From contig NZ_JMMA01000002.1 in NCBI RefSeq assembly GCF_000686125.1, forward strand, positions 3,286,001 through 3,350,000: a DNA stretch of 64,000 bases, read 5' to 3'. The notes beneath the pieces were generated by a model. That model saw only the letters and a program-made list of their open reading frames with translations, made no database searches and was not told the origin of the DNA. The translations under genes were made by a program, and so were the position numbers. The first letter of the stretch is position 1, and every line of letters starts with the position of its first letter. Of the stretch, positions 1-64,000 are shown piece after piece. The stretch is from Ruminococcus sp. NK3A76. GTDB taxonomy: Bacteria > Bacillota > Clostridia > Oscillospirales > Ruminococcaceae.

Positions 1-9
1 TGTGTTTAA

Positions 10-181
10 GGCAACACCGCACAAAGACCGCCTGAAGGCTTTGTACGCAACTTACTTGCATCTTTTCCGTCATATTACACATTTTTTCCTTGAAATACGG
101 TAGTATTCCTTCGGAAAATCTGTGCAATCTGACGAAAAAGCTGACTGCGCAATTTGCGCACAATCTTCGTGCGGTGTTGCC
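10..181. mobile_element. MITE-like element, copy 1 (172 bp)
   Basis: Termini are GGCAACACCGCAC and its exact inverse GTGCGGTGTTGCC. The element is flanked by TTAA on both sides (6-9 and 182-185), read as a 4-bp target-site duplication. The interior is also largely self-complementary (TTTTCCGTCATATT near the left, GACGAAAA near the right), so the transcript would fold into one long hairpin. It encodes no transposase. It is almost identical, in reverse orientation, to the copy at 59396-59567; I see one base difference. It lies just downstream of a leftward promoter and so probably sits in the 5' untranslated region of a gene beyond the left edge. Confidence 0.85.
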
Positions 182-189
182 TTAACATT

Positions 190-218
190 ATTATAGTACA
201 TCCTGACCTGAAAGTCAA
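190..218 (-). promoter_or_regulatory. Leftward sigma-A promoter
   Basis: On the minus strand TTGACT (213-218) and TATAAT (190-195) are separated by exactly 17 bases. Transcription would leave the window to the left, reading through MITE copy 1. The gene it serves is not in the window. Confidence 0.65.
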
Positions 219-290
219 GATGTAAAATGCGGGCTTTGCATAAAGCCGCAAGCCCGAATGGGCACATAACTATTAACTGTTAACTGATAA
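215..290 (-). repeat. Modular intergenic repeat (heptamer-like array plus hairpin)
   Basis: Read on the minus strand, a short A/T-rich direct repeat of the type GTTAACAGTTAATAGTTAT is followed by GTGCCCATTCGGGC and a second GC-rich hairpin (GCGGGCTTTGC / GCCGCAAGCCCG). The same order of parts recurs at about ten intergenic sites in this window. Confidence 0.6.
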
Positions 291-292
291 AG

Positions 293-2305
293 TCAGCTGT
301 CCATAAAGAAGTTGTTATCTATCAGGCTTACTTCCTTGTCGTCGGCAGGCTTGCCCATAACAAGTACAACGTCTGCCTCCTCACGGGTATCGACCTTTGT
401 TGCCCACTGACCCTTGAAAAGCACAGTGAGATACTTTTCCACGCTGAAGGCGTTGTTTCTTGTAAATGAGCGGTAGTAGTCGTTGCCGCCGGTCGAGCAC
501 TGCACGCCGTCAAATACGATGCACCTGTTCTGAACGTCAACGTAGCCGTAGTTTATAGCTCTGTATCTGCCGGTCAGGTAGTGCGTGAAGAAGCAGTTCT
601 TCGGGTCGTATAGCTCGACCTCCCTGCCGACCTCGTTTACTGCCATAACGCCCACGAAGCACTCCTCGATATCCCCGAAGCAGGGCTTGCCCGAGAAAAG
701 ATTTATGTTCGCAGTCACGAAATTGACCGAGGTTGCAGCCTTTTCAAGGTCGATGTCTATGTACTCGGCAGCGTCGCTGTGGGTTATATCACCGCTGAAA
801 ACTATCTCGTCGGTCTTGTATTTTGAGTTCCAGCCGACGTTTATCTGCTTGCCTTCAAGGTCCTTTGCGGCACCGTGCAGGTCAACGTCTACCCTTTCCT
901 TGTCGTTCCAGTAAACAAAGAAGCGTATCCTCTTTATGTCCTCAGGTATCCTGTATGCAAGGCCTGAGCGAATGTAGCCGCCCTCTGACGACTTGTCAGT
1001 CACCCGTAATGCCGACTGCTCAAAGTCAAATCCGCTCTCGTCTATGTATACCTTTTTGCCCTTTATGGGGGTGTTGCAGGCCATGAAGCGGCGCATGAGC
1101 AGCTGATTAAGAAGTATGCTGATGACCATTGCTTCCTTGAAGCGCTCATCGCTTTCCCATACCTCTGCCGGACGCTCAAAGTGCGAGGCAAGGCTCACAA
1201 GCGTCTGTATCCTGAGCGAGAATGCCTTGTCAAGCATCGTCTTGTATACGATGTCTGCCTTGTAGCCGTTTCGCAGCAGATATGTCAGATGCCTTAGCAT
1301 TATGCCGGGGCGCTGTGAGTAGTAGGCGATAGCCTCGGGGCTCTTTACCGATACGAGATACTTCGCCCTTGACTCCCACGAGCGCAGCTCGCCGTTTCTG
1401 AAAGCCGCAACTGCTGCCTTGTGCTCATCGCTTCTTGAATACTCGTTGAAGTCGATGAATTTGAGCATGAGCAGTGTTCTCTCTCCCTTCTTGTTTGAGA
1501 GTATCATGTTCTCCTTGAAGTCAGCTGCAGGATAGCTCTCAAGCAGCTTGACTATGAGGCGCTTCTGCGAGGTCCTGAAATGGAAGCCTGCCCTTGTGAG
1601 AGCGTAGTCCATGCACTTCCACACATCGCCAGTGTGCTGGCAGACAGAGTGGAGCACTTCGAGCTTTCGCTTCTTGTCGAGCTCGGCTGATGTGAACACC
1701 GAGTTGAACACATCGAGCAGGTTCTGCTTGAAGGTGACTTTAACGCCTGTTATCTGCCCGGTAGTCAGGTGAGCAAGACACTCGGGTATCATCATCTTTT
1801 CCTTGTCGTCCATGCGCTCGGTCTTTGTGAGTATCCTGGTGTAGGGAACTATATACTTGTCCTTTTCATCAATAAGAGCCAGCACCTTGGCTTCGAGAAG
1901 TGCAGGGTTCTGCTCTGTCTTCCCGGTCTTTTCCATTTCAGGCAGCCAGCCCTTTGAGACCTTCTGCCCTGTGAAAAGCTCTATCCCGTAGGTCGAGAGA
2001 TAGTGCAGCATCTGGTGGAAGCGGAATACCGCCTCGTCCATCTCCATTACCTGCTGCGGAAAATCAGGGTACATCGGGTCTGCCTTGACATCGCCTATGT
2101 ATTCCCTTATCCTTGAAACAAAGCTGCCTATGTCCTCAGCGCAGGCAAGCACTGCTATATCCTTTGGAGCGAGGGTATAGCCGAGCGATAATAGCTCTTC
2201 GTTTACTGTCATAGCCCTGACGAGAGCCTCGTCATCAGGCGTGTTGTCTGTTATGCGCACAGCAGCGAGCCGCAGCTGTGAAAAAAGAAGCTGATCGTAA
2301 TTCAT
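293..2305 (-). CDS. Large conserved protein of unknown role, possible TerD-like C-terminal part
   Basis: This is a 670-residue cytosolic protein with no signal peptide or membrane segment. The start is supported by a GGAGGGG ribosome site a few bases upstream. I do not recognise it with certainty. The N-terminal region (about 1-110, with FRFHQMLHYLSTYG) resembles my recollection of the MXAN_6230/SCO0854 family. The last third (about 450-620, with FVYWND, DIDLEKA and the acidic stretch between) resembles TerD/stress-type beta-sandwich domains. Members of that family often sit near tellurite/stress ter genes, but none are visible here. It stands alone, with its own promoter at 2358-2386. The function remains an inference from weak similarity. 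Confidence 0.5.
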   Translation of the reverse strand: MNYDQLLFSQLRLAAVRITDNTPDDEALVRAMTVNEELLSLGYTLAPKDIAVLACAEDIGSFVSRIREYIGDVKADPMYPDFPQQVMEMDEAVFRFHQMLHYLSTYGIELFTGQKVSKGWLPEMEKTGKTEQNPALLEAKVLALIDEKDKYIVPYTRILTKTERMDDKEKMMIPECLAHLTTGQITGVKVTFKQNLLDVFNSVFTSAELDKKRKLEVLHSVCQHTGDVWKCMDYALTRAGFHFRTSQKRLIVKLLESYPAADFKENMILSNKKGERTLLMLKFIDFNEYSRSDEHKAAVAAFRNGELRSWESRAKYLVSVKSPEAIAYYSQRPGIMLRHLTYLLRNGYKADIVYKTMLDKAFSLRIQTLVSLASHFERPAEVWESDERFKEAMVISILLNQLLMRRFMACNTPIKGKKVYIDESGFDFEQSALRVTDKSSEGGYIRSGLAYRIPEDIKRIRFFVYWNDKERVDVDLHGAAKDLEGKQINVGWNSKYKTDEIVFSGDITHSDAAEYIDIDLEKAATSVNFVTANINLFSGKPCFGDIEECFVGVMAVNEVGREVELYDPKNCFFTHYLTGRYRAINYGYVDVQNRCIVFDGVQCSTGGNDYYRSFTRNNAFSVEKYLTVLFKGQWATKVDTREEADVVLVMGKPADDKEVSLIDNNFFMDS

Positions 2306-2357
2306 TTTCTATCCCCTCCGTGTTTTTTCTTTTACCTGCCGTCAGGTGAGTATTTCA

Positions 2358-2386
2358 ATATAACACAAACACACCGCTCTTGTCAA
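2358..2386 (-). promoter_or_regulatory. Promoter of the 670-residue protein gene
   Basis: TTGACA (2381-2386) and TTATAT (2358-2363) on the minus strand, 17 bases apart, lie about 55 bases upstream of the start codon. The rest of the 2306-2696 gap holds the divergent kinase promoter and leader; I see no other gene in it. Confidence 0.65.
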
Positions 2387-2604
2387 CAGAAATCTGCAAT
2401 GTTTACATATTGTTAACATATTTCAGCGGCATTTTCACGCCTGTATCTGCGGCAAAGATCGTGTATCATCGCCTGATCTGTTCAAAATTTCGTCATAATA
2501 TCCAAATTTCCCTTGCCATAAGTCGCCAAAGATACGGTGATTTTAGGCAATCCGCCAAAAATCATTCCGGCGTGGTGTGACTGTTGATGTATAGCAGTTA
2601 TTTC

Positions 2605-2633
2605 TTGATTTTATTAAAAAAATATGTTATAAT
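2605..2633 (+). promoter_or_regulatory. Promoter of the kinase operon
   Basis: TTGATT (2605-2610), a 17-base spacer and TATAAT (2628-2633). The predicted transcription start is near 2640. This rules out an ATG at 2640 as the kinase start and favours the one at 2697, which has an AAAGGTGAGG ribosome site. Confidence 0.8.
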
Positions 2634-2696
2634 AAAGCATTGAAGGCATTTTGTGAGAACCAAATGTCAGGATGTAACACTGTAAAGGTGAGGCCA

Positions 2697-5600
2697 ATGA
2701 AAAGAAAAAGCAGTATAGTAACTGTTATAATAGTTATAGCGATCGCTCTGCTTGCGGCTATCGCTATGGAGATAGTCCTTGTGTTCAGGCTCACCTCGCA
2801 GCAGACGAAGGAGTCGGGCACAAACAAGCTCGAAGCTATAGGCGGTGAGCTTGAAGATACGATAAGCATAGCCAAGCAGGACGTTATGCGTCTTGCACTC
2901 GATGTTCAGCCGTATATGGAAATGAAAGCAGGCAGGCTCAGACTCATAGAGATGATATACGACAGGCAGAAGGAAAACTATGAGAGAACGAACGGTGTCT
3001 GCTTCAACACCTACGTCGGCAACCCGGACTGGTATATCATACCCGATTTCTCAGAGCCCGGCGACTATAAGGTGACAGACAGAAGCTGGTATAAGGGCGC
3101 TGTGAGAAGCGGCGGCGAGGTGTATGTCACCGACCCGTATATCGACGCTATGACAGGCAATGTCTGCTATACCGTGTCGATAGTGCTTGATGATAATGAG
3201 ACGGTAGTCGCCAACGACTACACTATGGAGAGCATACAGCAGCATATAAACAGCCTTTATAATAACGGCAGCAAGAACGCTGTTATCGTAACAGAGGAAG
3301 GCATAATCGCCGGCTGCAGCGACGAATCGCTCGTGGGCGGAAGCCTTGCGAAGGAAATGCCCGACTATGCGGCTATTTTCTCGCTTGCAAAGAACAGCAG
3401 CGGCACAGTTACCTCAACGCAGGGCAATGAGAACCTTTTTGCGACGCACTCAGGCTTTGGCTGGTATCTTATAGTGAGCGAGAACAACTGGACGCTATAT
3501 AAGACCTCGTATATGCAGATGTTTGCGATGATAGGCATATCCATACTCATCTTCGGCATAGTCATCATCATGTGTATATCCAGCGCACGCTCGGCAAGGC
3601 TTGCCAAGGACGCACTGGCATACAAGGAGGAGTTTTTGCAGAGCATAAGCTCCGAGCTTCAGGAGCCGCTTGCAAGGATAGTCTCGGCATCGAGCCATGG
3701 CAGCAAGCGAAGTACCTCTGACTATCAGCGTGACCTTGAAAGCATAAGAGAAGCCGGCACACGCCTTTCCGAAAAGATAGGCGAGATACTTTCCTATTCA
3801 AGCATCGTGCGTGGCGAGAAGGAGCAGCGTGACAGGCAGCAGCACCGTGAGATAAGGCTCAGCCGCCATTTCAGAACGATAATACTTTTTGCGCTCATGC
3901 TCGTTATGGGCATATGCATCTATATCAATATAACAGCCACCTTCCGCTGGGGCAAGGGCAGGATGCAGCGTGAGGTCGCAATGTATGAGACCCAGCTCTC
4001 AGAATGGGTGACTACGCAAAAGAGCATTCTTGATATGTTCAGCACCTATATCTCGACCGACCCTGATATGCTTGACGATTACTACGGCACGGTCGAATGG
4101 CTCAACAAGATAACCAAGCAGTACCCCGAGATATCGGTGTCATACTTTACAAACCCCGACCGTGAGCATACGGTATATATGAACAACGGCTGGCAGCCCG
4201 ATAAGGACTGGCACGTTGAAGACAGACAGTGGTATAAGGATACCCTTGCATCAGACGACGGCTGGTGTATATCCGCCCCGTACTATGATGCGCAGACAGG
4301 CGTTTACTGTATAACCTTCTCAAAGAGGGTGTATAATGACACCACAGGCGAGTTTCTCGGCAACTTCGGTATCGACTTCTATATGGATAAGCTCATAGAC
4401 ATCATGGGCGACAGCTATTCGGGTACAGGCTATGCCTTCCTTGCAGATGCAGGCGGCGAGATAATCAACCACCCCTACGGCAGCTATCAGATGACCGATA
4501 CCGACTCTACGAATATCATAGAGCTGCCATATAAGGAAGCCGACACGACAGGCGAGAACGTGCGCTTTATCAAGGACTACGACGACAGCTACCGCACTCT
4601 GCTCGCTACAAAGAACGAGCGCTCGGGCTTTACGATATATGTCGTCAAGAATATATGGGTGGTATACCGTGATGTGCTCATATACGGCACTATATGCCTT
4701 ATCGTGCTGGTAGTGTGCATCGTGGTGGTATATAAGGTGATGACACGCCTGATAGCATTGCAAAACGCTGCGAATATCAAGCTCAGAGAATCGGCCGATG
4801 CAGCTATCGCTGCCGATGCGGCAAAAAGCAGCTTTCTCGCTCAGATGTCTCACGAGATAAGAACGCCCATAAACGCCGTGCTCGGCATGAACGAGATGAT
4901 ACTGCGTGAGAGCCGTGACGAGAGGATAAGAGACTACGCTTCCGACATCAGCAGCGCCGGCAGGACGCTTCTTTCGCTGATAAACAGCATACTCGACTTC
5001 TCGAAGATAGAAGACGGCAAAATGGAGATAATCAAGGTCGAGTATGACACGGCTGCGATGATACACGACCTTGTGACATCTATCGCACCGAGGGCAGATG
5101 CAAAGGGTCTTGAGCTTAGGATAAACGCCGACGGCAATATCCCATGCAGACTGTTCGGCGATGATGTGAGAGTAAAGCAGGTGCTCATGAACCTGCTGAC
5201 AAATGCTGTCAAGTACACCGAAAATGGCAGCGTGACCCTTACTCTCAGGCAGGAGAGCACCGAGGAGGGCAAGGTAAAGCTGTTTGCCGAGGTGGCTGAT
5301 ACAGGTATCGGCATCAGGCAGGAGGATATAAAGTATCTCTTTGACAGCTTCAAACGAATAGAGGAAAAGCGCAACCGTAATATCGAAGGCACAGGCCTTG
5401 GCATGAGCATTGTCACAAAGCTGCTTGAAATGATGGGCAGCACGCTCGAAGTAAAGAGCGAATACGGCAAGGGCTCGGCATTCAGCTTTGTTCTGGAGCA
5501 GGGGATAGCCGACGATGAGCCCATGGGCGATTACAGCGCAAGAATGAGCGTTCACGGCAAGCCCGAGAATGCCTCCGGCAGGCTGTATGCCCCGGGTGCT

Positions 5601-6401
5601 AAGGTGGTCGTTGCAGACGACAACGCTATGAACCTTAAGGTCGCAGCGAGCCTGTTCAGAGTTTTCGGCATAGAGGCACAGCTCGCTCCTTCCGGCAAGA
5701 AGGCTATCGAGCTTGTTGCACAGAACGGGGCGGATATAGTCTTCCTTGACCATATGATGCCGGAGCTTGACGGCATAGAAACTCTCGACAGAATGCGCAC
5801 CGAGGGTATACTCGACAAGAGCGTGCCTGTGATAGCGCTCACGGCAAACGCCATAGTCGGCGCCAAGGAGATGTATCTCTCGCACGGGTTTGATGATTAC
5901 CTCACAAAGCCTATCGAGGTCGAAGCGCTCGAAGACTGCCTTGCAGAGCATCTTCCCAAGGAGTGCATAACCTTTGTTGAGGATATCTCGCAGGCAGAGC
6001 CGGAGCCCGAGCCGCAGGCTGATGATGACAGCTTCACGCTAAGTGAGCTGACAGAGCTTCGCCGCTCGCTTGACGGGGTAGACCTGCTGCTGGGTCTTTC
6101 CTACTGTATGGATTCAAAGGAATTCTACCTTGATACGCTAAGAGCATTCGCTGAGGACGACAAGACTGCACAGCTTAATGATGCCTACAGCAAAAAGGAT
6201 CTTGAAAGCTACCGCATAACCGCCCACAGCATAAAGAGCAGCACCAGGACTATAGGGGCTGCTGTGCTCTCAGAAAAGGCGAGATTGCTTGAATTTGCCG
6301 CAAGAGACAACCACACGGCAGTTATTGATGATAACCACAAGGCATTTGTGGAGGAATACACCGCCCTGATATCCGGGGTAAGAAAGGTCATGATAGAATG
6401 A
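2697..6401 (+). CDS. Tandem-sensor hybrid histidine kinase (Cache-TM-decayed HisKA-TM-Cache-TM-HisKA-HATPase-REC-HPt)
   Basis: This 1234-residue membrane kinase appears to contain two sensor modules in a row. Module one has a membrane segment near residues 7-29, an extracytoplasmic Cache-like domain, a second membrane segment (about 275-298) and a dimerisation-like helix with FLQSISSELQEPL, in which the phosphoacceptor His is Ser319. Module two has a membrane segment (about 385-410), a second Cache-like domain (about 420-640), a membrane segment (about 660-685) and then an intact kinase: SHEIRTPIN with His719, an ATPase domain ending in GTGLGMS (about 898), a receiver with Asp1018 (FLDHMMPELDG), and an HPt domain with His1177 (TAHSIKSS). 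The ligand is unknown. The gene overlaps the next by 4 bases. The start at 2697 is set by the ribosome site and the promoter position. Confidence 0.9.
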   Translation: MKRKSSIVTVIIVIAIALLAAIAMEIVLVFRLTSQQTKESGTNKLEAIGGELEDTISIAKQDVMRLALDVQPYMEMKAGRLRLIEMIYDRQKENYERTNGVCFNTYVGNPDWYIIPDFSEPGDYKVTDRSWYKGAVRSGGEVYVTDPYIDAMTGNVCYTVSIVLDDNETVVANDYTMESIQQHINSLYNNGSKNAVIVTEEGIIAGCSDESLVGGSLAKEMPDYAAIFSLAKNSSGTVTSTQGNENLFATHSGFGWYLIVSENNWTLYKTSYMQMFAMIGISILIFGIVIIMCISSARSARLAKDALAYKEEFLQSISSELQEPLARIVSASSHGSKRSTSDYQRDLESIREAGTRLSEKIGEILSYSSIVRGEKEQRDRQQHREIRLSRHFRTIILFALMLVMGICIYINITATFRWGKGRMQREVAMYETQLSEWVTTQKSILDMFSTYISTDPDMLDDYYGTVEWLNKITKQYPEISVSYFTNPDREHTVYMNNGWQPDKDWHVEDRQWYKDTLASDDGWCISAPYYDAQTGVYCITFSKRVYNDTTGEFLGNFGIDFYMDKLIDIMGDSYSGTGYAFLADAGGEIINHPYGSYQMTDTDSTNIIELPYKEADTTGENVRFIKDYDDSYRTLLATKNERSGFTIYVVKNIWVVYRDVLIYGTICLIVLVVCIVVVYKVMTRLIALQNAANIKLRESADAAIAADAAKSSFLAQMSHEIRTPINAVLGMNEMILRESRDERIRDYASDISSAGRTLLSLINSILDFSKIEDGKMEIIKVEYDTAAMIHDLVTSIAPRADAKGLELRINADGNIPCRLFGDDVRVKQVLMNLLTNAVKYTENGSVTLTLRQESTEEGKVKLFAEVADTGIGIRQEDIKYLFDSFKRIEEKRNRNIEGTGLGMSIVTKLLEMMGSTLEVKSEYGKGSAFSFVLEQGIADDEPMGDYSARMSVHGKPENASGRLYAPGAKVVVADDNAMNLKVAASLFRVFGIEAQLAPSGKKAIELVAQNGADIVFLDHMMPELDGIETLDRMRTEGILDKSVPVIALTANAIVGAKEMYLSHGFDDYLTKPIEVEALEDCLAEHLPKECITFVEDISQAEPEPEPQADDDSFTLSELTELRRSLDGVDLLLGLSYCMDSKEFYLDTLRAFAEDDKTAQLNDAYSKKDLESYRITAHSIKSSTRTIGAAVLSEKARLLEFAARDNHTAVIDDNHKAFVEEYTALISGVRKVMIE

Positions 6402-6775
6402 GCAGGATACTAATTATTGATGATGACAGCTTTGTGCATCGTATGGCAGGCTTTATGATGAAGAAGGCAGGCCACGAGGCAGAATGTGTCTCCTCGGGCG
6501 AGGAGGGGCTTCAGAAGCTGATGCAGCAGGCTGACAGCTCGGCACTGCCCGATATGGTGTTTATCGACAGCGAGATGCCGGGGCTAAGCGGTATCAGTAC
6601 CATAGAGCGCATAAGGCAGCAGCAGAGCATCTCAGGGGTAAATGTATGCCTTATGACAGGCACGCTGACAGACGAGCTAAAACAAAGCGCAGCCTCGCTC
6701 GGCGCAGTAGGCTGCATAACAAAACCGCTTGATATAAAGGACGTAACAGAAATACTTTCACACGCACAGCAATAA
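6398..6775 (+). CDS. Single-domain response regulator (CheY-like receiver)
   Basis: This 125-residue protein is only a receiver domain. It has the acidic pocket IIDDD (residues 6-10), phosphoacceptor Asp57 in VFIDSEMPG, the conserved Thr in LMTGT and the Lys in CITKPLD. It has no output domain. The start ATG overlaps the kinase stop by 4 bases, so translation is probably coupled. With the upstream REC-HPt kinase and the downstream REC-HD-GYP-HPt protein it fits a shuttle role in a phosphorelay. Which HPt domain feeds it cannot be read from sequence. Confidence 0.9.
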   Translation: MSRILIIDDDSFVHRMAGFMMKKAGHEAECVSSGEEGLQKLMQQADSSALPDMVFIDSEMPGLSGISTIERIRQQQSISGVNVCLMTGTLTDELKQSAASLGAVGCITKPLDIKDVTEILSHAQQ

Positions 6776-6791
6776 GGGGGGCATAAGCATT

Positions 6792-8252
6792 ATGACTAAT
6801 CGTATCGTTATAGCAGATGATGACCGCTCAAATCTTAAAATGGCAGAAAGGATACTGACCTTCAACGGCTATGAGGTCATATGCCTGGGCTCCGGCGAGG
6901 AGCTGCTTGATTATGTCGAGAAAGACCATGCAGACCTTATACTGCTCGACGTACACATGGAGGGTATCGACGGCTTTGAGACTATGAAGCGCTTAAAGCG
7001 CTCAAAGACCGGCAGGAACATACCCGTTATATTCCTCACAGCAGACGATGATTCGGACACCGAGACAAAGGCGCTTTTAGCAGGCGCTATGGACTTTGTC
7101 GGCAAGCCGTTCGTGGCGAGCGTGCTGCTTATGCGGGTAAGGCATACTCTTGAACTAATAAGGCTGCAAAGCGACCTTAAGGCCGAGGTCAGCGAGCGCA
7201 CAAAAGAGGCTCTCGCCGAGCACGAGAAGAACGAGCGCCTTTCGCTCCAGGTGGTGCAGACGCTTGCAGGCACCATAGACGCAAAGGACACCTACACAAA
7301 CGGCCACTCAGCACGAGTTGCAAAGTATGCAAAGGAGATAGCAAGACGCTACGGCTTTACCGAGAAGGACCAGGAGGAGATCTATATGCTGGGCCTTCTG
7401 CACGACGTCGGGAAGATAGGCGTTGAGGACACTATCATCAACAAGAAATCCAAGCTCACCGATGTCGAGTACGACAAGATAAAGGAGCACCCGGTGGTAG
7501 GCTACAAGATACTCAAAAACATAACCGAGATGCCCAAGCTCGCAATAGGCGCAAGGTGGCACCACGAGAGGTACGACGGCAACGGCTACCCCGACGGGCT
7601 CAAAGGCGAGGATATACCCACCGAGGCCAGGATAATCGCCGTGGCAGATGCTTACGATGCGATGTCTTCAAAGAGAAGCTACCACAGCATCTACGCCCAG
7701 GAGTTTATCAGAAACGAGCTTATGAGCTGCAAGGGCACGCAGTTTGACCCGGTGTTTGCGGATATCATGCTTGAGATAATAGACGAGGACAAGGACTACC
7801 TGCTGCGTGAGCTCGAAGCCCAGACAGCTGCCGGAACTGCAAGTCTTGAAACAGGCGACGACGATATGGTATTCACATTCCTATCCACCCTCGAAGCAGG
7901 CGGCATAAACACAGCTATCGGTATGAAATACTGCGTGAATGACGTTGACTTCTATATCGAGATGCTTAGTGAATTCACCTCCGGCTCGGGCGAGAGAAAG
8001 CTCACGCTCGACAACGCCCTTAAGGAGAGAAACTGGGAGAAATACCGCATACACGTCCATTCGCTCAAATCATCTGCAAGGACTATCGGTGCGGCCGCAC
8101 TCTCCGAGCTTGCCAAGAGCATCGAAAAGGAAGCTGCAAACGCAAACGAAACATATGTCATCAACAACCATGCATCGCTTATCGCAATGCTCAAATCGGT
8201 ACACAGCTCAGTGCTCATGGCACTTGCTATCACCGGCCACAGCGGACTATAA
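6792..8252 (+). CDS. REC-HD-GYP-HPt protein, probable cyclic-di-GMP phosphodiesterase
   Basis: A 486-residue cytosolic protein. The receiver domain (1-125) has phosphoacceptor Asp53 (LLDVHMEG). A short coiled segment (about 125-155) leads into an HD-GYP domain (about 160-345) with the HD pair in LLHDVGKIG, the WHHERYDGNGYP motif and DAYDAM. At the C terminus is an HPt domain with VHSLKSSARTIGAA. HD-GYP enzymes with these metal ligands hydrolyse cyclic-di-GMP. An HPt domain after HD-GYP is unusual and closely resembles the HPt of the kinase two genes upstream, which suggests duplication. An AAGGGGGG ribosome site precedes the ATG. Confidence 0.9.
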   Translation: MTNRIVIADDDRSNLKMAERILTFNGYEVICLGSGEELLDYVEKDHADLILLDVHMEGIDGFETMKRLKRSKTGRNIPVIFLTADDDSDTETKALLAGAMDFVGKPFVASVLLMRVRHTLELIRLQSDLKAEVSERTKEALAEHEKNERLSLQVVQTLAGTIDAKDTYTNGHSARVAKYAKEIARRYGFTEKDQEEIYMLGLLHDVGKIGVEDTIINKKSKLTDVEYDKIKEHPVVGYKILKNITEMPKLAIGARWHHERYDGNGYPDGLKGEDIPTEARIIAVADAYDAMSSKRSYHSIYAQEFIRNELMSCKGTQFDPVFADIMLEIIDEDKDYLLRELEAQTAAGTASLETGDDDMVFTFLSTLEAGGINTAIGMKYCVNDVDFYIEMLSEFTSGSGERKLTLDNALKERNWEKYRIHVHSLKSSARTIGAAALSELAKSIEKEAANANETYVINNHASLIAMLKSVHSSVLMALAITGHSGL

Positions 8253-8259
8253 ACAGCGC

Positions 8260-8291
8260 AACTCAGATGCTGTATTCGGCATCTGAGTTGC
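8260..8291 (+). terminator. Hairpin after the signalling operon
   Basis: AACTCAGATGC and GCATCTGAGTT form an 11-base perfect stem just after the HD-GYP gene. No clear T-run follows, so it may be a weak terminator or a 3'-end stabiliser. Confidence 0.5.
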
Positions 8292-8292
8292 T

Positions 8293-8457
8293 AAAATAAT
8301 AAAGAATAAAGAAAAAAGAATAAATAATAATAAAGGTATCGGCTGCGCCGATGATATTTTAAATCATCGACCGTAGGTCGATACCTCTTTTATTATTTCT
8401 TATTTATTCTTTCTTCTTTATTCTTTTAGCCGGCGCATTGTTCACAATGCGCCGGCG
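8293..8457. repeat. A/T-rich inverted repeat with nested hairpins
   Basis: An array of AATAAAGAA-type units (8293-8332) faces its complement (8396-8428). Between them lie GGTATCGGCTGCGCCGAT and ATCGACCGTAGGTCGAT hairpins of the modular repeat class. A separate 12-bp perfect hairpin, GCCGGCGCATTG / CAATGCGCCGGC, occupies 8429-8456 just past the metallophosphoesterase stop and may end transcription from both sides. Confidence 0.55.
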
Positions 8458-8461
8458 CTTG

Positions 8462-9310
8462 TTATCCTTTGGTAAGTGTGCAGACGACTATCTCCGACGG
8501 GTTGTTTATCCTGAATTTGCCAAGGCCGGAGGTGACTATCATCTTTGAATCGTCCCTGAAATATGTGCCCTTGGTGTATTTCGGGAAGAACCTTCTCTCG
8601 GGCGAGAGCACTCCGCCGAGCAGCGGTATCCTTACCAATCCGCCGTGACAGTGCCCCGAGAATACAAGGTCTGCGCCCCAGTCGGCATAGCCCTCAAAGT
8701 AGAGGGGGTTGTGCGCAAGCAGAATGTTGAATTCCTCCCTGTCGCACTCGCCTAACAGCTCATCAAGACATTCCTTTGTCACGGGTGTAAGGTTCCTGTA
8801 GCTGCGCCCCTGGTGATAGCTCCCTACAGGCGGCAGCAGGCCTGTTATCTTTATCCTGTCGCCGTTTCGGCAGATGTATTCGCTCATGTTTCTCAGTATC
8901 TTTACGCCCATGCGCTCTATCCTGTCGCAGATGTACTGCGCATTTAGCGGATTGTCCTGCTCGTGGTTGCCGAGTATGAAGTATACATCGCAGATGTTTG
9001 TCAGCTTTTCTATCAGAAACAGCTTCGCATCAAAGAAGCGCCTGTCTTCGCTGCGTGAGATAAGGTCTCCGGTAAAGAATATGATGTCCGGGCGGCAGGC
9101 CTCGCATGAGCTTATGAGGTTGCCGTTTAACTCCCCGAAGGTCTTTGAGTGCAGGTCGCTCAGATGCAGTACCCTTGCCCCTTCAAATCCCTCAGGCAGA
9201 CGCTCGTGTCTTACGGTTATGCGGTGAACATCGAGCTGCCTGTCGTGGATGTATATCCCTGCCGCCGTGAAGAAAGCAGCGGCCATGCCTATTTTTGCAA
9301 TGTTTTTCAA
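8462..9310 (-). CDS. Calcineurin-like metallophosphoesterase, membrane-anchored
   Basis: 282 residues with the metallophosphoesterase signature in order: LSDLHSKTFG (about 49), FFTGDLISR (about 78), LGNHEQDN (about 117), LLAHNPLYF and FSGHCHGG (about 220). The last third (SPERRFFPKYTKGTY) matches the YaeI/YkuE type, which in characterised members acts on lipid pyrophosphates such as UDP-diacylglucosamine. An N-terminal hydrophobic stretch (about 4-19) probably anchors it outside the membrane. The substrate here is not known. It starts 17 bases after the patatin-like gene stop, so the two probably share a transcript. Confidence 0.85.
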   Translation of the reverse strand: MKNIAKIGMAAAFFTAAGIYIHDRQLDVHRITVRHERLPEGFEGARVLHLSDLHSKTFGELNGNLISSCEACRPDIIFFTGDLISRSEDRRFFDAKLFLIEKLTNICDVYFILGNHEQDNPLNAQYICDRIERMGVKILRNMSEYICRNGDRIKITGLLPPVGSYHQGRSYRNLTPVTKECLDELLGECDREEFNILLAHNPLYFEGYADWGADLVFSGHCHGGLVRIPLLGGVLSPERRFFPKYTKGTYFRDDSKMIVTSGLGKFRINNPSEIVVCTLTKG

Positions 9311-9327
9311 TGCCGATTACTCCGTTT

Positions 9328-10176
9328 CTATTTTTCAAGATATCTGATAAGGTTTTTCATCTCGTGTTCGGCGTGGGCGTAGCCGTAATCGTAGAGCCGC
9401 CTGAGCTTTGCACGGTCGTTCTCTGTGCGGTTTACGCCGAAGGTGTGCTTGGGGGAGAAGACAAAGACCTTGCCCTCACGCCGCAGCTGTTCAAGCTCGG
9501 CTATGCATTCGTTGTAGCGCTGCGCCCTTGTGCGCATTGTCTCTATCAGCTCAGGGTATTTTCTGTAGCGCTTTTCTATGAGCTTTAACAGCGGCTCGTC
9601 CTTTTTGACATAGCCCCTCGGACGGGTGAGTATCACGATGTTCTTGTCGCAGCCTGACTCTATCATGTGCTTAAAGGGTATAGAATCCGCAAGGCCGCCG
9701 TCGAGATATTTCTTGCCGTTTATCTCTATCATCGGAAAAAGCATCGGCAAAGCGCAGCTTGCACGCAGCAGCATGAAATCCTCATCATCTCTCGGGCATT
9801 CAAGATACTCCGCCTGCCCTGTCCCGACATTTGTGACAACTGCCTCGACGCTGCCTTTAAACTCCGCAAAGGCTTTCATGTCAAACGGCAGCAGCTTGCA
9901 GGGAATGTCGTGGAATGCGTAATCCAAGTTGTAGTAGCTCATATTCGACGGGCGCAGAAGATGATGTGCGCCCATGTATTTTTTTGTAGGCATGAAGTCA
10001 ATTGCAAGCGAGAGATTGCGCCCCTTTTGTTTCGAGATGTATGACACCCCGAACGCTATGCCTGCCGATACGCCGATAAAGCGGTCGCACATTATGTCAC
10101 TTTCTAAGAATCTGTCAAGTATGCCGCAGGAATAAACCGTCCTGCTCGCACCGCCCTCGCAGGTAATACCAAGCAT
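9328..10176 (-). CDS. Patatin-like phospholipase
   Basis: 282 residues starting at the ATG at 10176, which has an AAAGGAG site seven bases upstream. A longer open frame continues upstream only because it translates the repeats there. The catalytic dyad is visible: the nucleophile Ser in GVSAG (about 43-47) and the Asp in DGGLADSIPF (about 155). A glycine-rich oxyanion region (CEGGASR) lies at the N terminus. It resembles bacterial YjjU/RssA-type esterases of unknown substrate. The metallophosphoesterase gene follows 17 bases downstream. Confidence 0.85.
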   Translation of the reverse strand: MLGITCEGGASRTVYSCGILDRFLESDIMCDRFIGVSAGIAFGVSYISKQKGRNLSLAIDFMPTKKYMGAHHLLRPSNMSYYNLDYAFHDIPCKLLPFDMKAFAEFKGSVEAVVTNVGTGQAEYLECPRDDEDFMLLRASCALPMLFPMIEINGKKYLDGGLADSIPFKHMIESGCDKNIVILTRPRGYVKKDEPLLKLIEKRYRKYPELIETMRTRAQRYNECIAELEQLRREGKVFVFSPKHTFGVNRTENDRAKLRRLYDYGYAHAEHEMKNLIRYLEK

Positions 10177-10256
10177 AATACTGTCTCCTTTATGATTTTT
10201 CTTTGCTATGAAAGTGTTTCTGAGATGAATCGGAATTTGCAGCGGCGCAGCCGCTG

Positions 10257-10320
10257 CAAATTCAGGTAACAGGTAACAGTTGAGGTGTCCGCCTTTGGCG
10301 GACGATATGTCCATTCGGAC
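10257..10320 (+). repeat. Modular intergenic repeat, plus orientation
   Basis: Two to three heptamers (GGTAACA) are followed by GAGGTGTCC, a GCCTTTGGC hairpin closing to GGAC, then GATATGTCCATTCGGAC. The part order is the same as at 42724-42798. Confidence 0.7.
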
Positions 10321-10368
10321 TCTCAACCTAAGTATTTTGCTCATAATAGGAAATATCGTCACCCAAAC

Positions 10369-10450
10369 AGCCCGAATGGGCATCTGTCGGCGCAAGCCGA
10401 CACATTACCTGTTACCTGTTACCCGTTACCTGTTACCTGTTACCTGTTAA
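10369..10450 (-). repeat. Modular intergenic repeat, minus orientation
   Basis: On the minus strand about six AACAGGT heptamers (one with a base change) are followed by GTGTCGGCTTGCGCCGAC, AGATGCCC, ATTC and GGGC. Together with 10257-10320 it forms a head-to-head pair filling the 10177-10471 gap. No gene is seen in this gap. Confidence 0.7.
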
Positions 10451-10471
10451 GATAAATTCCTATTTATCTCC

Positions 10472-11725
10472 TTAAATCTTCCCCTCGACTGCCGCCACTA
10501 AAAACAGGCTGCCGCAGATAAGCCCCTTGCTCTGGCTCTTTACTTCATCAAGCCCCTCGCTAAGCGACGATACCTTAGCTTGTGAGCCGAGAGAGACTAT
10601 AAGAGAAGCAAGCTCGCCCTTGTCAAGCGCTCTGTCGCAGTAGTCGTCAATGCAGAGAAATCGGTCTATGTAAGGCATCACATACCGCAGGTAATCTGCG
10701 ATGTTCTTGTCAGCTGACATACCTATAAGCGCTGTAAATCCGCCGCCCTCAGATGAAAGCACCTGCGCAAGCGCCTTGCCTGCGTCGGGGTTGTGGCCGC
10801 CGTCGAGGATAAGCAGCGGCTGCTTTGAGATGTACTGCGCCCTTCCGGGTATCGTGGCAGCAGCTATGCCGTCTTTTACAGCCTGCGCCCATATGTCGTA
10901 TTCTTTGTCAGCATAGTAGCTTGCGTATATCACCGAAAGGGCATTTCTTATCTGGTGTTCGCCGGCCATGGCAGGGGAGTATTCGCCCTCAAAGCATCTC
11001 AGGCCGTCAAAGTAAAAGCCGTTGTCAAGCCCCTCTCCGAGCCGCCTGATGCTGCTCATATCAGGTATGATAAGTTCTGAGCCCTTTTCGCTCGCTGCCT
11101 TTTCAAACACCCTCACCACACGCTCGTCGTTGCAGGGGCTTAAGATGCAGGGGCAGCCGGGCTTGATTATGCCGGCTTTCTGAAAAGCTATCTCCTCGAT
11201 CGTTTCGCCGAGCACCGCCGTGTGGTCGAAAGATACCGAGCCTATTACCGAGCAGACGTTTTTATCTATCACGTTCGTGCTGTCGAGCAGGCCGCCGAGC
11301 CCGGCTTCGAGAATGACTATGTCGCACTCCTGTTTTGCAAAATAGCAAAACGCCGCTGCCTGAGTTATCTCAAACTGCGAGAAGTCAGACATAAAGCCCG
11401 TGCTTTCTGCTGCTGCCTTTACTTTCGGCAAAAGTTTGGCCAGCTCCTCGTCGGAGATATTTGCGCCGTTTATCCTTATGCGGTCGTTGTATTCTCTTAT
11501 GTACGGCGAGGTGAAAAGCCCTGTCTTGTAGCCCGAGCGGATAAATACCTCGCTTAGCATCTCGCAGATAGAGCCCTTGCCGTTTGTGCCTGTGATGTGT
11601 ATAAAGTCAAGGCTTTTCTGTGGCTCGCCGAGGGCTTTCAAGAGCGCCGTTATCCGCCCAAGCCCCACCGCACGCTTGCCGAGCCGTGAAAATGTATCAA
11701 GAAACTGCTGCCATTCGCTGCACAT
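10472..11725 (-). CDS. folC: Dihydrofolate synthase / folylpolyglutamate synthase
   Basis: 417 residues from the ATG at 11725, which has a GAAAGGA ribosome site; the frame further upstream only reads repeats. Mur-ligase family features: the ATP-binding loop HITGTNGKGS (about 43-52), EAGLGGLLDSTN, and the Mg/substrate region DHTAVLGETIEEIAFQKAGI, all in the order of FolC. The C-terminal domain carries the expected DGGHNPDAGKAL motif. It adds glutamate to dihydropteroate and folates in the cytosol. The length matches the family. It stands alone between repeat blocks, with no other folate gene nearby. Confidence 0.93.
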   Translation of the reverse strand: MCSEWQQFLDTFSRLGKRAVGLGRITALLKALGEPQKSLDFIHITGTNGKGSICEMLSEVFIRSGYKTGLFTSPYIREYNDRIRINGANISDEELAKLLPKVKAAAESTGFMSDFSQFEITQAAAFCYFAKQECDIVILEAGLGGLLDSTNVIDKNVCSVIGSVSFDHTAVLGETIEEIAFQKAGIIKPGCPCILSPCNDERVVRVFEKAASEKGSELIIPDMSSIRRLGEGLDNGFYFDGLRCFEGEYSPAMAGEHQIRNALSVIYASYYADKEYDIWAQAVKDGIAAATIPGRAQYISKQPLLILDGGHNPDAGKALAQVLSSEGGGFTALIGMSADKNIADYLRYVMPYIDRFLCIDDYCDRALDKGELASLIVSLGSQAKVSSLSEGLDEVKSQSKGLICGSLFLVAAVEGKI

Positions 11726-11763
11726 AGTTTTTCCTTTCGTAAGCATGAGGGTATTAAATATCG

Positions 11764-11815
11764 TGCCCGAAGGGCACACCTCAATTTTGCATTCTGCATT
11801 CTGCATTATGCATTA
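11764..11815 (-). repeat. Modular intergenic repeat with AATGCAGA/AATGCATA array
   Basis: On the minus strand repeats of ATGCAGA/ATGCATA are followed by TTGAGGTGTGCCCTTCGGGC. The overall plan is the same as the GGTAACA versions, with a different heptamer. It lies upstream of folC. Confidence 0.6.
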
Positions 11816-11867
11816 AACAGTTTCCCCTCTCCCCGAAACGGGAAAAGGGGAAGAAATTATCAAGTAT

Positions 11868-12320
11868 TTAAGAAGCCTCGCTGCTCGTGTCGTCAGATGT
11901 GTTGACTATCGAAAGGCCAACGCCCTCAACAGCAGCCTTTGCATCAGCCATAGCATTCTCAACTGCGCCGTCGTCCTTGAGCTCTATAACTGTCTTGTCC
12001 TTGTCGAGCTCCGAGAGCTTGGTCTTGAGGTCGTCAAGAGTCAGCTCTGCGCCGTCATAAACGTATGTCGAGCCCTTGACTGTAACTGTGACTGTTGTCT
12101 TTGTGGTCTCTGTGTTGCTGTCGGAAGTCGATGCCGCAACGCTGTCGCTGCCGCTTGACGAGCCGCCGCTGCCCTTGCCGAAGCCGAAGCCCAGGCCTAA
12201 GTAATTCATCAGCCATAAAAGTGCCAGTATCAGAAGTAAAAGTATCAGGAACAGTATCGGCCCCTTGCCCTTTTTCTTCTTGTCCTTTTTGCGGTCTCTT
12301 TCATCGTATTGCTTTGCCAT
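11868..12320 (-). CDS. Membrane-anchored protein with ExbD-like C-terminal domain
   Basis: 150 residues. A Lys-rich cytosolic N terminus (2-20) precedes one membrane helix (about 22-45), a Gly/Ser/Thr-rich linker (about 46-80) and a C-terminal domain (82-140). That domain's pattern (VTVKGSTYVYDGAELTLDDL, then VIELKDD, then a helix) resembles the extracytoplasmic domain of ExbD/TolR. The membrane helix lacks the Asp that ExbD uses for proton flow. It is the last gene of the ExbB/ExbD-like operon, 21 bases after the ExbD-like gene. The role is inferred: a non-conducting partner or sensor of the channel. Confidence 0.55.
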   Translation of the reverse strand: MAKQYDERDRKKDKKKKGKGPILFLILLLLILALLWLMNYLGLGFGFGKGSGGSSSGSDSVAASTSDSNTETTKTTVTVTVKGSTYVYDGAELTLDDLKTKLSELDKDKTVIELKDDGAVENAMADAKAAVEGVGLSIVNTSDDTSSEAS

Positions 12321-12341
12321 TGTTTTTCACCCTCCTGATAA

Positions 12342-12857
12342 TTATTTTATTGACGTATCAATATATCCTATGTATATATTGTCATTTTCCTTTGACAGCT
12401 TGTCAAGCGCTGCCCTTATGCTCTGCATATCACGGAAAAGCACCTTGTTGCCGTCGTAGATAACAGCCGCCAGCACCGCCGAGCCCTCGGGTATCTTGAT
12501 GTTGGTGACAGCACGCTCTATCTCCTCGGTCTGCTCAAAGCCCAGTCTGTCAAGCTCCTCGCCTGCGAATGAGAGCACAAGCACATCTGATGTCTCGTCA
12601 AAGCTGATCTTAAGCTCGTAGAGCTCGCCGCCCTCAAAGCCTGTCAGCGCATCTGCAAGCATCTTTTCCTTTTTCTTTTCCGTTTCAAGCTCCTGCTTCA
12701 TCTGCTCGGTCTGAGCCTGTGCCTGAGCTATCTCCTCGTCGGCCTTTTCACGGTAGTTCTCGCTCTGCTGGCTCGACTGCATCATCACGAAGAAAAGCAT
12801 TATCAGTATGACATCAAGCAGCGAGGTGAGCTCGATGATTATGCCCTTCTGCTTCAT
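12342..12857 (-). CDS. ExbD/TolR-like protein
   Basis: 171 residues. The N-terminal membrane helix IIELTSLLDVILIMLFFVMM has the single intramembrane Asp (about residue 15) typical of ExbD, TolR and MotB proton-conducting helices. It is followed by a Gln/Glu/Lys-rich coiled coil (about 28-68) and a small globular domain (about 75-165) that would lie outside the membrane. It overlaps the upstream ExbB-like stop by 4 bases. Known ExbB-ExbD complexes use proton flow to drive work across a cell envelope. No TonB or outer-membrane receptor is expected in this organism, so the driven partner is unknown. Confidence 0.7.
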   Translation of the reverse strand: MKQKGIIIELTSLLDVILIMLFFVMMQSSQQSENYREKADEEIAQAQAQTEQMKQELETEKKKEKMLADALTGFEGGELYELKISFDETSDVLVLSFAGEELDRLGFEQTEEIERAVTNIKIPEGSAVLAAVIYDGNKVLFRDMQSIRAALDKLSKENDNIYIGYIDTSIK

Positions 12858-13372
12858 GATACCGCTTCCTCGTCCCTTTTGGCCTTCCTGCCCTCCCAGT
12901 TGCGCTGGAGAAAGAGCGCCACGGTCTTTTCGTTATCCTCTATCTTGGCCGAGATAACGCCGTCAAGGAATTTGAATATGATAGCGAACACCAGCCCCCA
13001 GAAGGTGGAGGTGAGTGCTGCGTAGAAGTTGTTCTGTGCGTTTGACATATCGTCCATAACAGACAAAAGCGACGCCACAGTGCCTAAGATACCGAGCAGA
13101 GGGAAAATACCCGTGAGGTTTACAAACACGCTGTAGAGCTTGCCGCAGCGTGTGCGCATCTCGGTGAGCTCAGTCTCGGTGAGCCTGTTTACAGCTGCCT
13201 CGGCCTGCGCCTTTGAGTCGTCATTGTCGGGTACAAAAACGGTAAGATGCATTTTCCTGTAAAGCTCGTTTGCAGCAGCGAATGCAAAGTAGTAAACGAC
13301 TGCGTTCACGATGCCTGCAAGGAATATCACAGCATCAAACCCTGCTATATTTGAAAAAATGACACTAAACAT
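12854..13372 (-). CDS. MotA/TolQ/ExbB proton-channel family protein
   Basis: 172 residues with three predicted membrane helices: about 10-34, and a pair at about 100-125 and 135-158. The pair carries the family pattern GIFPLLGILGTVASLL...FYAALTSTFWGLVFAI, with the conserved Gly/Ala/Thr positions lining the channel. It is the first gene of a three-gene operon with an AAGGTGA ribosome site and its own promoter at 13414-13442. It is shorter than ExbB and has no long cytoplasmic tail, so it is not a ZorA-type defence motor. Confidence 0.75.
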   Translation of the reverse strand: MFSVIFSNIAGFDAVIFLAGIVNAVVYYFAFAAANELYRKMHLTVFVPDNDDSKAQAEAAVNRLTETELTEMRTRCGKLYSVFVNLTGIFPLLGILGTVASLLSVMDDMSNAQNNFYAALTSTFWGLVFAIIFKFLDGVISAKIEDNEKTVALFLQRNWEGRKAKRDEEAVS

Positions 13373-13413
13373 CTTTTATCACCTTCAGTCGGAATGATAA
13401 TTCTCACATATCA

Positions 13414-13442
13414 ATAATAACACATATTTCAGAAAAATGCAA
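13414..13442 (-). promoter_or_regulatory. Promoter of the ExbB/ExbD-like operon
   Basis: TTGCAT (13437-13442) and TATTAT (13414-13419) on the minus strand with a 17-base spacer, about 40 bases upstream of the first start codon. Confidence 0.6.
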
Positions 13443-13455
13443 TAGTAAAATAAAG

Positions 13456-13484
13456 AAAAAGCCCTGCACAGTGCAAGGCTTTTT
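13456..13484 (-). terminator. Terminator of the dockerin operon
   Basis: AAAAAGCC..TGCA/TGCA..GGCTTTTT stem with A and T runs on either side, placed just beyond the stop of the last dockerin gene (13495). Confidence 0.8.
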
Positions 13485-13494
13485 GAGCTTTTGG

Positions 13495-14706
13495 TTATCT
13501 GAGCGTTACCTTCCAGCCGGCAAGATACTGCTTTAACAGCAGACCGTCCTTAAGGTCTGCCTTGCCGTCGTTGTTTACGTCGGCATTGCTCTCGTTTATT
13601 GCGACCTTCCAGCCGGCAAGATGCTGACTTATGAGCAGGCCGTCTTTGAGGTCTGTATTCCCGTCACCGTTCAGATCACCCGGTATACGGCCGGGCAGCT
13701 GGTCGAAGTAGAATCTTACATACAGCTTCTGCATTCCCGAGGAATTCGTTACTGTGGCAGACACGCCGTTTACTGTTGCCGAGCCTTCCTTGCCCTCTGC
13801 CGTGCTGTCAAAGAATGTGTTCTCATCAAGAGTCATCTCAATGGACGCTGCGTATTTTCCGCCCGGCAGGAACTTATCGCCCTTGAAGGAAGTCACGCTG
13901 CCGCCTTTGTCCTGGTAGGTACACCACCTTACAGAACTGCTTGCCAGGCCGCCGCAGTTGAGCTTTATGCTTGCCGCAGTCGCAGGTGCTGCCCCGACAG
14001 TAGGTGCAGTAACGGTTATATCCGCCCTGTCCGGGAATGAGGAGGTGGTGTTTACATAATGCAGCACGACCGACCTTGATGATGCAAGTTCTGTGTATGT
14101 GCCGCCCGTGCTTAAGCCAAGGGCAGTCACGGATATGGTGTAATCGCCTGAGCGCATACCTTTCATGTGGTCGCTCAGCTCCTCGTAAAATGAAAATGCG
14201 CCGTCTGTTTCTATCAGATCATTTACAGTGAAGCTTGTGTGGGCGGAAGCCCCTATGTCGATGTTTATGCGGTATGCTTTAGCGCCTTCGTAGCCGTTCC
14301 AGTGAAGCGTGGTGCTGCGGAGTATCCTTACACCTGTCACCCTTTTGAGGGTAAAGGTCTTTGTCTGCGTGCCTGTGAGGGCTTTTCTGTTATTGTCGTA
14401 GGCTGTGAGCTTTGCTGTGTATTCTTTTCCGCCTGTCGCATAGTCTGAAAGATCAAAGCTCTGCTTGCTGCTGCCGGTGTCGGGTATGTCTTCTATGTAG
14501 ACATCGTGCATATTGTTTTCTTCACGCAGGATAAAGCGGTAATACGCAGCACCTTCCACCCTGTCAAATGAGAGCACGCCGTCATAGCTTACCGTTAAGT
14601 TCTTTATCTCATCAAGTGCCTTTGCCTTAAGCACGCCCTCCGGCAAAAACGCCCCGAGGGCTATCACCAGCACGAGTGCTGTGAGCAGCGATAAAGCCTT
14701 TTTCAT
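13495..14706 (-). CDS. Secreted dockerin protein, fibronectin-like middle
   Basis: 403 residues. A signal peptide (1-30) contains LALGAFLPEGVL-like residues shared with two other dockerin proteins in the window. The middle (about 35-335) is beta-rich with FN3-like stretches (SFDRVEGAAYYRFIL; LHWNGYEGAKAYRINI) and no visible catalytic motif. The C-terminal dockerin (about 341-403) has two calcium-loop segments, DLNGDGNTDLKDG and DVNNDGKADLKDG, each followed by a helix with the L-A-G-W-K motif. Dockerins attach proteins to cohesins of a cellulosome scaffold. No cohesin is seen in the window. It is the last gene of a minus-strand run; the gap to the upstream gene is 21 bases. Confidence 0.85.
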   Translation of the reverse strand: MKKALSLLTALVLVIALGAFLPEGVLKAKALDEIKNLTVSYDGVLSFDRVEGAAYYRFILREENNMHDVYIEDIPDTGSSKQSFDLSDYATGGKEYTAKLTAYDNNRKALTGTQTKTFTLKRVTGVRILRSTTLHWNGYEGAKAYRINIDIGASAHTSFTVNDLIETDGAFSFYEELSDHMKGMRSGDYTISVTALGLSTGGTYTELASSRSVVLHYVNTTSSFPDRADITVTAPTVGAAPATAASIKLNCGGLASSSVRWCTYQDKGGSVTSFKGDKFLPGGKYAASIEMTLDENTFFDSTAEGKEGSATVNGVSATVTNSSGMQKLYVRFYFDQLPGRIPGDLNGDGNTDLKDGLLISQHLAGWKVAINESNADVNNDGKADLKDGLLLKQYLAGWKVTLR

Positions 14707-14727
14707 ATCGTCTTTCCCCTTGTATCT

Positions 14728-16620
14728 TTATTTGAGCACTACCTTCCACCTTGCAAGATACTGCATAAGAAGCATTGCATCTTTGAGGTCTGCCTTTTTG
14801 TCGCCGTTTACGTCTGAATTCTCAGCTATTATCTTTACGTTCCAGTTTGCAAGATACTGCTTGAACATCAGCCCGTCCTTAAGGTCTACCCTGCCGTCGC
14901 CGTTCACATCGCCTGCCAAGCGAAGGTCAAAGGACACGCCGTTGACCTCAGCGAGGTTTCTGAGCATCTGGTAAAGCTCGGTGTTCGTTGCCTTGCCGAG
15001 GGGGTCTATCATCTGTTCTTCCCTGGGGGCTCCGGGCTCGCCTTTGCCCTCCATGATGTCGTATGTGGCCGACCAGCATATAGCCTCCCAGTGGTCAAAG
15101 TCTATGTCGTAGTAGTCAAGGTAATCATCGCTCCTGCCGAAGTCGATAGACCTCTTGTAGCCCATGTACTCGGAAAACCTCATCAGCATGAGCGCTGCGT
15201 CCTGCCTTGAAAGCCATTTGCCTGCGCCGAAGGTGTCTGCCGACTTGTAGGGGTAGCCTACACAGATGTTGTGTGCCTCTCCCCACAGCAGCGCTGCCTC
15301 ATACGAAGCGCCTGCCTTTACGTCTGTGAACCTTGTCTTCAGGCCCTTGACACTCGGGCTGCCTGCCAGCTTGTAGAGCCGCTGAACGAATTCCTCTCTT
15401 TTCACAAGCTCCCTTGTGTCAGAGGGCTCCTTCTCCTCAGGGTAGGCGGGCACAGGCTTTGTGGCGGTCGTGCTCAGCTTTACCTTGTCGTCAAAGCACA
15501 GGAAGAATATGCTGTCGCCCTGCGTCGAGTCGTCCTCGCCGTAGTCTATCGTCCACGAGTGACCGTCGCAAACGTCGCCCTCGTATACCTTGACACCCTC
15601 CTTGTAGGTCTTTACAAGATATGGGCAGTCGCCTATGTTAAGTGTTGTGAATGGGTTTGTGAATGCCTGTAAAAAGCGCAGATTGGGGTTGTTTGATACA
15701 TCGAGCTTGCCAAGGCCGTTGCAGGCGCAGTCAAGATACACCAGCTTCGGGTTGTTTGAAAGGTCAAGCGTCTTTATCTGATTGTAGCCGCAGCTTAATT
15801 TGTTGAGCTCCGGGTTGTGGCTTACATCAAGGCTCTTGACACCGTTGTATGCGCAGTTGTAATACTGCAAGCCTGTGTTCTTGCTTATGTCTATCTCGCC
15901 GAGCTCTGTGTTGCCCCATATGTCAAGGCGCTTTAGCTTTGTAAGCCCTGTCACGTCGAGCTTTGTGAAGTGGTTGTACATAGCATCAATGTGCGTGAGC
16001 TTTTTGTTGTGTGTGAAATCGAGCTTGTCGAGCTCGCAGCTTGCGCATATCAGATGTTCAAGGTCTTTGAAAGGTGAAAGGTCGAGCTTTTTTAAAGGGT
16101 TGTCGCTGACTTCAAGGTATGACATTTTGGTGTTTTGTGCTATGTTCAGCGTGCTTATGTTGCAGTCAAAGCAGTAAAGCCATAAAAGCTCCTTGTTCTT
16201 TGAGAAGTCAAGGCTTGTGAACTTGTTGCCCGAGCACCATACGCCACGCAGCTCGGTGTTCTTGCTTACATCGAGCGTCGTCAGCTCGTTGTCGGTGCAG
16301 TATAGCCCCTGCAGCTCAGTGAACACCTCTATGCCCTTCAGCGACTTGATGTCCATGCCGTCGCAGTATATGTTGCGTGCAAGAGTTATCTCCTCATCGT
16401 CAAGATAAGTGTCGCCGTTGCGGTCGTAGTCTCTGGTGGATATCAGCTCCATGAATGTTTTATCGGGGAAAGTCTTGCTGTCGATCTTTATGCGTGCTGC
16501 GGCTTTGGCTGTGAATGTGTCAGCCACACCGTCAAGCGGCACAGAGCTGCTGCCAAGCGCCATGAGCATCGCCATGCCGCCGGCGATCACCTTTGAGATC
16601 CTGCTGCCTGCTTTTCTCAC
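14728..16620 (-). CDS. Secreted leucine-rich-repeat protein with SLH-like region and dockerin
   Basis: 630 residues. An Ala/Met-rich signal segment (1-43) is followed by about eleven leucine-rich repeats of the LTTLDVSKNTEL type (about 85-330). After a beta region comes a segment (about 395-560) with RFTDV...AALLWGEAHNICVGYP and FGAGKWLSRQDAALML that resembles S-layer-homology repeats. A dockerin is at the end (about 567-630, DVNGDGRVDLKDG and DVNGDKKADLKDA). Such repeats usually bind proteins or wall polymers; no enzyme domain is visible. A protein with both a wall-binding-like region and a dockerin could tether something to the surface, which is an inference. The gap to the next gene is 21 bases. 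Confidence 0.85.
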   Translation of the reverse strand: MRKAGSRISKVIAGGMAMLMALGSSSVPLDGVADTFTAKAAARIKIDSKTFPDKTFMELISTRDYDRNGDTYLDDEEITLARNIYCDGMDIKSLKGIEVFTELQGLYCTDNELTTLDVSKNTELRGVWCSGNKFTSLDFSKNKELLWLYCFDCNISTLNIAQNTKMSYLEVSDNPLKKLDLSPFKDLEHLICASCELDKLDFTHNKKLTHIDAMYNHFTKLDVTGLTKLKRLDIWGNTELGEIDISKNTGLQYYNCAYNGVKSLDVSHNPELNKLSCGYNQIKTLDLSNNPKLVYLDCACNGLGKLDVSNNPNLRFLQAFTNPFTTLNIGDCPYLVKTYKEGVKVYEGDVCDGHSWTIDYGEDDSTQGDSIFFLCFDDKVKLSTTATKPVPAYPEEKEPSDTRELVKREEFVQRLYKLAGSPSVKGLKTRFTDVKAGASYEAALLWGEAHNICVGYPYKSADTFGAGKWLSRQDAALMLMRFSEYMGYKRSIDFGRSDDYLDYYDIDFDHWEAICWSATYDIMEGKGEPGAPREEQMIDPLGKATNTELYQMLRNLAEVNGVSFDLRLAGDVNGDGRVDLKDGLMFKQYLANWNVKIIAENSDVNGDKKADLKDAMLLMQYLARWKVVLK

Positions 16621-16653
16621 TTTTCATACTCCCTTTCGGTTTTCTTTTGTCTG

Positions 16654-18480
16654 TCAGACAAGCTCTACCTTCCAGCCTGCAAGGAACTGCTTAAGCAGCA
16701 GGCCGTCCTTAAGGTCTACCTTGTTGTCGCCGTTTACATCGGCGCTGCTAAGGTTTATCTCTACCTTCCAGCCGGCAAGGTGCTGACTTATGAGCAGGCC
16801 GTCTTTGAGGTCTATCTTAGTGTCGCCGTTTAAGTCGCCGGGGGTGCGGGCTGATGCTTTCTTCCATACAGCCTTTATCGTCCTGTCGGCGGTTATGCTT
16901 ACCTTGTCGCCGGGCTTGCCAGGCTCCCACTTGTCAAATACCATGCCGTCAGGCGCTGTGTAGCCGCACTCGGGCAGTGTCAGCTTGTCGCCGGAAGCTA
17001 CATATTCCTCCTCCATGTAGCCAAGGCCGCCGTTTGCATCATATATAACGGTGTATACTGTCTTGTATTCCGCCTTTATCTTTACATCGCCTGCCGGCAT
17101 TGTGAATGTAGTCACTTCCGAGGTGGCATCATCAAGCTTTACATTGCCGCTTACCACATTCCACTTCTGGAATACCAGTCCCGAGCTTGGCGGCGGGTCT
17201 GCTATTATCTTCATCTTAGTGCCCTTGGCAGCTTCGTATTTGCGCTGCGAGCCGTTTGTTGCTGCATAGGGTGCGCCGCCCTGTACTACTACCGCATATG
17301 ACGAGCGGTTTGCATCAGTTTTTCTGAATACAGCCGTGTAGGTCGTGTTGCCATTGACGGAAACTCTAATGTTTACCTGATTGATGTACTGCCTCTGGAG
17401 CTGCGTGTCCTCTATCCAGTAAACAAACTCGTAGCCCTCGTTGGGGTCGGCAGTGAGCATGGCTGTCTCGCCGGGCTTGTAGTACCAATCGTCATAGTGG
17501 CTCGTTTCCATAGCAATGCCGCCCTCAGCAGGTGATGCTACTACATTTATCTGATACTTAGCGCCCGAAGCCTTGTACTGCAGATAAAGGTCGGTGTTCT
17601 TTGTGATAGGTGTCGAGAAATCGAACAGGTCATCAGCGCCGTTGCGCTTGTAAAGGCTCCAGCCTACGCCGACATAGGGCTTGTAAGTCTCGCTGATGCC
17701 GGGTGTGTCGGTATAGGGCTTGACAGTGTCGCCGTGTTTTACGGTCACCTGGTTTTTGTAGTCGTATTCGTACCCTACAGAGCTGTTCTCAGCAGGCACT
17801 ATGTCGTGGAATGTCACGGTATATTCGTTTATCGCAAAGTGTGCCGTGTATGTGCCCGAACCGTTTGCTTTTCCGGAAAAAGAGGCGATCATTCCGTATT
17901 TCGGCGGGTATGCACGGTTCTGCTCATCAAGGCGGTCATCTTCTGCATTTGTCACGGGGTACTGCCAGTAGTCAAAGTGATAGCCGGTGTTTGCTTTCTG
18001 ATAAAGCCTGAATGTGTGTCCTTTCTGAGCGCCTATGCATATCTTCGTGCCCCAGAAGCTGTTGACACCTTCGATATCTGTGCTTATCATGCCGTTGCCG
18101 GCAGTTGTGATAGTCTGCTTTAAGTAGCCGCTCTTTAGTTCAAAAACAGCCGTGTATGTGGTCTTTTCGACACAAAGGTTGCGTATGCTCTTTGATGTGC
18201 TTATGATCGTGCTGCTGCTTCCCTTGCGCCAGCCCTTGAACTCATAGCCGTTGCACGGAGCTGCATATATCGTGACATAAGCTCCCTCTGAGTATGATGA
18301 GAAGGCGCTCGTGTAGTAGTTCTCGTTGTCAAAAGATACCACACCGCCGTCAGTCGCAGTCAGTATCTGCATATATGATACCGCTGCATCAGCCTTTATG
18401 CCGAGCACGCCCTCAGGCAGGAACGCCCCGAGTGCCAGCACCAGCACAAACGCTGTCAATAGTGACAATATCCGCTTCAT
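16654..18480 (-). CDS. Secreted InlB-like-repeat protein with dockerin
   Basis: 608 residues. The signal peptide (1-32) is nearly the same as in two other dockerin proteins here. Several Listeria-Bacteroides (InlB B-repeat-like) modules follow, recognisable by GYEFKGWRKGS, GYHFDYWQYP, GYEFVYWIED, GLVFQKWNV and YDANGGLGYM...MVFDKWEPGKPGD. The dockerin (about 545-608) has DLNGDTKIDLKDG and DVNGDNKVDLKDG. No catalytic motif is seen. The modules are beta-grasp folds thought to mediate adhesion. It lies 33 bases upstream of the leucine-rich-repeat gene and is probably co-transcribed with it. Confidence 0.85.
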   Translation of the reverse strand: MKRILSLLTAFVLVLALGAFLPEGVLGIKADAAVSYMQILTATDGGVVSFDNENYYTSAFSSYSEGAYVTIYAAPCNGYEFKGWRKGSSSTIISTSKSIRNLCVEKTTYTAVFELKSGYLKQTITTAGNGMISTDIEGVNSFWGTKICIGAQKGHTFRLYQKANTGYHFDYWQYPVTNAEDDRLDEQNRAYPPKYGMIASFSGKANGSGTYTAHFAINEYTVTFHDIVPAENSSVGYEYDYKNQVTVKHGDTVKPYTDTPGISETYKPYVGVGWSLYKRNGADDLFDFSTPITKNTDLYLQYKASGAKYQINVVASPAEGGIAMETSHYDDWYYKPGETAMLTADPNEGYEFVYWIEDTQLQRQYINQVNIRVSVNGNTTYTAVFRKTDANRSSYAVVVQGGAPYAATNGSQRKYEAAKGTKMKIIADPPPSSGLVFQKWNVVSGNVKLDDATSEVTTFTMPAGDVKIKAEYKTVYTVIYDANGGLGYMEEEYVASGDKLTLPECGYTAPDGMVFDKWEPGKPGDKVSITADRTIKAVWKKASARTPGDLNGDTKIDLKDGLLISQHLAGWKVEINLSSADVNGDNKVDLKDGLLLKQFLAGWKVELV

Positions 18481-18512
18481 ATCCTTAAACCCCTTTGATC
18501 ATAAATAGTATC

Positions 18513-19007
18513 TTATGCCCACGGGTCATCGCAGGGGCGTATGCCTACTAAAACGTGCTGCTCCCATAAGAAGTATTTGCCCGTGCTGCCCTGCTTTCTG
18601 AGCACGATGTCACGGGGGCTGTCAGCGCCCGATGAGCGTACCCACAGCTTTACATAACCCTCGTCATCGTAGGAGTAGGGGTTTGTCTCGAAGGTTATCG
18701 TGTAGGGCTCGGTGGGGGTGTATTTGTTCTCGGGCGATGAGCCTGCAAAATACGACCTCGGCACATAGTCTGCGTCCATAAACCTGTCCTTGATGAACGA
18801 CTTGTCATAAGCCGAGAGAGGGCGAGGCCCACGCAGAAAGTCTATCATCTCGTATGTTGCCTCCCTGTCATTGGGGAAGTTCGCCACTGCTGCCACAAAA
18901 AGTGCTGCTGCAAACTGCGGCTCTGAAAGGCTTGCTTCGGGGAGAGCTTTGAGCTCGTCAACGTTTTTGGGTAAGCTGCCAAATGTAACTGTGAATTTCT
19001 CTGCCAT
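18513..19007 (-). CDS. Conserved small protein, possibly DUF6935 family
   Basis: 164 residues, soluble, no signal peptide. The pattern FTVTFGSLPKNVDELKALPEA, FLRGPRPLSAYDKSF, MDADYVPRSYF, YSYDDEGYVKLW and VGIRP...DPWA matches my recollection of a family in gut Firmicutes (DUF6935), often linked with type VII-like or uncharacterised loci. No function is known. It is the first gene after the promoter at 19064-19092 and only 32 bases upstream of the dockerin genes, so it probably heads their operon although it is not itself secreted. Confidence 0.6.
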   Translation of the reverse strand: MAEKFTVTFGSLPKNVDELKALPEASLSEPQFAAALFVAAVANFPNDREATYEMIDFLRGPRPLSAYDKSFIKDRFMDADYVPRSYFAGSSPENKYTPTEPYTITFETNPYSYDDEGYVKLWVRSSGADSPRDIVLRKQGSTGKYFLWEQHVLVGIRPCDDPWA

Positions 19008-19063
19008 GATAATTACCTCCTGAGTGTCTGTTTATTGCACGTCGAGCGTGCGCTGTTGCCTAA

Positions 19064-19092
19064 ATTATAACATATTTTAACTAACTTGTAAA
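19064..19092 (-). promoter_or_regulatory. Promoter of the small-protein/dockerin operon
   Basis: TTTACA (19087-19092) and TATAAT (19064-19069) on the minus strand, 17 bases apart. A GAGG-type ribosome site precedes the ATG at 19007. Confidence 0.7.
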
Positions 19093-19144
19093 CACCCGAT
19101 GTATAAAAAAACCACCAACGTTTTTGTGGGATATGCCAAAGCGA

Positions 19145-19174
19145 TTGACTTTGTGAGCGGTAGTGTGATATAAT
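19145..19174 (+). promoter_or_regulatory. Promoter of pepV
   Basis: TTGACT (19145-19150), an 18-base spacer and TATAAT (19169-19174), followed by an AGGGGG ribosome site before the ATG at 19212. Confidence 0.75.
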
Positions 19175-19211
19175 AGTTCTGTAAGATATTCTGATATTAG
19201 GGGGCTTTGAT

Positions 19212-20495
19212 ATGTCACAGATAAAAGAAAGAATAGCTGAGTATTTTGAGCAGCACAAGGAGCAGATGATAAAGTCGCTCGCAGAGCTCGTGGCGATAGA
19301 TTCGTCATTTAAGCCGGGCAATGATGAGAAGCCTTTCGGCGAGGGCTCGGCAGCAGCGCTTGCCTGGGCGCAGGCCTTTGCAAGGGAAAACGGATTTATT
19401 ACCACAAACTACGATAACTACGCTATAGATATCGACTTTGACGATAAGGAGCAGGTGCTTGCCATTCTCTCGCACCTTGACGTGGTGCCTGCATCTAAGG
19501 ACGGCTGGCACAGCGACCCGTTCACTCTTACCGAGCGTGACGGCGTGCTCTACGGCAGGGGCACTATAGACGACAAGGGCCCGAGCATCGCTGTGCTATA
19601 TGCCATGAAGTGTATAAAGGAGCTCGGCATACCGCTTAAAAAGGGCTTCCGTGCTGTCATGGGCGGCAATGAGGAGAGGGGCTGCAACGATATCGTCTAC
19701 TACCAGCAAAAGCGCCCCTTCCCGAAGAATGTCTTCACGCCTGACGGCTCTTTCCCGGTGCTCAACTGCGAAAAGGGGCTTTTGCATATCAAATTCTCAA
19801 AGCCCTTTGCCGATGAGCATATAAGCAGTATCAAGGGCGGTATCTCTCTTAACGCTATCCCCGAGCGCTGTGAAGCGGTAGTTGACGGCAAGACGGTCGT
19901 CTCGGCAGGCAAGGCAGCTCACGGCTCACGCCCCGAGAACGGTGATAATGCGATAACCAAGTTCCTCTCGGTATACGATAAGGACGGCAAGATAGGCCTT
20001 GGCAGGCTTTTCCCTCACGGCGAGTGCGACGGCAAGAGCTGCGGCATGGGCTTTTCCGATAAGGTGTCCGGTACTATGACCTGTGCGCTGACACTCCTTA
20101 ATACCGAGGGCGGCAGGCTGCACGGCGGCGTTGATATAAGATACCCCATAGACAAAACTCTTGCCGAAATAACAGAGATGATCACCGCAGCCTTACAGAG
20201 CGCCGGCTTTGAGGTGGACAGCTGCGAGGGCTTTGAGCCACACTATGTCGATGAAAAGAGCGATTTCGTGCAGAAACTGCTCAAGGTATATGAAGACGTG
20301 CTCGGCGAAAAGGGCGAGTGCATCTCAGAGGGCGGTATAACATATGTGCATAACACCGAGGGCGGCGTTGCCTTCGGCGCAGAGTTTCCCGACGAGCAGA
20401 ACAATATGCACGGCGCAGATGAGCATATCAGCCTTGAAACATTTATGATAAACTGCAATATGTACGCAAATGCAATAGTTGAGATATGCGGATAA
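19212..20495 (+). CDS. pepV: M20 family dipeptidase, PepV-like
   Basis: 427 residues, cytosolic. Metal-site motifs of M20 peptidases appear in order: SHLDVVPASKDGW (about 82), YGRGTIDDKGP (about 115-125) and GGNEERGCND (about 149-158), followed by TPDGSFPV. A C-terminal His is in GADEHI. This layout matches PepV/Xaa-His dipeptidases, which cleave N-terminal residues from dipeptides. It is somewhat shorter than the roughly 465 residues usual for PepV. It has its own promoter and is followed by a MITE. Confidence 0.88.
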   Translation: MSQIKERIAEYFEQHKEQMIKSLAELVAIDSSFKPGNDEKPFGEGSAAALAWAQAFARENGFITTNYDNYAIDIDFDDKEQVLAILSHLDVVPASKDGWHSDPFTLTERDGVLYGRGTIDDKGPSIAVLYAMKCIKELGIPLKKGFRAVMGGNEERGCNDIVYYQQKRPFPKNVFTPDGSFPVLNCEKGLLHIKFSKPFADEHISSIKGGISLNAIPERCEAVVDGKTVVSAGKAAHGSRPENGDNAITKFLSVYDKDGKIGLGRLFPHGECDGKSCGMGFSDKVSGTMTCALTLLNTEGGRLHGGVDIRYPIDKTLAEITEMITAALQSAGFEVDSCEGFEPHYVDEKSDFVQKLLKVYEDVLGEKGECISEGGITYVHNTEGGVAFGAEFPDEQNNMHGADEHISLETFMINCNMYANAIVEICG

Positions 20496-20503
20496 AAGCT
20501 ATA

Positions 20504-20674
20504 GGCAACACCGCACAACCAACGGCTTACGCCTTTGTATGCCATATGCTTAAAATTTTCCGTCATATCGCCCAAATCCACCTTGTCTTACGCCAGTAAA
20601 ACTGCGGCGGATATAGGCAATCTGACGAAAAATTTGTCAGCGCATCTGACATACAATGGTCGTGCGGTATTGCC
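20504..20674. mobile_element. MITE-like element, copy 2 (171 bp)
   Basis: GGCAACACCGCAC at the left and GTGCGGTATTGCC at the right, flanked by TATA on both sides (20500-20503 and 20675-20678). The interior keeps the TTTTCCGTCAT and TCTGACGAAAA arms. It lies between pepV and uvrC. Confidence 0.8.
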
Positions 20675-20714
20675 TATACAATAAAGCATTGATAAAAGAA
20701 AGGAGGCCGGCCTG

Positions 20715-22562
20715 ATGTACGTCACCGAGGAGCAGAACCCACGCCTGCCGTATCTGCGTGATAAGACAAGTAAGCTCACCCTGAGCCCCGGGTGCTATAT
20801 CATGAAAAACGCACAGGGCAAGATAATATATATCGGCAAAGCCAAGAGCCTGCGCAAGCGTGTGACGAGCTATTTTCGTAAAAGTGCCGACCACCTTCCC
20901 AAGGTCGCAAGAATGGTATGCTGCGTCAACGACTATGACTTTATCGTGACCGATTCCGAGTTTGAAGCGCTTGTGCTCGAATGCTCGCTCATCAAGCAGT
21001 ATAAGCCAAAGTATAATATCCTGCTAAAAGACGATAAGGGCTATAGCTATATCCGTGTCACCAATGAGGATTTCCCAAGGATATCAGGTGAGCTGCAAAA
21101 GCAGGACGACGGCGCTGAGTATATAGGCCCTTATACTTCGTCATTCGCAGTAAGACAGGCAGTCGATGAGGCAAATAGGGTCTTCCGCCTGCCGACCTGC
21201 AAAAAGAAGTTCCCGCAGGAGTTTTGCAAAGAGCGCCCCTGCCTTAACTTCCATATCAAGCAGTGTATGGGTGTCTGCCGTGGAAAGATATCCAAAGAGG
21301 AGTACCGCTCGGTAATAGACGAGGCGATAGATTATATCAGGGGCGGCTCGGGCCATAGCATAGAAAAGCTCACCGCTCAGATGGAAAAGGCCGCCGAGGA
21401 GCTTGATTTTGAGCTCGCCGCACGCCTGCGTGACCGTATCAGGGCTATAGAAAAGGCCGCCGAGAGCCAGAAGATAATAGATGAGCATATAAAGGACTGC
21501 GACTGTATAGCCATAGTCGCAAACTCCGAAAACGCCTGCGCAAGCGTTATAAAATACCGTGGCGGCAGACTCTACGACAAGGCTGATTTCTTCCTTGAAC
21601 AGACTGACGAGCCGACGGCTATGCTCACAGGCTTTCTTATGCAGTATTACAGCGCAAGCGAGGATATCCCTGCTCATATCCTGCTCGCAGACGGCATAGA
21701 TGAGCAGGAAAGCGAGGATATCACACGTTTCCTGCGTGATAAGACGCAGCACGCAGTCTATATATCCGTTCCCCAGAAGGGCAGCCTGCTAAGACTCACG
21801 ACCCTTGCAAAGGCCAATGCTTCCGAGTATCTTTCTATCCGTATGGGGCGCACAGGCCGTGAAGCCCAGGCGCTTGATGAGCTTGCCAAGGCTCTCGGAA
21901 TGGAAAAGGTGCCGAAGATAATCGAGTGCTACGATATCTCAAACCTCGCATCGTCTGATATGGTGGCAGGAATGGTCGTCTTTGAGGACGGCAGGCCGCT
22001 TAAGAAGCACTACAGGCGCTTTGCCATAAAGAACGTTGACGGCCAGAATGACTACGCATCAATGCAGGAGGTGCTAAAAAGAAGGTTTGAGAACTACTTC
22101 AAGGGCGAGGACGAGTGCTTTAAAACGCTGCCCGACCTGATATTCCTTGACGGCGGCAAGGGTCATGTCAATACCGTCACACCCGTCATCAGGAAAATGG
22201 GCATAGACGTGCCGGTCTACGGTCTTGTCAAGGACAGCCGCCACCGCACCCGTGCAGTCGCCACAGGCGGGGGAGAGATATCGCTCACAAAGGCAAGGAG
22301 TGCTTTCAATCTTGTGACGGCCATTCAGGACGAGGTTCACCGCTACAGCGTGGCTTTCATGACAAAGCGCCACAAGAAGGCGAGCTTTGCATCGGCTCTT
22401 ACCCGGGTAAACGGCATAGGCCCCAAAAAGGCAGCAAAGCTCATGGGCGAGTTCAAGACCACCGAGAAGCTCAAAGCAGCAACGCTTGAGGAAATAAAAC
22501 GCACAGCAGGCGTTAACGAGCAGACAGCGCAGGAGCTTAAAAGGATAATAGATGAGATGTAA
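20715..22562 (+). CDS. uvrC: Excinuclease ABC subunit C
   Basis: 615 residues, the usual length. A GIY-YIG nuclease domain (about 25-105: GCYIMKNAQGKIIYIGKAKSL), a UVR motif for UvrB contact (about 205-245), the RNase-H-like UvrC domain (about 375-540, with IECYDISN and FLDGGKGHV), and helix-hairpin-helix repeats at the end (VNGIGPKKAAKLM). It makes both incisions in nucleotide excision repair. An AAAGGAGG ribosome site lies upstream. A strong bidirectional terminator follows at 22576-22606. Confidence 0.95.
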   Translation: MYVTEEQNPRLPYLRDKTSKLTLSPGCYIMKNAQGKIIYIGKAKSLRKRVTSYFRKSADHLPKVARMVCCVNDYDFIVTDSEFEALVLECSLIKQYKPKYNILLKDDKGYSYIRVTNEDFPRISGELQKQDDGAEYIGPYTSSFAVRQAVDEANRVFRLPTCKKKFPQEFCKERPCLNFHIKQCMGVCRGKISKEEYRSVIDEAIDYIRGGSGHSIEKLTAQMEKAAEELDFELAARLRDRIRAIEKAAESQKIIDEHIKDCDCIAIVANSENACASVIKYRGGRLYDKADFFLEQTDEPTAMLTGFLMQYYSASEDIPAHILLADGIDEQESEDITRFLRDKTQHAVYISVPQKGSLLRLTTLAKANASEYLSIRMGRTGREAQALDELAKALGMEKVPKIIECYDISNLASSDMVAGMVVFEDGRPLKKHYRRFAIKNVDGQNDYASMQEVLKRRFENYFKGEDECFKTLPDLIFLDGGKGHVNTVTPVIRKMGIDVPVYGLVKDSRHRTRAVATGGGEISLTKARSAFNLVTAIQDEVHRYSVAFMTKRHKKASFASALTRVNGIGPKKAAKLMGEFKTTEKLKAATLEEIKRTAGVNEQTAQELKRIIDEM

Positions 22563-22575
22563 GCGTTAAGATGCA

Positions 22576-22606
22576 AAAAAAGACTGCCGAAGCAGTCTTT
22601 TTTTTA
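22576..22606. terminator. Bidirectional terminator between uvrC and tyrA
   Basis: AAGACTGC-cgaa-GCAGTCTT, with an A-run before and a T-run after; it serves the convergent genes on both sides. Confidence 0.9.
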
Positions 22607-22611
22607 TGCCT

Positions 22612-23463
22612 TTATGCCTTTTTAACATCATTTCTGATAGACTGCTCCTTGAGCTCTCTGCCTTCTTTAAGCAGCTCGTGCAGCCTGTCTGAGTCACCGT
22701 CTCTTATCGCATCACGGTAATCGGTCAGCGCTTTGATAATGTGGTCTATCTCAAAAAGCAGCGGCTCACGGTTTAGCAGGAAAAGGGAAGTCCACATATC
22801 CTCGTTCAGCTTTGCAACACGGGTCAGGTCCTTGAAAGACCCTGCCGAGAAGCCTGCCTGCTTGAATAAGCTCGGGCTCTTGATGTATGCACTCGATACA
22901 ACGTGTGCCAGCTGTGAGGTGAAGGCTATGACTTCGTCATGCTCTCTCGGAGTTGCCGTCACACAGCCTGCAAAGCCTATCTTAAGCGCAAACCCCTTGA
23001 CCTTCTCGACTACCTCGGCAGGAGTTTTCTCTGTCGGGGTCATTATAAAGCTCGCCCTGTCAAAAAGATTGTCAAGAGCATACGCAAAGCCCCAGAACTC
23101 ACGCCCTGCCATCGGGTGGCAGCCAAGGAAGGATACACCTGTGCCTTCAAGTGCCGTTTCCGCTGCTTCGACTACCGACTGCTTGATGCCGCAGGTGTCG
23201 ATGACAATGCTGCCCTTTCTGAAATAGCCTTTGTTCTCGTTTATAAAATCGATGGTCGCCTGAGGGTAAAGCCCCAGTATCACCATGTCGCAGCAGCCAA
23301 GCTCCTTTGGGGTCAGCTCGCCGTCAATGGTCTCCTGTGCGAGTGCGCTCGCTATCGTCTCACGGTTTATGTCAAGACCGTATACTGTTTCGTCTGTGTT
23401 TTTCTTTATGGCCTTTGCAAGCGAGCCGCCTATCAGCCCGAGGCCTGCAACGCATATCTTCAT
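22612..23463 (-). CDS. tyrA: Prephenate dehydrogenase
   Basis: 283 residues. An N-terminal Rossmann fold (VAGLGLIGGSLAKAI, residues 4-18) for NAD(P), then GCHPMAGREFWGF with the catalytic His (about 118) and the helical C-terminal domain (LAHVVSSAY; SFKDLTRVAK). It oxidatively decarboxylates prephenate to 4-hydroxyphenylpyruvate for tyrosine. No fused chorismate mutase or ACT domain is present. It ends the run aroE-aroK-LCP-tyrA; the gap to the LCP gene is 9 bases. Confidence 0.9.
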   Translation of the reverse strand: MKICVAGLGLIGGSLAKAIKKNTDETVYGLDINRETIASALAQETIDGELTPKELGCCDMVILGLYPQATIDFINENKGYFRKGSIVIDTCGIKQSVVEAAETALEGTGVSFLGCHPMAGREFWGFAYALDNLFDRASFIMTPTEKTPAEVVEKVKGFALKIGFAGCVTATPREHDEVIAFTSQLAHVVSSAYIKSPSLFKQAGFSAGSFKDLTRVAKLNEDMWTSLFLLNREPLLFEIDHIIKALTDYRDAIRDGDSDRLHELLKEGRELKEQSIRNDVKKA

Positions 23464-23472
23464 TTTTTTAAC

Positions 23473-24561
23473 TTACTCCCCGTATATCGTTTTTCTCAGT
23501 TCTTCTATGTTCTCATCAAAGTTTACGTCAATAACGCTCATCTGTCTAACGGTTATAAAGCTCCATGTGCCGTCAGCCGGTATGCGGTTCTGAACGACAT
23601 CGTATTTGAGGTAAACAGGTGAGTCAACCACGAATGAGAACATCTCGCCCTGTGTCATGTTCGTTGCAAGCTGCGGCAGCAGTACATCGAGCAGGTCAGA
23701 AAGCTCGCTTAAGCTCAGCTTCTTCATCTTGTTTATGAGGTTCTGTAAAACAGTCCTCTGACGCTCGCTTCGTGCAAAGTCGGTGCCGAGATAACGTATC
23801 CTCGAATAAGCAAGAGCCTGCCTGCCGTCAAGCGTCTGTAACCCCGAATGTGTCACAAGATCGTCGTTGTCGGGATAACCCTTTAACTGGTTTATCAGCG
23901 GCATATTGCTGTTGAGGTAGGATATCTCCTCATCCTGAACGTCAATGTCAACGCCGCCGACAGTGTCTACAACATCGCAGAAGGAGTAGAAGTTTACTCT
24001 TACATATCTGTCTATCCTTACCTTGAAGTTGGATTCAAGGGTCTTTATCAGAAGGTCAGGGCCGCCGTATGCGTATGCGTGGTTGAGCCTTGTGTTCTCG
24101 ATGTCGGGAATGTTGCAGTAAATGTCACGCAGGAAAGATGTCATTATCACCTGCTTGGTGTTCTTGTTTACCGATACGAGTATCATGCTGTCAGAGCGCC
24201 CACGCTCCTCCTTGCTTCTTGCGTCAGTGCCTATGAGAAGAATGTTTACGACATTGTCGTCGCTTATTATCTCGGTGGCATTCTTTGCAAGGTTCTCGTC
24301 TATCTTCTTGTCTGCCTTTTCAATTACCTCCGGCGGCGAGTCGGGCTCGCTCGTCAGGTCGTCGTCAACTATCGAATCGACTATCGGGAAAGCCTCCTTC
24401 GGGTCTTCGACCTCGACCTTGCCGATGTAGTGGAATATGATAGCCACAGCCGTAATGCAGGCAATGATTACTATTATAACTACTATCAGCAGAGCTATCA
24501 GCAGCTTTTTCTTTTTGGTCATCTTCTTTTTCTTTTTCTTTCTTATCGCTTGTTCAGCCAT
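23473..24561 (-). CDS. LytR-CpsA-Psr (LCP) family wall-polymer transferase
   Basis: 362 residues. A basic cytosolic tail of Lys residues (6-19), one membrane helix (about 20-45), then the extracytoplasmic LCP domain (about 105-330) with NILLIGTDAR, RSDSMILVSV, SFLRDIY, RLNHAYAYGG, VDTVGGVDI and ALAYSRIRY...FARSERQR. The Arg and Asp residues in these motifs bind polyprenyl-pyrophosphate glycans. Such proteins attach teichoic acids or capsule glycans to peptidoglycan. It lies between aroK and tyrA, an unusual neighbourhood. Confidence 0.9.
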   Translation of the reverse strand: MAEQAIRKKKKKKMTKKKKLLIALLIVVIIVIIACITAVAIIFHYIGKVEVEDPKEAFPIVDSIVDDDLTSEPDSPPEVIEKADKKIDENLAKNATEIISDDNVVNILLIGTDARSKEERGRSDSMILVSVNKNTKQVIMTSFLRDIYCNIPDIENTRLNHAYAYGGPDLLIKTLESNFKVRIDRYVRVNFYSFCDVVDTVGGVDIDVQDEEISYLNSNMPLINQLKGYPDNDDLVTHSGLQTLDGRQALAYSRIRYLGTDFARSERQRTVLQNLINKMKKLSLSELSDLLDVLLPQLATNMTQGEMFSFVVDSPVYLKYDVVQNRIPADGTWSFITVRQMSVIDVNFDENIEELRKTIYGE

Positions 24562-24616
24562 TTTATCGTCTCCTATACGTTAAGGTGATCCTGCACAAGG
24601 AACGTGCGGTGTTACC

Positions 24617-25108
24617 TTATATAACTTCAAGTATCCTGTCTGCTATCTCGTCCGGTGTGCCCTCGCCGCTTATTTTCACGGCACTGTTTGCCTTGTATTT
24701 CGGGTACCTGTCATCAAACCGTGCCTTTAGCTGCTCCTTAGTAGAGGAAGCCGCTATCGGGCGGTGCGGGTCATCACATATTCTATCATAGCACATTTCA
24801 AACGGCGTGTCAATAAAGATCACAAGACCGTTTTTGCTTGCTATGCAAACATTTATCCCGTCAAGCAGCGCTCCGCCGCCTGTGGCTATCACCGAGTAGC
24901 TGTGACTCAGCAGCTTCAAAGCCTCAGTTTCAAGCTGTCTGAAGTGCTTTTCACCGTATTTTTCAAATATCTCGGGAATGGTCATTCCTGCGGACTGCTC
25001 GATGTATTCGTCAAGGTCTATAAATGCCCTTCCTGTCTTCTCGGCAGCTATCCTGCCGACAGTAGTCTTTCCGCAGCCCATAAAGCCGCAGAGAAATATT
25101 GGTATCAT
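24617..25108 (-). CDS. aroK: Shikimate kinase
   Basis: 163 residues. P-loop GFMGCGKTTVG (8-18), the DLDEYIE shikimate-binding region (about 32), the RQLE motif (about 58), and ATGGGALL (about 77). It phosphorylates shikimate at O3. It is about the usual length. A 195-base repeat block separates it from aroE upstream; the LCP gene follows after 55 bases. Confidence 0.92.
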   Translation of the reverse strand: MIPIFLCGFMGCGKTTVGRIAAEKTGRAFIDLDEYIEQSAGMTIPEIFEKYGEKHFRQLETEALKLLSHSYSVIATGGGALLDGINVCIASKNGLVIFIDTPFEMCYDRICDDPHRPIAASSTKEQLKARFDDRYPKYKANSAVKISGEGTPDEIADRILEVI

Positions 25109-25189
25109 TGGTTCTTCTCCTTTTGTATGATTTCAATGCATAGATGCGGTGTGCGAAGGGGTGTGGGCGACCGCAAAGCCCCCATATAG

Positions 25190-25265
25190 CCGCCGCAGAC
25201 GGCTCGCCCGAATGGGGCTTGTCAGCTTGCGATCATCGGTGTAAGCCGACACCTCAACTCTTAAC
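25190..25265 (-). repeat. Modular intergenic repeat, minus orientation
   Basis: On the minus strand GAGTTAAGAGTTGAGGTGTC precedes a GGCTTACACCGAT hairpin and then GCCCCATTCGGGC. An adjoining segment at 25148-25189 (GCGAAGGGGTGTGGGCGACC, AAAGCCCCCATATAGCCG) recurs with few changes at 29287-29330. The 25109-25303 gap between aroK and aroE holds only these repeats. Confidence 0.65.
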
Positions 25266-25303
25266 TCATTTGCGGCGACACGCTGCAAATGCTGACCTGA
25301 CGG

Positions 25304-26152
25304 TCAGCAAAACTGCTCCTCCACGAGCCTTTCCATGTCAGAGATAAGCTGTGCTATGTCGGCATCATCGTAGCTGTCGCCGTCCCATATCTCGTGAGCG
25401 GAAACTGCCTGGTAAACAAGCATAGCCATTCCGCCCGAGGCTTTCTTTCCGAGAGCTTTGGCTTTCTTTATCAGTACAGTCTCACGGGGGTTGTAAATAA
25501 CATCAAATACCGCACCGCTTGCCTCTATCACGCTGTCAGGCACAGGGCAGGCATCTGTTTTTGGAAACATTCCCACAGGTGTCGCATTCATCAAAAGCGT
25601 GTAGCTCCTGTCTGTCGGTATCTCAGTGTTGAGCACGATGTTTATGTCGGCGTCAGGCTTCATTGCCGATATCTCGGTCTTCACCTGCTCTGCAAGGGGC
25701 ATATCGCTCTGTAAAACGGCTATCGTGAGCTTGGCTCCCTTGAGTGCAGCTTCAATAGCCATCATTCTGCCTACACCGCCGCAGCCTATCAGCAGCACAT
25801 CGCCCGAAAAATCCACACCCATAGCCGCAACAGTTTTTAAAAAGCCGTCGCAGTCGGTGTTGTAGCCTGTGTGTACGCCGTCCTTGTTGTCAATGCAGTT
25901 TACCGAGTTGTAGCGCTTCGCCGAGTCAGCAAGCGTGTCACAGTAGGGGATAATGCCCATTTTGTGCGGTATGGTTATGTTAAAGCCGGTAAGTGCCATG
26001 AGTCTGTCTTTGTTTGCTTCAAGCTCGTCAGCTTTGAGCTCTATCACCTCGTAGGTGAACTCCCTGCCCTTAAGCTCGAAAAGGCGCTTGTGTATCGGGG
26101 GTGACATCGTGTGTTTAAGGCTCTCGCCTAAGAGTGCATAGTTGTGTGACAT
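25304..26152 (-). CDS. aroE: Shikimate dehydrogenase
   Basis: 282 residues. SLKHTMSPPIHKRLF (shikimate site, about 9-23), FNITIPHKMGI with the catalytic Lys (about 57-67), the NADP-binding LLIGCGGVGRM (about 122) and NATPVGMFP (about 188), in family order. It reduces 3-dehydroshikimate to shikimate. It is the first gene of the minus-strand aromatic run. Confidence 0.92.
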   Translation of the reverse strand: MSHNYALLGESLKHTMSPPIHKRLFELKGREFTYEVIELKADELEANKDRLMALTGFNITIPHKMGIIPYCDTLADSAKRYNSVNCIDNKDGVHTGYNTDCDGFLKTVAAMGVDFSGDVLLIGCGGVGRMMAIEAALKGAKLTIAVLQSDMPLAEQVKTEISAMKPDADINIVLNTEIPTDRSYTLLMNATPVGMFPKTDACPVPDSVIEASGAVFDVIYNPRETVLIKKAKALGKKASGGMAMLVYQAVSAHEIWDGDSYDDADIAQLISDMERLVEEQFC

Positions 26153-26208
26153 AGTGTGTCAGATCTCCTTTTTACATATAGTGTTTCCATGATAAAGCGG
26201 AATTCAGG

Positions 26209-26694
26209 TTATAATGTCTTTACCATATAACCGCAAGCAAATGGAAAAAAGTCGTATTTTTTTGTGCCAATATGAGTAAAGCCTTTATCCTCATACCATT
26301 TTCGTAATATCTTATTCTCTTCAACAATCCCGATATTGATTTTAACGCACCCAAGTTTTTCAGCTCGAATAAAAGCATCATCTAACAATGCGGTACCGAT
26401 GTTTTTATGCCTATGATCCGGAAGAACGCTCAGATTGTTCAGCTCACATTGATTATCTTCCTGCAAAAGCAAGGAATAATACCCAACTATCATCTTGTTA
26501 TCAAGATAGTATGCAACCATTATTCGGTGCTCGTTATCCAATTGGTAATTCAGTCTATCGTCCGATATGGCGAATGCTGTAAATCGAGGGGCGTTTTCAG
26601 AAGTGAATCCAAAGTCATCAGCAACAGTCATAAAGCTGTCTTTAATAACAGAAACACATTCTGATATATCACTTCTATCAATTTCCTTGATCAT
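26209..26694 (-). CDS. GNAT family N-acetyltransferase
   Basis: 161 residues from the ATG at 26694, which has AGGTGA just upstream; a GTG nine bases earlier is possible. GNAT features: the beta-strand NNLSVLPDHRHKNIGTALLDDAF with the acetyl-CoA loop (Q/R-x-x-G-x-G/A type, RHKNIG), and KINIGIVEENKILRKWYEDKGF. The substrate is unknown. Base composition is more A/T-rich than the neighbours, a hint of recent acquisition. Confidence 0.8.
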   Translation of the reverse strand: MIKEIDRSDISECVSVIKDSFMTVADDFGFTSENAPRFTAFAISDDRLNYQLDNEHRIMVAYYLDNKMIVGYYSLLLQEDNQCELNNLSVLPDHRHKNIGTALLDDAFIRAEKLGCVKINIGIVEENKILRKWYEDKGFTHIGTKKYDFFPFACGYMVKTL

Positions 26695-26731
26695 CTTATT
26701 CACCTACATATTCCGATTTGTCGATCGGGCT

Positions 26732-27211
26732 TTACACATCAAATTTTACTTCTCTCCCCGAGGGTGTATACTGCCGCAGCGTCACGCCTGCCATGCGGAA
26801 CATCATCTCGCTTGCCTTTACCCCGTCCGTGCCTGCGTATTTGTTCTGCCAGTAAACGACCTCTTTTATGCCGCTCTGGATTATCGCCTTTGCGCACTCA
26901 TTACACGGGAAAAGCGATACATATATCCTCGCATTCTTAAGGCTCACAGTCGGGCGGTTTAGTATGGCGTTGAGCTCTGCGTGCGCCACAAATGGGTACT
27001 TTGTATCTAAGAAAGCTCCCTCTCTTGCCCACGGCATGGCGTCATCATCACACCCTATCGGCATTCCGTTATAGCCGACAGACAGTATCTTGTTGTCCTC
27101 CGAGACGATGCACGCCCCTACCTGAGTGTTGGGGTCCTTGCTCCTCATAGCCGAGAGCAGCGACAGCCCCATAAAGTATTCGTCCCACGAAAGATAGTCC
27201 TGTCTTTTCAT
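26732..27211 (-). CDS. dCMP/cytidine deaminase family protein
   Basis: 159 residues from the ATG at 27211, with a GGGGA site just upstream (an ATG 12 bases earlier is weaker). Zinc-site motifs HAELNAIL (catalytic Glu) and PCNECAKAI (two Cys ligands), with NTQVGACIV and GYNGMPIG in front, match dCMP deaminase / ComEB-type proteins. The likely reaction is dCMP to dUMP for thymidylate supply. It follows fabD closely on the same strand. Confidence 0.85.
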   Translation of the reverse strand: MKRQDYLSWDEYFMGLSLLSAMRSKDPNTQVGACIVSEDNKILSVGYNGMPIGCDDDAMPWAREGAFLDTKYPFVAHAELNAILNRPTVSLKNARIYVSLFPCNECAKAIIQSGIKEVVYWQNKYAGTDGVKASEMMFRMAGVTLRQYTPSGREVKFDV

Positions 27212-27226
27212 ATTATTCCCCATTTC

Positions 27227-28150
27227 TCAGCCGAGGGCTTCAAGCGCCTTGGCAAGCGTTTCGGCGTTTTCTATGTTGAGGGCGTTCTTGCCCTTGAGTG
27301 TCTTTTTAACGAGTCCTGTCAGCACCTTGTTAGGCCCCAGCTCTATGAAGTTCTCATAGCCTGCCTTTTCCATCTCGGCAAGCTCTGATGTAAACTTAAC
27401 AGGGCTTACTATGTGCTTGGCTAAAAGTGTTGGCATATCCGAGAAATCAGTCAGCTTTTCGCCCAGTACGTTTGAGTAGAACTCCACCGCCGGCTCGCTG
27501 AATGTAACGCCCTTTGCAGCTTCGATAAACTCATCAGCCGCACTCTGCATCAGCTTGCTGTGGAAAGCAGATGCCACGCCGAGCTTTATAGCACGCTTTT
27601 TCATTCCTGTGAATACTTCTGCTGCTCTCTCGCAGGCATCTGTCTCACCGGCTATGACTGTCTGTACAGTGGAATTGTAGTTTACAGGCACTACATAACC
27701 TTCCGTCTCCTCGCATACCTTCTCTACCTCAGCAGCATCAAGGCCGATTATCGCATACATAGCGCCGCTGTTTGCTTCTGCTGCCTTCTGCATTGCTGCT
27801 GCACGAGCCTTGATGAGCTTGAAGCCGTCATCTATCGTCACAACACCCGCAGCCACCATAGCCGCATACTCTCCGAGCGAGTGGCCTGCCACGCCGTCAA
27901 AGGCTATGCCCTTCTCCTTTGCCGCTTCAAATGCAGCCAAAGAGCAGGCCATGATAGCCGGCTGTGAGTTGAGCGTCTTGTTGAGCTCCTCCTCAGGGCC
28001 GTTGAAGGTTATGTCAGCTATGTCGTAGCCCAGCACTTCGGAAGCCTTGTCAAAGACTGCCTTTGCGCCCTCGCAGCTGTCATAAAGCTCCTTTGCCATG
28101 CCCACATACTGCGAGCCCTGCCCCGAGAAAAGAAAAATGTTTTTTGCCAT
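27227..28150 (-). CDS. fabD: Malonyl-CoA:ACP transacylase
   Basis: 307 residues. N-terminal FLFSGQGSQYVGMA, the active-site Ser in GVAGHSLGEYAA (about 90), the catalytic His region VASAFHSKLM (about 198) and ELGPNKVLTGL. It loads malonyl groups onto ACP for fatty acid elongation. The other fatty acid genes lie in one operon 7 kb to the right on the opposite strand; this gene has been separated from them. Confidence 0.93.
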   Translation of the reverse strand: MAKNIFLFSGQGSQYVGMAKELYDSCEGAKAVFDKASEVLGYDIADITFNGPEEELNKTLNSQPAIMACSLAAFEAAKEKGIAFDGVAGHSLGEYAAMVAAGVVTIDDGFKLIKARAAAMQKAAEANSGAMYAIIGLDAAEVEKVCEETEGYVVPVNYNSTVQTVIAGETDACERAAEVFTGMKKRAIKLGVASAFHSKLMQSAADEFIEAAKGVTFSEPAVEFYSNVLGEKLTDFSDMPTLLAKHIVSPVKFTSELAEMEKAGYENFIELGPNKVLTGLVKKTLKGKNALNIENAETLAKALEALG

Positions 28151-28198
28151 GTTTGTAATACCTTCCTTTGTAATGTAATATTCCTTTTTGCAGATGTG

Positions 28199-28405
28199 TT
28201 ACTGCGATATATAGGAATTGATCGATATAATAAGACCGACTATATTTATAAGCAGAGCTGCTATAGAAATACTATATATGATCTTCATTTCTTTTTTTCG
28301 TTCTTTCCTTTCGACTTCTGAAAAGCGTGAAAAACGAATTGTACTGCTAAATATAGTCAACAATACTGAAACGATCACAAGTGTTTCAGTAATAATATGA
28401 TTCAT
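28199..28405 (-). CDS. Small membrane protein of unknown function
   Basis: 68 residues with a GGAGGAG ribosome site. Two membrane helices (about 5-22 and 44-65) are separated by a charged loop with SEVERKERKKEM. A/T-rich compared with its neighbours. It lies about 50 bases upstream of fabD on the same strand and may be co-transcribed. No family is recognised. Confidence 0.55.
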   Translation of the reverse strand: MNHIITETLVIVSVLLTIFSSTIRFSRFSEVERKERKKEMKIIYSISIAALLINIVGLIISINSYISQ

Positions 28406-28432
28406 TATTGTTGCTCCTCCGAAGCTGCGGAT

Positions 28433-29101
28433 TTATTTTTTCACCCTGCGTACCGCCGCCTTGCCGCTCTTTGGCTTGTCAGCAGGCTTTCTGACAGCTT
28501 TTTTGCCCTCTGTCCCGGGCTTTGTCTCTGCCTTTTTCTTTGAGGCGGCCTTTGCTTTAGCCTTGGGTTTTTCCTTGGCCTTCTCCTCCGGCTTTTCCTC
28601 CTCAAACGGCGGAATGTTCAGCGAGTCGCAGTATTCCTTCAGCTGCGCTATCACGCTCTCGTATTCGAGTATGTCAACTATCCGCTCATCAGTCTGCAAA
28701 AGCTTGCCCTCTGACCATTCGCCGACCATTATTATGACCTGCTCCTCGTCTGTCACCGTGAACACCGCTATACCTGAATCATTTATCTCGTGAAACGGCA
28801 CAAGGTATGAAAAGTCATTGTTCTTGTCAATGTCCTCCGGGAAAGTGAGCGCTGCTATCTTTTCAAATCTTGCCGTACCGTCGAGCTTGCATAGCCGCTT
28901 GTTGCGCTTAGGCTTTAAAAGCGGCGACTTGTCGTCAAGAAGCTCCGGCAGCTCGATGCTCAGCGTCGTCGTGCGCAGATCCTTCGGGTAAGCCTTCTTG
29001 TTCAGATAGAAAATCATCAGCCCGTTTATATACGGCGGATATTCCCAGTCGCCGACCCTGTCTATCAGAAAACCGAATTTGTACGGGTCTCCTATAACCA
29101 T
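28433..29101 (-). CDS. Imm42-like protein with basic Lys/Ala-rich tail
   Basis: 222 residues from the ATG at 29101, which sits after an AGAGGTGA site. Residues 1-155 are a soluble domain beginning VIGDPYKFGFLIDRVGDW, which resembles immunity proteins of the Imm42 type as I remember them. Residues 160-222 are a low-complexity tail of KPKAKAKAASKKKAETK-like repeats, similar in composition to histone H1 or bacterial nucleoid tails. No toxin gene is adjacent. If the domain match is right, the tail is an unusual addition. Confidence 0.5.
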   Translation of the reverse strand: MVIGDPYKFGFLIDRVGDWEYPPYINGLMIFYLNKKAYPKDLRTTTLSIELPELLDDKSPLLKPKRNKRLCKLDGTARFEKIAALTFPEDIDKNNDFSYLVPFHEINDSGIAVFTVTDEEQVIIMVGEWSEGKLLQTDERIVDILEYESVIAQLKEYCDSLNIPPFEEEKPEEKAKEKPKAKAKAASKKKAETKPGTEGKKAVRKPADKPKSGKAAVRRVKK

Positions 29102-29125
29102 TGTTTTCACCTCTTATTGTAATGC

Positions 29126-29175
29126 ATAATGCAAGATTAAGAATGCATAATTGTGGTATCCTGCTTCGCAGGACG
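29126..29175 (+). repeat. Modular intergenic repeat with AATGCATA array
   Basis: AATGCATAATGCA...AATGCATAATTG is followed by TGGTATCCTGCTTCGCAGGA, the hairpin part of the repeat. A separate terminator-like hairpin, CCCCTCCCC...GGGGAGGCTTTTTT, lies at 29217-29247. Confidence 0.55.
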
Positions 29176-29286
29176 GGATTTTTAAACCCCTCCACCACCG
29201 ACCTGCGGTCGGCGGTCCCCCTCCCCTTAGCAGGGGAGGCTTTTTTGCGCTTTCCATAGCTTAAACTGTGGGGGAAGGACAATGCG

Positions 29287-29394
29287 AAGGGGCGTGGGGG
29301 CGACCGCAAAGCCCCCACATATGCGCCGTTAGGCGGCTTGCCCGAATGGGCATACGTTCTGCGTAAGCAGGACACCATAACTGTTCACTATTAA
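29287..29394 (-). repeat. Modular intergenic repeat, minus orientation, long form
   Basis: On the minus strand AATAGTGAACAGTTATGGTGTC leads into a CCTGCTTACGCAGA hairpin, then GTATGCCCATTCGGGC, then a block shared with 25148-25189 (GGCGCATATGTGGGGGCTTT...). The 29111-29394 gap between genes contains only such repeats. Confidence 0.6.
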
Positions 29395-30324
29395 TTAAAC
29401 TAAAAGCCTCAGCTTCTCCCCCGTCACCCTCATCTTAACACGCCTTGCCTGTCCAAGCACCTCGCCGTCAGTGTGCGCCCATAGGGGGATGTCTGATATC
29501 ATCTCGACCTCTTTGGCCTTGTGTGAGTAAATGCCCCTGAGTTTGAGATGCCTGCCCTTGTATGCAAGCGGCAGCATTCTTAAAAAGCCCAGCTTTGTGA
29601 GCCCCGTGCCGACTACGATATCAAGCAGCCCGTCATCGTATTTCGCATCAGGGCAGAATTTGAAGCCGCCGCCCTCGTGGCAGTGATTCATAGCAATGGC
29701 GCTCAGACACTTTCTGTATCTACACCCCTTGCCGTCGTAGCGTATCACTACATTTGCAGGCTTTGCGGTAAAGCATACCCTCACTGCGTGAACAAGATAT
29801 ATCAGCCGCCCGAGCCCTAAGCGGTTGAGTATCGGCTTTAGCGGTGACTTGTCTGCAAAAGAGCAGGTCGCCGCCCCGAAGCCTATGTCGCTGCTTATAT
29901 TGAAGCGCCGTACCTTGCTGCTTCCGTCTTCACCGTAAAAGGTCAGCTCTCCCACATCAGCCGTGCGCTTTACCTCGCCGTCAAGCAGCCGCTTGATGAG
30001 AGCCTTTCTGCTTTTTGGCAGTCCCATGTCACGCTGCATATCATTGCCCGTGCCGCAGGGGATAAAGCCAAGGGCAGTGTTTTCAAAATCCTTTATGCCG
30101 TTGACTGTCTCGTTGAGCGTGCCGTCGCCGCCTATGACTATCAGGCGTGTGTATTCTCCCCTTGAGGTCAGCTCGCTCACAATGGCCTCGACACCCTTTT
30201 TCTCAGACGACTGGTGCAGCGTGTATTCGCAGCCCTGCCTGGTCAGCGTGTGTTCAAGCCTTTCCCATAGCATTATCGTCCTGCCCGATGCACCGGCAGG
30301 GTTTAATATTATATCAAAATGCAT
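29395..30324 (-). CDS. Diacylglycerol kinase-like lipid kinase
   Basis: 309 residues. The nucleotide-binding motif VIGGDGTLNETVNG (about 63-76) and GFIPCGTGNDMQRDM (about 88-102) mark the DagK/YegS/sphingosine-kinase fold. The C-terminal beta domain contains the expected FCPDAKYDDGLLDIV. It would phosphorylate a membrane lipid such as diacylglycerol; the exact substrate is not visible. It lies 34 bases after the VanY-like gene on the same strand. Confidence 0.88.
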   Translation of the reverse strand: MHFDIILNPAGASGRTIMLWERLEHTLTRQGCEYTLHQSSEKKGVEAIVSELTSRGEYTRLIVIGGDGTLNETVNGIKDFENTALGFIPCGTGNDMQRDMGLPKSRKALIKRLLDGEVKRTADVGELTFYGEDGSSKVRRFNISSDIGFGAATCSFADKSPLKPILNRLGLGRLIYLVHAVRVCFTAKPANVVIRYDGKGCRYRKCLSAIAMNHCHEGGGFKFCPDAKYDDGLLDIVVGTGLTKLGFLRMLPLAYKGRHLKLRGIYSHKAKEVEMISDIPLWAHTDGEVLGQARRVKMRVTGEKLRLLV

Positions 30325-30358
30325 TTTTATCTCCTACCATTTGTCAGTTGGCGGCCTG

Positions 30359-31741
30359 TCAGCTGTATCTCGAGCTCAGCCCGTAGTATTCCTCCAGCGT
30401 CAGGCCGCTCTCGGTGAGTATCTTTGCAAGCTCCTTGCCTACATATCGGCAGTGCCAGCTCTCGTAGTTGTAGCCTGTCTTGCTCTCCTTGCCGTATGGG
30501 TAGCGGATAATGAAGCCGTATTTGTAGCAGTTGCCCGCTATCCACTGAGCCTCTCTCGTGCCGTTGAAGGCTGTGCCTGCGAAGTTCAGATCAAACGCCA
30601 GCCCCGACTGGTGCTCGCTGTGCCCCGGCCTTGCGGAATACTGGTCTGCCGACCACTGGCTGCCGTCACGGTTGACGTAGCTCCAGTAAAGCGAGCTCTG
30701 CACCGCATAAGAGCGGAAGCCCGATGTTATCCAGAGCGATATGCCGTCATTTGCAGCGCCCCTCTGCATCTCGTAGAATGCATCGAGCGTCGTCTGCGTC
30801 AGCCCGTTGCCGTAATCGCTCGGCAGGCTGTAGGTCTTGTTGACAATCTGTATGCCGTCAACGTATGTAACGCCGTTTTCCTTGTAAAGATATGGGAAGG
30901 CGCTCGCATGAGCCTTCTCGCTGTAGACCTTTTTGCCGTTAGCATCAAGCCTGTATGCCTTTACGCAGAAGGAATAGTTCTTGTTCCTCGGCTCTTTGAG
31001 CTGGCAGGAGGTGTTCGTAGTCTCCTTCCTGCGCTCCCACTTGCCGTCCTTGCTCCTCTTTATCCATACGACGTATCCGTCAGCCCCCTCAACGGCTTTC
31101 CAGCTGAGCTTTGTCTTTGTGCTTGTCGTGCTCACCCTGAAATCCACCGTTCCCGGCGCTTTTACAGCAGCCGGAGGGTTCTCCTTTTTCTTGGTGGCAG
31201 TCGTGGTGGTCGTAGTCTCTTTTGGCGCCTCTGTCACAGCAGCAGTCGTCTTCTTCGGAGCCTTTGTCGTCTGCTCGGCAGCGGCCGTTGTGGTCGTGGC
31301 CTTGGCGGTCGTCATGGCAGATGTTGTTGTGGTGGCCTTTGCAGTCGTCGTCGCCGCAGTCGTTGTCACCGCCGCCGTGGTCGTGGTAGTAGTCACCGGC
31401 GGAGCAGTCGCGGTGGTGGTAGTGACCTCCTGCGTCGTGGTCGTCTCCTGAGTGGTGGTCGATGCCTGCGTGGCAGTGGTCTTCTTTGTCTTCTTTGAAG
31501 TCGTCGTGGCCTTTGCAGTCGTCGTGGTAGTCTCAGTCTCTGTCTCAGTCTCGGTCTCGCTCTCTGTCGCCTGCCCGGCGGTCGTTTCTTCCGGCTGCTC
31601 TGTCTGCGTTTCGCTTGCTTGTTCAGTTACGGCAGATGTCTGCCCGGCAGTCGTCACCTTGCCCTGCGAGCTGTCCGTCTCACCGCATGAGGTCAGCAGC
31701 GCACATACGCACAGCAAAAGTATAGCAGTTTGCTTTTTCAT
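30359..31741 (-). CDS. VanY-type D,D-carboxypeptidase lipoprotein with Thr-rich stalk
   Basis: 460 residues. A lipoprotein signal has the lipobox LLTSC (Cys19). A Thr/Ala/Lys low-complexity stalk follows (about 20-190), then an FN3-like domain (about 196-282) and an M15B peptidase (about 290-455). Zinc motifs are SARPGHSEHQSGLAFDL and ESWHCRYVG. Such enzymes cut the terminal D-Ala from peptidoglycan stems. The stalk would span the wall and may be glycosylated, which is an inference. The antisense frames over the stalk are Val-rich artefacts. Confidence 0.88.
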   Translation of the reverse strand: MKKQTAILLLCVCALLTSCGETDSSQGKVTTAGQTSAVTEQASETQTEQPEETTAGQATESETETETETETTTTTAKATTTSKKTKKTTATQASTTTQETTTTQEVTTTTATAPPVTTTTTTAAVTTTAATTTAKATTTTSAMTTAKATTTTAAAEQTTKAPKKTTAAVTEAPKETTTTTTATKKKENPPAAVKAPGTVDFRVSTTSTKTKLSWKAVEGADGYVVWIKRSKDGKWERRKETTNTSCQLKEPRNKNYSFCVKAYRLDANGKKVYSEKAHASAFPYLYKENGVTYVDGIQIVNKTYSLPSDYGNGLTQTTLDAFYEMQRGAANDGISLWITSGFRSYAVQSSLYWSYVNRDGSQWSADQYSARPGHSEHQSGLAFDLNFAGTAFNGTREAQWIAGNCYKYGFIIRYPYGKESKTGYNYESWHCRYVGKELAKILTESGLTLEEYYGLSSRYS

Positions 31742-31749
31742 CTTTTTCT

Positions 31750-33231
31750 TTACTTTCTGTCTTTCAGCTCGGCTTTCAGTCTTTCGGTAACTGTCTCCAG
31801 AACTTTGAGCCTTGCGTATTTCTTGTCATTTCCCTCGACTATCGTCCAGGGTGCAGCCTCGGTCGAGGTCTTCTGTATCATCTCGTCAATCGCCGCCTCG
31901 TACTGGTCCCACTTCTCACGGTTGCGCCAGTCCTCGTCGGTTATCTTCCAGCGCTTTTCGGGGGTGTTCATTCTGTCGGTAAAGCGCCTCAGCTGCTCGT
32001 CCTTGTCTATCTGCATCCAGAATTTGAGTATCACGACACCGCACTCTGAAAGCTCACGCTCAAACTCGTTTATCTCCTTGTATGCCATGGCGCAGCGCTC
32101 TACAGGGGTAAAGCCCTCTAACCGCTCGACCATTACACGCCCGTACCAAGTGCGGTCAAATATCGTTATGTGCCCGTCCTTCGGCAGCCTTGTCCAGAAG
32201 CGCCATAGGTAGTGCCTGCACTTTTCCGCAGCCGACGGTGCCGCTATCGGCACAGCCTCGTAGCCTCTCGGGTCGAGCGCCGAGCCGACACGCTTTATAG
32301 CGCCGCCCTTTCCTGCTGCGTCCCACCCCTCAAAGGCTATGATAACGGGTATCTTTTTCTTGTATAGCTTGCCGTGTATCTTTGCAAGCTCCTTCTGCAG
32401 CTCTTTGAGTTTAGCGCTGTAATCCTCAGGCGCTGTCTCCTTGTCAGTCAGCACTACCTCCGAGAGCCTGGGTGTCTTTTTCATGTCAAAGAGCTTTGCA
32501 ACGTCTTCCTCAGGCGGATAAACGCTCTCCTTGTCAAGCGCCTGCGATAGCCTTGTCGTCACCAGCTCAAACAGCGCATACCTTGCATACTGCTTGTCTG
32601 TCGCATCTATCACTGCCCACGGAGCGTTGTCGGTGTTGGTCTTGCCAAGCATATCCTCAAAGGCCTTGTAGTAGTCGTCGTAGTGCTTGTTCTGCTTTAA
32701 GTCCTTCTGTGTCACACGCCAGCTCGTCGAGCCGCTTTCCTGCAGCTTCTCGTAGCGCTTTTTCTGCTCGTTCTTTGATATGTGCAAAAATATCTTTATT
32801 ATCACATATCCGTCGTCAGTCAGCTGCCGCTCAAAGACCTTTACCGAGCGTGTCCTTCTATCATATTCCTTGTCGGATATCCCTTCCTCTATCCTTGCTG
32901 CTGCAAGCTCTCTGTACCAGCTCCTGTCCATGACAGCGAGCTTGCCGTATTCGGGAATGCTCTCAAAATACCGCTTCATTCTCGGATAGCGCTTTTCTGC
33001 CTCAGTCGCCTCAACGGTGGAGACTACCCTGAAAAATCTCGGGTCGAGCAGCTTTATCGTGTCAGCGATGAGCGTGCCCTTGCCCGATGCGCCCCACCCC
33101 TCGAAAACTATCATCGCAGGCAGGCTCTTTTCCTTCATTTTAAGCTGTAATGTACACAGCTGCTCTCTGAGCTCCTTTGCTCTCTCCTTGTAGTCGATGC
33201 CTTTCTCAGCGTGCATGGCGTTCTTTAACAT
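31750..33231 (-). CDS. Two-domain PPK2, polyphosphate:AMP phosphotransferase
   Basis: 493 residues with two PPK2 domains in tandem. The first (about 15-235) has P-loop FEGWGASGKGTL and MDRSWYREL. The second (about 270-490) has FEGWDAAGKGGAIKR and FDRTWYGRVMVERLEG. Two-domain (class II) members phosphorylate AMP to ADP from polyphosphate. The catalytic P-loop Lys and lid Arg are kept in the C-terminal domain. No ppk1 or ppx gene is nearby. The MITE copy 3 lies upstream. Confidence 0.9.
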   Translation of the reverse strand: MLKNAMHAEKGIDYKERAKELREQLCTLQLKMKEKSLPAMIVFEGWGASGKGTLIADTIKLLDPRFFRVVSTVEATEAEKRYPRMKRYFESIPEYGKLAVMDRSWYRELAAARIEEGISDKEYDRRTRSVKVFERQLTDDGYVIIKIFLHISKNEQKKRYEKLQESGSTSWRVTQKDLKQNKHYDDYYKAFEDMLGKTNTDNAPWAVIDATDKQYARYALFELVTTRLSQALDKESVYPPEEDVAKLFDMKKTPRLSEVVLTDKETAPEDYSAKLKELQKELAKIHGKLYKKKIPVIIAFEGWDAAGKGGAIKRVGSALDPRGYEAVPIAAPSAAEKCRHYLWRFWTRLPKDGHITIFDRTWYGRVMVERLEGFTPVERCAMAYKEINEFERELSECGVVILKFWMQIDKDEQLRRFTDRMNTPEKRWKITDEDWRNREKWDQYEAAIDEMIQKTSTEAAPWTIVEGNDKKYARLKVLETVTERLKAELKDRK

Positions 33232-33313
33232 GGGTATTCCTCCTTTTTATCAGTCGTTGATCTTTCATTCGTTTGTGATAATGCCTGCTCTTGATGTGCC
33301 TGCGTTTATCTTG

Positions 33314-33396
33314 GACAATACCGCACAACCACCGGCGGATACCTTTGTGTGCCATCTACTTGCGCATCTGACACACAATGGTCGTGCGGTATTGCC
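33314..33396. mobile_element. MITE-like element, copy 3, internally deleted (83 bp)
   Basis: GACAATACCGCAC at the left (one base off the consensus) and GTGCGGTATTGCC at the right. The flanks CTTG (33310-33313) and CTTG (33397-33400) are a non-palindromic direct duplication, strong evidence for transposition. The central arms seen in other copies are absent. Confidence 0.8.
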
Positions 33397-33427
33397 CTTG
33401 AAATCCGCCCCAAACATTCTCTCGCAG

Positions 33428-34096
33428 TCAGAAAGCGGCATTTGACCGCTTCACCAGCCCGGCCTCTTTAGTTATCTTTGCCCTCTGGCAGCGCTCTGTT
33501 ATCCATTCATATGCCCCGGCCGGCAGGTCAGCCTTCATCATGCAGAAGCTCCGGTCGTCCTTGTCTATAAGGGCTAAGAATATGTCGTTTGTGTATATCT
33601 TGCAGACGGCGGAGTAGGGTATCACCTCGATGCCCTTTGCAAGCATCGGCCACCGCCTCATACGGTCGTGATAGGTGAACTCTCCCTCATAAAAGGATAT
33701 CTCGCATATCCTGCCCCAGTCCTCACCGTATTTGCGGCCTATGTGCCTGAAAAACGCCGCACTTTTGAGATATGACTTAAGCCCCAGCGCCGCAGCGACC
33801 CCGAGCGGCACGCAGGCGTATATCGCCGTCATGTAGGCATCGTTCTCGTTCGCCCACCTTGTCGAGCCGAAAAACGCATATGTCATTATTGCCGCACCCA
33901 CCGCCGAAAACAGTAATATCGGCAGCACCCTTTTTCTGCGGAACTTTGCATATGCGCTCAGAAAGACTTCGGCATCAACAGCCGATACCACACTTGCATA
34001 CGGCTGCTCGCTGCACGATGAAAGGAAGTCCTTTTCCTCGCCTATGGTGTATCTTGTGTTGAAATAGAAAGCCCTCTCACGCTCCGGCATCGTCAT
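33428..34096 (-). CDS. Membrane protein, YcxB-like
   Basis: 222 residues with a GAGGAG ribosome site. Two membrane helices (about 55-75 and 85-105) are followed by a C-terminal domain with RICEISFYEGEFTYHDRM...IPYSAVCKIYTNDIFLALIDK that resembles the YcxB-like domain of small membrane proteins. The function of that family is not known. It lies 21 bases after the broken hydrolase gene on the same strand. Confidence 0.6.
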   Translation of the reverse strand: MTMPERERAFYFNTRYTIGEEKDFLSSCSEQPYASVVSAVDAEVFLSAYAKFRRKRVLPILLFSAVGAAIMTYAFFGSTRWANENDAYMTAIYACVPLGVAAALGLKSYLKSAAFFRHIGRKYGEDWGRICEISFYEGEFTYHDRMRRWPMLAKGIEVIPYSAVCKIYTNDIFLALIDKDDRSFCMMKADLPAGAYEWITERCQRAKITKEAGLVKRSNAAF

Positions 34097-34117
34097 GCTC
34101 CTCTTTTTGCTGCGGCG

Positions 34118-34988
34118 TTATAGCACCTTTTCTAAAAACGCCTTGTATATCCCGGCCATTTTGTCGGGTGTTTTCGTGTACATCATGTGCCCTTCGTTTT
34201 GCAGATGTATCTCAGCGCCGCACTGTGCAGCATAGTCCTTTGCGGCCTGCTGCCACGAGAGCGCCTTTACAGGCACTTTCATGTTGCTCACTATCAGACA
34301 CGCAGGGCAGCTGAGCACCCCTGTGCTCTCTGCTTTCAAAGCATTCTCCTCTGCGAGAATGGATTCCTCAAACACAGCCTCGCTCGCAATGTTTTTGTAG
34401 TAGACCTCCTCGTAGGTCTGCTTTTCCTCGGCAGTCAGCTCATCGCCTGTCATCAGCCCCGATGCATTCACCGTCTTGTTTCTAAGCAGCTTATCAAGCA
34501 GCCCACGCTTTGCTATTTTCTGCATCAGCGCTTTTGACTTTGCTGCCATTGCACGCTTTTTCTCGTCAGGTATCTCTTTTGCCTGCGCTTTCATCATGTT
34601 CGGCAGCCCCATGTCTATCCCCAGCACGGCCTTTACTTCATCAGGGTAGGTGTTTGCCCACCATATCGCCTCAAACCCCGAGTAGGAATGCGGCGCAAGT
34701 ATGTAAGGCGGCTCTATCCCCAAAGCCTTTAGCGCCGCCCTGCTCTCGTTGACAAGGTTCTCGACCGTTCTCTTTGTCTTTGCCGCTCCGCTCAGGCCGT
34801 AGCCGGCTTTTTCTACAACGGCTATCCTGTATTCTCCCAAAAAGCCTTCTGTACAGCGGCTTGTATTCAAGCCCCGGACACCCGACGCCCGAGCCTGCCA
34901 TGAATACTATCACAGCCTTGCCCTGCCCCTCGGTGTATATGTTTATCTCAGTCTCTCCTGCCTTGGCAGATGTTCCGTATCTTTTCAT
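34118..34988 (-). pseudogene. Alpha/beta hydrolase split by a frameshift
   Basis: The N-terminal part (from ATG at 34988: GQGKAVIVFMAGSG, then LEYKPLYRRL) and the rest (GEYRIAVVEKAGYGLS, then the nucleophile motif PHSYSGFEA, then NEGHMMYTK with the catalytic His) are in different frames. Together they make one hydrolase of about 290 residues. The break falls at the homopolymer pair TTTTT-GGG (34836-34843 on the plus strand); removing one base restores LYRRLFGEYRIAV. The nucleophile is in SYSG rather than the usual GXSXG first Gly. This is either a real loss, a sequencing error, or frameshifting. Confidence 0.75.
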
Positions 34989-35177
34989 GTCTTCTCTCTT
35001 TTCAGGCAGGCTTTTTTCAGCGTCAGAACGCCGGTAAAAGCCGCTTGCCAATGTTTGCCAAACCTCAATCTTTGCCCCAAATCAAGGGTGTTCGTCATAT
35101 TTATCTAAAAAACCTCCTCTTTGTCATTCCAAAGCTGTTTTTTAAGAGGATAATTTCATTATGTTCATAAATTTTAC

Positions 35178-35206
35178 TTGACGAAATCAATTTTTGCGGT
35201 TATAAT
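35178..35206 (+). promoter_or_regulatory. Promoter of the fatty acid operon
   Basis: TTGACG (35178-35183), a 17-base spacer and TATAAT (35201-35206). The leader to the fabH start is about 136 bases. I see no clear FapR-type or FabT-type operator in it. The rest of the 34989-35348 gap is A/T-rich and holds no gene I can support. Confidence 0.8.
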
Positions 35207-35348
35207 AGTAATGTTATGATGCCAGGAATGCCCGATATCGTTAAATCATATTACAATATGCGGTCAGGCAAGCCCTGCAGATACATTATAACACATTATA
35301 ATTATAATTACAAGAATATTTTAATAAAGGTATTGGAGGAAACAGAAA

Positions 35349-36359
35349 GTGCCGACAAACAACACTTACGGAATACATATCAAGGGCATTGGCAGCTATG
35401 TGCCTGAGCTTATAGCCGATAACGAGATGTTCTCAAAGATAGTTGATACATCTGATGAATGGATAACCCAGCGTACAGGCATCAAGACACGCCATATAAC
35501 AAACGGCGAGCCTAACTACTTCCTCGGCGCTGAGGCTGCAAAGAAGGCTGTAGCTGATGCGGGCATAAAGGCAGAGGATATCGACCTTATAATAGTTTCT
35601 ACCTGTACGCCCGATTTCTATACCCCCTCCGAGGCAGCCCTTATCCAGCGTGAGATAGGCGCGATAGGCTCTATGGCGATAGATATCAACTGCGCCTGCA
35701 CAGGCTTTGACTACGGCCTTGATATGGCAAAGCGCTACCTCCAGAGCGAGGACGGCGTAGATACCGTGCTTTTGGTCGCTACTGAGGAGCTTTCAAAGTT
35801 TGTTGACTATACCGACCGTTCGAGCTGTATCCTTTTCGGCGACGGTGCTGCTGCATTCGTGCTTGAAAGAAATAAGGATACCCTCTGGTCGTCCTACCTC
35901 GGAGCAGACGGGTCAGGTGCAAAATTCCTCGTTTCCCGTGCTCTTAAGAGCGAGAACGTCTTCCGTACCAATAAGGAAGATTTCGATATGGCAATGCCGC
36001 AGACAAAGGATCATTTCTTTGCTCAGGACGGTAAGGAGGTCTATAAGTTCGCTACCCGTGCGCTCCCCGATGCAGTGCTCCACGCCTGCGAAAAGGCCGG
36101 CATGACCCCTGACGAGCTTGACTGTATAGTTCCTCACCAGGCAAATGTAAGAATTATAGAGACCGCCGCTAAGAACCTCGGCGTGTCTATGGATAAAATG
36201 GTAGTTTATATCGACCGCTACGGCAATACCTCCTCGGCATCTATCCCGATTGCATTCTGCGACGCAGTGGCCGAGGGCAGGATAAAGCGTGGCGATAAGG
36301 TCTGCTTTGTCGGCTTCGGCGGCGGCCTTACCTTCGCAGCGGTTATATTTGAATACTGA
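35349..36359 (+). CDS. fabH: Beta-ketoacyl-ACP synthase III
   Basis: 336 residues from a GTG start with a GGAGGAAAC ribosome site. Catalytic triad: Cys in DINCACTGFDYG (about 116), His in VPHQANVRI (about 262), Asn in DRYGNTSSASIP (about 292). It starts fatty acid synthesis by condensing acyl-CoA with malonyl-ACP. First gene of the long operon. Confidence 0.93.
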   Translation: MPTNNTYGIHIKGIGSYVPELIADNEMFSKIVDTSDEWITQRTGIKTRHITNGEPNYFLGAEAAKKAVADAGIKAEDIDLIIVSTCTPDFYTPSEAALIQREIGAIGSMAIDINCACTGFDYGLDMAKRYLQSEDGVDTVLLVATEELSKFVDYTDRSSCILFGDGAAAFVLERNKDTLWSSYLGADGSGAKFLVSRALKSENVFRTNKEDFDMAMPQTKDHFFAQDGKEVYKFATRALPDAVLHACEKAGMTPDELDCIVPHQANVRIIETAAKNLGVSMDKMVVYIDRYGNTSSASIPIAFCDAVAEGRIKRGDKVCFVGFGGGLTFAAVIFEY

Positions 36360-36360
36360 T

Positions 36361-36768
36361 ATGGATATAAAGTATTTCCCCGACAGGCAGAGCACAGAGC
36401 AGCTGCTTTTGGCAAATGAGCCTGTGCTGGTGCTGGTGTCCTTTGACGGAAAAGACGTGATAGTGGGCGATATCGACAGATATTTGGAGCACCATATACT
36501 CCTTGCCGAGGCAGGACACGACAGCAGAGATACTGATAAATACTTCCGCCTTGTCGCCGACGGCGAGGGCGCTGACTGGACGTTTGTCTGCCCGCCCGAC
36601 TATAAGGGCATAGACGATAAGCAGCGCCGTATCGAGTGCTTCTATAAAGACGGGCTTTCCGTGTGTGCCGATGCTCTCAGGGCGATAGGCATAGAAGGCG
36701 AGATACAGATCTCTGAACGCTATAAACGTCACTTCGACTTTATGAACGACCAGACATCGGGTAAATGA
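36361..36768 (+). CDS. Small protein of unknown function in the fatty acid operon
   Basis: 135 residues from the ATG at 36361, one base after the fabH stop. It is soluble and acidic with no membrane segment. The motif VCPPDYKGIDDKQRRIECFYKDGLS is striking but I do not recognise a family. Tight coupling to fabH and to the next gene (one base apart) implies co-translation. Confidence 0.7.
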   Translation: MDIKYFPDRQSTEQLLLANEPVLVLVSFDGKDVIVGDIDRYLEHHILLAEAGHDSRDTDKYFRLVADGEGADWTFVCPPDYKGIDDKQRRIECFYKDGLSVCADALRAIGIEGEIQISERYKRHFDFMNDQTSGK

Positions 36769-36769
36769 T

Positions 36770-37453
36770 ATGGCATCACGAGTTATACACCTGGCAGTTG
36801 CTCACGAACTTGTAAAAAGGCTCGGTATAGATGATACAGAGCGCTTTTATTTCGGGCACGTCCTGCCTGATATGATCCTCGGCGAGTATGAATACCGCCT
36901 TAAGACAAAGAAAGCCACCCACTTTTATACGCTCCTGCCAAACGGCCGCAAGACCTATGATTTTTTGCGGTTTTATGATGAGTATAGGGATAAGCTCGGC
37001 GATATGCTCTATCTCGGCTACTATGTCCATCTGATAGAGGATAATATCTTCCGCCAGTACCTTTACTATAAGGTCGGCCTGCTCTACAGGCGTGGGCAGA
37101 AAGAGCTGCTCGATGAGCTTTATGCCGATTATCACCTGCTGAATCCGCTCCTCAGAGAGCGATATGATATCACCCTGCCGGCAGTGCCGGAGGGTATTGA
37201 GAGCGAGCCTGTGTTTAAACGCTTTGAGTTTATGATGAGCGACTGGCTTGATGATATGAAAAGCGACCTCACGGAACACCCTGACGGCGAGCTTCTGCAC
37301 TTTACAAAAGAGCTTATATTTGAGTTTATAGACGAGTGCGCAGATGTCATAACCAAAGAGGTCAAAGCACTTGGCAGGGGAGAGCACTTCCTCACATTAG
37401 ATGATTATTCGATAGAGAACTATAACTCTACTAAAGATAATAAAGGAGAATAA
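36770..37453 (+). CDS. Possible zinc-dependent phospholipase C-like protein
   Basis: 227 residues, helical, no signal peptide. Histidine and aspartate positions (ASRVIHLAVAHEL; GHVLPDM; ATHFYTLLP; GYYVHLIEDNIFR) resemble the metal ligands of the zinc-dependent phospholipase C / S1-P1 nuclease fold found in many cytosolic clostridial proteins. It lies between fabH and fabK, so a lipid link is plausible but unproven. Confidence 0.5.
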   Translation: MASRVIHLAVAHELVKRLGIDDTERFYFGHVLPDMILGEYEYRLKTKKATHFYTLLPNGRKTYDFLRFYDEYRDKLGDMLYLGYYVHLIEDNIFRQYLYYKVGLLYRRGQKELLDELYADYHLLNPLLRERYDITLPAVPEGIESEPVFKRFEFMMSDWLDDMKSDLTEHPDGELLHFTKELIFEFIDECADVITKEVKALGRGEHFLTLDDYSIENYNSTKDNKGE

Positions 37454-37457
37454 GAGC

Positions 37458-38396
37458 ATGAATATCCAGACAACACGAGTAACAGAGCTTTTAGGCATCA
37501 AGTACCCGATAATCCAGGGCGGTATGGCATGGATAGCAGAGCATACGCTCGCATCTGCCGTGTCAAATGCAGGCGGCCTCGGCCTTATAGCAGGCGGCAG
37601 CGCACCGATAGACTATCTCCGTGAGCAGATAAGGCTCACAAAGGCAGCAGTCGGCGATAAGCCCTTCGGCGTGAATATAATGCTCATGTCACCCAATGCA
37701 GAAGACCTCGCACAGCTCGTTATCGACGAGGGCGTTCCGGTAGTCACAACAGGTGCAGGCAACCCCGGCAAGTTCATGGCTGCATGGAAGGAAGCAGGCA
37801 TCAAGGTGATACCCGTTATCCCCTCAGTAGCTCTTGCAAAGAGAATGGAGCGTGCAGGCGCAGACGCTGTAGTTGCAGAGGGCACAGAGAGCGGCGGCCA
37901 TATCGGCGAGAATACCACAATGTGCCTTGTTCCGCAGGTCGTAGATGCTCTTGAGATACCCGTTATCGCAGCAGGCGGTATAGCAGACGGCAGAGGTATA
38001 GCCGCTGCATTCATGCTCGGCGCAGAGGGCGTTCAGCTCGGCACAAGGTTCTTGGCAGCCGATGAATGCCAGATACACCCCACATATAAAGAGCTCGTAG
38101 TAGGTGCAAAAGACACCGACAGTATAGTAACAGGCAGAACGACAGGCCACCCCTGCCGCAATGTCAAGACAAAGTTCTCAAAGCGCCTCGCAAGCGGTGA
38201 AATGAACGGCACTCTTACCCCCGATGAGTTTGAAAAGATAACCCTCGGGTCTTTAAGAAAGGCTGTTCAGGACGGCAATCTGGAGGAGGGCTCCTTCCTT
38301 TGCGGCGCTATAGCAGGCCTTGTTAAAAAGACCGAGCCTGCTAAGGATATGATAGAGGAAATGTTCACTCAGGCTCAGGAGATTCTCGCTAAGTGA
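37458..38396 (+). CDS. fabK: FMN-dependent enoyl-ACP reductase II
   Basis: 312 residues. The NPD/FabK TIM barrel: GIKYPIIQGGMAWIA (13-27), FGVNIML, VPVVTTGAGNP, EGTESGGHIGENTT with the catalytic His (about 144-150), and VIAAGGIADGRGIAAA for phosphate binding. It performs the last reduction of each elongation round in place of FabI. An AAAGGAG ribosome site precedes it. Its stop overlaps the next start. Confidence 0.92.
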   Translation: MNIQTTRVTELLGIKYPIIQGGMAWIAEHTLASAVSNAGGLGLIAGGSAPIDYLREQIRLTKAAVGDKPFGVNIMLMSPNAEDLAQLVIDEGVPVVTTGAGNPGKFMAAWKEAGIKVIPVIPSVALAKRMERAGADAVVAEGTESGGHIGENTTMCLVPQVVDALEIPVIAAGGIADGRGIAAAFMLGAEGVQLGTRFLAADECQIHPTYKELVVGAKDTDSIVTGRTTGHPCRNVKTKFSKRLASGEMNGTLTPDEFEKITLGSLRKAVQDGNLEEGSFLCGAIAGLVKKTEPAKDMIEEMFTQAQEILAK

Positions 38397-39118
38397 GCGA
38401 GCAGCCTGCTGCAAAAAAGCGCATACGCCTGACCAAAGTGCATATCATCGCCCTTGCGGTGATAGCTATGCTGAGTGCATTGTGGTATGTGCTTCTGGGC
38501 GACTTAAAGCTGCTTTTGGTTTCGACTATACTTTTCTGCTTGTGGGGCTTTTCAAAGAAGTCGGGCAGGAATGTTATCCTGCTGATACTTGCAACGGCTA
38601 TGACACTGTGGCTCGGTCTCGGCATAGCGCCCCTTTCGGTAAGCTCTCAGACCCTTTGGAAATATCCCTTTCAGAGGGCATACATAGGGCTTTATCAAAA
38701 CATAGCGGAGCCCGATTGGTTCCCGGATTTTGCAGGTGATGTAAAGGGCGGCTATGAATTTGACTATATGGCATCTATGCTGCAGGGCACAGGCCATTAC
38801 AGCGTGTATTTTGAGACTGACGGGGAGACTGTCAAGCGCTATGTGCAAGACTTCTCAAAGCAGGCGAAATACAGCTTTACCTTTGCAGAATATGCCGCTT
38901 CCAAAAGAACGTCAGACGCTCCGGCAGGCACAAAGCAAGAGCAAAAAAACAGCATCGGCGATATATCAATGTATGTCGGCTCAAGATATGACGGCTGCTC
39001 ATCGGCTGATGTTCAGGTATATGTGCTCGAAACGAACTTTGACTTCAACCACCCCCATACCTCGGCGGTGATGATAGATAAAAATAACAACACAGTGTTT
39101 CTTTCACGGCTCGGATAA
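38393..39118 (+). CDS. Membrane protein of unknown function
   Basis: 241 residues from a GTG start that overlaps the fabK stop by 4 bases. Three membrane helices in the first third (about 16-35, 38-53, 58-80) are followed by an extracytoplasmic or cytosolic domain of about 150 residues with no recognised motif. It is inserted in the fatty acid operon between fabK and the GDSL lipoprotein. Confidence 0.65.
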   Translation: MSEQPAAKKRIRLTKVHIIALAVIAMLSALWYVLLGDLKLLLVSTILFCLWGFSKKSGRNVILLILATAMTLWLGLGIAPLSVSSQTLWKYPFQRAYIGLYQNIAEPDWFPDFAGDVKGGYEFDYMASMLQGTGHYSVYFETDGETVKRYVQDFSKQAKYSFTFAEYAASKRTSDAPAGTKQEQKNSIGDISMYVGSRYDGCSSADVQVYVLETNFDFNHPHTSAVMIDKNNNTVFLSRLG

Positions 39119-39136
39119 TTATAAAGGAGAAGACTT

Positions 39137-39985
39137 ATGAAAAAACTCAGCATTATCACAGCATCCGTCCTTGCGGCGGCAGCAGTTCTCACAGGCTGTA
39201 ACGATTCATCATCAAGTGTTACGAGCGTTGACAGCAGCGCTGAGATAAAGCTCGACACAGGCTCTGCCGCAGACAGCAGCAGCGAGGAGGAAACAGCTCC
39301 TACATATAAGAGCATAAAGCTCATGACCTGCGGCGACTCGATAACCGACGGCTTTTGGCTAGAGGGCGGCTACAGGAAGTTCCTCTGCGACAAGCTGGAG
39401 GAGAACGGGCTCTCGCAGTATGTTGACTTCGTGGGCAGCAAAAAGGGCGGCGAGTGCTATGATAACGAGCACGAGGGCTACACAGGCTGGTCGATAGACA
39501 GGATAGAGGAGTCGATAACAGGCTCACGCATGGGCGTTTCAAACATTCTGCCAAAGAGGATAGAGAAGTTCCAGCCTGATGTGGTAACGCTTATGATAGG
39601 CACGAACGATATTCTCTCAAACTATGAGCTCGACACGGCGGGCGACAGGCTCTCGGCACTCATAGATGCTATGCTTGAAAAAATGCCCGAGGGCTCGGTG
39701 CTTTTCCTTGCCACCCTGCCTGATATGGACGCCACGAACAACACATATATCGACAAGGACACCTTCACGGTAGAGTATATGGATAAATGCATATCCGATT
39801 ACAACTACATGGTAAAGGGACTTGTTGACAAGAAAAAGCAGGAGGGCAAGAACATAAGGCTCGCAGACGTGAGCACAGTTTTGGTCAAGTCAGACCTCTA
39901 CGACGGCGTTCACCCGAGCGAGGAGGGCTATAAGAAGCTCGCCGATTTCTGGTATGATACTATCACAGCATATATGGCTGAATAA
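39137..39985 (+). CDS. GDSL/SGNH esterase lipoprotein
   Basis: 282 residues. A lipoprotein signal with lipobox VLTGC (Cys21) is followed by a Ser/Asp-rich linker (22-55) and an SGNH hydrolase domain: TCGDSITDGF (catalytic Ser), EGYTGWSID, LMIGTNDIL (Asn) and YDGVHPSEEG (Asp-His). This arrangement is like CE3-type acetylxylan esterases, which remove acetyl groups from plant xylan at the cell surface. Its presence inside a fatty acid operon is odd. The substrate is not proven. Confidence 0.85.
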   Translation: MKKLSIITASVLAAAAVLTGCNDSSSSVTSVDSSAEIKLDTGSAADSSSEEETAPTYKSIKLMTCGDSITDGFWLEGGYRKFLCDKLEENGLSQYVDFVGSKKGGECYDNEHEGYTGWSIDRIEESITGSRMGVSNILPKRIEKFQPDVVTLMIGTNDILSNYELDTAGDRLSALIDAMLEKMPEGSVLFLATLPDMDATNNTYIDKDTFTVEYMDKCISDYNYMVKGLVDKKKQEGKNIRLADVSTVLVKSDLYDGVHPSEEGYKKLADFWYDTITAYMAE

Positions 39986-40024
39986 CAGACTATTCGACAA
40001 AAAGAAAAAACGGAGGAAAAAATC

Positions 40025-40759
40025 ATGGCAACAGCACTTATAACAGGCTCGGCAAGAGGTATCGGTGCGGCAATAGCACTCAGACTTGCCAAGGACGGCT
40101 ACGACATCGCTCTTAACGACATCAGCGAAAAGAGCTTTGAGGATAACGACATCGTTGAAAAGATAAAGGCAACAGGTGTCGAGTGCGAGGTCTTCATCTG
40201 CGACGTATCCAACTTTGAGCAGGTGGAAAAGACAGTCAAGGACGTAAAGGAGCGCTTCGGCAGCATCGACGTGCTGGTAAACAACGCCGGCATCACCCGT
40301 GACGGCCTTCTTGCAAGAATGAGCGAGGAGCAGTACGACACAGTCATCGCTGTAAACCAGAAGAGCGTGTTCAATATGTGCCGTTTCGCAGGCGCTGTTA
40401 TGATGCGTCAGAAGTCGGGCAGGATAATCAATCTTGCATCAGTTGCAGGCCTTTACGGCAACCCCGGCCAGATGAACTATTCAGCAACAAAGGCTGCTAT
40501 CATCGGCATGACAAAGACAGTAGCCAAGGAGCTCGGCTCCCGTGGGATAACCTGCAACGCAGTTGCCCCCGGCTTTATAAAGACCCCCATGACCGACAAG
40601 CTCACAGATGAGCAGAAGGCTGCTATGCTTAACCAGATAGCTATGAAGCGCTTTGGTGAGGTAGACGATATAGCAGGTGTTGTTTCCTTCCTTGCATCCA
40701 AGGATGCAGCTTATGTGACCGGCCAGGTCATCGAGATATCCGGCGGAATAATGATGTAG
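40025..40759 (+). CDS. fabG: 3-oxoacyl-ACP reductase
   Basis: 244 residues. NADPH loop TGSARGIGAAIAL (7-19), NNAGITRDG, the catalytic Ser in NLASVAG and YSATKAAI with Tyr and Lys (about 153-157), then the PGFIKTPMTD cap. It reduces 3-oxoacyl-ACP in elongation. A CGGAGGA ribosome site precedes it. Confidence 0.94.
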   Translation: MATALITGSARGIGAAIALRLAKDGYDIALNDISEKSFEDNDIVEKIKATGVECEVFICDVSNFEQVEKTVKDVKERFGSIDVLVNNAGITRDGLLARMSEEQYDTVIAVNQKSVFNMCRFAGAVMMRQKSGRIINLASVAGLYGNPGQMNYSATKAAIIGMTKTVAKELGSRGITCNAVAPGFIKTPMTDKLTDEQKAAMLNQIAMKRFGEVDDIAGVVSFLASKDAAYVTGQVIEISGGIMM

Positions 40760-40924
40760 TCGCTTAATGCCTTCGGCATCAAGCACTAAGTTTCGTTTCG
40801 GCTTTGAAAAGCCGATCTCGCAAAGCGAGACCACGGAACCTGCCGCAGCAGACAAAGGGCACCTGCGGCATTAAGCATCAAACAAAACTAAAAGATTATA
40901 AATACTTATTAAGGAGCACTATAT
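40760..40924 (+). repeat. Nested hairpins between fabG and fabF
   Basis: An outer inverted repeat CTTAATGCC (about 40763) / GGCATTAAG (about 40867) encloses smaller hairpins: ATGCCTTCGGCAT, TCGGCTTTGAAAAGCCGA and TCTCGCAAAGCGAGA. The whole would fold as a branched RNA within the operon transcript. An AAGGAGC ribosome site follows for fabF. Confidence 0.6.
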
Positions 40925-42163
40925 ATGAGCAGAAGAGTAGTTATAACAGGAATGGGCACAGTAAATCCCCTCGGCAAGAACGTTGAGGAATACTGGGAGA
41001 ATATCAAGGCAAACAAGCTGGGCGTTTCCTACATCGACCAGTTCGATACATCTGATTTCCCCGTAAAGATAGTTGGCGCTGTCAAGGACTTTGACCCGAG
41101 CGAATACATCGACAAGAAGGAAGCCAAGAGACTTGACCGCTTTACTCAGTTTGCAACAGTTGCAGCAAAGCAGGCGCTCGCTCAGGCAGGAACTGACTTT
41201 TCCGACATAGTTCCTTTCCGTGCAGGCGTTATAATAGGCGTAGGCATCGGCGGCCTTAACATGACAGAGGCCGAGGTGACAAAGTTCAACGAGAAGCCCG
41301 ATAAGGTATCGGTGTTCTTTATCCCTATGATGATAGGCAATATGGCAGCAGGCACAGTTGCTATGCAGACAGGCTTCAAGGGAGATAATTTCTGCACCAC
41401 GACTGCCTGTGCATCGGCTACTCACGCAATAGGCGAGGCTTTCCGCAAGATAAAGGACGGCTACCTCGATGTAGCTCTCTGCGGCGGTTCCGAAGCCTGC
41501 ATTTCACGCTTTGCATTAAGCGGCTTTAACAATATGAAGGCTCTTTCCCGTGCCGAGAAGCTGGAGGAGGCTTCCACTCCGTTTGACCTGAACCGTCAGG
41601 GCTTTGTGCTCGGCGAGGGCGCAGGCGTTCTCTGCCTGGAGGAGTACGAGCACGCAAAAGCAAGGGGCGCAAACATCATCGCTGAGATAGCAGGCTACGG
41701 CGCAACAGGCGATGCTTACCACATGACAAGCCCCTCACCCACAGGCGAGGCTGCTGCATACGCTATGAAGTGTGCATACGAGGAAGCAGGCCTTAAGCCG
41801 GAGGAGGTAAACTACATAAACGCTCACGGCACATCTACAGGCCTTAATGACAAGTACGAGACAACAGCTATCAAGCTCGCTCTCGGTGAGGAGGCTGCAA
41901 GAAAGACAGTCATCAACTCCACCAAGAGCATGATAGGCCACCTGCTCGGCGCTGCCGGCGGTGTTGAGGCTATAGTCACAGCTCTTTCGGTAAAGGAAGG
42001 CTTTATCCACAGGACTCTCGGCTACAAGACCCCCGACCCCGAGTGTGACCTCGACTATGCAACAGATGCAAACAGACACGTCGATATCAAGGGTGCGCTC
42101 TCAAACTCCCTCGGCTTCGGCGGCCACAATGCAACTATCTGCATCAAGAAATACGAGGGCTGA
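40925..42163 (+). CDS. fabF: Beta-ketoacyl-ACP synthase II
   Basis: 412 residues. Active-site Cys in TTACASATHAIG (about 162), His in NAHGTSTGLND (about 302), and His in SMIGHLLGAAGG (about 339). It elongates acyl-ACP chains with malonyl-ACP. Usual length for FabF. Confidence 0.94.
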   Translation: MSRRVVITGMGTVNPLGKNVEEYWENIKANKLGVSYIDQFDTSDFPVKIVGAVKDFDPSEYIDKKEAKRLDRFTQFATVAAKQALAQAGTDFSDIVPFRAGVIIGVGIGGLNMTEAEVTKFNEKPDKVSVFFIPMMIGNMAAGTVAMQTGFKGDNFCTTTACASATHAIGEAFRKIKDGYLDVALCGGSEACISRFALSGFNNMKALSRAEKLEEASTPFDLNRQGFVLGEGAGVLCLEEYEHAKARGANIIAEIAGYGATGDAYHMTSPSPTGEAAAYAMKCAYEEAGLKPEEVNYINAHGTSTGLNDKYETTAIKLALGEEAARKTVINSTKSMIGHLLGAAGGVEAIVTALSVKEGFIHRTLGYKTPDPECDLDYATDANRHVDIKGALSNSLGFGGHNATICIKKYEG

Positions 42164-42231
42164 TTTTATAGAACAAGTGTTCCACGTAGAACATTCATTA
42201 AAATATACGTAAATACAAGGAGAAAAGCTAT

Positions 42232-42711
42232 ATGGCAAAGTTTGATCTTGATTTTACATTCGAGAATATCGAAAAGCTCGCAGATCTTGTAAACGGCAAG
42301 GAGCTTTCGGAAATAGCAATTGAAGACCAGAACGGCAACAAGCTGACTATCAAGGGCAAGAAATGTCCTCCGCCCCCTCCGCCGATGCCGCCTATGGGTA
42401 TGCCGGCTGTTCAGGGCGTTATGCCCGCACCGCAGGCAGCTCCTGCTGATGTGAAGGCCGCAGCTCCCACAGTATCCGGCAAGGAAGCTAAGGCACCTAT
42501 CGTCGGCACATTCTATGCCTCTCCCTCGCCTGATTCGGCACCGTTCGTTTCGGTGGGCGACAAGGTTAAGAAGGGTGATGTTATCTACATCATCGAGAGC
42601 ATGAAGGTAATGAGCGAGATAACCTCCGATTTTGACGGCGTAGTCAAGGAGATACTCGTTTCAAACGGCGACAGCGTTGAGTTTGACCAGACGGTCATGA
42701 TAATCGGGTAA
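42232..42711 (+). CDS. accB: Biotin carboxyl carrier protein of acetyl-CoA carboxylase
   Basis: 159 residues. An N-terminal domain (1-45), a Pro/Ala-rich linker (46-80, PPPPPPMPPMGMP) and a biotinyl domain (about 84-159) with the biotin-acceptor Lys in IESMKVMSEI (Ser replaces the usual Ala before Met). It carries the carboxybiotin between AccC and AccD-AccA. A modular repeat lies between it and fabZ. Confidence 0.93.
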   Translation: MAKFDLDFTFENIEKLADLVNGKELSEIAIEDQNGNKLTIKGKKCPPPPPPMPPMGMPAVQGVMPAPQAAPADVKAAAPTVSGKEAKAPIVGTFYASPSPDSAPFVSVGDKVKKGDVIYIIESMKVMSEITSDFDGVVKEILVSNGDSVEFDQTVMIIG

Positions 42712-42723
42712 AACCGATCATCA

Positions 42724-42798
42724 CAGGTAACAGGTTACAGGTAACAGGTAACAGGTGAGGTATCCGCCTTTGGCGGATAATATGCCCGTTCGGGCGTT
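42724..42798 (+). repeat. Modular intergenic repeat inside the fatty acid operon
   Basis: Four to five AACAGGT heptamers are followed by GAGGTATCCGCCTTTGGCGG and AATATGCCCGTTCGGGC. The part order matches 10257-10320. It sits between accB and fabZ and would be transcribed with them. Confidence 0.7.
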
Positions 42799-42818
42799 AT
42801 ATAAGAGAGGTTTTTATT

Positions 42819-43250
42819 ATGGCAGTAGTTCTTGACAAGGAGCAGATAAAGGAAATAATCCCGCACAGAGACCCGTTTTTACTGATAGACGAGGTAAACG
42901 AGCTCGAAGTCGGCAAAAGGGTAAAGGCAACAAAATACATAAAGGCTGAGGATTTCTGGTTCAAGGGGCATTTCCCTGAGTACCCCGTTACTCCCGGCGT
43001 GCTCATGGTAGAGATGTGCGCTCAGGCAGGTGCGGTTGCACTGCTTGCTATGGACGAGAACAAGGGCAAGATAGGCTTTTTCGGCGGCATCAACAACTGC
43101 AAGTTCCGCAGGCAGGTAGTGCCGGGTGACAAGCTCGACATCGAGGTCGAGATAATCAAGGTAAAGGGACCTATCGGTGTCGGCAAGGCAGTAGCCTCTG
43201 TTGACGGCCAGAAGGCAGTTTCGGCGGAGATAACATTTGCGATAAAGTGA
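42819..43250 (+). CDS. fabZ: 3-hydroxyacyl-ACP dehydratase
   Basis: 143 residues, single hot-dog fold. IPHRDPFLLIDEV at the N terminus, catalytic His in FKGHFPEYPVTPGVLMVE (about 49) and Glu in the same motif (about 63). It removes water from 3-hydroxyacyl-ACP. Confidence 0.94.
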   Translation: MAVVLDKEQIKEIIPHRDPFLLIDEVNELEVGKRVKATKYIKAEDFWFKGHFPEYPVTPGVLMVEMCAQAGAVALLAMDENKGKIGFFGGINNCKFRRQVVPGDKLDIEVEIIKVKGPIGVGKAVASVDGQKAVSAEITFAIK

Positions 43251-43277
43251 TTCTTACTGTAAAGGTGAAGGAATAGT

Positions 43278-44621
43278 ATGTTTAAGAAAGTTTTGATAGC
43301 GAACCGTGGAGAGATAGCTGTGCGCATAATCCGTGCGTGCAGAGAGTTAGGGCTGCACACTGTGGCCGTTTATTCGACTGCCGACAAGGGTGCGCTCCAT
43401 GCACAGATAGCTGACGAGGCTGTATGCATAGGCTCTGCCCCTGCAAAGGACAGCTACCTCAATATGAAGGCTCTCATTGCGGCCTGCGAGGTGACAGGCG
43501 CTGATGCTATACACCCGGGCTTCGGATTTCTTTCCGAGAATGCGCAGTTTGCAAGATACTGCGAAAAGTGCGGCATAACCTTCATAGGCCCCCGTGCTCA
43601 GGCGATTGAGATGCTTGGCGACAAGGCTCAGGCAAAGGAGACTATGAAAAGCGCAGGCGTGCCGGTCATCAACGGCTCTGACGGTGCTGTGAAAAACGAG
43701 TTCTACGCACACGACCTTGCAAAGAGGATAGGCTACCCCGTTATGATAAAGGCATCAGCAGGCGGCGGCGGCAAGGGCATCAGGATAGTACACAGCGAGG
43801 CCGAGCTTGATGAGCAGATGAAGGTCGCAAAGACCGAGGCGCTTGCCTGCTTCGGCAATGACGAGGTGTACATAGAAAAGTTCATAGAAAACCCCAAGCA
43901 CATAGAGATACAGATACTTGCTGACAACTTCGGCAACGTGGTGTACTTAGGCGAGCGTGACTGCTCGATGCAGCGAAGAAACCAGAAGGTGCTTGAGGAG
44001 ACCCCCTCACCCGTAGTAAATGAAAGCTTACGAAAGAAAATGGGCGAGGCAGCTGTAAGGGCTGCAAAGGCAGCAGGCTATACCAATGCAGGCACTATAG
44101 AGTTTTTGCTTGATAAGAACGGCGACTTCTTCTTTATGGAGATGAACACCCGTATACAGGTCGAGCACCCGATAACCGAGGAGGTCACGGGCATAGATAT
44201 AGTATCCCGCCAGATACGCATAGCAGCCAATGAAAAGCTCGACATAACCCAGGACGATATAAAGATGACAGGCCACGCCATTGAGTGCAGGATAAATGCC
44301 GAGAACCCCGAGCAGGGCTTCCGTCCGTCGCCCGGTGTCATCACATCACTGCACACTCCCGGCGGCTTCGGCGTGAGAGTTGACAGCGCCGCTTATCAGG
44401 GCTACGAGATAACGCCCTACTACGATTCGATGATAGCAAAGCTCATAGTCCACGCTGACACAAGAGAGCAGGCGATAAAGCGCATGAACTGGGCGCTCTC
44501 GGAATTTGTCGTGGGCGGTGTGAGCACCAACATAGATTTCCAGCTCAAGCTCATAGCCACCGATGCCTTCAAGGCAGGCGACTACGACAACGGCTATCTT
44601 AACAGGAACCAGCTTGTTTGA
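43278..44621 (+). CDS. accC: Biotin carboxylase subunit of acetyl-CoA carboxylase
   Basis: 447 residues. [17 protein letters not shown] (3-19), ATP-grasp loop [12 protein letters not shown] (about 157-168), [26 protein letters not shown] and [10 protein letters not shown] (about 285), all in family order. It carboxylates the biotin on AccB using bicarbonate and ATP. Confidence 0.95.
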
Positions 44622-44625
44622 ACAA

Positions 44626-44665
44626 TGCACAATTAAGGTGTTCGGCTGCGCCGGACGGTTTTTAC
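44626..44665 (+). repeat. Short modular repeat
   Basis: AATGCACAATTAAGGTGTTCGG followed by the CGGCTGCGCCGG hairpin, between accC and accD. This is a minimal version of the modular repeat. Confidence 0.5.
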
Positions 44666-44696
44666 AGTCAACTCGAATTATTCGGAGGAAACAAAA

Positions 44697-45575
44697 ATGC
44701 TTGATGATATTTTCTCGGTAGTAAGGCAGAGGTGGGGTTCTTCCTCGCCCGAGGATAAGGACTCAAAAAAGCCCGACATACCAAAAGACCTTATGTTCAA
44801 GTGCCCCAGATGCGGCACAGTGTCCTTCTCGGAGGATTTCAACCGAAACGGCAAGGTCTGCCCGAGCTGCAATTATCACTCACGCCTGAGTGCCAAGGAG
44901 AGGCTCGACATAACTATAGACAAGGGCAGCCTTGTGGAATTTGACAAGGACATGGTGTCAAAAAACCCGATAGATTTCCCGGGGTATGAGGTAAAGCAGC
45001 AGGCTCTGCGTGCAAAGACAGGCCTTAAGGACGCTGTGATAACAGGCAAGGCCACCATAAGGGGCAGGGAGATAGTCATAATAGTTATGGACTCGCACTT
45101 CCTCATGGCATCTATGGGCTCGGTAGTAGGCGAGAAGATAACAAGAGCATTTGAGTATGCTACAGAGCAGAAGCTCCCTGTGATAGCTTTCACAGCATCG
45201 GGCGGCGCAAGAATGCAGGAGGGCATAGTTTCTCTTATGCAGATGGCAAAGACGAGCGGCGCAGTTGCAAGGCACAGCGAGGCAGGGCTTTTATACATAA
45301 CAGTCATGACCGACCCGACGACAGGCGGCGTAACGGCTTCCTTCGCATCGCTCGGAGATATAATAATCGCAGAGCCGAAGGTGCTCATAGGCTTTGCCGG
45401 CAGGAGAGTCATCGAGGGAACTATCAGGCAGAAGCTGCCGGACGAGTTCCAGAGTGCTGAATTCATGCTTGAAAACGGCTTTGTCGATATGATAGTCGAG
45501 CGCAAGAAAATGAGAAGGACGCTCGCACACCTTCTTGCACTTCACGAGCAGAACGGGGGGGCTTTCAATGAGTGA
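44697..45575 (+). CDS. accD: Acetyl-CoA carboxylase carboxyltransferase beta subunit
   Basis: 292 residues. A four-Cys zinc ribbon at the N terminus (KCPRCGTVSF about 36-45 and VCPSCNYH about 54-61), then the crotonase-type carboxyltransferase domain with TASGGARMQEG and TTGGVTASFASLGD. It overlaps accA by 8 bases, so the two subunits are probably made in equal amounts. Confidence 0.94.
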   Translation: MLDDIFSVVRQRWGSSSPEDKDSKKPDIPKDLMFKCPRCGTVSFSEDFNRNGKVCPSCNYHSRLSAKERLDITIDKGSLVEFDKDMVSKNPIDFPGYEVKQQALRAKTGLKDAVITGKATIRGREIVIIVMDSHFLMASMGSVVGEKITRAFEYATEQKLPVIAFTASGGARMQEGIVSLMQMAKTSGAVARHSEAGLLYITVMTDPTTGGVTASFASLGDIIIAEPKVLIGFAGRRVIEGTIRQKLPDEFQSAEFMLENGFVDMIVERKKMRRTLAHLLALHEQNGGAFNE

Positions 45576-46371
45576 TACACCTGCAAGCAAAAAGCTGGAT
45601 ATAATAAGAATGAAGGGCAGGCCGACCGTCAACGACTATATCCCGATGATATTTGATGATTTCTTCGAGATGCACGGCGACAGGCTCTACGGTGACGACG
45701 GCGCAATAATGGGCGGTGTTGCTTACTTTGAGGGCACACCTGTCACAGTCATAGCGCAGGTCAAGGGCAGGAACTTAGAGGAAAACAAGGCTTCAAACTT
45801 CGGTATGCCACACCCAGAGGGCTACAGAAAGGCTCTGCGCCTTGCAAGGCAGGCAGAGAAGTTCCACAGGCCTGTTATATGCCTTATAGACACAGCAGGT
45901 GCTTTCTGCGGAATCGAGGCAGAGGAGAGAGGCCAGGGCGAGGCGATAGCAAGGGACATAATGGAGTTTATGACGCTGAAAACGCCTGTTATCTCGATAA
46001 TACTCGGCGAAGGCGGCTCGGGCGGTGCGCTTGCTTTGGGCGTATGCGATGAGCTCGCAATGCTTGAAAATGCAATATATTCGGTAATATCTCCAAGAGG
46101 CTTTGCAAGCCTTCTGTGGAAGGATGCAGGCAGGGAAAAGGAAGCTGCCGACATCATGAAGATAACCGCCGAGGACTTAAAGGCTTTAGGCGTGTGCGAC
46201 TATGTCATAAAAGAGCCTGCTGAGGGAGCTCACACAGACATGGAAGCGACCGCAGCAGCTATAAGCAAATATATTTTTGGTGCTTTACAAAGAAAATTTC
46301 AAAAAGGGCTTGACGAATTGCTAAATGAACGTTATAATAAGTTTAGGGCAATCGGAGAGTTTACCGAGTAG
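45568..46371 (+). CDS. accA: Acetyl-CoA carboxylase carboxyltransferase alpha subunit
   Basis: 267 residues from the ATG at 45568, which has an ACGGGGGG ribosome site inside the accD end. [11 protein letters not shown]-like motif ([17 protein letters not shown]), [32 protein letters not shown] and [12 protein letters not shown] are diagnostic. Shorter at the N terminus than the E. coli subunit (about 319), as usual in clostridia. Confidence 0.94.
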
Positions 46372-46394
46372 CGGTCAGAGCCCGTTTGATAATG

Positions 46395-46423
46395 ATTAAG
46401 ACAAAGGGCGACCTTTGCTTAAT
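46395..46423 (+). promoter_or_regulatory. Hairpin between accA and acpP
   Basis: ATTAAG-a-CAAAGG-gcga-CCTTTG-CTTAAT: a 12-bp stem with one bulged base and a four-base loop. No T-run follows, so it is more like an RNA processing or protective 5' structure for acpP than a terminator. Confidence 0.7.
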
Positions 46424-46457
46424 ATACAACAACCTATGGAATGGAGGGTGCTTAGAA

Positions 46458-46688
46458 ATGATATTTGACAAGGTTAAGGAAATCATTGTTGATCAGCTCG
46501 ACGCTGATGAGAACGATGTAACACAGGACGCTTCTATTACAGATGATCTCGGTGCAGATTCTCTTGACGTAGTAGACCTTGTAATGTCTATCGAGGAGGA
46601 GTTCGACATCGAAGTCCCCGATGAAGAGGTAGCTAACATGAAGACTGTCGGTGACATCGTTAAGTACATCGAGGCTAACGCTGACTAA
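46458..46688 (+). CDS. acpP: Acyl carrier protein
   Basis: 76 residues from the ATG at 46458 with an ATGGAGGG ribosome site; a longer in-frame ORF upstream would read through the hairpin and lacks support. The phosphopantetheine Ser is in [14 protein letters not shown] (about residue 36). Very acidic, as expected. Unusually it is the last gene of the operon. Confidence 0.95.
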
Positions 46689-46703
46689 TTATTGGTAACA
46701 ACT

Positions 46704-46729
46704 AAATCGCCTTTCGGGGCGATTTTTTT
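46704..46729 (+). terminator. Terminator of the fatty acid operon
   Basis: AATCGCC-tttc-GGGGCGATT with a T-run, 15 bases after the acpP stop. Confidence 0.9.
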
Positions 46730-46785
46730 GTTTTGGGGAGATACCGGCTGGAATGTCGAGTTTAAACAATAACGGCATAACACAC

Positions 46786-46822
46786 AAAACGAGGCCTGTG
46801 CAAGCGCACAAGCCTCGTTTTT
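46786..46822 (-). terminator. Terminator of the NUDIX gene
   Basis: AACGAGGC..TGTGC / GCACA..GCCTCGTT with A/T runs on each side, just beyond the NUDIX stop at 46833. Confidence 0.85.
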
Positions 46823-46832
46823 CAAGATGTAA

Positions 46833-47237
46833 TTAGCGTATGAATTTCTTTGCCTTGTTGACGATGCTCCTGTCATTGTCATAGGCAAGTACACTGCCTG
46901 CACGGTCTATCTCGACCCACTTGATCTCGGCTATCTCGTCCTCCTGCGGAACATAGTCGGTGTTTTTGGCCTTTGCCACGAAATACACAACTATCTTCTG
47001 CGTATCCTTCTTCGGCGAATAGCTCACCGTTTCCCTGAATGTCGGGTCAAGGTTGACTTCGATGCCTGTTTCTTCAAGTATCTCACGCTTTGCAGTTTCT
47101 ACCTCTGTTTCATCACCCTCGACATGGCCCTTCGGGAAGGACCAGTGTCCGCTGTTTACATGCTTGATCAGTAAAATTTCCGTGTTGCCGTGGTACTTTC
47201 TGTACACTATGGCGCCACAGGATTTTTCATGCAGCAT
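46833..47237 (-). CDS. NUDIX hydrolase
   Basis: 134 residues. The NUDIX box GHVEGDETEVETAKREILEETGIE (about 36-59; key residues G, E, REILEETG) is complete. The start MLHEKSCGAIVYR and SFPKGH match the diadenosine-tetraphosphate hydrolase-like subgroup. The substrate is a nucleotide di- or polyphosphate, not defined by sequence. Confidence 0.88.
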   Translation of the reverse strand: MLHEKSCGAIVYRKYHGNTEILLIKHVNSGHWSFPKGHVEGDETEVETAKREILEETGIEVNLDPTFRETVSYSPKKDTQKIVVYFVAKAKNTDYVPQEDEIAEIKWVEIDRAGSVLAYDNDRSIVNKAKKFIR

Positions 47238-47351
47238 ATAAAAGTTCCTTTCCTTTTTAGTTACATTAAACTTATTATATCACATTTTTTGTCAGTTGTC
47301 TACACTCTAAAAAGAATTAAGGGTGATTTTGTATATTTTGCACAAAACAAC

Positions 47352-47379
47352 AACTCCCGTCTGACGTGACGGGAGTTTT
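47352..47379. terminator. Hairpin beyond the fourth dockerin gene
   Basis: ACTCCCGTC-tgacgt-GACGGGAGT followed by TTTTA on the plus strand. The MITE copy 4 begins immediately after, separating this hairpin from the dockerin stop. Confidence 0.6.
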
Positions 47380-47380
47380 A

Positions 47381-47572
47381 GGCAACACCGCACGACCATT
47401 GTGTGTCAGTATGCGGTTGTTCAGCTTTGCTGAACACTCCGAATTTTCGTCAGAATGCCCATTTTTGCCGCAGTTTTACTGGCGTAAAACAAGGTGAAAT
47501 TGGGTATTATGACGGAAATTCGGCAAGCAGATGGCACACAAAGGCCAGAGCCGGTGGTCGTGCGGTGTTGCC
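47381..47572. mobile_element. MITE-like element, copy 4 (192 bp)
   Basis: GGCAACACCGCACGACC at the left and GGTCGTGCGGTGTTGCC at the right. Flanks are TTTA on both sides (47377-47380 and 47573-47576), a non-palindromic target duplication. It lies 9 bases from the dockerin gene stop. It is the longest copy, with an extra inner hairpin GTTCAGCTTTGCTGAAC. Confidence 0.85.
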
Positions 47573-47580
47573 TTTATTCT

Positions 47581-49119
47581 TTATTTGAGCGTCACCTTCC
47601 ACCCGGCGAGGAACTGCTTAAGCAGCAGGCCGTCTTTCAGGTCTACAGTCTTGTCGCCGTTAACATCAGCGTTGCTCTCATTTATTGCTACCTTCCACCC
47701 GGCGAGGTGCTGACTAATGAGCAGGCCGTCTTTGAGGTCAACTGTCTTGTCGCCGTTGAGGTCGCCGGGGGTGCGGTCGGAAGCTACGGTGATATCTGCT
47801 GTGTATGTTACCCAGTATTCATTTTCATTGACACCCGTGTCGCTTGAAACGAACTTGCCCTTTACGCCGCCTATGGTCACAGTCAGATCATCGGCTAAAG
47901 CGTAGTTCCCAAGTGCCCGGAACCTTATCCTTGCGGTGTAGGTGTGGCCTTTTTCAAAAACCGCATTGCTTGCGAGCTTTTTGCCGTTTTCATATAATGA
48001 AAAATACTCTCTTGTTCTGCTGCTCAGACCTTCCTGAACACGCACGCCCTCTGTGCAGCCGGTTATTCTCGTGTAGTCTGTATCATCATTTACGACTGTA
48101 TCGCCTGCCTGCGGCGTGTTTATGCTTATCTGCACCTCGCTAAGCGTAGTGGGGATAGTCATTTCAGCACATATTTCATAGTTCTGCTTTCCGTAGGTGT
48201 GTGCAACATATGTGTCTATGCCGTTTACAGACGAGGTAACATATTTATAGTATCCTGTATCAAAGTCAAGAAATATTCTGCCCACAAGTGCAACACTTAA
48301 TGTTGCGGTATATTTTTTTCCGGCTTCAAACTTGTCTGTAGCTTTCAAAGCGCTGCCGTTTTCGTCTTCCCACGAGAGAACTGTTCTCTTTACGGCTTCG
48401 CTTGCATTTATATCGCCGTCATTGAGCACAAGGCTTGTGACCTTTATGTCGTCAGGTGTCATACCCTCCTTCGGCTGAGTAATGGTCGCCTTTGTTGATG
48501 TTACAAACAAAGCCGTGCTCTCATAGTCTAAATAAATGTAGTCGGAATAAAGCGTGTTATCATATTCTACCTTAGCGACTACCCATATCTGATACCTTCC
48601 TGAAGGCTCGTTATCTAAATAGGGTTTAAGGTCTGCGCCTGTGGTAGTTCCTGCGACTGAACCTGTCCTGCCGTTGATACTGATGTTGACGTGTATCTGT
48701 TCATAATCGCCGGTAAACTCGTCCCAGGTCATTGTCAGGTCGTCATTTATCTTCATGTTGGTGAGGTTCGCCGAATAACAAACCTTTTTGGACTTAGCGC
48801 TTGTCAGTGCATTGTTGCCGCTGTCGTAGGCAGTTACCGAGCAGGTGTAGATATAGCCCTTTTCTGTGAAAATATCCTCGAAAACAAATTCCGGGTCTGT
48901 GACCTTGTAGGTCTTGTTGAGCACACGGCTTGTGACAGCAACCTTGTAATAGGCAGCACCGCTGTATGAGTTCCAGTACAGACGATCCTTGCCTAAGTAA
49001 TCGCTTGCCAGTCCTTCTATGCTGCCAAGTGCCTTTGCTTTGAGCACGCCCTCCGGTAAAAACGCACCGAGCGCCAGCACAAGTGCCATAGCTATGAGTA
49101 AAGAAAGTATCTTTTTCAT
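47581..49119 (-). CDS. Secreted dockerin protein of unknown main domain
   Basis: 512 residues. The signal peptide (1-30: LALGAFLPEGVLKAKA) is almost the same as in the proteins at 13495 and 16654. The middle is beta-rich with FN3-like units (LYWNSYSGAAYYKVAV; MTWDEFTGDYEQIHV) and no catalytic motif. The dockerin (about 449-512) has DLNGDKTVDLKDG and DVNGDKTVDLKDG, followed by LAGWKV helices. Its first 100 residues resemble those of the 13495 protein, so they are probably paralogues. It has its own strong promoter. Confidence 0.85.
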   Translation of the reverse strand: MKKILSLLIAMALVLALGAFLPEGVLKAKALGSIEGLASDYLGKDRLYWNSYSGAAYYKVAVTSRVLNKTYKVTDPEFVFEDIFTEKGYIYTCSVTAYDSGNNALTSAKSKKVCYSANLTNMKINDDLTMTWDEFTGDYEQIHVNISINGRTGSVAGTTTGADLKPYLDNEPSGRYQIWVVAKVEYDNTLYSDYIYLDYESTALFVTSTKATITQPKEGMTPDDIKVTSLVLNDGDINASEAVKRTVLSWEDENGSALKATDKFEAGKKYTATLSVALVGRIFLDFDTGYYKYVTSSVNGIDTYVAHTYGKQNYEICAEMTIPTTLSEVQISINTPQAGDTVVNDDTDYTRITGCTEGVRVQEGLSSRTREYFSLYENGKKLASNAVFEKGHTYTARIRFRALGNYALADDLTVTIGGVKGKFVSSDTGVNENEYWVTYTADITVASDRTPGDLNGDKTVDLKDGLLISQHLAGWKVAINESNADVNGDKTVDLKDGLLLKQFLAGWKVTLK

Positions 49120-49149
49120 TTACCTACCCCCATTTCGTTAGTTTTTATA

Positions 49150-49178
49150 ATTATACAACAAAGCATGAGTTTTGTCAA
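49150..49178 (-). promoter_or_regulatory. Promoter of the fourth dockerin gene
   Basis: TTGACA (49173-49178) and TATAAT (49150-49155) on the minus strand, 17 bases apart, followed by a GGGGGTAGG ribosome site. Confidence 0.8.
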
Positions 49179-49181
49179 CAA

Positions 49182-49208
49182 AAAGACCGCCCATAACGGA
49201 CGGTCTTT
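49182..49208 (-). terminator. Terminator of rplL
   Basis: AAAGACCG / CGGTCTTT stem followed on the minus strand by TTTTT, 22 bases after the rplL stop. Confidence 0.85.
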
Positions 49209-49229
49209 GAAAAAGCTATAAGTATTAAA

Positions 49230-49598
49230 TTACTTGAGCTCAACAGTTGCGCCAGCAGCCTCGAGCTTAGCCTTGATGTCCTCAGCGTCAGCCTTGGAAG
49301 CGCCTTCCTTGATAGCCTTAGGAGCACTCTCAACGAGTTCCTTAGCCTCCTTAAGACCAAGACCGCAGATCTCCTTAACAGCCTTGATAACGCCCATCTT
49401 AGCGTCGCCGAAGGAAGCGAGGATTACGTCGAACTCAGTCTTCTCAGCTGCAGCAGCAGCACCGCCAGCAGCAGGAGCAGCAGCGATAGCAGCTGTAACG
49501 CCGAATTCCTCCTGGATTGCGTCTACGAGCTCCTTGAGCTCGAGAACGGACATTGCTTTAACTTCTTCAATGATATTTGTGATCTTCTCAGATGCCAT
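49230..49598 (-). CDS. rplL: 50S ribosomal protein L7/L12
   Basis: 122 residues. An N-terminal dimerisation domain (1-32), an Ala/Gly hinge (about 36-52) and the C-terminal domain with [32 protein letters not shown]-like and a [12 protein letters not shown] end. It forms the factor-binding stalk with L10. It lies 86 bases after rplJ. Confidence 0.96.
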
Positions 49599-49684
49599 GA
49601 TAATTAACTCCTTTTCTGAATATTTTAAATAGTAGTGTGTTGCGCAAGGGCGTTTTCCCCCACCTTTACGCTGCTAAGCTGCAA

Positions 49685-50200
49685 TTAAGCAGCCTCGCCC
49701 TCCTTCTTGTCTGCAACAGCCTGGAGTGTAGCTGCGAGCTTCTGGATAGGACCCTGAAGCGAGCCAACGAGCTGTGCGAGAAGAGTCTCCCTCGAAGGGA
49801 TCTTGGAAAGAGCCTGAACGCCTGCAGCGTCATAGATCTCATCGCCGATGTAGCCTGCCTTAAGAGCAAAGATCTCTCTCTCCTTAACGGACTCTGCGAA
49901 CTTGCCGAGTATTCTTGCGGGAGCTGTCTGATCGTCGTTAGAGATAGCGAGAGCAGTTGTACCCTCGAGAACGCCTGTGATATCGTCAAGACCAGCGTTC
50001 TTGAATGCGAAACGGAGAATAGAGTTCTTCTCTACGAAGTAGGTGATACCAGCCTCACGAAGCTCTTTACGGAGCTTTGTATCCTCCTCAACAGTGATGC
50101 CCTTATAATCAACGAGCACGCCTGCAGCAGAATTCTTGAGGAGCTCGGTGAGCTTATCGACCTTTTCCTTCTTAGCGGCTAAAACCTTTTCACTTGCCAT
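49685..50200 (-). CDS. rplJ: 50S ribosomal protein L10
   Basis: 171 residues from the ATG at 50200, 8 bases after a GAGGTGA site; the GTG four codons earlier is inside that site. VLVDYKGITVEEDTKLRKEL and YFVEKNSILRFAF are characteristic. It binds 23S rRNA and L7/L12. It is preceded by a recognisable L10 leader with an attenuator. Unlike the usual order it is not next to rplK-rplA. Confidence 0.96.
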   Translation of the reverse strand: MASEKVLAAKKEKVDKLTELLKNSAAGVLVDYKGITVEEDTKLRKELREAGITYFVEKNSILRFAFKNAGLDDITGVLEGTTALAISNDDQTAPARILGKFAESVKEREIFALKAGYIGDEIYDAAGVQALSKIPSRETLLAQLVGSLQGPIQKLAATLQAVADKKEGEAA

Positions 50201-50241
50201 TTTTGATTTCACCTCGTTTGTCTGTGATCTACAAACGCACT

Positions 50242-50276
50242 AAAAAATCTCTCTATGCACAAAAAGACATAAAGAG
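50242..50276 (-). terminator. Attenuator hairpin in the rplJ leader
   Basis: On the minus strand CTCTTTATG pairs with CATAGAGAG (one G-U) and is followed by TTTTTT, about 45 bases upstream of the rplJ start. Terminating here would stop transcription before rplJ-rplL. Confidence 0.8.
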
Positions 50277-50366
50277 ATCACAAAGCTATTTAAAGCGCCT
50301 TTGTTTCCTCGACAGGACTTCCACCCTTTATCCGGGCCGCCTGTTGTCTTTAGATACGAATGCGAG
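50277..50366 (-). ncRNA. Ribosomal L10 leader (autoregulatory RNA)
   Basis: On the minus strand AGACAACAGGCGG ... CCTGTCGAGGAA match the conserved parts of the L10 leader, which binds L10(L12)4 as a copy of its rRNA site. It lies between the promoter and the attenuator, so excess L10-L12 complex probably promotes termination. The match is from memory of the family consensus. Confidence 0.75.
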
Positions 50367-50370
50367 ATAT

Positions 50371-50399
50371 ATTATAGCACACATTCCTTTCCTTGTCAA
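50371..50399 (-). promoter_or_regulatory. Promoter of rplJ-rplL
   Basis: TTGACA (50394-50399) and TATAAT (50371-50376) on the minus strand with a 17-base spacer, a consensus-strength promoter. Confidence 0.85.
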
Positions 50400-50515
50400 G
50401 CGTTTTTACGTCCTGCGGAAAAGTTTGTGTATTTTAAACAAAGCAGCCGGTGCAGCCGTGCGCTTTGATAGTAAAAAAGACGCTGCAAACAACAGCGCCT
50501 TTATATACTTTATAA

Positions 50516-50767
50516 TCAGTTGAGCTTAAGAGCGAGCTGGCTCTTCTTTCTTGCAGCCTTGTTCTTGTGCATGATGCCCTTGGAAGCAGCCATGTCTACC
50601 TTCTTGATAGCAGCTCTTACGACCTCTACCTTGTTGTCTGCGTTGTTTGCAACAGCAGCGTCTGCCTTCTTAAGTGCTGTCTTAAGGTCGCTCTTGATAG
50701 CCTTGTTTCTTGCTGTCTTGGTAGCTATTACCTTAACTCTTTTCTTAGCGGATTTGATATTTGCCAA
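50516..50767 (-). CDS. rpsT: 30S ribosomal protein S20
   Basis: 83 residues, very Lys/Ala-rich: [13 protein letters not shown], then [12 protein letters not shown] and [20 protein letters not shown]. It binds 16S rRNA in the body of the 30S subunit. A GGGAGGTGC ribosome site precedes the start. Single gene with its own promoter. Confidence 0.96.
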
Positions 50768-50873
50768 TTAAAGCACCTCCCTCATAAAATGAATAATCTA
50801 ACTTATTCAGGTAAACCTAATTGTACGACTGAGAGGGAACGTACAAAACGCTCACTAAACAAGTATTGGATAT

Positions 50874-50902
50874 ATTATACCACATATCACCGCATTTTGC
50901 AA
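50874..50902 (-). promoter_or_regulatory. Promoter of rpsT
   Basis: TTGCAA (50897-50902) and TATAAT (50874-50879) on the minus strand, 17 bases apart. The leader is about 100 bases and contains GTACG...CGTAC self-complementarity. Confidence 0.75.
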
Positions 50903-50927
50903 GGGCGTTTTACTAAATTTTTTAACG

Positions 50928-50956
50928 GAATTGCCAAGCCGCTATTGTACATATTA
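50928..50956 (+). promoter_or_regulatory. Possible sigma-G type promoter of gpr
   Basis: GAATT (50928-50932), then 17 bases, then CATATTA (50950-50956), close to the forespore sigma-G pattern. The predicted start would fall very near the ribosome site, which weakens the call. Confidence 0.3.
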
Positions 50957-50976
50957 ACTAAATAGGGGGCTTTATC

Positions 50977-51831
50977 ATGTCTGCAAGAACAGATCTGGCG
51001 AGCGAATCGCAATATATCACCGGCGGCGAAACGCCAAAGGGAGTCGATGTTAAGGAAGAACGCTCTGATGCTGCAAGGCTTAGCATAACAAGGATAGAGA
51101 TAAAGACCGATGAAGCATCACGCAGGATAGGCAGGCCGAAGGGCAGATATATGACCCTGAGAGCATCAGACAGCAGCTTTGAAGCCGAGGCCGACTGCTT
51201 TAACGAGCGTGCGGCACTGCTTGCCCGTGAGATAGCCGCACTGCTGCCTGCGGACATGAGCAGGGGAGCGCTCTTTGCAGGGCTTGGCAACAGGCAGATA
51301 ACCCCTGACAGCGTAGGCCCTCTTGCCGCCGACAGGATACTCGCCACACGCCACATTGAGAGCCATATCCTCAAAGAGCTCGGCGAGCTTGCGAAGATGT
51401 CGGTCATCAGCCCGGGCGTGCTCGCACAGACAGGCCTTGAAAGTGCTGAGATAATAAAGATGATAGCGCAGAGCATTGACCCTTCTGTTATAATAGTATG
51501 TGATGCCTTTGCCTGCTCCGACCCTGAGAACCTCGGCACGACCGTGCAGCTGTGCGATACTGGCATCTCCCCCGGAAGCGGTGTGGGCAATTCAAGGGCG
51601 GAGATATCTCTGCGCACTATGGGCGTGCCGTGCATAGCCGCAGGGATACCTACTGTCGCTGATATAGACGCAGTTGCCGAAAAGCACGATGCAGCCCTCG
51701 ACGGCATGGTGATAACTCCCGGGCGGATAGATACTATTGTAAAGCACGGATCAATGCTTATATCGCTTGCAGTCAACATGGCGGTACACTCATCGCTCAC
51801 GGCGGAGGAGATAAATGCCCTTGTGGGTTGA
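50977..51831 (+). CDS. gpr: Germination protease GPR
   Basis: 284 residues. RTDLASE near the N terminus (propeptide-like), GLGNRQITPDSVGPLAADR (about 108) and VCDAFACSDPENLGTTVQLCDTGISPGSGVGN (about 172-203) contain the two Asp residues of the A25 protease site. GPR degrades small acid-soluble spore proteins at germination. Its presence says the lineage has, or had, endospores. An AGGGGGC ribosome site precedes it. Confidence 0.92.
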   Translation: MSARTDLASESQYITGGETPKGVDVKEERSDAARLSITRIEIKTDEASRRIGRPKGRYMTLRASDSSFEAEADCFNERAALLAREIAALLPADMSRGALFAGLGNRQITPDSVGPLAADRILATRHIESHILKELGELAKMSVISPGVLAQTGLESAEIIKMIAQSIDPSVIIVCDAFACSDPENLGTTVQLCDTGISPGSGVGNSRAEISLRTMGVPCIAAGIPTVADIDAVAEKHDAALDGMVITPGRIDTIVKHGSMLISLAVNMAVHSSLTAEEINALVG

Positions 51832-51856
51832 CATAAGGGCAAAGCGGTGATATACT
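51828..51856 (+). promoter_or_regulatory. Upstream promoter P1 of the rpmG-secE-nusG-rplKA operon
   Basis: TTGACA (51828-51833, overlapping the gpr stop), 17 bases, TATACT (51851-51856). Confidence 0.65.
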
Positions 51857-51912
51857 ATATATAATATAAAAAAGAACACCCGGAAAAGTTTACAAAATGT
51901 TCATATAAAGAC

Positions 51913-51942
51913 TTGACAAACGTGTGCCGGGTGTAGTATAAT
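51913..51942 (+). promoter_or_regulatory. Main promoter P2 of the rpmG-secE-nusG-rplKA operon
   Basis: TTGACA (51913-51918), 18 bases, TATAAT (51937-51942). Together with P1 this makes a tandem promoter. Confidence 0.8.
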
Positions 51943-51956
51943 AGATATACCTCTTA

Positions 51957-52112
51957 TTGAGGTCTATTTTTTTGCGCCGTTTTTTATGGCGTGAAGCATA
52001 CGTTTTGACCTCAAATCTCACAGAAGGGTTCTGAGGGAGTGCAGGGAGATGATCGCACCTGCATTATGAGGGAGGCAGACTGTTTGCCCTTTTCGTTCTA
52101 AGGGTAAGCAAA
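51957..52112 (+). ncRNA. Candidate structured leader of rpmG-secE-nusG
   Basis: Four self-complementary parts in order: TTGAGGTC (51957) with GACCTCAA (52007) enclosing a GCGCC/GGCGT hairpin, CAGAA/TTCTG (52021-52033), GCAGG/CCTGC (52041-52062) and TTTGCCCTT / AAGGGTAAGCAAA (52083-52112). A GGAGGTG ribosome site follows. I do not recognise a known leader family. Confidence 0.45.
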
Positions 52113-52133
52113 TTTCGTCAGGAGGTGCCGAAA

Positions 52134-52283
52134 ATGAGAGTTAAGATCACACTCGCATGCACAGAGTGCAAGCAGAGAAACTACAACACAAAGAAGAACA
52201 AGAAGAACGACCCCGACAGGCTCGAGATGAACAAGTACTGCAAATTCTGTAAGAAGCATACTCTTCACAAAGAGACTAAGTAA
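52134..52283 (+). CDS. rpmG: 50S ribosomal protein L33
   Basis: 49 residues: [17 protein letters not shown], ending [13 protein letters not shown]. Two CxxC pairs (Cys9/12 and Cys36/39) mark the zinc-binding form. A GGAGGTG ribosome site lies 8 bases upstream. First gene of the operon with secE and nusG, a common arrangement. Confidence 0.95.
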
Positions 52284-52301
52284 TTGCGGGAGGGCTTAGA
52301 A

Positions 52302-52553
52302 ATGGCTAAGGACACAAACGCAAAAAAGGGTAACTCCAAAGAGGTCGCTGCCAAGAAGAAAAAGGGCGGCATCTCGAAGTACTTCAGAGATCTCAAGAGC
52401 GAGCTGAAGAAAGTCGTATGGCCTTCAAGAAAGCAGGTAGTCAACAATACAGGCGTTGTTCTTGTTACTATGACTACACTTGGTCTTTTCCTTGCAGGTA
52501 TAGACTTAGGTCTTGGTAAGCTCCTTGACCTTATCCTGAAGATCGGCAGCTGA
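52302..52553 (+). CDS. secE: Preprotein translocase subunit SecE
   Basis: 83 residues from the ATG at 52302 with a GGGAGGG site. A Lys-rich N terminus, the amphipathic helix YFRDLKSELKKVVWPSRKQV, and one membrane helix (about 50-72). It clamps the SecY channel. Confidence 0.94.
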   Translation: MAKDTNAKKGNSKEVAAKKKKGGISKYFRDLKSELKKVVWPSRKQVVNNTGVVLVTMTTLGLFLAGIDLGLGKLLDLILKIGS

Positions 52554-52624
52554 TATGCTGCACAGCGTCGGCAGCGGCCGGCACACGGGTTTTTGATGAC
52601 TTATTTTAAGAGGAGGCAGGCTTT

Positions 52625-53152
52625 ATGTCACAGGCTAAATGGTATGTTGTTCACACCTATTCGGGTTATGAGAATAAGGTAGCTGAGAATATTGAAAAGG
52701 TCGTTGAGAACCGTAAGCTGCATGAGCTTATCGAGGAGGTAAGGATACCTACCGAGATGGTTTCCGAGATCAATAAGGACGGAAAGACAGTTCAGGCAGA
52801 GAGAAAGCTCTTTCCGAGCTATGTGCTCGTGAAAATGGTGATGACAGATGAGAGCTGGTACATAGTAAGGAACACCAGAGGTGTCACAGGCTTCGTAGGC
52901 CCCGGGTCAAAGCCCGTTCCGCTCACCGAAAAGGAAGTAGCGGCGCTCGGCGTTGACAGAGGCGGCTCGGCAGTTGAGGTGACATTCAAGGTAGGCGATT
53001 CCGTTAATGTTATCGGCGGCTCGTTTGACGGTTTTGTGGGCAGAGTTACTGCAATAGACACCGAGGCACAGACCGCAGAGGTCGTTGTTTCGATGTTCGG
53101 CAGAGAGACACCTGTTTCGCTCCCGCTTTCACAGATCAAGGCAGAGGAATAA
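52625..53152 (+). CDS. nusG: Transcription termination/antitermination protein NusG
   Basis: 175 residues. The NGN domain (1-105: KWYVVHTYSGYENKVAENI, LFPSYVLVKM, WYIVRNTRGVTGFVG) and C-terminal KOW domain (about 123-170: FKVGDSVNVIGGSFDGFVG). It binds RNA polymerase and adjusts pausing. An AGGAGGC ribosome site precedes it. Confidence 0.95.
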   Translation: MSQAKWYVVHTYSGYENKVAENIEKVVENRKLHELIEEVRIPTEMVSEINKDGKTVQAERKLFPSYVLVKMVMTDESWYIVRNTRGVTGFVGPGSKPVPLTEKEVAALGVDRGGSAVEVTFKVGDSVNVIGGSFDGFVGRVTAIDTEAQTAEVVVSMFGRETPVSLPLSQIKAEE

Positions 53153-53260
53153 AGAGCTCAAGACATAGGCAAAGAGGAAGGCGAAGAAGGTCTTCCGTAA
53201 AGTGGGAGAGTTGTACTTACCACACAGCTCGCCTTACCACAATTTATGGAGGTGCGTAAA

Positions 53261-53686
53261 ATGGCACAGAAGGTAGTAGGCTATATAAAGCTTCAGATTC
53301 CCGCAGGAAAGGCAACACCTGCTCCGCCGGTAGGTCCTGCACTCGGACAGCACGGCGTTAATATCATGGCATTCACAAAGGATTTCAACGAGAGAACAAA
53401 GAACGATATCGGTCTTATAATCCCTGTTGTTATCACAGTTTATGCTGACAGATCATTCACATTTATAACAAAGACTCCGCCTGCAGCAGTCCTTATAAAG
53501 AAAGCCTGCAAGATAGAGAGCGGTTCGGGCGTTCCGAACAAGACAAAGGTAGCTACGATCACAAAGGATCAGGTAAAGGCTATCGCAGAGCAGAAGATGC
53601 CCGACCTTAATGCAGCAAGCATTGAGACAGCTATGAGCATGATCGCAGGTACCTGCAGATCTATGGGCGTTGTAGTAGAGGACTAA
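53261..53686 (+). CDS. rplK: 50S ribosomal protein L11
   Basis: 141 residues from the ATG at 53261 with GGAGGTG upstream. [29 protein letters not shown] is diagnostic, with the C-terminal rRNA-binding domain after residue 72. It forms the base of the factor-binding stalk. Confidence 0.96.
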
Positions 53687-53757
53687 CAGACAACTTCGTT
53701 TTTTAACGGAGCGTGGGAGGAAATTTCCGCTATCACCACTTAAAGGAGGATTTTTTA

Positions 53758-54453
53758 ATGAAACATGGCAAGAAGTATGTTGATTCAGAAAAGCTGATCG
53801 ACAGAGCTAAGTTATATGATGCCCCCGAAGCACTTGATCTTGCAGCTAAGGGCGCAAAGGCAAAATTCGATGAGACAATAGAAGCTCATATCCGTCTCGG
53901 CGTTGACTCCCGTCACGCTGACCAGCAGGTAAGAGGCGCTGTTGTTCTTCCTAACGGTACAGGTAAGAGCATCAAGGTGCTCGTATTCTGCAAGGAAGAT
54001 AAGTTCGAGGCTGCTCAGGCAGCCGGCGCTGAGTATGTAGGCGGTATGGATCTCGTTGAGAAGATCCAGAAGGAAAACTGGATGGATTTCGACGTAGTTA
54101 TCGCTTCCCCTGACATGATGGGCGTTGTTGGTCGTCTAGGTAAGGTGCTTGGTCCCCGTGGCCTTATGCCTAACCCGAAGGCCGGTACTGTTACTCCCGA
54201 TGTTGCAAAGGCTGTAACAGATGCTAAGGCTGGTAAGATCGAGTACAGACTTGACAAGACAAACATCATCCACTGCCCTATCGGCAAGGCTTCCTTCGGT
54301 GCTGAGAAGCTTGAGGAGAACTTCAACACTCTTGTTGAGGCTATAGTTAAGGCTAAGCCTGCTGCTGCTAAGGGTCAGTACCTCAAGAGCATCGTTGTTG
54401 CTTCAACAATGGGCGTTGGTATCAAGGTAAATACTGCTAAGTACGGCGTATAA
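53758..54453 (+). CDS. rplA: 50S ribosomal protein L1
   Basis: 231 residues from the ATG at 53758 with AAGGAGG upstream. [20 protein letters not shown] and [16 protein letters not shown] are characteristic. Forms the L1 stalk. It ends the operon; rplJ-rplL, which usually follow, are elsewhere. Confidence 0.96.
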
Positions 54454-54463
54454 TAACGTATAT

Positions 54464-54493
54464 AAAAAGAGCTGCTGCGGCGGCTCTTTTTTT
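54464..54493 (+). terminator. Terminator of the rpmG-rplA operon
   Basis: AAAAGAGC...GCTCTTTTTTT, 11 bases after the rplA stop. Confidence 0.85.
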
Positions 54494-54517
54494 AACTATT
54501 TATATGGGGGCATAAGA

Positions 54518-54844
54518 ATGACCAAGGACAACTACCTCGAATGGTGTAAAAGCATCGCAGGTGCATCTCAGGACAAGCCGTTTAAAAACGACTTTGACAC
54601 GGTCGTGCTGCGGCATACTGACAACAGAAAATGGTTCGGTATCGTGATGTGTGTCAAGGGCAGGTGGCTCGTTGACCTTAAGACTGACCCGATGGAGGGC
54701 GATGTGTACAAGTCCGCCTACGAGGGCGTGACCCCTGCATACCACATGAACAAGCGCCACTGGATAACTGTCTACTTTGAGAGCGATGTGCCGGACGAGC
54801 TGCTCTGCGGCATGACACTTGCGAGCTTCGGGCTGACAAAGTAG
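54518..54844 (+). CDS. MmcQ/YjbR family protein
   Basis: 108 residues. DTVVLRHTDNRKWFGIVM, VDLKTDPMEGDV and GVTPAYHMNKRHWITVYF match the MmcQ/YjbR fold, a CyaY-like small domain proposed to bind DNA. The cellular role is unknown. Confidence 0.85.
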   Translation: MTKDNYLEWCKSIAGASQDKPFKNDFDTVVLRHTDNRKWFGIVMCVKGRWLVDLKTDPMEGDVYKSAYEGVTPAYHMNKRHWITVYFESDVPDELLCGMTLASFGLTK

Positions 54845-55247
54845 CTTTGCATTATTTGTTCAGTTTGCGTATTGAAAACTATTCAGAAATATGTTAAACT
54901 TGTATGAGGAAAAGTTTGATTTTTTTCGTTTTCGCAGAGGTCTGAAAATGGCCTGAGAAAAAACGTCGAATCAAATTTCGGAGTATAATAACGGACAGTT
55001 AACGGTGACATTCCAAACATCGAAAATGTTGAAAACTCTGTTGAAATTGTTAAAAAGTCGGGCTTCAAACACCGGTTTTTCACAGAAAGCGGCTCAAACT
55101 TTCAACAATGGTACTAAAAAACGGCTTTTGGTGTACCGTTTTGTAACCTTTATTACACGGTTGATTATAAGCAAAATTTGCATTTTAAGGGTAAAATTTC
55201 AGACAATTGACGTGTTTAGTGACCTATCTTTAACAAAAACGGAGGGG
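54845..55247 (+). other. Long A/T-rich leader region of the cellulase gene
   Basis: 403 bases with no gene I can support. An open frame runs through it in phase with the cellulase but has no ribosome site. TTTGATTTTTTTCG (54915) has an inverse partner CGTCGAATCAAA (54964). No consensus promoter or cellulase-type operator is clear. Confidence 0.4.
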
Positions 55248-57524
55248 ATGAAGTTGACATTCAGAGCTAAGGCAGCGGCGGCTATTGCAGCGGCTGTGAT
55301 GTGTGTTTCGGTAGGGTTTGCAGGGCAGACGGCTATGGGTACTTTCATAACTGCACAGGCTTCGCAGACCGAACAGCAGTTAAGGAGCATATCGGATATC
55401 CAGAGCGATTGGATAGGGAATATCTTCTACACAGGGCAGGCGATAGAGCCTGAGCTGACACTGCACGACTACAGCCAAAACTATGTGCTCGTAAAGGGCA
55501 CAGACTACAGTGTGACCTTTGAGAACAACGTAAACGCCGGCAAGGCAAAGGCTTTGATAACCGGCAAGGGGCTCTATCAGGGTCAGAAGACGATAGAGTT
55601 CGACATAGGCAAGAGGCCTTTCTATTCCGAGACAACGGTGACGGCCGCCAAGAAGGAGTATGACTTTACAGGGTATGAGATAAAGCCTGATGTAAAGGTC
55701 GTTTCGGCAGGCAAAACGCTTGTAAAGGGCACAGATTACACGGTGTCCTATCAGGACAATACAAACATAGGCACAGGCCGCATAATCGTCAAGGGCATAG
55801 GCAACTGCGAGGGCGAGCTGCAGACTACATTCTCGATAACCGCCGGGCAGATAACGGCTTCAAATGTTACTCTTGCAAAGACGAGCTATGCATACACCGG
55901 CAAGGCGATAACCCCCGGCGTGACTGTGAAAATTGGCTCCAGGACGCTCGTTAAGGATACTGATTACACAGTGTCATGCTCATCAAACACCAAGGCAGGC
56001 ACTGCTAAGGTGACAGTTACAGGCAAGGGCACATTCAAAGGCACGGCGACAAAGAGCTTTACCATAACCAAGACAAGCATTTCAAACCTTAAGCCGACGG
56101 CAGCTGCTTCAAAGTATGCATACACCGGCAAGGCTATCACTCCTGATGTAGTTATCAAAAACGGCGGTGTGAAGCTAAAGAAGGGCACAGACTACACCCT
56201 TTCTTACAAGGCCAACAAGGCGATAGGCAAGGCAACGATAACCGTTACCGGCAAGGGCAGCTACACAGGCAGTGCAAAGTGTACTTTCCAGATAGTTCCC
56301 AAAAAGGTGACAGGCGTAAAGGCGGCTGCTGCATCAAAGACCGTCGGCAAGCTGAGCTGGACAAAGACCGGCAATGCAAGCGGCTACAGGATATATCAGT
56401 ATAACACATCTACCAAGAAGTATGTGAAGCTAAAGACGATATCCTCAAACGCAACTGTCAGCTGCAAGCTCACAGGGCTTAAGGCAGGCGGCAGCTACAA
56501 GTACAAGGTAAGAGCATACAAGAAGATCAAGGGCGTTGTTTACTGGGGCACACCGAGTGCGGCTGTTACACTTAAGCTCGCAGCGAACGGCACACCTGTT
56601 GCAAACCACGGCAGGCTGAAGGTAAGCGGTGCGAACATCGTTGACGCAAACGGCAAGAAGTTCCAGATGATAGGTATGTCTACCCACGGTCTTATGTGGG
56701 AGGATTTCTCAAACATCACCTCAAAGGCATCTCTCAAAGTGCTGCGTAATGACTGGGGCGTAAACACCATAAGACTTGCTATGTACACAGAGGAGTACGG
56801 CGGCTACACAACTGGCTCGGGCTTCAAGTCACAGGCCAAGCAGAAGGTCATAGACGGTGTCAAGAACGCAACTGATCTCGGTATGTACGCAATAATCGAC
56901 TGGCACATCTTAAAGGACGGCAACCCTCAGACACACCAGAGCGAGGCCGTAGCGTTCTTTACCGAGATGGCCAAGAAATACAAGGGACAGAACAACGTCA
57001 TCTACGAGATATGCAACGAGCCAAACGGCGGCGTTACATGGTCAAGAAACATCAAGCCCTACTGCCAGGCGATAGTCAGCGCTATAAGAAAGTATGACAA
57101 GAACGCTATCATCGTATGCGGCACAGGCACATGGAGCCAGGACATAGACCAGGTGCTCGGCAACAGGATAGACGACAAGAACTGCGTCTACACGCTGCAC
57201 TTCTATGCAAACACTCACACCGACTGGCTGAGAAACAGAGTTACAAGCTGCTATTCAAAGGGTCTGCCGATACTTGTTACTGAGTTCGGCACCTGCGATG
57301 CATCGGGCAACGGCGGCTTCAATGCGGCTCAGACAAAGACATGGCTCAGCCTGCTTGACAAGTACATGATAGGTTACATGAACTGGAGCGCCTGCGGCAA
57401 GGCAGAAACAGCCTCGGCGTTCAAGAGCGGCACAAACCTCTCCGCAATAAAGAAGGGCACCACCCAGCTCACCGAGAGCGGCAAGCTGATACGCTCGCTT
57501 TACAAAAAGAGGACAGGCAAATAA
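55248..57524 (+). CDS. Secreted GH5 cellulase with Ig-like repeats, no dockerin
   Basis: 758 residues from the ATG at 55248. GGAGG is only two bases from this ATG and eight from a TTG at 55254, so the TTG may be the real start. Order: an Ala-rich signal peptide (1-37), about four Ig-like repeats (YTGKAITP..VKGTDYTVSY..GKGTYTG type, about 45-350), an FN3-like domain (about 360-445), and a GH5 catalytic domain (about 455-755). The acid/base Glu591 is in CNEPNGG and the nucleophile Glu679 in VTEFGTC. It cleaves beta-1,4-glucan. It carries neither dockerin nor recognisable CBM; the repeats could bind the cell surface or substrate. Confidence 0.9.
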   Translation: MKLTFRAKAAAAIAAAVMCVSVGFAGQTAMGTFITAQASQTEQQLRSISDIQSDWIGNIFYTGQAIEPELTLHDYSQNYVLVKGTDYSVTFENNVNAGKAKALITGKGLYQGQKTIEFDIGKRPFYSETTVTAAKKEYDFTGYEIKPDVKVVSAGKTLVKGTDYTVSYQDNTNIGTGRIIVKGIGNCEGELQTTFSITAGQITASNVTLAKTSYAYTGKAITPGVTVKIGSRTLVKDTDYTVSCSSNTKAGTAKVTVTGKGTFKGTATKSFTITKTSISNLKPTAAASKYAYTGKAITPDVVIKNGGVKLKKGTDYTLSYKANKAIGKATITVTGKGSYTGSAKCTFQIVPKKVTGVKAAAASKTVGKLSWTKTGNASGYRIYQYNTSTKKYVKLKTISSNATVSCKLTGLKAGGSYKYKVRAYKKIKGVVYWGTPSAAVTLKLAANGTPVANHGRLKVSGANIVDANGKKFQMIGMSTHGLMWEDFSNITSKASLKVLRNDWGVNTIRLAMYTEEYGGYTTGSGFKSQAKQKVIDGVKNATDLGMYAIIDWHILKDGNPQTHQSEAVAFFTEMAKKYKGQNNVIYEICNEPNGGVTWSRNIKPYCQAIVSAIRKYDKNAIIVCGTGTWSQDIDQVLGNRIDDKNCVYTLHFYANTHTDWLRNRVTSCYSKGLPILVTEFGTCDASGNGGFNAAQTKTWLSLLDKYMIGYMNWSACGKAETASAFKSGTNLSAIKKGTTQLTESGKLIRSLYKKRTGK

Positions 57525-57535
57525 GAATAAGAATA

Positions 57536-57564
57536 CCCCCTGCGGCCGTGATGACTGCGGGGGG
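57536..57564. repeat. G/C hairpin left of the RhuM-Fic gene
   Basis: CCCCCTGCGGCCGTG ... CTGCGGGGGG. Its first 15 bases recur at 58526 on the other side of the gene. It may also end the cellulase transcript. Confidence 0.65.
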
Positions 57565-57588
57565 TGATGTATAAAGAAGATGATAAAT

Positions 57589-58521
57589 ATGGAAAGGAAA
57601 GAGATAATATTATATGAAACAGCAGATCATGCTGTAAAGCTTGATGTGACGACGGACAGGGATACGGTGTGGCTAAACAGAGCGCAGATTGCAGAGCTGT
57701 TTGACCGAGATGTAAGTGTTATTGGACGACATATCAATACGGTATTTAATGAAAAAGAACTTGATAAAGAAAGCAATGTGCAAAATATGCACATTCCAAA
57801 TTCTGACAAACCGGTCGATTACTACAACCTCGATGTGATAATCTCGGTGGGATACCGTGTAAAGTCGCAGCGTGGCGTGGAGTTTCGCAGGTGGGCGAAC
57901 GGAGTGCTCAAGGATTACATAATCAAGGGGTATGCTGTCAATAATAAGCGTATAGAACAGATAGGCGAGGTCATACGCATTATGAAGCGTGCAGAAAATC
58001 AGCTTGATGCAAAACATGTGCTGTCGGTGATAGAAAAATTCAACACCGCACTTGATCTGCTTGATGATTACGATCATCAGACAATGAAAAAGCCGGCAGG
58101 AAACAAGGCAGTATATGTGCTTGATTATGACGAGTGCCGCAGGGTGATAAATGAGATGAGGTTTGCATCAGACAGTGAGCTTTTCGGCAATGAAAAGGAC
58201 GACTCCTTCAAGGGCAGTATCGCAAACATCTATCAGGAATTCGGCGGCGTGGAGCTTTACCCCTCGCTTGAAGAAAAGGCTGCGAACCTGCTCTACTTCG
58301 TCACCAAGAACCACAGCTTTTCAGACGGCAACAAGCGCATAGCGGCGGCGATGTATTTATATTTTCTTGACAAGAACGGGGCACTGTTTCTTGATGATGC
58401 CAAAACAGAAAAAGCCATAGCCGACCAGACGCTTGCCGCACTCACGATAATGATAGCCGAGTCACAGCCGAGCGAAAAGGAAATGATGATAAACGTCATT
58501 ATGAATTGTATGGTCAAATAG
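57589..58521 (+). CDS. RhuM-type DNA-binding domain fused to Fic/Doc domain
   Basis: 310 residues from the ATG at 57589 (an ATG at 57580 is also possible). The N-terminal half (1-120: VWLNRAQIAELFDRDVSVIGRHI, SVGYRVKSQRGVEFRRWAN) is the RhuM/virulence family fold, which looks DNA-binding. The C-terminal half (about 180-305) is Fic/Doc-like with the complete active motif HSFSDGNKRIAA. Fic enzymes transfer AMP or phosphate to a target protein. No separate antitoxin gene is adjacent; the N-terminal domain may repress the gene or restrain the activity. It lies between two copies of a hairpin. Confidence 0.85.
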   Translation: MERKEIILYETADHAVKLDVTTDRDTVWLNRAQIAELFDRDVSVIGRHINTVFNEKELDKESNVQNMHIPNSDKPVDYYNLDVIISVGYRVKSQRGVEFRRWANGVLKDYIIKGYAVNNKRIEQIGEVIRIMKRAENQLDAKHVLSVIEKFNTALDLLDDYDHQTMKKPAGNKAVYVLDYDECRRVINEMRFASDSELFGNEKDDSFKGSIANIYQEFGGVELYPSLEEKAANLLYFVTKNHSFSDGNKRIAAAMYLYFLDKNGALFLDDAKTEKAIADQTLAALTIMIAESQPSEKEMMINVIMNCMVK

Positions 58522-58524
58522 TTT

Positions 58525-58557
58525 CCCCCCTGCGGCCGTGAAAGGCTGTAGGGGGGG
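58525..58557. repeat. G/C hairpin right of the RhuM-Fic gene
   Basis: CCCCCCTGCGGCCGTG...GGCTGTAGGGGGG, sharing 15 bases with 57536-57550. It may terminate transcription from either side. Confidence 0.65.
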
Positions 58558-58559
58558 TT

Positions 58560-58959
58560 CTATTTAGTAGGCATACGACCTACATCGATCTCCTTTTCGA
58601 GAACGCCTTCATCGTCATATATGTATACATAAAACAGATTTATCCCTTCGATGTCGGTATTCTTCGGGTATTTCCTTGTCTGAAAATATCCGATATCATA
58701 AACTATGCCATTATCTGTGGTCGTTTTTTAAGGCAACACCGCACAAAGATTGTGGTACAGATACGCAGTCAGAATTTTCGTCAGATTGCCCAAATTTACC
58801 GCAGGAATACTAACGTATTTCAAGGTGAATTTGGGTGATATGACGGAAAATCTGCAAGTAGATGTGCCGCAAAGCTCTCAGGCGGTCTTTGTGCGGTGTT
58901 GCCTTAAATTCGATACCGAGATGTGAGTCTGATATCTCGCCGTTTTTGTCGATCGTCAT
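58560..58959 (-). pseudogene. Small gene interrupted by a MITE
   Basis: On the minus strand an ATG at 58959 with GAGAAGGA upstream encodes MTIDKNGEISDSHLGIEF and runs into MITE copy 5. Beyond the element the sequence encodes KTTTDNGIVYDIGYFQTRKY ... EIDVGRMPTK and stops at 58560. Joining the two sides after removing element plus one TTAA gives a frame one base off, at an A-run, so a second small change is likely. The family is unknown. It lies 17 bases after the next gene and looks like its partner. Confidence 0.65.
58732..58903. mobile_element. MITE-like element, copy 5 (172 bp), inside a gene
   Basis: Ends GGCAACACCGCAC / GTGCGGTGTTGCC, flanked by TTAA on both sides (58728-58731 and 58904-58907). 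It splits a small gene. Confidence 0.85.
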
Positions 58960-58976
58960 TCCTTCTCGGGGAATGC

Positions 58977-59354
58977 TCACCATTCTCTGCCCTCGTTGTT
59001 TTTTTCAAGAATATGCCCGTCTTCGGGGTCAACGAGGAATCTTCTTCCTAAAAAGTCATTTACCTGCAAAAGCCCGTCGGACTCTCTTATGTACATTCCT
59101 GTGTAGCACACCGACGAGCTGGCTGCCTTTGGACTGCCTGTTCTTTTGAAAAACCTACCGCTTTTTTCTATCTGCCACAGTATATTTGCCTCAAAGTCAA
59201 CGCAGAAGATGTTTGCAGGATCATCTGCGCCGTTTGGGATATCCAGCAGCACAATGACCCGATCATCGGTTATATCTATCTGTCTGATGTTATAGTCAAA
59301 ATATATATCGTGATGATCAATATGGAGATCGTTCCCGTTTATTTCAATGTTCAT
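58977..59354 (-). CDS. Small protein of unknown function
   Basis: 125 residues with a GAAAGGA ribosome site. Soluble, acidic, beta-rich in appearance (DIYFDYNIRQIDITDDRVIVLLDIP; IFCVDFEANILWQIE; MYIRESDGLLQVNDFLGRRFLVDPEDG). This pattern is like small proteins that accompany toxin/immunity loci, but I do not recognise a family. MITE copy 6 lies 41 bases upstream and may affect its expression. Confidence 0.6.
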   Translation of the reverse strand: MNIEINGNDLHIDHHDIYFDYNIRQIDITDDRVIVLLDIPNGADDPANIFCVDFEANILWQIEKSGRFFKRTGSPKAASSSVCYTGMYIRESDGLLQVNDFLGRRFLVDPEDGHILEKNNEGREW

Positions 59355-59395
59355 TTTAGTTTATCCTTTCGGCCGGGTCAGTTGTTATTTCTATA

Positions 59396-59567
59396 GGCAA
59401 CACCGCACGAAGATTGTGCGCAAATTGCGCAGTCAGCTTTTTCGTCAGATTGCACAGATTTTCCGAAGGAATACTACCGTATTTCAAGGAAAAAATGTGT
59501 AATATGACGGAAAAGATACAAGTAAGTTGCGTACAAAGCCTTCAGGCGGTCTTTGTGCGGTGTTGCC
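59396..59567. mobile_element. MITE-like element, copy 6 (172 bp)
   Basis: Ends as in the other copies, flanked by TATA on both sides. In reverse complement it differs from copy 1 (10-181) at one base by my reading. It lies upstream of the gene at 58977-59354. Confidence 0.85.
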
Positions 59568-59593
59568 TATATACAATATACCGGAATAAGTAT

Positions 59594-60049
59594 TCACATA
59601 TCAATATTTAAACATATTACATAGCACAGTAAAAGCATTACTGCACTCAGACAGCCTAAACCGATCATAAGGTCTTTTCTTATTTTTGCCAGCGGTATGT
59701 TATAACATAAGAGCAAAAGAAAACAAAACAATACTGAAAGGTACGCATTTCCGTTTACGAGCATAAACCACCAGGAACCAAAAATGCAAAGGATAATATT
59801 ACTGATAATTGTATCTGTCATGATCGTTCGTCTGCTCAGTTCTGTTATATCATCATCTTCAAGCTGACTGACAAGAAAAAAATATCTTAGGAAAATAATA
59901 CCTAATCCTGATACATAGCAAATAGGATAACCTATCAGATCTCTGTCATTACCATAGAATCCTCCGGTCGCTGTTTTACACAATGATACGCCGAACAGAA
60001 ACGGTATGAATGATAATACAGTTGCGATTTTTTGTTCTTTTTTATTCAT
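59594..60049 (-). CDS. Four-helix membrane protein of unknown function
   Basis: 151 residues. Four membrane helices at about 9-25, 40-60, 80-118 (possibly two) and 128-150, with an acidic loop VSQLEDDDITELSRR. A/T-rich compared with the housekeeping genes. No recognised family; alone on its strand. Confidence 0.6.
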   Translation of the reverse strand: MNKKEQKIATVLSFIPFLFGVSLCKTATGGFYGNDRDLIGYPICYVSGLGIIFLRYFFLVSQLEDDDITELSRRTIMTDTIISNIILCIFGSWWFMLVNGNAYLSVLFCFLLLLCYNIPLAKIRKDLMIGLGCLSAVMLLLCYVICLNIDM

Positions 60050-60209
60050 ATGTATGTACTTCCGATGCTTTTACTTAAATTTATATGAATATTATATCAT
60101 TACTGACTTATTATGTCAATCTCCGCACCGCAGGCATTGATTATTTTACATATAAAATACAGTTTTTGCAGGGAATTTTTGAGTAATAAGATAAATTTTC
60201 AAAAAGTGC

Positions 60210-60238
60210 TTGACAAGTGCGTATGGATATGATATAAT
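60210..60238 (+). promoter_or_regulatory. Promoter of tRNA-Leu
   Basis: TTGACA (60210-60215), 17 bases, TATAAT (60233-60238), 12 bases before the tRNA. Confidence 0.85.
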
Positions 60239-60250
60239 ATTATCTGTCAA

Positions 60251-60334
60251 GCGGCAGTGCTGGAATAGGCAGACAGGCACGTTTGAGGGGCGTGTGTCTT
60301 TGACGTATGGGTTCAAGTCCCATTTGCCGCACCA
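60251..60334 (+). tRNA. tRNA-Leu, anticodon GAG
   Basis: Acceptor GCGGCAG pairs with TTGCCGC, followed by A and an encoded CCA. The anticodon stem is CACGT/GCGTG with loop TTGAGGG, giving GAG. A long variable arm (TGTCTTTGACGTAT) and T-loop GGTTCAAGTCC are present. A terminator follows at 60338-60373. The integrase gene is 119 bases downstream and its 3' end faces the tRNA. Confidence 0.93.
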
Positions 60335-60337
60335 TCT

Positions 60338-60373
60338 AAAAGCTCGTAAACACGGCGTTTACGAGCTTTTTTC
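60338..60373 (+). terminator. Terminator of tRNA-Leu
   Basis: AAAGCTCGTAAAC-acg-GCGTTTACGAGCTTTTTT, a long perfect stem with T-run. Confidence 0.9.
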
Positions 60374-60453
60374 ATGCCCAAAAACATAGCCTGTCCATTA
60401 ACTGTCCATTATTGTAACTTGGCTGTCCATTGTGTGACCTGATGTAAGTTTAT

Positions 60454-61638
60454 TCAGCTTGCATCGGGCTTTTTCTTTTTAAAGTCAAGCACATTTGCGA
60501 TAGCATCGCCTGCCCTCGCCTGCGCCTGCTGAAAGGTATGGCAGTAAATGGAAGTCGTTGTTCCGATAACACTATGTCCTAACGCACTCGACACAGCCGC
60601 AGGGTCAACGCCCTCGTTGATGAGGGAACTGGCGTAGAAGTGCCGCAGGGAGTGTATGTCGCAGAATTTGAAATCGTGGCTCTCGCAAAACCTCTTGAAC
60701 CAAATGTACGGCGTGGTGTGATACATCGGTAATCCGTTCTCCTGCACAAAAAGTCTGTCGGTGTCCGTCCACTTGCTGCCAATAAGCGCCCTGAAAGCGT
60801 CCTGCTCTGACTTGTAGCTTTTCAGTAAGTCCATTACATGGTCGGGAAATTTAAGTGAGCGCTGCGACTTTTTCGTTTTTGTAGTGTCGGTGTAGGTGCC
60901 TTTGCTTGCGGTGTAGTTGGACGTTCTCCAAACGCTTATGATATTATTATCAAAGTCAATGTCCTTCCACTCCAAGCCCAAAAGCTCTCCCCTGCGAAAG
61001 CCGCTGTATATCGCCAATGTAAAGAACACCTTGTATTTTAAAGGGGCGTCCTCCAACAGCTCAAACAGCTTTTCGACCTCTTCAAGCGTGTAGATCTCTT
61101 TTTCTTTTTTGCTGCCCTTCGGCACGCTGACCTTAGCACACGGGTTGTCCGACAGCATATCCATTTTTACCGCATAAGCAAAAACGTCGCTGATAAAGCT
61201 TAAATGATGAACCACCGTCTTGCGTGAAAGCGGCTTGCCGCTGCGGAGATTTTTGCCGTTCTGCGACAGATCATTGATAAACTGCTGAATATGCCTTGCG
61301 GTTATCTTGTCTATCCGTATATGCCCGAGCGCAGGATATACCCTCGCTTTGAGGTTCTTCATTCGCTCAAAAGATGTGTTCCTAAGATTGAGCCTCGCAT
61401 ACTCCTCAAACCACTGCTCTGCAAATTCCTCAAATTTCACATTCGCTGTGACTTGCCCTCTTAGACACTTTTCTTCAAACAGTATCGCTTGCTTTTGAAC
61501 TTCCTTCTCTGCCTGCTTTACGGTCATTCCTTCCGGCGGTTTCCAACTCATAGTCTGCACGACTTGCTCACCGTTCAGCTTGTACCCACACGATACCCTG
61601 ATCTGATATGTATTTCCTCTTTTTCTGATATTTGCCAT
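60454..61638 (-). CDS. Tyrosine recombinase (integrase) of an integrative element
   Basis: 394 residues. An N-terminal arm-binding domain (1-55: RKRGNTYQIRVSCGY), a core-binding domain (about 65-165) and a catalytic domain (about 180-385) with Arg in IYSGFRRGELLGLEW, His-x-x-Arg in IHSLRHFYAS, the His in LGHSVIGTT, and Tyr in TSIYCHTFQ. It is the type used by Tn916-like and related elements. Position next to a tRNA-Leu 3' end suggests the tRNA is the attachment site; the other junction would lie outside the window. Confidence 0.93.
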   Translation of the reverse strand: MANIRKRGNTYQIRVSCGYKLNGEQVVQTMSWKPPEGMTVKQAEKEVQKQAILFEEKCLRGQVTANVKFEEFAEQWFEEYARLNLRNTSFERMKNLKARVYPALGHIRIDKITARHIQQFINDLSQNGKNLRSGKPLSRKTVVHHLSFISDVFAYAVKMDMLSDNPCAKVSVPKGSKKEKEIYTLEEVEKLFELLEDAPLKYKVFFTLAIYSGFRRGELLGLEWKDIDFDNNIISVWRTSNYTASKGTYTDTTKTKKSQRSLKFPDHVMDLLKSYKSEQDAFRALIGSKWTDTDRLFVQENGLPMYHTTPYIWFKRFCESHDFKFCDIHSLRHFYASSLINEGVDPAAVSSALGHSVIGTTTSIYCHTFQQAQARAGDAIANVLDFKKKKPDAS

Positions 61639-61662
61639 GTCTGATCCCTCCTATAATCAGAC
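61639..61662 (-). promoter_or_regulatory. Hairpin holding the integrase ribosome site in its loop
   Basis: GTCTGAT and ATCAGAC form a 7-bp perfect stem around TATAGGAGGG on the minus strand, directly before the ATG. The ribosome site is displayed in the loop and the stem touches the start codon. Confidence 0.7.
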
Positions 61663-61684
61663 CCTTGACATCTCTGTAATTATT

Positions 61685-61713
61685 ATTATACACCATTTCA
61701 CGTTGTAAAGCAA
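61685..61713 (-). promoter_or_regulatory. Promoter of the integrase gene
   Basis: TTGCTT (61708-61713) and TATAAT (61685-61690) on the minus strand with a 17-base spacer. Confidence 0.7.
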
Positions 61714-61770
61714 TAAAGCGAATTGAAAACTTTTTATTACAAAGATGCCGGTCTGTTTTCTTTTGTCCTT

Positions 61771-63021
61771 TTATCTTTTTCTCTTCGGGTGTAAGAAATT
61801 ATCCAGCTTTTCCTTTAATCCCTGCTTGTGGATAAAATCCATTACCCTGTCAAATCTGTTCTTTAATGATGATAACTCATCTGTAAGACCTGTTATGACC
61901 TTATTGAGCCTTGACTGCTCGTCTTTTAGAAGCATTCTTTCCTTGTTCAGCTTGTTAATAAGCTCGACCTTTTCTTCCAACGATAGCTTCATCAAGTCTA
62001 TTTCTTTGTTGAGCTTGGTGTTCTCTGCCTGCAAATCAACTTGCTCCGAAACGCTGTCATAATATTCCGAGAACTGTATATCCAGTTCTATATATTTTGC
62101 CGAGAGCACTTTGTTCTCCTGCTTTAAACTTTCATTCTCATTGCAGAGCCGTCTGTTTTCCTCTGATAGCTCTTTGTTCTTCTCTTCAAGAGCTTTGGCG
62201 GTAACATATCCCTTTGCTGCCGATGCCAGCGTTTCAAAGTCTGCCCTTTTGACAGACACCATATTAAAGGGAAGATTTGTGGTGCTGATGCTGTCAACGG
62301 CTTTGACCTCTTCCACCTTGCCTTGCAGGTCGGCAAGCTGTTCTTCTGTCTTTTTGATTTTATACTCTTCTACGGACAGATGCACGGCGCTGCTGCCTTT
62401 AACACCTCGTTCAAGGTCGTAACCGCAGTTTGTCACCCACTCATAAAATTCGTCCTGTAAGCGTGAGTAGCTGTCCCTGCCTTTCCAGAATTCGGAGGCA
62501 TTTATTCTGCGGCAGGGGTTGCCCTTCCTGTCCTTGCCTTTGACTGTCGGGATAAAGGTAAGGTGCATATGCGGCGTTTTCTCGTCCATGTGAACGACTG
62601 CCGACACTATGAATTCCTCACCGCCGACCTTGTGAGCGGCAAATCGGTAGGTGTCAAGAAAAAACTGCTTTGTCCTCTCCTTGCCTATGCGGTCAAAGAA
62701 CTCTTTGTCGGATGTTATGATAAACTCACAAAGTATTGTGCTCTGCTTCTCGCCCGTAAGACGAAGATTGCCTTTTAAGCCATAGGCTTCCTTTATGCGG
62801 TAGAATTCTTTTTCGTAGCTCGTCTCTTGCGGCTTTTTTATTGCATAGTTTTCGTGTGTGCGGGAATGATCTATGTCCTTGTTTGTGTAATTATGATTGC
62901 GCCTTTCATTGTGCCTTTCCACAAGAGGCACTGCACCCATTTTGTGATTTGCGTTCCTTATAATTGCGTAGCTTATGTTTTTCTTGTCTCCTTTCTTTTT
63001 TAAAGCCAAACTATCCCACAA
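61771..63021 (-). CDS. MobV-type relaxase (Pre/Mob)
   Basis: The open frame gives 416 residues from a TTG at 63021. Family members normally start just before SYAIIRN; here that codon is ATA (62974-62976) with AAAGGAGA nine bases upstream. The relaxase domain (about 17-215) contains NHNYTNKDIDHSRTHENY and the HxDExxPHxH motif in HMDEKTPHMHLTF. A coiled coil follows (about 265-400, SEENRRLCNENESLKQE). The enzyme nicks oriT to start conjugative mobilization, using helper transfer genes. Hairpins upstream (63009-63138) are a candidate oriT. Confidence 0.88.
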   Translation of the reverse strand: MWDSLALKKKGDKKNISYAIIRNANHKMGAVPLVERHNERRNHNYTNKDIDHSRTHENYAIKKPQETSYEKEFYRIKEAYGLKGNLRLTGEKQSTILCEFIITSDKEFFDRIGKERTKQFFLDTYRFAAHKVGGEEFIVSAVVHMDEKTPHMHLTFIPTVKGKDRKGNPCRRINASEFWKGRDSYSRLQDEFYEWVTNCGYDLERGVKGSSAVHLSVEEYKIKKTEEQLADLQGKVEEVKAVDSISTTNLPFNMVSVKRADFETLASAAKGYVTAKALEEKNKELSEENRRLCNENESLKQENKVLSAKYIELDIQFSEYYDSVSEQVDLQAENTKLNKEIDLMKLSLEEKVELINKLNKERMLLKDEQSRLNKVITGLTDELSSLKNRFDRVMDFIHKQGLKEKLDNFLHPKRKR

Positions 63022-63138
63022 GGATAGTTGTAACCCACTAGGACTATTTGACAGGCAAATAGTCCGGTGGGCAAGCAGTTCCTCTTGACCCCTTTATTGT
63101 CGGGCTGCGCCCTCCCTTTTGGGAACGGGCGCTGCCCG
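63009..63138. other. Candidate origin of transfer (three consecutive hairpins)
   Basis: AACTATCC/GGATAGTT (63009-63029), GGACTATTTG/CAAATAGTCC (63041-63065, extended by CCAC/GTGG outside), and CGGGCTGCGCCC...GGGCGCTGCCCG (63101-63138). They fill the gap between the excisionase-like gene and mob, where MobV elements usually carry oriT. The last may also be a terminator. Confidence 0.5.
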
Positions 63139-63144
63139 ATATTT

Positions 63145-63435
63145 TTATGCGCACACCGCACCGAGGTATTCAAGCAGGCTGTCTCGGCTAACGAGTATTT
63201 TTCCTCGCTCGCCCTGACCACACCTGATAAATTTCACCTTGTTTTGCTTTACCAAAGTTCTGACGGTGTGCTCGGTAAGCCCCGACACAAGCTCGGTACA
63301 TTCCTTAATGGTGAGCATTTGCGGAGCAGAAGGCTTGCTTACAGCTATGGCAGGGGTGTCCTTTTCGACAGGGATAAGCTGCTGCAATAGATCAACTACC
63401 TGCCGAATCAGTTCATTCTTTTCTTGTAAATTCAA
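63145..63435 (-). CDS. Excisionase-like small DNA-binding protein
   Basis: 96 residues. The C-terminal half (about 38-92) is a MerR/excisionase-type winged helix: MLTIKECTELVSGLTEHTVR, LVKQNKVKFIRCG and KILVSRDSLLEYL. The first 35 residues are a helix without assignment. It probably works with the integrase to direct excision, or regulates the mob genes. It overlaps the upstream HTH gene by 23 bases. Confidence 0.75.
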   Translation of the reverse strand: MNLQEKNELIRQVVDLLQQLIPVEKDTPAIAVSKPSAPQMLTIKECTELVSGLTEHTVRTLVKQNKVKFIRCGQGERGKILVSRDSLLEYLGAVCA

Positions 63436-63619
63436 GTGCCTCCTCCTTTCGTTTTGTCAGCTCTTCGATCTTTGTTAGCATTTCAAGCTGAGTCTCCTCA
63501 TCAAGCTCAAAGCGCAAGCGCCTCACCATAGTCTGCTCGGATATACCGAGTGCAGCGGCAAGCTGCCATTGGCGCACGCCCTTTGCTTTGAGTTCCTCTC
63601 TGATAATTTGATTTGCCAT
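63413..63619 (-). CDS. Small helix-turn-helix regulator
   Basis: 68 residues from the ATG at 63619 with GGAGAG upstream. A Cro/CI-type helix-turn-helix is visible in KGVRQWQLAAALGISEQTMVRRL (about 12-34). It probably controls the element. A GAGGGTATCTTCCCTC palindrome lies just upstream (63646-63662) and could be its operator. Confidence 0.75.
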   Translation of the reverse strand: MANQIIREELKAKGVRQWQLAAALGISEQTMVRRLRFELDEETQLEMLTKIEELTKRKEEALEFTRKE

Positions 63620-63645
63620 TTGTCTTCTCTCCTTTGTATTATTTT

Positions 63646-63662
63646 GAGGGTATCTTCCCTCT
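63646..63662. promoter_or_regulatory. Palindrome upstream of the HTH gene
   Basis: GAGGGTATCTTCCCTC is an inverted repeat between the HTH start codon and its presumed promoter, a plausible autoregulatory operator or leader hairpin. Confidence 0.4.
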
Positions 63663-63825
63663 GATAATAATGATAACACGAAAAATGCATCTGCGCTGTA
63701 TGTTTCATAATCCGAAAAAAATGAAAGCGGCAGACTTGAAATTTCATATGTGGAATGATGATATGGAGAAGGAATAAGAAAAAACTCCTGTTTTTGAGAA
63801 TATTTAAATTATTCTAAAAAACGTA

Positions 63826-63854
63826 TTGTTTAATCACTTTTGTTCTGATATAAT
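63826..63854 (+). promoter_or_regulatory. Promoter of the rightmost gene
   Basis: TTGTTT (63826-63831), 17 bases, TATAAT (63849-63854), about 40 bases before the ATG at 63892. The 63620-63891 gap otherwise holds only the divergent leader of the HTH gene. Confidence 0.65.
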
Positions 63855-63891
63855 ATTATTATAAATCTATTAAGAAAGCAGGGATCATATA

Positions 63892-64000
63892 ATGATAAAC
63901 CGCAATTTAATGTTTAAGCCTGAGAATAATATTTTTCAGAAAGATACGGAAGAGATCAGCCGACCAGTCAAAACCTTTATCGATCCTTCTTTAAATAATA
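63892..64000 (+). CDS. Start of an unidentified gene, cut by the window edge
   Basis: An ATG at 63892 with an AAGCAGGGA site opens a frame without stop to the edge: MINRNLMFKPENNIFQKDTE, then 16 more residues. A/T-rich, divergent from the mob operon, and so probably cargo or control of the integrative element. Too short to identify. Confidence 0.5.
   Translation, partial: MINRNLMFKPENNIFQKDTEEISRPVKTFIDPSLNN

Follow-up and report, generated by a model that had tools for sequence, protein, structure and literature searches.

Motors of the ExbB-ExbD type power outer-membrane transport in Gram-negative bacteria. For Gram-positive bacteria, a review of the 5:2 motors describes the function of Ton orthologues as untested (PMC9389320), and a survey from 2025 considers the Ton systems of monoderms likely to be non-functional (PMC12204202). 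Here we analyse a set of three genes, hereafter the cassette, that encodes an ExbB-like channel protein, an ExbD-like axle protein and a third protein with a predicted ExbD-like domain. We found no description of this three-gene set in the open-licence literature. The cassette lies in what we call the window, the stretch of 64,000 nucleotides from Ruminococcus sp. NK3A76 (genome of 3.56 Mb, two contigs) that was analysed. That this is an ion-motor operon in an organism with neither an outer membrane nor TonB is well supported. We also think it rather probable that the cassette is a stand-alone ion-driven motor of the 5:2 type that belongs to monoderms, in which the ExbD-fold third protein carries force to the wall or the surface.

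The three-gene locus

A first-pass annotation of the window had placed three minus-strand genes at 11868-13372, and these coordinates proved to be exact (Table 1). The genes are tightly packed. The stop codon of the exbB-like gene and the start codon of the exbD-like gene overlap by 4 nucleotides (ATGA), and a gap of 21 nucleotides separates the latter from the third gene, whose ATG is preceded by an AGGAGG site.

Table 1. Features of the cassette and its flanks, in window positions
Feature	Position	Strand	Description
exbB-like gene	12854..13372	-	172 aa; ExbB/MotA/TolQ-family channel protein; PF01618 match
exbD-like gene	12342..12857	-	171 aa; ExbD-like axle protein; PF02472, invariant Asp, AlphaFold2 model
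Codon of intramembrane Asp15, motif LTSLLDVILIMLF	12813..12815	-	read from the sequence; invariant in the alignment
Third gene	11868..12320	-	150 aa; ExbD/TolR-fold domain in the AlphaFold2 model
Putative promoter of the three-gene operon	13414..13442	-	TTGCAT-17-TATTAT, upstream TG (extended -10 type); assigned from homology and position
Intrinsic terminator of the upstream dockerin gene	13456..13484	-	13-pair stem and T-rich tail
Terminator-like hairpin directly 3' of the third gene	11822..11852	-	14-pair stem, weaker T tail

The channel and axle proteins

The first protein matches the MotA_ExbB model of Pfam (PF01618) at 4e-13, over the curated cut-off, and by this domain it is a member of the ExbB/TolQ/MotA superfamily. 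Three transmembrane (TM) segments, with limits taken from hydropathy, lie at about residues 12-35, 83-106 and 117-142, and the cytoplasmic loop is short. Two threonines, Thr98 and Thr123, are invariant in the alignment (28/28 homologues); when aligned to TM2-TM3 of E. coli ExbB/TolQ, they fall on the threonines that E. coli ExbB has in these two segments. In a maximum-likelihood tree that has several long branches and leaves out AglR, ZorA and GldL, all 30 of the 30 cassette ExbBs form one group (support 94/89), apart from 37 MotA and 7 ExbB/TolQ sequences, and with midpoint rooting this group branches nearer to MotA than to ExbB.

The second protein matches the Pfam ExbD model (PF02472) at 3e-4, which is below the curated cut-off, and 15 of 27 homologues match the same model at E<=0.01. 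The intramembrane Asp is kept in all 27 aligned ExbD-like proteins and in both of those from outside the family (29/29). Loss of this residue in homologues, which had been named beforehand as refuting a motor, was therefore not seen, and the channel and the Asp-bearing ExbD-like protein of the first-pass annotation are both borne out. In the AlphaFold2 model a single helix (residues 6-75) comprises the TM segment with Asp15 and a long stalk, and it is followed at 79-167 by a predicted extracellular b-b-b-a-b-a-b domain that resembles the domain of the third protein. A coiled-coil test of the stalk gave a mixed heptad signal. On VIA realignment to PDB structures the modelled domain scores Z 7.8 with TolR and Z 7.0 with ExbD, values with which unrelated folds tie.

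The third protein

The third protein had been described as ExbD-like, with a Ser/Gly stalk and without the Asp, and this description stands in each part. Its own match to PF02472 is weak (0.03, Pfam), and three divergent members match, weakly but independently, the NCBIfam model ExbD_2 (0.0018, 0.0031 and 2.5e-4). A basic N-terminus is followed by a TM helix at 20-40 without charge, a Gly/Ser/Thr stalk at about 41-72 and a domain at 75-140. AlphaFold2 models the domain at a pLDDT of about 95 and residues 47-68 of the stalk at under 50. Plain Foldseek E-values are not significant for either the axle or the third-protein model; VIA realignment is clear for the third protein only, where the top seven PDB chains are all ExbD or TolR (Z 9.2-7.0) and the best unrelated chain scores 6.8. 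We conclude that the extracellular domain of the third protein has a predicted ExbD/TolR fold. At the level of sequence, hhalign gave no useful match between the third-protein profile and the single E. coli ExbD and TolR sequences, and detected no similarity between the ExbD-like and third-protein domains.

Some loci carry more than one protein of the third type. Tandem second copies occur at L119:8426-8941(-) and L124:8045-8482(-), and in these a lipoprotein-type signal (ATGC and VCGC ahead of the stalk, lipobox read by eye) replaces the ordinary TM segment. These lipoprotein-like copies suggest that the ExbD-fold domain probably works outside the membrane and, in some cases, does so without a TM segment of its own. 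A second copy with a TM segment is found in L118/L030, and the third-type proteins of L036, L038 and L039 have two N-terminal hydrophobic segments, not one.

Could the third protein serve as a regulator, or as a second subunit of the axle? In either role its domain would pair with its counterpart in the ExbD-like protein, to make up an asymmetric axle that has a single Asp or to gate the channel. The predicted ExbD-type fold, the adjacency of the genes and their co-conservation fit this reading, and it has parallels in that ExbD/TolR domains dimerise and AglQ/AglS pairs exist (PMC12905483, PMC9389320). We nevertheless consider it unlikely, since the TM segment lacks the Asp and its motif in all aligned members, the stalk is predicted to be disordered where that of the ExbD-like protein is predicted to be helical, and a channel could not admit the lipoprotein paralogues of L119 and L124. 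We prefer to see in the third protein a carrier of force.

Transcription and neighbouring genes

The putative promoter, with its TG before the second hexamer, is found 5' of exbB in 7/7 species of the genus, despite differing upstream genes; the window copy did not pass a consensus promoter scan. This conserved promoter and the flanking terminators indicate that the motor genes are a transcription unit of their own, outside the dockerin operon. The first-pass annotation had named that operon as the neighbour. Its dockerin genes are real (Pfam), but we rejected an operon link with the cassette and see no support for a special one: a terminator lies between them, the conserved promoter serves the cassette alone, and sister species have a gene other than a dockerin gene as the upstream neighbour. 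The adjoining genes (13495-18480(-)) encode three dockerin proteins in a row, of which one has leucine-rich repeats and another InlB-type repeats, none with a catalytic domain recognised by Pfam, and are preceded by a DUF6935 gene.

Across genomes, dockerin richness and the cassette do go together to some degree. At least five dockerins are found in 20/32 carrier and 4/37 non-carrier genomes (p 9e-6), and at least two in 8/14 carrier and 3/26 non-carrier genera (p 0.007), statistics that ignore relatedness and use a non-random sample of non-carriers. Because there are exceptions in both directions, and because of shared ancestry, we take this association as only a hint.

Directly 3' of the cassette, a gene for a patatin-like phospholipase (with DUF6363) and one for a metallophosphoesterase are found in several genera, in the window (8462-10395(-)) and in L041, L105, L108 and L110, often accompanied by an M20 peptidase; in L105 the third gene ends inside the beginning of the patatin gene. 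Possibly there is a lipid-related partner here, or only synteny; these genes are absent from the distant loci, and we have set them aside as partner genes and read them as synteny. Among the neighbourhoods inspected, no conserved neighbour gene names a cargo, and none is conserved outside related genera.

A stand-alone cassette of this kind, with no conserved neighbours beyond related genera, might also be an ion-motor-based defence or sensing system that exerts no force on the envelope, as ZorAB is an example of such motors in defence (PMC12905483). We regard this as quite improbable. With PADLOC the window proteins gave no ZorA or ZorB match and nothing above chance (e.g. ZorD1 at 0.006 on the ExbD-like protein); a ZorA2 match of one distant ExbB (0.011) is likewise at chance level. 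There are no adjoining effector genes and the ExbB-like protein has no long tail. PADLOC thus gives no support to phage defence, and a motor acting on the envelope remains our preferred reading.

Distribution, conservation and selection

The cassette is present in 7/7 species of the genus examined. The near relatives that carry it are Ruminococcus MAGs, most of them from the ruminant gut. In the family, 38 of 298 sampled genomes have a match to the ExbB profile, eight of which were set aside because the open frame is at least as long as MotA (256-530 aa); this leaves carriers in about 30/298 genomes and 14/126 genera (counted from the table of matches). An order-wide draw of 295 genomes and a class-wide draw of 341 genomes each added one short relative from another family, in both cases with the ExbD-like and third genes present. 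Searching 398 genomes of the phylum with the ExbD profile returned, besides the copy in the window, seven weak matches which, where readable as ExbD, sit in canonical ExbB-ExbD-TonB-type operons. No match was found on plasmids. The cassette is therefore patchy and concentrated in the Ruminococcaceae.

Where it occurs, it is kept together. Conservation of the three-gene set had been proposed as a check, and all three genes stand in the same order in 32/33 family loci, or 34/35 with the two loci from outside the family. A lone ExbB-like gene is found at L029:1489-1998(-), with the other two not adjoining and an SGNH-hydrolase-like gene beside it.

The statement that there is no outer membrane and no TonB here also holds for the carriers at large: TonB_C (PF03544) is found in 0/35 carrier genomes and the outer-membrane marker Omp85 (PF01103) in 0/31, with positive controls for both. 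These absences rule out the cassette as a Ton system. Might these instead be Ton genes that are relict or misplaced and serve no function, as has been proposed for the monoderm Ton genes termed likely non-functional (PMC12204202)? The patchy spread over the genera of the family would agree with this. Within the genus, on the other hand, dN/dS is 0.04-0.12 for exbB, 0.08-0.15 for exbD and 0.06-0.24 for the third gene, with synonymous sites near saturation for distant pairs. Such strong purifying selection and the invariant Asp and Thr speak against decay. The promoter is conserved, TonB is missing, and the ExbBs form a clade separate from ExbB/TolQ, all of which make a relict very improbable.

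That the cassette is an alternative flagellar stator, an idea to which the common superfamily and the midpoint-rooted branching nearer MotA lend themselves, we dismiss as having next to no probability: it is contradicted already by non-flagellated carriers (17/35 lack FliG_C, among them nearly complete genomes from several genera), the host encodes its flagellar MotA/MotB pair elsewhere, and the ExbD-like protein has no OmpA-like peptidoglycan domain (no PF00691 match in Pfam).

A proposed mechanism

On what might an envelope motor act in a cell with one membrane? As there is no outer membrane, the motor must act elsewhere, probably on the cell wall or surface. From homology one would expect the ExbB-like and ExbD-like proteins to form a 5:2 ion-driven motor. 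We infer this stoichiometry, as well as the flow of ions, the rotation, the docking of the third protein and a wall or surface target; a pentamer of the ExbB-like protein would surround two copies of the ExbD-like protein as a dimer, ions would enter past a site formed by Asp15, Thr98 and Thr123, and one part would turn against the other. The axle would depart from ExbD and TolR in its long helical stalk, which would rise above the membrane and bear the putative ExbD-type domain.

The third protein would be a force receiver or tether. Its gene takes the position that TonB has in other Bacillota operons, and its topology is TonB-like (a basic N-terminus, one TM segment, a flexible stalk), ending in a predicted ExbD/TolR-fold domain. 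Position, topology and fold together make it the likeliest receiver of force, and most likely it couples the motor to peptidoglycan or to a surface structure. In these single-membrane gut bacteria the motor set is complete, conserved and under selection, and its Asp offers a defined residue for mutation, so that the role of an ion motor in the monoderm envelope becomes a directly testable question.

Comparison with known systems

The Ton system shares with the cassette the three-gene order, an Asp-bearing ExbD-like axle, a stalked third protein with a single TM segment, and, as predicted, the ExbD-type domain fold. In contrast, the cassette has no TonB or outer membrane, its ExbB falls in a different clade, its third protein has a predicted ExbD/TolR fold and no TonB domain, and its axle has a predicted helical stalk. 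Distant members of the phylum have canonical ExbB-ExbD-TonB-type operons (L128, L129, L132, L133 and L135); two of them, L129 and L132, have a TonB-type gene in third place, where the cassette has its ExbD-fold gene. With Tol-Pal (TolQ-TolR-TolA) the cassette has in common a motor pair, a third single-TM protein and a predicted TolR-like domain; it differs in having no TolA-type helical stalk and no outer membrane, and no TolA, TolB or Pal was found in the cassette neighbourhoods inspected.

The flagellar stator MotA/MotB has the same channel superfamily, to whose MotA the cassette ExbB is nearer than to ExbB in the tree, and an Asp in the TM segment. The cassette, unlike the stator, has no OmpA-like domain, occurs in carriers without FliG and has the extra third protein. 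The AglRQS motor of Myxococcus, likened here by its description, also joins one channel protein to two ExbD/MotB-type proteins; there the Asp is present in AglQ as well as in AglS (PMC9389320), whereas the third protein of the cassette lacks it. Zorya ZorAB belongs to the same 5:2 motor family, and the cassette differs from it in having no ZorA-type tail, no neighbouring effectors and no PADLOC match above chance. As a tentative proposal, the cassette may be a third branch of ExbB/MotA-type motors, one dedicated to the envelope of monoderms, where the part of TonB or TolA as the carrier of force to the cell wall or surface would fall to an ExbD-fold protein that sometimes has a lipoprotein paralogue.
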